DNA of 23,618 nucleotides from a virus. Shown here piece after piece: positions 1-23,618 of the stretch. Position 1 is the first letter of the stretch; every line of letters begins with the position of its first letter. The position numbers and the translations under genes are program-made. The notes below the pieces were generated by a model. The model was not told the origin of the DNA. It saw only the letters and a list, made by a program, of their open reading frames with translations, and did no database searches. The stretch covers positions 1-23,618 of the IMG/VR virus record IMGVR_UViG_3300037234_000351; one strand, 5' to 3'.

Positions 1-194
1 GAGACTTTGAGGCTACTCTCGTACATGATCCAAAGAGGGCAAAAGAGAATAGAAGTAGGTTGTATCTTTGTGGTCATGCACACGATGACTATTTAACCAC
101 AAAAAATATATTAAATGTAGGAGTCGACGTCCATGGTTATAAACCAATCAGTCTTGACACAGTCATGGAGATATCTAAAGAGATGGGCTTCTAG
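1..194 (+). CDS. Calcineurin-like metallophosphoesterase, C-terminal end (5' truncated)
   Basis: The reading frame enters at base 3 and runs 63 codons to a TAG at 192-194. The visible part carries LCGHAHDD followed by NVGVDVHGYKPISLDTVM. The GHxH signature is the last metal-binding block of calcineurin-like phosphoesterases. The NVGvDxxgykPisld tail is typical of the small phage and bacterial single-domain members. Such enzymes hydrolyse phosphomono- or diesters using two metal ions; the substrate cannot be told here. The other metal ligands lie left of the window. The next gene starts about 18 bases downstream on the same strand, so this is probably the first visible gene of the accessory operon. 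Confidence 0.8.
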   Translation, partial: DFEATLVHDPKRAKENRSRLYLCGHAHDDYLTTKNILNVGVDVHGYKPISLDTVMEISKEMGF

Positions 195-212
195 TTGGAA
201 AGGGATGATGTT

Positions 213-434
213 ATGAGTGAGGTATGTAAAAATTGTGTATTGGTCAACATTTGTGAAGAAGATTGTGAAGATGGGATCGGGGATGTAATAGATCCATGTA
301 CAGAGTGTTTGGTGGTCAGAGTTTGTAGCGAAGATTGTGAAGACAAAAAATCCTGGTGGTATTGGTATGACTGGAATACTGAAAGTCTATATATTGCAGA
401 GGGAACTAAAAGTGCAGCAGAATTTGAAGGTTAA
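213..434 (+). CDS. Small Cys-rich protein with tandem C-x2-C-x5-C-x3-C motifs (paralogue A)
   Basis: This 73-residue protein has an unknown function. It carries two copies of one Cys motif with identical spacing: C5, C8, C14, C18 and C29, C32, C38, C42. Each copy ends in an acidic EDCED segment, so the protein looks internally duplicated. Four cysteines per unit suggest zinc or Fe-S binding, but that is inference. The C-terminal part is aromatic (WWYWYDW). An in-frame TTG at 195 would lengthen it by six residues. I prefer ATG 213 because the purine-rich GGAAAGGG lies just upstream at a usable distance. The next two genes carry the same motif, so this is the first of a small paralogous cluster. 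Confidence 0.7.
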   Translation: MSEVCKNCVLVNICEEDCEDGIGDVIDPCTECLVVRVCSEDCEDKKSWWYWYDWNTESLYIAEGTKSAAEFEG

Positions 435-448
435 TCTAGGAGTAAGTT

Positions 449-805
449 ATGGTAAGTTTTGGACAACCAAGCATATCTATGGATGAATTATGGGAGGCCA
501 GTCCGTGTAACTGGTGTTTACTAAAAACGAATTGTTGTATATACTGTAATGCCAAGACGGACTGGTTGAGGATATTTTATGGTCAGGATACATTTAAAGA
601 TTTGCGTGAACTATTAAGATGTTTCCCAACTAGCTCTACGGCTACAACGACAATATCATATGCTTGTGCATCATCAACGAAGATAGAAAGGAATACAGAT
701 GACAATGGTAATAGCAGCGGGCAAATGCAGGGACTGTCTCGTAAGGGCAAATTGTTCAGAAGCCTGCGTAGAAGAGTTAGTAAGGGGATCAAAAGTCTAT
801 TGTGA
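449..805 (+). CDS. Small Cys-rich protein, paralogue B, probably frameshifted after about codon 60
   Basis: ATG 449 follows TAGGAG at about six bases. Residues 20, 23, 29 and 33 are Cys in the same C-x2-C-x5-C-x3-C spacing as the neighbours, with an extra Cys at 30. The first 60 codons look like real protein. After that the frame becomes Ser/Thr-rich and then Arg/Lys-rich, and it overlaps the next gene by 107 bases. One frame over, bases 634-702 read LYGYNDNIICLCIINEDRKE and end in a TGA that overlaps the ATG of the next gene (ATGA, 699-702). That resembles the C-terminal half of paralogue C. I therefore suspect a one-base frame change near 615-640, either real decay or an assembly error, and the true end is probably 702. 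Function unknown. Confidence 0.5.
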   Translation: MVSFGQPSISMDELWEASPCNWCLLKTNCCIYCNAKTDWLRIFYGQDTFKDLRELLRCFPTSSTATTTISYACASSTKIERNTDDNGNSSGQMQGLSRKGKLFRSLRRRVSKGIKSLL

Positions 806-935
806 GAGGAATAAGTATATGCCCAGTGTTACAGAAAAAGAAGAAATTCAGTTTGTATTTACTCATCCAGAGACCGGGATACAAACATCCTATGTGTGGA
901 ACATAAACAAAAATGAGATCATAAAGTGGACATAA
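699..935 (+). CDS. Small Cys-rich protein, paralogue C
   Basis: This 78-residue protein has Cys at 10, 13, 19 and 23, exactly the C-x2-C-x5-C-x3-C spacing of the two genes before it. A hydrophilic C-terminal half with alternating aromatic and charged residues follows (TSYVWNINKNEIIKW). AGAAAGGA lies about six bases before ATG 699. That ATG also forms an ATGA junction with the alternative frame of the upstream gene, which suggests translational coupling. Zinc or Fe-S binding is inferred from the four cysteines. No enzyme domain is visible. The end overlaps the next gene by ten bases. Confidence 0.65.
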   Translation: MTMVIAAGKCRDCLVRANCSEACVEELVRGSKVYCERNKYMPSVTEKEEIQFVFTHPETGIQTSYVWNINKNEIIKWT

Positions 936-1711
936 ATCAAGAGTGTAAACTCTACATCAGTAATGTTTTTCTCCATGATATATCTGCCTGTCATTATACC
1001 ATCCTCGAAAGATTTGGTTTTGATTTATCAAAACTAGATAGAGAGGATAAGAAACAGAGGAACATACAGATCGGATTATGGATCCGAGATAATAAGGAAT
1101 TAGGAAAGTTTTTACGAAATATCACAATTTCAACAATTGATGAATATATACTTTTAAATGAAATCTCTGAGGAGAATATCATTGTCCGTCAGTACGATGG
1201 TTTGATAACTTCTCAATTTCTTAGGGAGACAGAAAATTATATTCCTCTTCCACAAAGAGTGAGATATGATTTTATCTTACTGTCTTTCGACCGAAAAAAG
1301 TATATTGCTTATAGTGCGGGAAAGGACGAATTGGCAATCAAGGGGGTGCCTTACCGATACCCGGAAATGGATAAGATTTATAAAATTTTAGCAAAGCAAC
1401 TAACCAACCCTAAACCAGATACACTCTTTCAGAGAATGAGAGAAATACACGATAGAATAATGGAGTCAAAAAGTCCTCTATTATTTTGTATCCCAACAAC
1501 GGAAGATAAATTTAATGTTTTTCTGAAAGGTTATGGAGAAGTTGAGATATCAAAGACGACAACAAAACTTCTTGATACAAATGATATTGAGAGGATAAGA
1601 TATTTTGATCATTATATGTGGCCATTTATTGAATCAGTGATAGTTGAATTTACAGAGGAACACTATGAAGGATTTAAAACAGAGGTACTCTATAGAAATA
1701 GAGGGGGCTAA
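926..1711 (+). CDS. Unknown protein with faint resemblance to a family B DNA polymerase palm
   Basis: The 261-residue frame starts at GTG 926, inside the end of the previous gene, with only a weak SD (GAGAT). Three segments occur in the order expected for a family B polymerase palm. HDISACHYTIL recalls motif A (DxxSLYP). RNIQIGLWIRDN could stand for the motif B helix. IIVRQYDGLIT recalls the motif C strand (YGDTDS) but has a single Asp. IAYSAG followed by ELAIKGVPYRY resembles the KGv segment after motif C. The protein is far too short for a full polymerase: no exonuclease domain and no clear thumb. It could be a decayed or repurposed palm, or an unrelated phage family. The resemblance is my reading and is weak. 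Confidence 0.55.
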   Translation: MDINQECKLYISNVFLHDISACHYTILERFGFDLSKLDREDKKQRNIQIGLWIRDNKELGKFLRNITISTIDEYILLNEISEENIIVRQYDGLITSQFLRETENYIPLPQRVRYDFILLSFDRKKYIAYSAGKDELAIKGVPYRYPEMDKIYKILAKQLTNPKPDTLFQRMREIHDRIMESKSPLLFCIPTTEDKFNVFLKGYGEVEISKTTTKLLDTNDIERIRYFDHYMWPFIESVIVEFTEEHYEGFKTEVLYRNRGG

Positions 1712-2054
1712 ATGGATGACCCCAAAGCAAATCTCTCAGTGGGCATATCAAAGATGTGCTGATGGAGAAGATACTCCAGAAATAAGAGATATGATAACTG
1801 ATCCCCATTGGGCATACCTATATTGTAAGACTGTTGCAAATAGACCAGAGGTTGCTATTAGAATTACTGAACCAATGTGGGCGGGACCATATTGTAAATT
1901 TCTGGAGACAATGCCACAACTTCTTAACAATGATGAGTGGAGAGAAGTGTATGCGGTTATCCTTTTGTATGCCAGGTGGTCTCCACGTTATATGACTTCA
2001 GCCTCTGACCCTGGCACAGTATATAATGGAGGTTATAGCAGCTCATGTTGTTAA
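1665..2054 (+). CDS. Small protein with W-A-x2-Y-C repeats (repeat-family paralogue 1)
   Basis: Function unknown. The N-terminal part, KWMTPKQISQWAYQRCADGE, matches the N-termini of the next two genes (W-[MI]-x-P-x-[EQM]...C-x2-G), so the three are paralogues. Then come repeats of about 22 residues: ITDPHWAYLYCKTVANRPEV and ITEPMWAGPYCKFLETMPQL. DPxWAxxYa-type repeats of this kind occur in uncharacterised large-phage and giant-virus proteins. Two starts are possible. ATG 1665 has GAGGAA about five bases upstream and keeps the conserved Trp. ATG 1716 has GAGGGGG eight bases upstream but loses that Trp. I chose 1665, which overlaps the previous gene by 47 bases. Confidence 0.55.
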   Translation: MKDLKQRYSIEIEGAKWMTPKQISQWAYQRCADGEDTPEIRDMITDPHWAYLYCKTVANRPEVAIRITEPMWAGPYCKFLETMPQLLNNDEWREVYAVILLYARWSPRYMTSASDPGTVYNGGYSSSCC

Positions 2055-2344
2055 CTCCAACCTGGATAGATCCAGACGAAATGTTTAAAGATATACATAG
2101 GGATTGTAAGAGGGGTAAGGCTGATGAGGAATTGATCCTGGCCTTCTGCTCTAGTATGGCAAAAATGTTCCCTGACACCATCAAATATCAATACCTATCA
2201 TGTTACATAGAGAACCCTGCAAACGCGTGTGATTACTGCACAGAAGTCAGAGACCTACCTTTTGTTAGACTGAAGATTAAAAAAGACCCATACTGGTGGA
2301 GGGTATATGAGTACATTAAACGTCACCGGGGTACTATGTTATAG
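2045..2344 (+). CDS. Small repeat-family protein, paralogue 2
   Basis: This 99-residue protein has an unknown function. Its start overlaps the end of paralogue 1 by ten bases. The N-terminal WIDPDEMFKDIHRDCKRGKA lines up with the same block in the genes on either side. The second half, IENPANACDYCTEVRDLPFV then IKKDPYWWRVYEYIKRH, shows two more degenerate copies of the [IM]-x2-[DN]-P-x-W/A-x2-Y-C repeat. GGAGG at 2028-2032 is 12 bases before ATG 2045, slightly long; TTG 2048 is an alternative start. Confidence 0.6.
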   Translation: MLLTPTWIDPDEMFKDIHRDCKRGKADEELILAFCSSMAKMFPDTIKYQYLSCYIENPANACDYCTEVRDLPFVRLKIKKDPYWWRVYEYIKRHRGTML

Positions 2345-2362
2345 GCACAGGAGGGTCAACCA

Positions 2363-2614
2363 TTGTGGATAGAACCGCACGAGATGTCAGTGTGGGCAAT
2401 GTATAATTGCCTTATGAATGGAGCAGATGAAAAAGAGATGTTAGAGATAATGACCCCTAGAGATAGAAAGAATTATGAGAAGATCAAAGGTAAGAAATTG
2501 AGAGTATGCTTTGACCTTAGGGGAACACCACACTATTGTACTGAATGCTTCTATAACAAAGTGAAAGGGGAATATGAATGTGTGATGAGCGATCAGAAAC
2601 CGCCGAGGAGGTGA
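2363..2614 (+). CDS. Small repeat-family protein, paralogue 3, with a Cys pair
   Basis: This 83-residue protein starts at TTG 2363. GGAGG at 2350-2354 lies eight bases upstream, and no ATG gives the conserved beginning. WIEPHEMSVWAMYNCLMNGA matches the N-terminal block of the two preceding genes. The repeat region of the paralogues is replaced by a charged stretch and by a segment with CTEC and a later Cys (residues roughly 63-76), perhaps a metal site. The basic tail KPPRR is encoded by the bases that form the SD of the next gene, so the two genes are tightly coupled (stop TGA at 2612-2614). Function unknown. Confidence 0.6.
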   Translation: MWIEPHEMSVWAMYNCLMNGADEKEMLEIMTPRDRKNYEKIKGKKLRVCFDLRGTPHYCTECFYNKVKGEYECVMSDQKPPRR

Positions 2615-2619
2615 TGAGG

Positions 2620-3222
2620 ATGAAAACGGCTATTCTGAATGTGGCAGCGGGCAAAGTTCTGCCTTTGGACTTAGATAAGATTGAAAGAGATTTCTTGCTA
2701 ATCAATGTAGATAAGGTGTACTACCACGGAAAGGAGATAAGTGAGGTTGAACAGATTCACGACGAGTGGTTAGCTACGCCGGGATATCAAAATATTCATT
2801 GTAATGCAGACATCTTTGACTTTCTTCAAAGGTACTCAAAGAGGTTTGATAGAGTTGTAGTCTACAGATTTATGGAGCATGTTCGTAGAGCAGATTTATC
2901 TTTCTTTATTTACCTTCTTGCTAATATAATGGAAATGGGAGGTATGATTGATTGTATCATCCCAAACTATCAAGTACTAGCAAGGATGCTAATAGATGAA
3001 GATCTAAGAAATTCGAATTGGGAAGCTCACGATATTCTCCTTACTTCTGAAATTGTTAATGAACCAGACGATCCACACGCTAGTGTCTGGACTCCCGAGA
3101 GGGCGATACATTATTTTGAGTTGGAAGGTAGGTTTAAGGTTACTGACATAGACTCAACGTTTCGTTTTGATGGAAGGGAGATATATATGCGCGTTTTTGC
3201 AGAAAGGGTTGAGACTTTATGA
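2620..3222 (+). CDS. Class I SAM-dependent methyltransferase-like protein
   Basis: The protein has 200 residues. ILNVAAGK (residues 5-12) resembles methyltransferase motif I, though the usual GxGxG is reduced. FDRVVVYRFMEHV is the post-II/motif IV region with the EH seen in Methyltransf_11-type enzymes. ANIMEMGGMIDCIIPNYQVL matches the LKpGG...vPd block. DDPHASVWTPERAIHYFELEG corresponds to the H...fTpe.l..lle.aGF block near the C-terminus. The substrate is unknown. The weak motif I leaves open whether it binds SAM. ATG 2620 is chosen because GAGGAGG at 2605-2611 sits eight bases before it; ATG 2614 is too close to that SD. It overlaps the next gene by ATGA at 3219-3222. Confidence 0.65.
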   Translation: MKTAILNVAAGKVLPLDLDKIERDFLLINVDKVYYHGKEISEVEQIHDEWLATPGYQNIHCNADIFDFLQRYSKRFDRVVVYRFMEHVRRADLSFFIYLLANIMEMGGMIDCIIPNYQVLARMLIDEDLRNSNWEAHDILLTSEIVNEPDDPHASVWTPERAIHYFELEGRFKVTDIDSTFRFDGREIYMRVFAERVETL

Positions 3223-4148
3223 AAAACGTCCAATTTGATAAGGTTGTTGGTTACCTCAAAGCTGAAAAGGTTTTTGGTAATGAGAGAAATTTTACTCGCT
3301 GGCTTAGCAACCGCCTTGATTACTTAACTCTCCCTTTTGGTAGACAATTTACTTTAATTGATAGAGAAAAACCTATTGGCGCTTTTTGGGAAGACATACT
3401 TATGATGGATGAAGAAGGTGGTAAGTGGGTACTCGAAGCTCAGTTTGGTTTGATGGACCATGATCATAATAGTAAGGCTATCACCTATCCCGCACTTGAA
3501 GGTGCTGTAGGCTCAATATGGGTGTGCGAAAGATTTAGACCAGAGTTTATTAAAGTTCTTGAAGAGTTAAATACTTTCATACCACACAGAAATTACTACG
3601 TGTGCCAGCTGACTATACAGGAAAAAGATAATGGATCAATTACTCCAGAATTTAACATAATATTTGGACCTACAATTGAAGAGAAACAAAGGGGAGAACT
3701 TCAGAGGACAGAAAGTAGGGATTATAAAGAGGCTCATAAATTTCTATATCTATTTAAAAACTCAATAGATGGAGAGAATTCCTTATTTAGTGATTGTGAT
3801 CCAAGTACTATATATCTTAAAAAATATATTAAAATAGGTATGGCATATCAAATTGCTGTAACAAAAACTCTTTGCCATGCTGGTATATGGTTTATTCATA
3901 AGAAGGATGGAGAATTAAATTTTAGAAGATACGAAGAATTAAAAGAACATAAAGATATAATAGAAAGTACATTTAATGGAAGTTTAAATTGGAGAGAGGG
4001 CGGTGTTCAAGAGAGAGGAATTACTTATGACTGTAAAACGGGAGGAGTTCGTAATCCAGAGAAATGGGGGCAGGTAATTTCTGAACTTCAGAAAAACTTT
4101 CTGGACCTTTATAATATTGTAGATCCCATTATACAAAATATTTTTTAA
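3219..4148 (+). CDS. DUF4268-like PD-(D/E)XK nuclease-fold protein
   Basis: This 309-residue protein has a candidate nuclease core at residues 55-105. D59 lies in WEDILMMD. After a strand, E73-A-Q75 lies in VLEAQFG, then DHDH (80-83), ITYPALEGA and IWVCERFRPEF. This order matches the N-terminal part of DUF4268-type proteins (viEnQ...tDHdHLGk...tYaagl.a..iVWI...fr.eh). The C-terminal RYEELKEHKDIIE...LNWREG...W matches the DUF4268 part itself. A Gln stands where the catalytic Lys of ExK usually is, as in many members of this group. Activity is inferred, not shown. A restriction or anti-host role is possible. The gene is coupled to the methyltransferase-like gene by ATGA, and its second half is very AT-rich. 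Confidence 0.6.
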   Translation: MKNVQFDKVVGYLKAEKVFGNERNFTRWLSNRLDYLTLPFGRQFTLIDREKPIGAFWEDILMMDEEGGKWVLEAQFGLMDHDHNSKAITYPALEGAVGSIWVCERFRPEFIKVLEELNTFIPHRNYYVCQLTIQEKDNGSITPEFNIIFGPTIEEKQRGELQRTESRDYKEAHKFLYLFKNSIDGENSLFSDCDPSTIYLKKYIKIGMAYQIAVTKTLCHAGIWFIHKKDGELNFRRYEELKEHKDIIESTFNGSLNWREGGVQERGITYDCKTGGVRNPEKWGQVISELQKNFLDLYNIVDPIIQNIF

Positions 4149-4151
4149 ACT

Positions 4152-4184
4152 GCATAGACCATCCTAATCTAGGATGGTCTATGC
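4152..4184. terminator. Perfect 14-bp stem with 5-base loop after the accessory operon
   Basis: Bases 4152-4165 and 4171-4184 are exact reverse complements around the loop AATCT. The stem begins four bases after the stop of the DUF4268-like gene and ends 18 bases before the next ATG. No T-run follows on either strand, so it is not a standard intrinsic terminator. It could be an RNA processing site, an mRNA 3'-end stabiliser, or a terminator helped by another factor. Confidence 0.5.
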
Positions 4185-4202
4185 TTAGCAGAAGGAGGCA
4201 GA

Positions 4203-5099
4203 ATGGCATTTAGGGACCGAGCGTTAGACATGGGGTTAACTGTTCACAGTGAGGGAGTATACCAGTACATTGATCGTCATAGTTCTGTGATGTACCAAGA
4301 GCTCAAAACAAATACCAATTTTTCAGTACCATTGCTAGGAGTGTTTACTCGCAGGACCCCACGCGAGAATGAGGATGCAGAGCAATGGGCATACGTTGGA
4401 TATGTATCAGATGGGTATCAATTTGTTGGAAATGATGCCGTCCTCAGTTCAATTAGAGATTCAATTTCTGAGGTGGGATCACCAATCTTCACTGAGCATA
4501 CATTTATGAATGAGTTCTATACGATGATGCTCAATGAGATGTTGATTCAGAATGTTACAAATCACCCGGAAGTAGGAGACATATATCCAAACATCATCGT
4601 CACGAATAGCTATAATGGTTCAAGGGCTGTTCGAATCACATTTGGTATTTCTATCAGTGAGTCTGAAGGCAACCCGCGCGTCGGTTTCGGATTTCAAACA
4701 TTTGGCCAAATGAGACAAGTTCACTATCAGCATTCTAGGTCAAGAATGTCAACTGCTGTTGGAGCATATATTGACATTTTTTCTCAGAACATTATCAGTC
4801 TTATTGAGGAAAACTTCAACCAAAGAGTCTCTGAGGAAAATATGCTTGCTGTTCTTGACGTAATTGAAAACTCAGTTGGCAAGAGACGTAGGAATTCTCT
4901 TTCCATGTACCTAGAAGAGATTGGTGCAGACAATATCACTTCCTGGAATCTGTTTCACTCCATTTGTAGGTTTAGCTCCATTGAGAAAAACCTGAACGCA
5001 AGGATACTAATGGAGGATGTGGCTGAAAGTGTTTTAACTATTCCTTCACAAATGTTTGAAGCAGTTGCCACATTAGAAGCAGCTAGACAAGCAGCATAG
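4203..5099 (+). CDS. DUF932-like phage protein of unknown function
   Basis: This 298-residue protein follows an excellent SD (GAAGGAGG, six bases before ATG). The centre reads IYPNIIVTNSYNGSRAVRIT, like the conserved v.sNSydGs block of DUF932/LGT-type phage and plasmid proteins, whose role is unknown. WAYVGYVSDGYQFVGNDAVL near residue 65-85 also fits that family (y.~vs~~Y~vv~n~e~). No membrane segment is seen. The C-terminal third is helical and ends in a short Ala-rich tail. An intrinsic terminator follows directly, so it is transcribed as a single gene or as the end of a unit. Confidence 0.55.
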   Translation: MAFRDRALDMGLTVHSEGVYQYIDRHSSVMYQELKTNTNFSVPLLGVFTRRTPRENEDAEQWAYVGYVSDGYQFVGNDAVLSSIRDSISEVGSPIFTEHTFMNEFYTMMLNEMLIQNVTNHPEVGDIYPNIIVTNSYNGSRAVRITFGISISESEGNPRVGFGFQTFGQMRQVHYQHSRSRMSTAVGAYIDIFSQNIISLIEENFNQRVSEENMLAVLDVIENSVGKRRRNSLSMYLEEIGADNITSWNLFHSICRFSSIEKNLNARILMEDVAESVLTIPSQMFEAVATLEAARQAA

Positions 5100-5109
5100 T
5101 TACAAATCC

Positions 5110-5147
5110 AAAAAAAATGGCCTGGTTTACGCCAGGTCTATTTTTTT
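5110..5147 (+). terminator. Intrinsic terminator
   Basis: CCTGG (5121-5125) pairs with CCAGG (5132-5136) around TTTACG. It is flanked by an A-run on the left (5110-5117) and TTTTTTT at 5141-5147 on the right, which can extend the stem. It lies 11 bases after the stop of the DUF932-like gene. Confidence 0.85.
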
Positions 5148-5192
5148 GTCTTTCTGCCGGAACAAATTTAAAAAATATCATGGAGATCGAGT

Positions 5193-6425
5193 ATGCCAGA
5201 TGAACCGGGTAAAAGACCATATGTTCCTTCGAGAAGTTATGATATTCAGGTGAGGATAAAGAACAAAGACTTCTCTATGGATGTGTCTAGAGTTCGTATC
5301 ATCAACTCGCTAGATCGACCATTTCAAATGATTTCCATTGATATGTTTCTCGACCCGAGAGATATAATTTTAGATTACATTTATGGACAAGATCCAATTA
5401 AGATGAGTATACGTTATCTCGGTCAGACACAGCCTGAGCTCCCAAAGGAGCAGATAGACTATACCCTTGTACATTTTAAGTCTGGTTTTACCCTTCCCTT
5501 ACAGCGATCAACCTCCCAAACCGATCAGCCAGATAGAACTAACTTTAGTATAATGACTATTCCAGAGAAAGAGATGTTTTCGTTATCAGGTCTTGTAAAT
5601 AATATTTACTATGCAAAAACGCTACAGGAGATAATGGAAGATTTAACTAAAGAAACATTTTCATCTTTAGAGATTGATCAAGAGAACTTAAACACTGAAC
5701 CTATTGATCAAGTAATTATTCCCCCAGTGAGTTTGAATAGAGCTATTGAATATTTGGATTACACATTCGGATTTTATAAAGGAACAATGGGTTGGAATTT
5801 TAGAGGGGATAGATTATATATTTATAACTTAAATAAAAGAATGAATAAGGCTAACGTATTTATAGTGTACCAACTTGTTTCTGGAGATGATAATAGTAAG
5901 GTGATTGAGGAATGTAATGATGGGAAACGCTTCTATACTTATGAACTTATGCGAAGCGATTATGCAGCTAATACTAGGTTTGCTAGTGAGGCCAGGCATA
6001 TAAACTACATTGTAAAACCTAGAGATACTTTATATAACACTGTCAACTTGGACTTAGAAGAGGTATGTAAGGATTATGGTTTAATATCTAAGAGAGGCAC
6101 TCAAATATTTCACAGTCCCATATTATCTAGATCCAGGTTCCATGTAGACCATACTGGTTATGATACTGACAATACATTTGCGATCTCAAGTGCTACTCGA
6201 CCAATTAGAAATCTCTCTACTCTTAGATTTTCTTTAGAGAGAAATCTCCGTATTTTAAATCTAGTAGATGTTGGTCAGCCTGTAAACTTGAATGTCAAAG
6301 TATCAGAAAATATTGACGCAAGTGGAAATTATATACTTAGATCTTCTGACTTGAGTTTTAACAGAGAAGGTGAATGGCAGGCAGTAGCAACTATTCGATT
6401 AATGAGAACTAATCCAACTCTGTAG
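5193..6425 (+). CDS. Baseplate hub protein (gp27 / late-control-D-like)
   Basis: This 410-residue protein is predicted to form the central hub that joins the tail tube to the baseplate spike. The C-terminal block at about 365-405, VDVGQPVNLNVKVSENIDAS followed by GNYILRSSDLSFNREGEWQA and IRLMRT, matches the end of gpD/gp27-type hubs (a loop, a G-x-Y-x-I strand, then a repeated strand ending in R). The N-terminal half has the alternating strand pattern of a hub barrel (VRIINSLDRPFQMISIDMFL). GGAG lies eight bases before the ATG. It follows a terminator, so it probably has its own promoter. Its assignment rests on pattern and context, not on a unique motif. Confidence 0.6.
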   Translation: MPDEPGKRPYVPSRSYDIQVRIKNKDFSMDVSRVRIINSLDRPFQMISIDMFLDPRDIILDYIYGQDPIKMSIRYLGQTQPELPKEQIDYTLVHFKSGFTLPLQRSTSQTDQPDRTNFSIMTIPEKEMFSLSGLVNNIYYAKTLQEIMEDLTKETFSSLEIDQENLNTEPIDQVIIPPVSLNRAIEYLDYTFGFYKGTMGWNFRGDRLYIYNLNKRMNKANVFIVYQLVSGDDNSKVIEECNDGKRFYTYELMRSDYAANTRFASEARHINYIVKPRDTLYNTVNLDLEEVCKDYGLISKRGTQIFHSPILSRSRFHVDHTGYDTDNTFAISSATRPIRNLSTLRFSLERNLRILNLVDVGQPVNLNVKVSENIDASGNYILRSSDLSFNREGEWQAVATIRLMRTNPTL

Positions 6426-6427
6426 AT

Positions 6428-6467
6428 ACAAAAAGAATGGTGTTAGGAGGCTTACAGCCCCCACACC
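6428..6467 (-). terminator. Intrinsic terminator for the minus-strand zinc-ribbon unit
   Basis: Bases 6439-6467 form an imperfect stem: GGTGT with ACACC, GG with CC, and GGCT with AGCC, around TAC. Read on the minus strand it is followed by ATTCTTTTTG (6438-6429), a U-rich tail. On the plus strand it lies 14 bases after the hub gene but has no T-run there, so it mainly serves the minus strand. Confidence 0.55.
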
Positions 6468-6489
6468 CATATGGGAAAACATAACTTTA

Positions 6490-6639
6490 TTACAAAGAAA
6501 ATAACATCCTCGTAAAACTAAAATATATGGGCAATACTTTTACCACCACCTTTCTATTAACTATGTTTGAGTCTTCGTCGGGCGATTCCTCGCCGTGTTT
6601 ACCTATACTGCTGAGTTCTCCTTTCAAGACACTCAACAT
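6490..6639 (-). CDS. Small ORF of 49 codons with a very strong SD
   Basis: The ATG at 6639 lies inside the last codons of the zinc-ribbon gene (AAATGTTGA). It is preceded by AAGGAGG five bases upstream, one of the best SD matches in the window. The protein starts MLSVLKGELSSIGKHGEESP, is acidic in the middle and ends in a hydrophobic VVVKVLPIYFSFTRMLFSL. No family is recognised. The SD and the tight overlap with a real gene argue that it is translated. It is followed by the terminator at 6428-6467. Confidence 0.5.
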   Translation of the reverse strand: MLSVLKGELSSIGKHGEESPDEDSNIVNRKVVVKVLPIYFSFTRMLFSL

Positions 6640-6902
6640 TTCCACCTCCTTCTTTTGTGGATGTGGTTGACACTAGCGACCTCGTACTGTTGGCCACACA
6701 ACATGCAGTATAGTCCCTCAAGGGGAAGAGTGTGTTTTTCTGTACTCGGCGGCATCACGATGATACCTCTGTCACAAACAGGGCAGGGCACTGATTCCTC
6801 GTAAACAAAGTTTTCGAGTTCCAATACGGGATTATGTGCATTCCTTCCACTGATGGTAAATCCTTTGTCATAAGCAGACCCCAGTTTCCTTGCCAAGTTC
6901 AT
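6633..6902 (-). CDS. Small zinc-ribbon protein
   Basis: This 89-residue protein has CPVC at about residues 40-43 and CMLC at 66-69, the latter followed by GQQYEV. Two CxxC knuckles about 26 residues apart suggest a zinc ribbon. The C-terminus is basic (HKRRRWKC) and may bind nucleic acid. The ATG at 6902 has GAGAGGAA upstream. It stands alone on the minus strand between the hub and terminase genes, divergent from the terminase. A regulatory or DNA-binding role is inference. The start directly abuts the stop of an 18-codon upstream ORF. Confidence 0.7.
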   Translation of the reverse strand: MNLARKLGSAYDKGFTISGRNAHNPVLELENFVYEESVPCPVCDRGIIVMPPSTEKHTLPLEGLYCMLCGQQYEVASVNHIHKRRRWKC

Positions 6903-6959
6903 TCAGTCTTCCTCTCTCTTCTTCTTCCAGGTTTTTTCAAACCCCCTTTCAGGTAACAT
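6903..6959 (-). other. Possible 18-codon upstream ORF in the zinc-ribbon leader
   Basis: Starting at the ATG at 6959 the frame reads MLPERGFEKTWKKKREED. It stops with a TGA that directly abuts the zinc-ribbon ATG. The nearest purine run (AGAGG) touches the ATG, which is too close for normal initiation. It could be a leader peptide or chance. Confidence 0.2.
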
Positions 6960-7026
6960 CCTCTAAATAAAAAAATAATCAATCTCTGCTTCTACCTACA
7001 CAACCTCCTTTCCTTCTTTCTTTTTT

Positions 7027-7065
7027 TTCTCCTCGTTGGGCGAGGATTATGACCAACGAGGAGAA
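7027..7065. promoter_or_regulatory. Strong 13-bp hairpin in the leader of the divergent zinc-ribbon/terminase region
   Basis: Bases 7027-7039 and 7053-7065 are exact reverse complements (TTCTCCTCGTTGG and its partner) around a 13-base loop. A run of eight T precedes it on the plus strand, that is, A on the minus strand. It therefore does not look like a terminator in either direction. It lies within the 5' leader of the zinc-ribbon gene and upstream of the terminase. The CTCCTC arm could bind an SD. Confidence 0.45.
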
Positions 7066-7118
7066 CTGTTAAGGTTTGGCCGAACTAAAAAAACTACAAC
7101 AATCCTCTACTAGTAAGT

Positions 7119-7147
7119 AATATATATAGCAAGTTTTCTCATCCCAA
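7119..7147 (-). promoter_or_regulatory. Candidate sigma70-like promoter for the zinc-ribbon gene
   Basis: On the minus strand TTGGGA (7147-7142) is followed after 17 bases by TATATT (7124-7119). A 7-bp palindrome (TTCTCAT 7136-7142 / ATGAGAA 7150-7156) overlaps the -35 box and could be an operator. The region is AT-rich, so a chance match is possible. Confidence 0.35.
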
Positions 7148-7197
7148 AAATGAGAACAAATAAAAAAGGTAGGATGCGACTACGTTAAGGAGAATAG

Positions 7198-8826
7198 ATG
7201 ATAGATCCACAGAAACTCGAAGACCACGCTCAGAAGTATGTCTCCGAGTACTTAAAGTGCAAAAAAGATTTTATCTACTTCTGCAAAAAGTATGTAAAGA
7301 TTGAATTGCCTGGGGGAGATGTACCTCTTATTCCCTACAACGCGCAAGAAAAACTGATAAAGGAAATTATCCGGAAACATTTCATTTTCGTTCTAAAATC
7401 TAGACAGATAGGAATTTCAACTATAATTCAAGCATTGATATGTTGGTTAGTAGTATTTTATAAGAACGTAGTCATTGGAATCATCTCAAAAGATGCACCT
7501 GAGGCAACTGATTTCGCTCGTCACATTATGAGCATGATTGATAAGTTGCCCAGATGGATGGCTCCTAAGTTTACTAAAAGAACAGAAAGGACATTCATAC
7601 TAAGTAATGGCTGTAAATGTTTCGCATCGCCGGTTGCCCCGAATGCTCCTGAGAAGACTTTACGTGGTAAATCCGTCACTTTCCTCGTTATTGATGAAGC
7701 AGCATTTATTAAATTTATCGACGACGCGTGGACTGGCATGGTTCCGGCGTTATCGACGAATCAGAAAAATGCGAGGGAGAAGAAGGTCCCCTTTGGTACT
7801 GTAATACTTTCTACTCCAAATAAGACTCAAGGAGTTGGTAAGTGGTTTTACGAGCGGTATCAAAGAGCTGTTAGTAAAGATGATATTTTTAAACCAGTAC
7901 AGATTCACTGGGGGGATATACCACAGTTGGCAGCTGATCCAGACTGGTATAAAACCCAGTGTGAACTTTGGGGCCACGATAAGAGAAAAATTCAACAGGA
8001 GCTGGAACTTAAGTTCATTGCGTCGACAGGTTCATTCTTTGATGCTGATATAATTGAGAATCTGCAGGATATAAAGGTTGAACCAATTAACATTATGAAG
8101 TTATACAATGGAGAGATATGGAAGTTTTCAGACCCAATTCCCGGAAGATTTTATATTGCAGGAGTTGATACTGCTCCTGAGTTTGGCAGTGATAAATCAG
8201 CTGTTGAAGTATTTGACTATGAAACTCTTGAACAGGTTTGGGAATTTCAAGGAAAATGTTCAGTAACTGACTTTACAGAAGTTGTTAAAATGGCCGGTAT
8301 TCAATATCCTGGTTGCATAGTTATTGAAAACAATTCATATGGAAATCAGGTTGCTGAAGCAATTAATAATACTGACCTCTCGATGATGATGTACAAAGAG
8401 AAAAAAGGGAAGGATCAAATTGTACCTGGTTTGAATACAAACTCAAGGACAAGGCCACTAATGATTGATTCTCTTTATTCTTACATAAGTGAATTTCCTG
8501 AGTGTATCAAATCAAAAAGATTGATCCTTGAGTTGATTGGTTTGATAAGTAAACCAAGTGGCAGAGTCGAGGCCGATAGTGGTTGTAATGATGACTTATC
8601 ACTCGCTGCTGCGTGTGCATATTACGTTCGTAAATATGATCCACCAATGATGATTGATATGCCAGGAGTACAGGAAAGTTCCCTAGAAGCTATAATGAAT
8701 CTTAATTATAGGGATAGTGCTGTTCCATTTAGGAATCAGAAAATTTTAGATGATGTACGAAAGAGAATTATCGAAGGGGAGATTGATGATCCATTTGTTG
8801 ATATAGTAGGTACATACATGAGTTAG
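7198..8826 (+). CDS. Terminase large subunit (ATPase plus nuclease)
   Basis: This 542-residue packaging motor cuts the genome and drives it into the prohead. The Walker A-like SRQIGIST is at 68-75. Walker B FLVIDEAA is at 162-169 with the catalytic Glu 168. The coupling motif ILSTPN is at 203-208. The C-terminal RNase-H-like nuclease shows D324 in GVDTA, E377 in IVIENNSYG and the Asp pair 465-466 in NDDLSLA. All the usual residues are present, and the length fits T4 gp17-type enzymes without large insertions. AAGGAG lies about seven bases before ATG 7198. No small subunit is recognised nearby. Confidence 0.95.
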   Translation: MIDPQKLEDHAQKYVSEYLKCKKDFIYFCKKYVKIELPGGDVPLIPYNAQEKLIKEIIRKHFIFVLKSRQIGISTIIQALICWLVVFYKNVVIGIISKDAPEATDFARHIMSMIDKLPRWMAPKFTKRTERTFILSNGCKCFASPVAPNAPEKTLRGKSVTFLVIDEAAFIKFIDDAWTGMVPALSTNQKNAREKKVPFGTVILSTPNKTQGVGKWFYERYQRAVSKDDIFKPVQIHWGDIPQLAADPDWYKTQCELWGHDKRKIQQELELKFIASTGSFFDADIIENLQDIKVEPINIMKLYNGEIWKFSDPIPGRFYIAGVDTAPEFGSDKSAVEVFDYETLEQVWEFQGKCSVTDFTEVVKMAGIQYPGCIVIENNSYGNQVAEAINNTDLSMMMYKEKKGKDQIVPGLNTNSRTRPLMIDSLYSYISEFPECIKSKRLILELIGLISKPSGRVEADSGCNDDLSLAAACAYYVRKYDPPMMIDMPGVQESSLEAIMNLNYRDSAVPFRNQKILDDVRKRIIEGEIDDPFVDIVGTYMS

Positions 8827-8836
8827 GAGCAAAAGT

Positions 8837-9721
8837 ATGAGCGATGTTATTCAGCAAGAATTTTTTGCACTTCCCGTTGCGCCTCATGTTGTAGCACGCA
8901 TAGATGGTGAGCCTCTATATGGATCAAAGACTCTGAATTTTATGTTCTTGCAGTCAATATCAAAAGTTTCAATTACTAAACCTGTTGCGGATGATATAAG
9001 AAAACTAATTAAGGAGAAAACAGTTATTCCTTGTTGGATGACAAAAGGGGTAAGAAAAATTAGAAAGTTTGTGATTAATGAGAAAGGTGCAATAAGACAT
9101 ATTGCTGGTTTTTATGATCCTAGTTCCAAGAAGGTTATTATCTTAGTTGATAATCATATAAACAAGTGGGGTTTTGCTTCTAATAAGGTCTTATCTGAAA
9201 TTACTATTCACGAATGTATTCATATGTTTGCAGACAAAAAACCAACTAAATTTTACTCCGCTTTTAAGAAAGAATTAAATAAGTTCTACTATGCATACTT
9301 CAATGAAATTTTTGAGTTCGGTGGAAAACCAGTTAAAGAAATGGAAAACATTGTAAGATTCATTGCTTCCATTGAAAAGAGAGTTGCTGGAGTGGGATTA
9401 TCTAATGCTCTTCTCAAACGATATTACAATTACTTAAATAAACATTTAAGAAAATATTCTGGCCTAAAAGGTAAAGAGTTTGATAAAAGGTTGATGGATT
9501 ATATTACTATTCTGAAATTTTATTCTAAAAGTGTTCGTATGTTCTTGAGTGCAAGGAGCAAATATACACATATTCTTAATCCTCTCCAGAAGGCATATCA
9601 ATCTACATTTGGAGGGGTAAGTGACACTATACCAATTCAAGAGTTATTTGTAGTCTCTGAGGTTATTTCTGTATCTAGTGAAATAAAGATGAGGTCAAGT
9701 ATATATAAAATGTTTAAGTAA
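8837..9721 (+). CDS. HExxH-containing protein, putative phage metallopeptidase
   Basis: This 294-residue protein contains ITIHECIHMF with the zincin signature HExxH at 125-129. The motif sits on a helix after a strand-rich stretch (KVIILVDNHI) and is preceded by LSE. This is the usual layout of a small zincin: strand, then active-site helix. A third ligand is not obvious; E151 or a later His/Glu may serve. The C-terminal half is Lys/Tyr-rich and helical. It begins ten bases after the terminase and is followed by the tape-measure-like gene. A virion-associated or head/tail-maturation peptidase is plausible, but HExxH alone occurs by chance. Confidence 0.6.
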   Translation: MSDVIQQEFFALPVAPHVVARIDGEPLYGSKTLNFMFLQSISKVSITKPVADDIRKLIKEKTVIPCWMTKGVRKIRKFVINEKGAIRHIAGFYDPSSKKVIILVDNHINKWGFASNKVLSEITIHECIHMFADKKPTKFYSAFKKELNKFYYAYFNEIFEFGGKPVKEMENIVRFIASIEKRVAGVGLSNALLKRYYNYLNKHLRKYSGLKGKEFDKRLMDYITILKFYSKSVRMFLSARSKYTHILNPLQKAYQSTFGGVSDTIPIQELFVVSEVISVSSEIKMRSSIYKMFK

Positions 9722-9734
9722 AAAGGAGATCTAA

Positions 9735-12416
9735 ATGCCGGATGATGAATTTGATTCCACTGAGGAGTTAAAGAAAACTGCCGAGCAAGAGTATGAAGAG
9801 AGGTTAAAGAATATTGGTGGAGTTAGCGCCGCTGCTGCAAAAATGCAAGCGGGCATTGAACAAAGAATTGATGAGATAAAAGATATAGGCACACAAGAAG
9901 GAATTGAACAAGTTTCTAAAGCAACCAGTTCTGTCCTTCGAAGTCTTAGCGCAGTTGTTAGAGAGGTTGCAGTGGGGACGAGAAAGATCACCATTGGAAC
10001 TGCTCTAGCAACAAAAGAAGCCATTGGACAATATGGAAAAGCAATAAGTGAAGATATAAGTTTTAAGAAAGAAAACATTGTCGCAATGGGTCTTGCACGA
10101 GCTTCCCCAATATTTGGATATTTCGCATCCAAATTCATGGAAACTGACGTCTTCAAATCTGCTGCACAAAGAATCAAGACTACACTTGGTGATGCCATCT
10201 CTTCGGTTGGTGGAAAGTTTAAGGGTCTTTTCACTACAGGTTTTGAGAGAGTTAAAGGTATATTTGGTAAAGGGAAAAGAGCGGAAGCGGAGGCAATACC
10301 TAAACTCCAAGCAGGTGGTGTAATTGGCAAGGGAGGGTTAGCGGAAGTACATAAGGCAGAAGTTATAATGCCGATTGATGCCTTGCTGAAGAAGATAGAT
10401 GAGTTAAAAGCACCAGCTGAAGAGGCAGTCCAAATTGCTGCTAAACCAATAAAAATATTTAATCGTCTTTTAGCTACTATGTCAAAACGTCAACACAGTA
10501 TTGAGACATATACCCTTCGACGTGGTCCACAAGAGAGAAAGGGAATGATAAGATCATTCCTAAGCGCTTATGCTGATACGTTTGAAGAATATCAATTACC
10601 TTGGCAACAGCAAATGATAAGACTTCAGAGAAGACTTGTCTTTGGTCTCATTGGTATTGGTAATAGATTTAGAATTGCCATGTCAACTATGCTTTATGAG
10701 AATCCTCTTATAAGAAACTTCCTCTGGAGTGTAGGCGTGATCGGTAAAGTGTTCGCACTACCCGGTACTATTTTATTCAAAAAAAGGGGTGGATATGAGG
10801 CCGATCTTCCAAAAACTGGAAAAAATCCATTTGAAAATTTAGTTAGTATTGCTGGAACAACCTATACTGGAATGATGTATCAGTCTGACAAAGTAATTGC
10901 TCATGCTAGAGCATCGTCTGAAGCTCTACAAGATATATCAGGTGTAATAACCGGCAGAGATTACAAACAAATTGAAGAAGTTGAAAGGCGAAGATGGTCT
11001 ATTGCAGGTAAGTCGCTAAGAGCTATTACTGGTCCTATTGAATGGGCAGTTCAGAGAAGTGCAAAGACTAGTGAAGAAACGAAGGAATTTTGGACTAAGA
11101 AGCGAGGGTTTACAGAGCTTCTAACAGCCCCATTTAAAAAATTGTTTGAGAAAAAAGAAGAAACCAAGGTACTTCCATTGACTACTATGCAAAAGATAGA
11201 GTATATTGTTGATCATCTCTACAATAGATTAGATAAGTGGGCAATGTGGAGAGAAGAGGGTATACAGATACAACAAGATCAAACTTTGCTGCTAGAAGAT
11301 CAGAGAGGTTTACAAAAGAAGTTCGTTCGAGGGATAGATAAAGTAAAAGATTCAATGGATCGTGTTCGTAGAAGGATTAGAGGCATGGGTCGTGGTATAC
11401 TAAAATGGATTATGTTGGCCTTCGGTTTTGTTAAAAGTCTCATTGGTGGTATAGGTGGTATAGGGCTGAGGTTTCTGAGTAGAACTCTTATTCCATTATT
11501 GGCTCGGGCAATACCTTTGCTAATAACGCGGGTACTGCCCGCCATAATAGGAGCAATATTTAGTGGGCCAGCCTTAGCTGTCATACTTGGAGGTGCTGCT
11601 GGAGCTATTATTGGAACTGCGATAAACAAATTTCTAGTTGAACCATATATGGAAAAACGTTCAAAAAGGTTTCAGGAGCAGATTTCAGCAGATTGGCAAA
11701 AAGTTGAAGAAGGAATGAGAAGAACTAAAGAGGCTTCCGGTGGTCGTGGTCGAGAAAGAGTTGAAGCAGTACACGGAGCTAGGATGAGGACAACTCTTGG
11801 CGGAACAGCGGAAGAAATAAGAAAGAGGTATTATTTTGGTGGCGTAGGTGGAAGCGAGTCTTGGATGGTTATACAGGCTGCTCAACAAAAGTTTATGGAA
11901 CAACACATTGGTGAGTATATTCCATATGGTTTCGATCAAGTTTCAAGGGCTAGAATTGAATTTGGAAAGGTAGCTGGAAAGAAGATGCCACTTACTGATC
12001 CAAGCAAATACGGGACCGAAAGGGAAAAACGTTTCTTAGGTTTCCTTAAGTCACAATTTAAACCTGTTGGTCTTGAGGCTCTGGCCGGAACTGTTAAGAG
12101 CAAAGATGCATTAGACAAAGCAGTTCTAGCTGGTCAAGCTGCTATGGAGAAAGCTAGAGGAGTTACTACAGATAAAGTAGCACTTGCTCGTGGTGCTGCG
12201 ATGGACTTCATTATGCAGACTGAACCTATAGTTGAGATGGGCAAGAAAACTCTTAAAGAAATGAAAGAGACTGCTGATCAAACTGCAGCCGTAGTGACAA
12301 ATCTCAGCTCCAGTACTCAGATAAGTAGTCAACAAACTGCTATTACACAAGGTGGTGGTGGACAGCAAAGGGGGGATCATGACCCCCACATGGATGATGT
12401 AGTTAGAGGTTTATAA
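9735..12416 (+). CDS. Tape-measure-like tail protein
   Basis: At 893 residues this is the longest protein in the window. Residues 1-110 are helical and charged. Residues 192-217, LQAGGVIGKGGLAEVHKAEV then IMPIDALL, match the GGxvg..GpEavvPl motif typical of tape-measure proteins. A long hydrophobic, Gly-rich zone (about 553-632) could hold two or more membrane-inserting helices, as in tape measures that help DNA enter the cell. The C-terminus has a Ser/Thr/Gln-rich tail. AAAAGGAGATCTAA precedes the ATG. The next gene follows 11 bases later. An internal structural protein of another kind is the main alternative. Confidence 0.6.
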   Translation: MPDDEFDSTEELKKTAEQEYEERLKNIGGVSAAAAKMQAGIEQRIDEIKDIGTQEGIEQVSKATSSVLRSLSAVVREVAVGTRKITIGTALATKEAIGQYGKAISEDISFKKENIVAMGLARASPIFGYFASKFMETDVFKSAAQRIKTTLGDAISSVGGKFKGLFTTGFERVKGIFGKGKRAEAEAIPKLQAGGVIGKGGLAEVHKAEVIMPIDALLKKIDELKAPAEEAVQIAAKPIKIFNRLLATMSKRQHSIETYTLRRGPQERKGMIRSFLSAYADTFEEYQLPWQQQMIRLQRRLVFGLIGIGNRFRIAMSTMLYENPLIRNFLWSVGVIGKVFALPGTILFKKRGGYEADLPKTGKNPFENLVSIAGTTYTGMMYQSDKVIAHARASSEALQDISGVITGRDYKQIEEVERRRWSIAGKSLRAITGPIEWAVQRSAKTSEETKEFWTKKRGFTELLTAPFKKLFEKKEETKVLPLTTMQKIEYIVDHLYNRLDKWAMWREEGIQIQQDQTLLLEDQRGLQKKFVRGIDKVKDSMDRVRRRIRGMGRGILKWIMLAFGFVKSLIGGIGGIGLRFLSRTLIPLLARAIPLLITRVLPAIIGAIFSGPALAVILGGAAGAIIGTAINKFLVEPYMEKRSKRFQEQISADWQKVEEGMRRTKEASGGRGRERVEAVHGARMRTTLGGTAEEIRKRYYFGGVGGSESWMVIQAAQQKFMEQHIGEYIPYGFDQVSRARIEFGKVAGKKMPLTDPSKYGTEREKRFLGFLKSQFKPVGLEALAGTVKSKDALDKAVLAGQAAMEKARGVTTDKVALARGAAMDFIMQTEPIVEMGKKTLKEMKETADQTAAVVTNLSSSTQISSQQTAITQGGGGQQRGDHDPHMDDVVRGL

Positions 12417-12427
12417 GGAGAGTTTAA

Positions 12428-13618
12428 ATGGGAGATAAAAGTTTAATCACGTTAGCTCCAACTTGGGGACTTCCGCCCGATACTTTTGTTAGCAACAATA
12501 TGATTAAGAATACAATGCCTGTTGCTACTATATATCCTCAAGTTCCGGTATTCTCCTTGGGTTTGTCTCTATATACAGCTAAGAAGGCATGGAAGCCGTA
12601 TAATGAATTGCTAAATTATCATGGGTTTAAACTTGAAAGAGATTCTATCAAGATAGCATTCCTGGCCGACAACTTTCCAACAGACAGTTTTCAAAATGAA
12701 TATGGAGAAAGTTTTATAAATAAGATTACTGATATTGCTAGTCAGGGTGCAGGAGAATTAGCTCAAGTGTTGGGTGCTCGTACTGGTACTCAGGCCCTTT
12801 CGCAAGCTGCGAAAACTTTACAAACAATTGGTGCAAAAATGGGTGGCGGTGCTGGGGCAATGCTTGAGAGAGTTGGTGGTGGTATTGTTGGTGGAGTGGG
12901 AAAAACTACAGCAGCACTGAGTGAACTTGCAAAATCTGATGAGTTGGGTGCGGGTGGAGCAAGAGCCATAGGTCTTATCAATAGAATGATGGCTGGTGCA
13001 AGAGTCGACTTTCCTCAAGTATGGAAGAATAGTGGTTTTACACCATCATATCAATTGACAATAAGGCTCTACAATCCCAAACCAGGTGATAAAAGGGCCA
13101 CTCAGAAATATATCGTAGGACCAATAATTGCTCTCCTACTTCTTGCAGTCCCCCAGACACAGGATGGTCAGACTTACAGTTGGCCCTTCTTACAAGCAAT
13201 TGATTGTCCTGGAATATTTAAAGTGGATCCATCATTCATAGGAAATGTGGCAGTTATAAAAGGGGGGGATCAACAATCATTTGCTTATAATCAGAGAATG
13301 GGTATTGTAGATGTGAGGTTGGATATTGGTAGTCTGTATAATAGTATGGTTGCAGGTAAAACAAATATATCAGAAGGTAATAGACCTACACTCGCAGACT
13401 ATGCTAAAAATATGATTGATGTAGGATCCACAGAAAAAGTCTACAAGACTCCAGTGGGTTATACACCTACTCCAGTCACAGAACCTACTCCAACTACAGT
13501 ACAACGAGCTCCTACTAGGGAAGAACCAACTACTACACCTACACCAAGAGTTTCACAGGCAGCTGAAGATACTTATGATAGTTTAATAGATAGAGCTAGG
13601 GATTTTCTTGGTTTCTAA
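12428..13618 (+). CDS. Baseplate tail-tube-cap-like structural protein (gp48/gp54-like)
   Basis: This 396-residue protein has a structural core at about 195-310: SYQLTIRLYNP, IVGPIIALLLLAVPQ, YSWPFLQAIDCPGIFKVDPS, VAVIKGGDQQSF and VDVRLDIGSLYNSMV. This order recalls the T4 gp48/gp54 caps that join the tube to the hub. A Gly/Ala-rich low-complexity segment (about 100-180) is inserted before the core. A Pro/Thr-rich linker (about 338-378) leads to a short helical tail. TAAGGAGAG precedes the ATG. It is the last gene of the plus operon, and its TAA shares bases with the TAG of the convergent gene. The family call rests on pattern only. Confidence 0.55.
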   Translation: MGDKSLITLAPTWGLPPDTFVSNNMIKNTMPVATIYPQVPVFSLGLSLYTAKKAWKPYNELLNYHGFKLERDSIKIAFLADNFPTDSFQNEYGESFINKITDIASQGAGELAQVLGARTGTQALSQAAKTLQTIGAKMGGGAGAMLERVGGGIVGGVGKTTAALSELAKSDELGAGGARAIGLINRMMAGARVDFPQVWKNSGFTPSYQLTIRLYNPKPGDKRATQKYIVGPIIALLLLAVPQTQDGQTYSWPFLQAIDCPGIFKVDPSFIGNVAVIKGGDQQSFAYNQRMGIVDVRLDIGSLYNSMVAGKTNISEGNRPTLADYAKNMIDVGSTEKVYKTPVGYTPTPVTEPTPTTVQRAPTREEPTTTPTPRVSQAAEDTYDSLIDRARDFLGF

Positions 13619-14727
13619 CAGACGGAATTTCTTAGGACCATGGTGATGTAGTAGGCGAGATATAAATTGATAACAAACTTAGTTTGAGTAGTAAACCTAT
13701 CATACCTATCAACATAGTTCAAGTCAACGGCTATCTTCATTAAAGTATCACCAACCACCTGTTTGAAACTCACACGATTCCCAAGTCTTTTCACAGCCAT
13801 TAACTTCTTTACGTAATTGTAGTAATCCTTGCCACAAATTTGTTTTACACTTTTCACATTTTTGAGATAGAGTTGTAGTATCATCTTAATATCATCTGAG
13901 TATTTCAAATCAATCACAGTTTTCGCAATTTGCTGGGCCAATACGGAACTTACTTTTGTTAGTTTTTTAGCTTCGTCAACTGCTTTCTTATCTACGGTTT
14001 TGTAAACTGTTATCTTTTTAACGATTTGATCAATTACTTTTCCAGCCTTTTCCATCTTCTGTAATTCAGCAGGATCTTCCATACCTTCTTCAGGTTCGTA
14101 TGGTTTCTTTATTGCGACTCCCTCTTTTGCAGCATAGTAATATAACGATGCAAAACTTCTTATGCTCTGAGATAATCTGTGTCGATAGGCTAATATAAAG
14201 TCAGCTATTTTATCAGGATTTGCCTCCTGAATAGGTGGTATGTGTTTCTTAGCCATCTCTTTTGATAGGAACATGACAGCACTAGGAATAGTTTTCTCAC
14301 GAGCAAAGAGATGAGTCTTTGTTAAATGTTCAAGAGCATATTTAAAGAGATCGGGATTACAATATGGAATTTGTCTATGCATTAAGTTTGAGTAATATCT
14401 AATTCCCATATAAGTTAATACTGTCTGAAATAGTAGTTTGTCTCTTTTCTTTAAAGCAGCGTACATAGTAAATATGAGTAAGTTTGTTTGAATCTCTTTA
14501 ACTAGTAATCCAGCCTTTGGTCCTATCCCAACATAAAATCTATTTCTAAATTCTTTTATGTCTCTCTCCTTCAGCCCAACCATACTAAGTATTTCATAAA
14601 AATGTTTCTTGACTGCAGGGTAGTGACAAGGTTCAACCAACTTACTCAGCTCATCTCCGACAGTACGTAGCATGTACCTTTTAAGTCTTGGAATATTAAT
14701 TTTTGACTTTTGGTATAATGTTTCCAT
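13615..14727 (-). CDS. Unknown Lys-rich helical protein at the end of the minus tail operon
   Basis: This 370-residue protein has no domain that I recognise. It is almost wholly helical and Lys-rich, with aromatic patches (FVINLYLAYYITMVL) at the C-terminus and a highly charged segment at about 215-260 (EPEEGMEDPAELQKME). It begins five bases after the gp6-like gene, with AGGAGAT before its ATG, so it is co-translated with baseplate genes and may be a baseplate or tail assembly component. Its TAG overlaps the TAA of the convergent plus-strand gene. Confidence 0.7.
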   Translation of the reverse strand: METLYQKSKINIPRLKRYMLRTVGDELSKLVEPCHYPAVKKHFYEILSMVGLKERDIKEFRNRFYVGIGPKAGLLVKEIQTNLLIFTMYAALKKRDKLLFQTVLTYMGIRYYSNLMHRQIPYCNPDLFKYALEHLTKTHLFAREKTIPSAVMFLSKEMAKKHIPPIQEANPDKIADFILAYRHRLSQSIRSFASLYYYAAKEGVAIKKPYEPEEGMEDPAELQKMEKAGKVIDQIVKKITVYKTVDKKAVDEAKKLTKVSSVLAQQIAKTVIDLKYSDDIKMILQLYLKNVKSVKQICGKDYYNYVKKLMAVKRLGNRVSFKQVVGDTLMKIAVDLNYVDRYDRFTTQTKFVINLYLAYYITMVLRNSVC

Positions 14728-14732
14728 ATCTC

Positions 14733-17333
14733 CTAACCGTATATAGCAATTGAAATGTCATCTTCTGTAAAGAATATATACTCTGGCCCATACTCAAGTA
14801 ATTCTTGTTGTGTAAAATCCTTATAGGGATCGAACACAAAGAAGATATTTGACTCAGGTTTGAGGAGAGCAACGTGATTTACTCCAAAAATTTCCTGAAC
14901 TATATCTATAATTTCAGATCGGTAGATTGTCGCATTAACCCCAAACCTATCAGTGAATGCTGCAATTAATGCTGCCTTAATATCGTTTGATAACTTTGTT
15001 GCTGAATCTGGATAAAGAGGATCTCGGTGTACCTCCATTTCTAACTGTAGTGGAATTTCATATATTGGAACAACCCAACCACCAACACCTGTATAAATGT
15101 ATTTCACGCCCTTATTTGTTACATATACTATATCATCTGTAATGGGCTCTGTGAAAATCCAAGTAACAGAAGTAGCATCGGAACACTCAGCTATGTCATC
15201 CTTATGTCCTTCCCACGCCCCATCTTCAAATCCACTGACAATATATCTATCACCTAATGATGGCGCAACGGGCACAGTCGTTAGTCCAATATCAATTACT
15301 GGAAACCTAGAGACCTCATTTCGTTGCATACCGCTCATGGTTCCAGTTGTGTGAGCAAATTTAAGGTTGGTGAAGTCTGTCAGCATCCTATAGTCTACGA
15401 AGTCCATTGTGGCTAGCATATTTTGTAGGACTATTAATTCAAAGTTTGCCTGGTTAATTCCATCATAATATTCAGCTTGAATAACCGGGACATCATAGAT
15501 TGTAATTTGAGTAGGTGAAGTAGCATCATTTGCTGTTAGATTAGATATCATAAAGTCATCTAGAGATTGCCTAAAGACCAACTCATTTTCATATCTTGCA
15601 AAGGTTTCAGTTACTGTACTAAGAGTAAATTGTATTGTAAGAGTGTCCTCTGGTAGATCAGTATATGGATCAATAATAACTTCATAGTATTCATTGACTG
15701 AATCGTTAACCATTGCATATGTTGAAGAGTCTTGAAGGATCTTCATTTCGCAGGTAGTTGTAGCATAATCGACTTCAGTTGTAGAGTATAGGAGTCTGAA
15801 TATTGCCTGGCTACCAGACCTTTGAACAGATAAAGTTGTTGCAACTAGATTGTACTCAACTCCATAACCAGTTACAAGAAGTGGATTTTGAGAAATCTGA
15901 TCCATAATATAGTGATAGTAAGCAGCTTTATTATAAATGTTGTCAGTGGATATATCGAATAGAGTATAGTAGTCTACTCCATCAAGTGGTATGACAGTTC
16001 CTCTCTCTATATAGACGGTAGTTATTGGAGCAGTGGAGTCAACTGTAAACCAAGCATTTCTCATTGGAACTAGTTGATCAACTACTGTTAGTGTATCATC
16101 TTCAGTTGTACCATTTTCTGTGCCATATAAGAGGGTAGTAAATAGCATTATTTCATTGACTTTAATGTCTGATCTCTTTAGAATTGCTAATGAATTTGGT
16201 GCGATTGGAGAAACAAGGTCCTCGTCTGTACTTGTTAGTACAACATCAGTATGGGCGTAGTCATCATAAGTTACAAGTCGTCCAAGAGATTTTATATTAG
16301 CAATTGCATTACTTCTGATATCTTCAATATCTTCTTCATCTTCACCGCCCGTTGCTGGGCTTGGATTTATGACAGAGTAATTGACTATCTGTTGTACACC
16401 CGCATCGGTTACGTTATAAATTCTCTCTCCTGACTTAATCGAACCAGCTATAACATTTCCATCTGCACCTTCGGTCTCCTGTACAGTAACTCTTACTGTA
16501 GAACCAGGTATAGGTTGTACTCCCATCAAACCATTGCCAAAAAATAGTCGTCTCCCGAATCCAGTTCTCCTTGAAACGTACCCCTTATCTGTCGAACTCA
16601 TTAGGTACAAACTTTCAAACTCTTCCCACAAGTCCCAACCTGAACTTCCTGGATCTCTAACTTCTACAATTTGTCCAGCAACTTTTCCATCAATAGGTAC
16701 GTCAATTGTGGAAAACTGGTAGGTTTTCAGATCTTCATCAACCTGAAATTCTTGAACGGTAACTTTGAACTGCCTAAGTGGAAGGACGAAGCTGAAGTTA
16801 AAATTGGCGGTTGTATCGACATTGACCGGGAGGTTAAAAATGTTACTTCCCTCTGTTACTTTTACTCCAACGTTTTGATTATTTAATACTGTAATATCGG
16901 TTCTATAGTATGCAAGAAATTCTATCTCTTGTGCTTTAAATACAAAGTTTTCTGGAATTGTAAATGTAGTAGTGGCGTCTGGAAAACCAAAAGGCATTGT
17001 GATTAAAACATTAGCTACTGAATAAATAGCCTCTTTAGTATTGTAACCTAGAAATGCTGAGAGGTTGAAAATAGATTCATCTAGTTGGGCAGAGGTTAGA
17101 AAGAATTCTCTATATGCGGAAATCTGGTAAAACATCATATTACCAGTTAGGGTAGATATTATATTCACAATAAAAGAAAGGAAGGACGATTTGGTCAGAT
17201 CAACATTTTCTAATTCTAAGTATGTTTTCAAGTGATTTGCAATCTGTTCTCTTGTATTATCTCTCGAAAGGTATACTTGACTAGAAATTGTAGTTTCTGA
17301 AGCACCGGTAGAAGAAACTGTATCATTAGCCAT
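14733..17333 (-). CDS. Baseplate wedge protein, gp6 / baseplate-J-like, with inserted DUF2793-like segment
   Basis: This 866-residue protein has GGEDEEDIEDIRSNAIANIK followed by SLGRLVTYDDYAH (about 330-365), the hallmark of the baseplate J/gp6 family (a Glu/Asp-rich lead, a helix, then l.R.vT..DY). The N-terminus with repeated helices (SFLSFIVNIISTLTGNMMFY) also fits. The C-terminal YPDSATKLSNDIKAALIAAF and the following VNATIYRSEI match the usual end domain. These proteins form the wedge ring of the baseplate. Residues 687-759 read like a DUF2793 module: PSLGDRYIV, DGAWEGHKDDIA, TWIFTEP, then GGW. That module is more usual in tail-fibre proteins. Confidence 0.8.
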   Translation of the reverse strand: MANDTVSSTGASETTISSQVYLSRDNTREQIANHLKTYLELENVDLTKSSFLSFIVNIISTLTGNMMFYQISAYREFFLTSAQLDESIFNLSAFLGYNTKEAIYSVANVLITMPFGFPDATTTFTIPENFVFKAQEIEFLAYYRTDITVLNNQNVGVKVTEGSNIFNLPVNVDTTANFNFSFVLPLRQFKVTVQEFQVDEDLKTYQFSTIDVPIDGKVAGQIVEVRDPGSSGWDLWEEFESLYLMSSTDKGYVSRRTGFGRRLFFGNGLMGVQPIPGSTVRVTVQETEGADGNVIAGSIKSGERIYNVTDAGVQQIVNYSVINPSPATGGEDEEDIEDIRSNAIANIKSLGRLVTYDDYAHTDVVLTSTDEDLVSPIAPNSLAILKRSDIKVNEIMLFTTLLYGTENGTTEDDTLTVVDQLVPMRNAWFTVDSTAPITTVYIERGTVIPLDGVDYYTLFDISTDNIYNKAAYYHYIMDQISQNPLLVTGYGVEYNLVATTLSVQRSGSQAIFRLLYSTTEVDYATTTCEMKILQDSSTYAMVNDSVNEYYEVIIDPYTDLPEDTLTIQFTLSTVTETFARYENELVFRQSLDDFMISNLTANDATSPTQITIYDVPVIQAEYYDGINQANFELIVLQNMLATMDFVDYRMLTDFTNLKFAHTTGTMSGMQRNEVSRFPVIDIGLTTVPVAPSLGDRYIVSGFEDGAWEGHKDDIAECSDATSVTWIFTEPITDDIVYVTNKGVKYIYTGVGGWVVPIYEIPLQLEMEVHRDPLYPDSATKLSNDIKAALIAAFTDRFGVNATIYRSEIIDIVQEIFGVNHVALLKPESNIFFVFDPYKDFTQQELLEYGPEYIFFTEDDISIAIYG

Positions 17334-17348
17334 ATTTAATTTATCCCC

Positions 17349-18032
17349 TTAGCAGTCTCCTGGATTTGCTCCATCTCCGACGAAATAGAAACCACTATTT
17401 TCATCGAAGAGACTTCTTAGTCTTCCTCTAAGTGTTTCATTTTTGGTAAGCATTTTTGTTAGAAAGGCAGCATCAGAAATCTCATAGATCTTCTTCGTGT
17501 ATTCAAAAAATGCAAGTATTCGAGAAACTTGCTCGTCAGCATTTGTAGTTGTCTCACTTTCTCTAACTTCAATTTTTAGTTTCCAATATCTCCTATCTGT
17601 GTTTGCCGATACTTCGGCATTTGTGACTATAAAAAGAGGGTAGACATCATTGACTGGCCTTAAGTATTCCTGCTCAAGTTTAACCAAATCTCCAGGATAT
17701 GGTGTAATGTTGTAGGTGTTTGGAAGTGTAATATATGTTTCTCCTTCCTTTATGTAACCTATATCTTCACCTGAAAATGCTGTCGCTACTTCATCGGTCC
17801 AGTATATTGGAAGAAGAAGATATTTGTCCCACCTCGTTCCAGTTAATTCACCAATTCTTTCGTAAGACCCACCGAAGACATATTCGTCTTCCCAAATTGT
17901 AGTCTCTCTATTTATGTTATAGTAAGTTATAAGAAATCTGGGGGCATGCTTACTATAAATATCATATACGAGGCTCTGATACTCGTGGATGTACTCGTAC
18001 AATCTCTGATAGTTTTGTAAGTAGTCTGTCAT
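17349..18032 (-). CDS. Unknown structural protein of the baseplate operon
   Basis: This 227-residue protein is not recognised. Its first 40 residues are helical and Tyr-rich (YQRLYEYIHEYQSLVYDIYS). A strand-rich middle contains NITPYPGDLVKLEQEYLR and VYPLFIVTNAEV, like a small beta barrel. A helix and a Gly/Asn-rich tail follow. The start uses TAATG, sharing bases with the stop of the gene before it, so it is translationally coupled to baseplate genes. Lying between gp25-like and gp6-like genes, it is probably a wedge or tail-completion protein. Confidence 0.7.
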   Translation of the reverse strand: MTDYLQNYQRLYEYIHEYQSLVYDIYSKHAPRFLITYYNINRETTIWEDEYVFGGSYERIGELTGTRWDKYLLLPIYWTDEVATAFSGEDIGYIKEGETYITLPNTYNITPYPGDLVKLEQEYLRPVNDVYPLFIVTNAEVSANTDRRYWKLKIEVRESETTTNADEQVSRILAFFEYTKKIYEISDAAFLTKMLTKNETLRGRLRSLFDENSGFYFVGDGANPGDC

Positions 18033-18556
18033 TATGCCCTCGGCATTCCAACTTTTGGTCGTCTAAGAAAAGCCATCTTTTTCATTGCAACCATACCCAA
18101 CTGATTAGTTTTGACCTTATCAGTATAGAGATCAATGACCCCCTTAATCAGAAACATTTTTCGTCCTAGTTTCTTAGTTGCATGATCAGCATACATAATG
18201 TCAAGGTCTGACTTAATATGTGGCCCCTTCTTTAAAACCTTCACTAGGTAGTTCAAGTCACCTTGATCAGTTACATTAACCGGAGTAACTTCAACTAATT
18301 CATAACTCTTTCCTAACTCCATTTGTAGCCCATCAACAAACTGCTTCATCTTTGACATCTCGGCCATTGTTATAGTCATAAAAGTGAGAGCACCATCATA
18401 CTCCTCACCTGGTGCGTTCATTCTTCCGACTATAACTCCATGAGTAAAGTATTGATTAGAAGGGATATGGGGAATAGTAAACATCTGGGTATTACCTTTA
18501 TGTTTCTTTTTGAATAATCCCTTGTAATTTTTATAAACGTGATAGTATAGTCTCAT
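18032..18556 (-). CDS. Unknown protein between the gp25-like and gp6-like genes
   Basis: This 174-residue protein has a basic N-terminus (YKNYKGLFKKKHKG) and a basic C-terminus (AMKKMAFLRRPKVGMPRA) around a mixed core (GVIVGRMNAPGEEYDGALTF). No family is recognised. TAATG junctions join it to both neighbours (18556 and 18032), so all three are made in a coupled way and probably meet in one complex. A baseplate role is inferred from position only. Confidence 0.65.
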   Translation of the reverse strand: MRLYYHVYKNYKGLFKKKHKGNTQMFTIPHIPSNQYFTHGVIVGRMNAPGEEYDGALTFMTITMAEMSKMKQFVDGLQMELGKSYELVEVTPVNVTDQGDLNYLVKVLKKGPHIKSDLDIMYADHATKKLGRKMFLIKGVIDLYTDKVKTNQLGMVAMKKMAFLRRPKVGMPRA

Positions 18557-18990
18557 TATTCAATCCCAGTAATGTTGAAGTATAAGGACTCGTCAATTTC
18601 AAATGATACTCCACCTCTTTCTCCTTCGTACTCAACGACAATACTAACTGTAAAACCTTTTTGACCTGTTAAATATTCAATCTTTAAATCAACGATTTGT
18701 GCTCTGTCGTCATAACGTCTCAGTTTGTACAGAATTTCATCTCGGATCTCTTGCCTTGTATCATCATCTTGTGGGTCAAATACATATCTATATAAATCAC
18801 TACCGAACTCAGGGTCATATGTATATGTCCGAGTTGGAGTGAGTAGTATGTTATTCCAAGATGTTAGAATAGTTTGTAAGTCTTCGACACGGTAGAAGTC
18901 TCCAAATGGAGCTATCTTAGCCGTATAGTCTGCTATCTTTCCTCCTGAACCAATTACAGACTTTTGAAACTTTTCCATTAATGTGGACAT
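18556..18990 (-). CDS. Baseplate wedge protein, gp25-like
   Basis: This 144-residue protein has the normal length for gp25. The conserved core reads WNNILLTPTRTYTYDPEFGS followed by DLYRYVFDPQDDDTRQEI and LRRYDDRAQIVDLKIEY. It matches the gp25 family pattern (i..iL.T..Ger...PeFGs.L....F.....t...i...i...l..~~pRi.v). Gp25 staples gp6-type dimers and the sheath to the wedge core. AGAGGG lies upstream of the ATG. It follows the gp26-like gene directly; in T4 genes 25 and 26 are also neighbours, in the other order. Confidence 0.85.
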   Translation of the reverse strand: MSTLMEKFQKSVIGSGGKIADYTAKIAPFGDFYRVEDLQTILTSWNNILLTPTRTYTYDPEFGSDLYRYVFDPQDDDTRQEIRDEILYKLRRYDDRAQIVDLKIEYLTGQKGFTVSIVVEYEGERGGVSFEIDESLYFNITGIE

Positions 18991-19000
18991 CTAATTCCCT

Positions 19001-19237
19001 CTACTTTAGTTTCTTGACCTCCTCTTTCATTAACTTTCTTTTTTCTTCCTCAAGGTCTGACTTCCATTTGAGGTAGTCAAAAAGTTTCTTTACGGGCATG
19101 GCAGCGACTTCGGAGTATGACATCCCGCTCATTTCCATACAAGCGTAGATGTTATTGGCTAGAGTTTTACGATACTCTGCGATTTGGTCATGCTCCGAAT
19201 ACCATACGAAAAAAGCTGTCAACGAGATCAACATCAA
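19001..19237 (-). CDS. Frameshift extension (+1) of the gp26-like protein
   Basis: This ORF overlaps the 3' end of the gp26-like gene by 50 bases in the +1 frame and has no clear SD of its own. At the overlap the minus strand reads AGC TTT TTT CGT. A one-base forward slip moves Phe-tRNA from TTT to TTC and continues as VWYSEHDQIAEYRKTL. The extension adds 68 residues with a helical, Lys/Glu-rich end, giving a fusion of about 322 residues. Tail chaperones commonly use frameshifting to make a short and a long form. An assembly error in the six-base T-run (T5 would put both in one frame) is the main alternative. Confidence 0.6.
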   Translation of the reverse strand: MMLISLTAFFVWYSEHDQIAEYRKTLANNIYACMEMSGMSYSEVAAMPVKKLFDYLKWKSDLEEEKRKLMKEEVKKLK

Positions 19238-19970
19238 CTATTTCATCTTGGCCACAGAATGTACACATAGCTCTCATTTTTAGTTCAACACCATATTGAC
19301 CGAATTCTTCCAAGTAGCTGTCATGGATAGCCCTTTTATCTTTTGCTGGAAGAGACATATATGCATCTCTTATATCTTGAGGTTCACTATAGACTTTAGG
19401 CTCTTTGGCCTCTACGAAGTCTTGCTCAAATTTGTCGAGAATTAGCATTTCAGTAATTATATCGAGACTAATTCCAGCAAGTTCTCTCATTAAGTTTTGT
19501 TCATCTTGTAGTGTTGGTTGTTTGATAACTGCTGAGACGCCTGTAGTCACTGGAAGTGGAACTTTAACTCTTTTCGTTAATACGTCATTGTCCGGATACA
19601 TATTAATACTAAATGTACTAGAAGCCTGAACTGTAACCGGAAACATCTTTCTACAAGCAAGACATCTAACATCATAATTTCTTATTTCTTCATAAGTAAT
19701 GTGATAGAGACCATATAAAATTGCATCTCTATCTTTCAGTGTCACACTTGTCAGAAAGGACTTGAAATTTTTGACTTTTTCAGGCTTCTTGACAATCGAG
19801 TCAAAAAGACATCTGTTTAAATGTTCTGTAACTTTCTGTGGTGTGACTAGACTTCCTTTAAGTCTTTCTTCTTCCGAGACATTCAGTGACTTCACATGAA
19901 ATGACAGTTTCGTTTGAGGTGTGACAACCTCGTATTCAGGATACGCCACACCAAATCCCTTAAACGGCAT
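19188..19970 (-). CDS. Baseplate assembly protein, gp26-like with two Cys pairs
   Basis: This 260-residue protein resembles the T4 gp26 / T4_baseplate family. It has an N-terminal helical region (EERLKGSLVTPQKVTEHLN), then CLACRKMFPV (about 102-105) and CTFCGQDEIV (about 237-240). In this family these Cys pairs flank a strand-rich insertion and probably bind one metal. The frame ends VDSFFRMVFGA shortly after the second Cys pair, which is abrupt. The adjacent +1 frame supplies a natural continuation. It sits between the tail tube group and the gp25-like gene, fitting a baseplate hub or tail-chaperone role. An SD-like AAGGAG lies before the ATG. Confidence 0.7.
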   Translation of the reverse strand: MPFKGFGVAYPEYEVVTPQTKLSFHVKSLNVSEEERLKGSLVTPQKVTEHLNRCLFDSIVKKPEKVKNFKSFLTSVTLKDRDAILYGLYHITYEEIRNYDVRCLACRKMFPVTVQASSTFSINMYPDNDVLTKRVKVPLPVTTGVSAVIKQPTLQDEQNLMRELAGISLDIITEMLILDKFEQDFVEAKEPKVYSEPQDIRDAYMSLPAKDKRAIHDSYLEEFGQYGVELKMRAMCTFCGQDEIVDVDLVDSFFRMVFGA

Positions 19971-20001
19971 CTTTGATCTCCTTTCTTAATCTCTATAGAT
20001 T

Positions 20002-21204
20002 CTACTTGATTTTTACTAATTTTGCCTTTAACTTTCCAAGTTTTCCAGCAACTCCCTTGGAACACTTTTTCGGATCTTTCGAATCAGCACATACTTTCAA
20101 CGCTGCTTGGAGATCAGCAACTTGTGCCTGCAGTGCTTTGGATCTAGCTTCCTTCATACAGGCAGTTTTCTCTGCACCCTTCTTGCCAGCACACATCTTT
20201 GCCCATTTGCCAAACAGTCTCTTGTAAGTCTTAACTGAAGCATAACCTAGTAAAGCAGCAAGAGCAGCACCACCAATTATAACAGCAGCCCCACCGCCAG
20301 CAGCGGCAGCAGCAGGTGTTAGTGTATAACCACCAGCAGCAGCAACCTTTGTGGCCACAGCAGTAGCACCAGTCTTTGCCCCAACTGCCTGCAAGGCAGC
20401 CACAGTCTTTGCACCAGCAGCAGCAGCAGTAGCACCAGCTCCTGCTCTAGCTTTCTGGTATGCTAGTCTTAGACTATGTTTGAGGCTACTTTGTCTGGCT
20501 ATCAGATCCTTATTTGTTTGTACAGCACCCCGAAAATTCTGATTAGACTTCTGTAAAGCACCTTGAAGTTTGGTTATCTGTACTTTATCCTTGTCTGCCA
20601 AGGCCACTTTTAGAGCCTCTTTCCTCTTTGTTGCGGCAACTGCAAGCTTCTTAATGTCTTCTTTTCCTGTAGCAATTTTTGCACCGACAGCAGCAATGGC
20701 CGCCTTTATCTTAGCAGGGTCTATCCCTTTAGCCGCAGCAAATGGATCTTCTGCTTGTTCAGCCAAAACTGTAGTATAGTGCTCTTCAAGTCTCGTCCAA
20801 AATTTCACTTCATCAAATGAAAAATGTGTCTTGGTTGTGTGTTCAATTATTGGAAGAGCAGTCGAGAGACCATAAGGGGTAACTGTATCCACAGTGTGTA
20901 TAAACTCATTTATAATATCCTCATTTACTACACTACAGATGCCAAAATAGTCTTCGAGAATTAGATTCTTAAACTCACTCATAAGAACCATTTCATCGAA
21001 AACATCATACTTAACATCTAGGGCCGGAAATTCTTCATACACAATGGCATGAAGAATTTCAAAGTCTGAGGCCTCGTTCATAATATGATTCTTCAGACTT
21101 TCCTTTTCCTCTAGCTCAGTTTGCTCAATCAAATTTGAAAGAGTTTCCCTTGCAGTACCGAGGAAAAGTATAGAGTTCTGAACATTTGTTGTCTCAACAA
21201 ACAT
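20002..21204 (-). CDS. Ala-rich virion-like protein with a Cys-patterned C-terminus
   Basis: This 400-residue protein has three parts. Residues 1-150 are acidic and helical. Residues 150-310 are Ala/Lys-rich coiled coil and low complexity, encoded by many GCA/GCT codons that form trinucleotide runs at 20280-20440. The low-complexity part ends in a hydrophobic, membrane-like stretch (AAVIIGGAALAALLGYASVK). The last 70 residues are basic with four Cys (KMCAGKK, KTACMKEAR, KVCADSK, KKCSKG), which may form disulphides or bind metal. I do not know the family. It sits between the tail tube and gp26-like genes. An internal virion protein ejected with DNA is plausible. Confidence 0.65.
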   Translation of the reverse strand: MFVETTNVQNSILFLGTARETLSNLIEQTELEEKESLKNHIMNEASDFEILHAIVYEEFPALDVKYDVFDEMVLMSEFKNLILEDYFGICSVVNEDIINEFIHTVDTVTPYGLSTALPIIEHTTKTHFSFDEVKFWTRLEEHYTTVLAEQAEDPFAAAKGIDPAKIKAAIAAVGAKIATGKEDIKKLAVAATKRKEALKVALADKDKVQITKLQGALQKSNQNFRGAVQTNKDLIARQSSLKHSLRLAYQKARAGAGATAAAAGAKTVAALQAVGAKTGATAVATKVAAAGGYTLTPAAAAAGGGAAVIIGGAALAALLGYASVKTYKRLFGKWAKMCAGKKGAEKTACMKEARSKALQAQVADLQAALKVCADSKDPKKCSKGVAGKLGKLKAKLVKIK

Positions 21205-21219
21205 AATTATCCTCCTAAC

Positions 21220-21945
21220 TTATCCGGATTGCTTTTCACCATATGCATCAACTGTGATTTTACTCTGAGCGATAGTTGGGATAAAGGTACTAACGATCTT
21301 ATCTTTGACCCATGGTTCATGCCATTGATAGTCAACGTTAAACTCAATCTCAACTTCGAGTTTTCCAACAGTCTCAACGTCACTGGTGTACAGATCTTGT
21401 GGATCTTTTGCTGGGAAGCATCCATCGAAGCATGCAAAATATTCAACTGTCTTTGCGTCTGGAGCTGTAGTCCAGTAATAGATCAAACCAGCATAAGTAG
21501 CTTTGGTGTAACCAGCACCATCTTGACCATCTTCTAGTTCAGTAACACCAGTTCTGTAGTCACGAATTAACTTCGTCCAACCGTGAAAAATATCTAGGAT
21601 TGGAGTTTTATTGAACTCAAGAAACTTAATTGAAACTGTGTTTCCATAGTCAATGTTACCAGGAACTGCCCATTTGACTCCACCTAGACCGGTGAACTCC
21701 ACCTTTGCCAAAGTCCCACCTGGAGGAGTAACTGACAGACATGAGGCTGCTAATACATACCTAATATCATTCAGATTCTCCAGTCCGCTATTCATCTCAG
21801 TAGTATAATTTGGTAGATTGGGTGGGAGCTTATCAAACCAAACAAAATGGTACCCAGTGACGTAAGGATCAGCGACACCAACTGTCGTCCCGCCAAAACG
21901 CCTGGTGAGCACATTTTGTCCCAGTTCTGCAAACGAATATTTCAT
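21220..21945 (-). CDS. Tail tube protein (gp19-like)
   Basis: This 241-residue protein matches myovirus tail tubes. VSIKFLEFNKTPILDIFHGW followed by TKLIRDYRTG is the helix and loop after the first beta sheet. YKATYAGLIYYWTTAPDA-type and VEYFACFDGCFPAKDPQDLY segments resemble the YkG.~~Y~~~~d~~~~~~~~~~Gv~P~~~p~~~~~~d~~~~~~~~~~v~f~~d~~ pattern. VGKLEVEIEFNVDYQWHEPW is the last strand pair. It forms the stacked hexameric rings through which DNA passes. GGAGGA lies before the ATG. The sheath gene, usually next to the tube, is not in the window. Confidence 0.8.
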   Translation of the reverse strand: MKYSFAELGQNVLTRRFGGTTVGVADPYVTGYHFVWFDKLPPNLPNYTTEMNSGLENLNDIRYVLAASCLSVTPPGGTLAKVEFTGLGGVKWAVPGNIDYGNTVSIKFLEFNKTPILDIFHGWTKLIRDYRTGVTELEDGQDGAGYTKATYAGLIYYWTTAPDAKTVEYFACFDGCFPAKDPQDLYTSDVETVGKLEVEIEFNVDYQWHEPWVKDKIVSTFIPTIAQSKITVDAYGEKQSG

Positions 21946-21956
21946 GAAAATCCTCC

Positions 21957-22661
21957 TTAGTCAACCTGTATCATTGATTCTAATTGTTTTATTACCTGTA
22001 AAGTCGCAGCCCAGTTCCCTTCAAATCTGACTGCTCTATCATCAATATAAAATTCAGCTGGTAACTTTTCACTGGTTATCATATCGAATGGAATATCATA
22101 TTTGATAAGCCATTCTCTCACCATTCGCTCTTGTTCTTTCCAGTCGGGCTTAGACTTTCCTGTCCTTGCCGAAAAAATTACAATTTCGTATCCCCTTTCT
22201 TTTAACTCATTCATTGCTTCTCGTGCCCCTGCTATGGGTGGATCATAAACTGTTCCATCAGACCAACCCTTAGAATACTGGTGAAGAGTTTTATCCAAAT
22301 CAACAAGAACTCTCTTCTTTCTCATAACAGTCTGCTCATTCGGATAAGGAACACGAAGGACCTTTTTCTTTTTCTTTTCATAAGGCCAGTCCATAGGGAA
22401 AATAGATTCATACTCTTTAATTTTGGATATTATTTTATTTAAAATCTTTTGCTCATATCTACTTCCAACATCCTCAATATTTACCAACGAGAGACCACAT
22501 GATGTACACTTCATCACCGAACATGGTATGCTTTCTTGTCGAGAAACTGGTTTCCCAAATAACTCGCATGTCTTATTTTCACAGGTACAAGCATCTGTTT
22601 TGCCGACCCCTGCTCTTGGGCCGCCAGCAGTCAGTTGCTCGATAACTCTTCTTAACATCAT
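21957..22661 (-). CDS. Zinc-finger/HAD-family phosphatase fusion
   Basis: Two parts are visible (234 residues from ATG 22661). The first 60 residues carry TAGGPRAGVG and then C-x-C, C, PC and C-x2-C (CTCENKTC ... PCSVMKCTSCG), resembling a small phage/archaeal zinc-finger protein. From residue 115 it is a HAD hydrolase: VLVDLDKTLH (nucleophile D121 and acid D123), FSARTG (motif II Ser), EKLPAEFYIDDRA (motif III Lys and motif IV Asp pair). A phosphatase acting on nucleotide or polynucleotide ends is plausible. ATG 22676 is an alternative start but has no SD; ATG 22661 has GGAG nine bases upstream. It opens the minus operon. Confidence 0.75.
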   Translation of the reverse strand: MMLRRVIEQLTAGGPRAGVGKTDACTCENKTCELFGKPVSRQESIPCSVMKCTSCGLSLVNIEDVGSRYEQKILNKIISKIKEYESIFPMDWPYEKKKKKVLRVPYPNEQTVMRKKRVLVDLDKTLHQYSKGWSDGTVYDPPIAGAREAMNELKERGYEIVIFSARTGKSKPDWKEQERMVREWLIKYDIPFDMITSEKLPAEFYIDDRAVRFEGNWAATLQVIKQLESMIQVD

Positions 22662-22804
22662 TCGCGCTATCTCCATGGATAGTTGGCATTTATTATTTGT
22701 TCTTTGCTATGTAATAAATGGGAGGGTCAGATTCATTAATAAGTTGAATAACTATATATATTAATTTTAAAGTGATGTGGTTGTAGTTTTAATTGTTTAT
22801 AAGT

Positions 22805-22909
22805 TTCCCGGCTCTTTGAGATTGGCCCTATCTCAAAAACGTGAGGACTGTGCTGTTTGAACGGTACGAACCTCAGTTAACCTCCTTGTCAAGAGCCGGG
22901 AATTTTTTT
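22805..22909 (+). ncRNA. Candidate structured RNA with its own intrinsic terminator
   Basis: A 12-bp closing stem (22805-22816 with 22891-22902) is followed by TTTTTTT (22903-22909), giving a terminator-like end. Two inner hairpins lie inside. P2 is TGAGAT/ATCTCA (22817-22822 / 22830-22835) with loop TGGCCCT. P3 is TGAGG/CCTCA (22842-22846 / 22871-22875), then a 3x3 internal loop, then GTGCTGT-TTGA-ACGGTAC (22850-22867). This makes a three-way junction. Bases 22876-22890 stay unpaired and contain CCTCCTT, the 16S rRNA anti-SD core. A TATAAG at 22798-22803 could be a -10 box, but no clear -35 is seen. It may act as a free RNA, or as a leader of the gene at 22945. Confidence 0.6.
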
Positions 22910-22944
22910 AGGACTATGGAACAAAAAACTGATAGGAGATCTAA

Positions 22945-23163
22945 ATGAATGATGTTAATAGTATTACGGATAATATTTTCCCAGAAGTCCCACGTGAAGC
23001 AGTTGAAAAGTTGTGTGAAATACTAATTACTAAAAATCTAAAAGATACGGAGGAATTAAGAGTTGTAGCGAAGAAGCAAATTATTACAAGTATCATGTTT
23101 CTTGAAGAATTAGGGGCTAGTGTATCATGGAAAAATGGGGAGGGAGAAAAGTCAACACACTAG
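22945..23163 (+). CDS. Small unknown protein
   Basis: This 72-residue protein begins after AGGAGATCTAA. The N-terminus is acidic (MNDVNSITDNIFPEVPREAV), followed by two predicted helices (KLCEILITKNLK and TEELRVVAKKQIITSIMFLE). No family is recognised. It is the first gene after the candidate RNA, whose terminator ends 35 bases upstream, and it is followed ten bases later by a membrane protein gene. Confidence 0.6.
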   Translation: MNDVNSITDNIFPEVPREAVEKLCEILITKNLKDTEELRVVAKKQIITSIMFLEELGASVSWKNGEGEKSTH

Positions 23164-23173
23164 GAGGGGAATC

Positions 23174-23371
23174 ATGTACGACGTTGATCTTTGGCTTGTT
23201 ATCAGATGTCTCCTCTTCCTAATATCAATCTGTGGAGTTTGGCTTGGATTCTACTTAGTATTTAGGGCTTACAGGAAGACTCTTGAAAGAGCAGCCTACT
23301 TAGTCGGTATCATTTTTATTTCAGCGGGGGGATTTATTTTGCTGGTATTGACCACAGATATCTTTTATTAG
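23174..23371 (+). CDS. Small two-helix membrane protein
   Basis: This 65-residue protein has two hydrophobic segments, residues 6-30 (LWLVIRCLLFLISICGVWLG onward) and 40-64 (AAYLVGIIFISAGGFILLVL onward), joined by a short basic loop (RAYRKTLER). ATG 23174 is chosen because AGGAGGGG lies just upstream; a longer in-frame start at 23120 would overlap the previous gene. Size and topology fit a holin, but no lysis gene is adjacent, so another small membrane role is equally possible. It ends eight bases before the radical SAM gene. Confidence 0.65.
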   Translation: MYDVDLWLVIRCLLFLISICGVWLGFYLVFRAYRKTLERAAYLVGIIFISAGGFILLVLTTDIFY

Positions 23372-23379
23372 GAGGGAAG

Positions 23380-23618
23380 ATGATTACACGAAGGGTTGGA
23401 ACAAAGAAGATTGTTGAGACGGAGCGGTATGTAATTATTTTTAATGTAGCAAATGGCAAAGAGATCACCTTTGGGAAACCCGGTTTTCCTGATCCTTTCA
23501 TGCTGGACTACCCAAATCTAATTGATATTGGGATTATGGGTCATTGTCTAAATAAGTGTAAATTTTGCTATCAAGGCGGTCAAGAACAACCAAACATGAA
23601 ACTTGAGGACTTCAGGAG
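23380..23618 (+). CDS. Radical SAM enzyme, N-terminal part (3' truncated by window end)
   Basis: The visible 79 codons start MITRRVGTKKIVETERYVII after AGGAGGGAAG. C56-x3-C60-x2-C63 in GHCLNKCKFCYQGG is the radical SAM [4Fe-4S] motif. It is preceded by LIDIGIMG, a strand like the first strand of the radical SAM barrel, and followed by a Gln-rich loop. These enzymes cleave S-adenosylmethionine to start radical chemistry. The substrate cannot be told from this fragment. The gene runs past the right edge of the window. It lies in a plus-strand group with two small genes. Confidence 0.8.
   Translation, partial: MITRRVGTKKIVETERYVIIFNVANGKEITFGKPGFPDPFMLDYPNLIDIGIMGHCLNKCKFCYQGGQEQPNMKLEDFR

Follow-up and report, generated by a model that had tools for sequence, protein, structure and literature searches.

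Near the right-hand end of the window, which is the whole stretch of viral DNA analyzed here (23,618 nucleotides), an operon on the plus strand (22945-23616) encodes a 72-amino-acid protein, a small membrane protein, and a radical-SAM/SPASM protein that is cut by the window end. This operon is conserved in distant phages and its ORFs stay intact; on contig L008 it continues with further small proteins. It runs from 22945 onward in the window, from 1028 to 4734 on the minus strand of L008, and from 4797 to 8243 on the plus strand of L117, and several of its proteins begin with a sequence like MK(I/V/L)(R/K)xDFVTNSSS. A HAD-phosphatase gene (21957-22676) is divergent from the operon, and the gap between the two contains three features on the plus strand: an early-type promoter motif, CTATATATATTAATT (22752-22766); a 105-base element (22805-22909) that begins 39 nt downstream of this motif and ends 35 nt before the first operon gene; and a candidate late-type promoter core, GAACAAA (22919-22925), between the terminator of the element and the gene at 22945.

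The element is predicted to fold into a three-way junction of -42.5 kcal/mol, and none of 200 dinucleotide shuffles was equally stable (z = -5.46). Closing stem P1 joins 22805-22815 to 22892-22902 (plus strand) in 11 G+C-rich base pairs (TTCCCGGCTCT/AGAGCCGGGAA) and abuts a run of seven T's (T7, 22903-22909), so that the stem closing the whole junction doubles as the stem of an intrinsic-type terminator (3' arm plus T7, 22892-22909). Hairpin P2 (22816-22822/22830-22836) carries the loop TGGCCCT (22823-22829), and hairpin P3, which has a TTGA tetraloop and wobble pairs, consists of 22842-22846/22871-22875 (TGAGG/CCTCA) and 22850-22856/22861-22867 (GTGCTGT/ACGGTAC). The joint between P3 and P1, GTTAACCTCCTTGTCA (22876-22891), is predicted to be unpaired; it includes CCTCCTT at 22881-22887 and holds the string ACCTCCTT, the anti-Shine-Dalgarno (anti-SD) string of 16S rRNA. 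The stems, the terminator tail, and the joint with CCTCCTT had been picked out by a first-pass annotation made from the letters alone; all lie where it had placed them, and the fold outperforms its shuffles. The P1-T7 arrangement provides the G+C-rich stem and U run of a terminated sRNA, and no other site in the window has a perfect G+C-rich 10-bp stem closing 50 to 150 nt and followed by at least six T's (mean in shuffled windows, 0.0). P1 forms with a probability near 1 in a longer transcript, and forbidding its 5' arm costs ∼15 kcal/mol. Folding gave no alternative to P1 and no antiterminator, i.e., no second state of the kind found in a two-state attenuator or riboswitch.

A protein search that started from the divergent HAD gene yielded homologs on eight IMG/VR contigs (L002 to L009), with six distinct elements: that of the window (the same as L002), L003, L004, L005, L009, and a diverged sequence shared by L006, L007, and L008. 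RNAalifold returned the same three-way junction from the alignment of these six sequences. In the structure described above, 97.2% of the cells were paired and five pairs showed two-sided changes, a number reached in none of 500 shuffles; when partners were slid by 1 to 3 columns, the two-sided changes dropped to 0 or 1. Four of the five (one in P1, two in P2, and one in P3b) are safe, but the fifth (P3a) rests on a doubtful alignment of L008, after realignment of which only a G-U change is left in that helix, and P3 taken alone is not significant (88 of 500 shuffles). Conservation is highest in P1 and T7. T7 is invariant among all homologs, as are 9 of the 11 P1 pairs; one of the other two shows a compensatory change from U-A to C-G, and one is broken in L008. 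In L008, P2 retains five of its seven pairs, two of them with compensatory changes, and its loop is longer, while P3 shows one compensatory change from G-C to A-U and one pair that occurs as G-U, A-U, and G-C. Compensatory changes, by which the first-pass annotation had proposed to check the fold, are thus present in the homologs. They all come from the diverged lineage L006 to L008, in a set of six sequences and two lineages in total, and we regard them as good evidence of selection on the fold, though from few independent events.

The suspicion that the element belongs to no recognized RNA class held up: Rfam 15 contained no match at the gathering threshold and gave only chance hits up to an E value of 10, and the ordinary-terminator hit that might have explained the element away did not appear. 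No tRNA or tmRNA was found in the window. Membership in the C4 antisense RNA family (RF01695) was rejected, as its covariance model gave no match up to an E value of 10. We also rejected an antisense reading. On the minus strand, CCTCCTT reads AAGGAGG, but the window has no start codon at SD spacing behind it, and the U run exists on the plus strand only. Exact pattern scans and a covariance model run over 21 related records found further copies in the window's clade only; one covariance-model match in G013 (E = 0.55) was taken as chance, and no similar DNA was found in named phages. In our view, a conserved RNA unit with a structured body and its own terminator very probably exists at this locus; it is a new RNA without an Rfam family, although jumbo phages are already known to make RNAs of this kind.

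The early promoter motif, which is absent from the first-pass annotation, defines the likely transcription unit. Its exact core, CTATATATATTA, occurs twice in the window and 14 times in G001, a 277-kb relative, where many copies lie directly upstream of an SD sequence and a gene. Its appearance is that of the AR9/phiKZ virion RNA polymerase type, and in jumbo phage AR9 a similar sequence, AAATATATATTAT-(6N)-G+1, is the early promoter ascribed to the virion RNA polymerase (PMC5312081); by eye, a purine is present at the expected start. G001 encodes an RNA polymerase beta-like (RpoB-like) protein (PF00562, E = 7e-46), the one subunit looked at, whereas the window is only a fragment of its genome. 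This 1,364-amino-acid protein is encoded at L101:13881-17972 (minus strand), and the terminase of the phage group matches the T4-type terminase family. By AR9/phiKZ spacing, transcription is predicted to start near 22771, and the promoter motif and terminator together predict a discrete transcript of ∼139 nt (22771-22909, plus strand). Short ORFs in this stretch, such as MWL at 22775, are not conserved and provide no candidate leader peptide. A sigma-70 scan found 36 sites where 32.7 were expected.

A second putative promoter motif, (A/G)GAACAAAT-NNNAAA (that is, RGAACAAAT-NNNAAA), emerged when words in front of G001 genes were counted de novo. In G001, 27 of the 87 copies of GAACAAA are intergenic and at most 120 nt from a same-strand gene; unrelated control words reached 0 to 2 in the same count, the reverse complement reached 5, and words overlapping the motif reached up to 15. 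G001 shows no enrichment of the AR9 late motif in its original form (AACA-6N-TA/G). Besides the site behind the element, the window contains three more: one that belongs to the divergent HAD gene (22696-22702, minus strand, 20.7 bits), one before the terminase gene (7154, plus strand), and one at 5160 (plus strand). The site at 22919 scores 12.0 bits (rank ∼48 of 554,226 G001 positions) and is conserved in six of six sequences, and we regard it as a candidate for the operon's late promoter. Because the downstream AA of typical sites is missing, it scores below 28 of the 29 training sites (15.7 to 23.3 bits), a weakness that counts against the reading proposed below. Some AR9 genes are preceded by an early as well as a late promoter (PMC5312081), which offers a precedent for the layout seen here. 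The likeness to the early units of AR9 and phiKZ (PMC5312081, PMC7598289) extends to an AT-rich early motif, a second, AACA-containing late motif, genes with both promoters, and long 5' untranslated regions (UTRs). However, those phages belong to another group, and their late motif is AACA-6N-TA/G rather than RGAACAAAT-NNNAAA.

In the searches described above, the RNA was confined to the window's clade. In L117 (the same as L135) and L140 to L144, the early promoter lies beside the operon, with a gene within tens of bases and no RNA in between, and in L010 and L011 the promoter is likewise followed by a gene. Since these relatives have promoter and operon without the RNA, the distribution is most simply explained by a gain of the RNA between an ancestral early promoter and the radical-SAM operon, with loss elsewhere as the alternative.

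Two unpaired strings, TGGCCCTA in the P2 loop and AACCTCCT in the joint, are invariant in six of six distinct sequences. The P2 loop is conserved as TGGCCCT(A), with GGCCCTA invariant. P2 and the linkers diverge around both strings and both are C-rich, which suggests that the unpaired strings are the active parts. The accessibility of AACCTCCTT is 0.7 to 1.0 in five of the six sequences, so that most homologs display the conserved, unpaired C-rich motif of SD-binding sRNAs; in L008, the core is predicted to be mostly paired. The first-pass annotation had proposed that the anti-SD string in the joint could sequester SD sequences, and because the string is kept in every homolog, this idea stays alive. 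C-rich unpaired motifs of sRNAs from low-GC bacteria (LhrC, RNAIII, RsaE, and FsrA) bind SD sequences (PMC4132741), and given the invariance and composition of the two strings, we judge SD pairing to be the most likely action. Complementarity to SD sequences is of a generic kind and singles out no specific target: extended complementarity (AAGGAGGTTA) was found for three genes in G001, about the number expected from base composition by our own estimate. Pairing with the operon's own SD was considered and dropped, as it amounts to a generic AGGAG/CUCCU match of 5 to 6 bp only, with no covariation by eye. Phage ribosomal protein S21, a possible reason for a 16S mimic, was not found in G001, G002, G003, or G006.

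We propose, with a probability of roughly 45%, that the element is a discrete early sRNA with its own promoter and terminator that acts in trans by SD pairing. The phage early promoter (22752-22766) would start the RNA near 22771 early in infection, and intrinsic termination would end it at 22909. The junction would hold the C-rich AACCUCCU of the joint and GGCCCUA of the P2 loop open, and these segments may pair with SD regions, so that certain host or phage mRNAs would be translated less in the early phase. The RNA would have been inserted before the radical-SAM operon, which would now have a separate late-type promoter behind the terminator. A stand-alone RNA is favored over a switch because P1 is a terminator that closes the junction, no competing fold was found, and the operon has a promoter candidate of its own. 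Weighing against action in trans by SD pairing are the origin of the two-sided changes in one lineage among six sequences and the predicted pairing of most of the CCUCC core in L008. A general block of SD sequences would conflict with the strong SDs that phage mRNAs also carry, so some targeting would be needed.

Attenuation in cis is the main rival to this trans-acting sRNA. The element would then be a 5' leader whose terminator sets early read-through into the 22945 operon, either constitutively or under regulation, while the RNA body stabilizes or modulates termination and the sRNA is a by-product. The short distances from the early promoter motif and to the first gene fit such a leader, as do the intact operon ORFs, and phiKZ provides a parallel in the ∼180-nt RNA measured in the 5' UTR of p40, for whose second stem-loop premature termination has been proposed (PMC8545117). 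We nevertheless find cis attenuation somewhat doubtful, given the absence of an antiterminator or of any alternative to P1 at its cost of ∼15 kcal/mol, the absence of a conserved leader ORF, and the late-type promoter match behind the terminator. The same points weaken the attenuator or riboswitch before 22945 that the first-pass annotation had offered among its interpretations; its structured, terminated RNA outside the recognized classes was supported, and the anti-SD string that it pointed out proved to be conserved.

The conservation of P1 and T7 above all other parts, together with the late-type promoter match of the operon, would also suit a strong terminator and nothing else, one that insulates the operon from the early promoter as an early-to-late switch and leaves inner hairpins and strings functionless. 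For that task a simple hairpin would suffice, whereas TGGCCCTA and AACCTCCT are invariant and P2 and P3 show compensatory changes, and we consider this explanation unlikely. A three-way junction with conserved unpaired segments could instead be a riboswitch-like or decoy RNA in which the loop and joint bind a protein or ligand rather than mRNA. No Rfam class matches and no switchable structure is apparent, which makes this highly improbable; a riboswitch in particular is disfavored because no fold competing with the closing stem was found.

Among known systems, the phiKZ p40 5'-UTR noncoding RNA (Grad-seq, PMC8545117) is similar in being a structured jumbo-phage 5'-UTR RNA of 100 to 200 nt that ends in a stem-loop that may terminate before the gene. 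That RNA has two stem-loops; in the element, by contrast, the terminator stem closes a junction. The phiKZ RNA was measured, and the element here is predicted. LhrC, RNAIII, RsaE, SprD, and FsrA (as listed in PMC4132741) share unpaired C-rich motifs in loops or joints, located beside a terminator and complementary to SD regions. Their motif is UCCC, in contrast to ACCUCCU and GGCCCU in the element, which is phage encoded, and we claim no homology. C4 antisense RNA of phages P1 and P7 (RF01695) likewise has three stems, and its loops target mRNAs (PMC5320573) in the region of the ribosome-binding site (PMC12197685). RNase P excises it from a longer transcript, however; the element here has a terminator of its own.

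Structured RNAs were also seen behind other early promoters, and two of these, the second leader in the window and the unit at G001:228553, speak for the early sRNA reading. In the window, a second early promoter at 7129 (minus strand) is followed by a structured leader of ∼220 nt that extends to ∼6900. One of its hairpins (∼7065-7027) has CCTC in the loop, invariant in five distinct sequences, and some compensatory stem changes in L189 to L194, a covariation that is suggestive only. Also in the leader are an SD-like AAAGGAGG, to which no conserved ORF belongs, and a GGTTTGAAAAAACC hairpin that is conserved and precedes an ORF whose product begins with MNLARKLGSA. A unit that looks like a free-standing noncoding RNA gene lies at G001:228553 to ∼228340 (minus strand, L107), with an early promoter, a compact fold closed by CTCTGGAGG/CCTCCAGAG, a terminator, and a second early promoter at 228314. 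At L101:12799-12996 (G001:112799-112996, minus strand), an early promoter precedes a long hairpin (z = -7.05) whose loop is CCCCCC and which has a T tail; this hairpin was not found in G002. Next come a DUF3800-VI RNA, matched in Rfam at 44.1 bits, and an ORF. Early promoters are likewise followed by structured RNAs at G001:255018 and, with terminators, in G016 (L180 and L181), and in G013 (L178) by a tRNA-like sequence with a terminal CCA. Structured RNAs after early promoters may be a habit of this phage group.

Noncoding RNAs of jumbo phages are hardly known, and 21 had been described in phages at the time of the phiKZ study (PMC8545117). It is conceivable, although improbable, that this group of RNA polymerase-encoding phages uses a set of early-promoter RNAs displaying CCUC or CCUCC in loops or joints as a phage-made anti-SD system; if so, this system would shift translation between mRNA classes at the start of infection. 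With predicted ends, a supported fold, two invariant strings, and relatives with and without the RNA, the role of the element is directly testable. For this uncultivated phage group, the two promoter motifs offer a first map of transcription.
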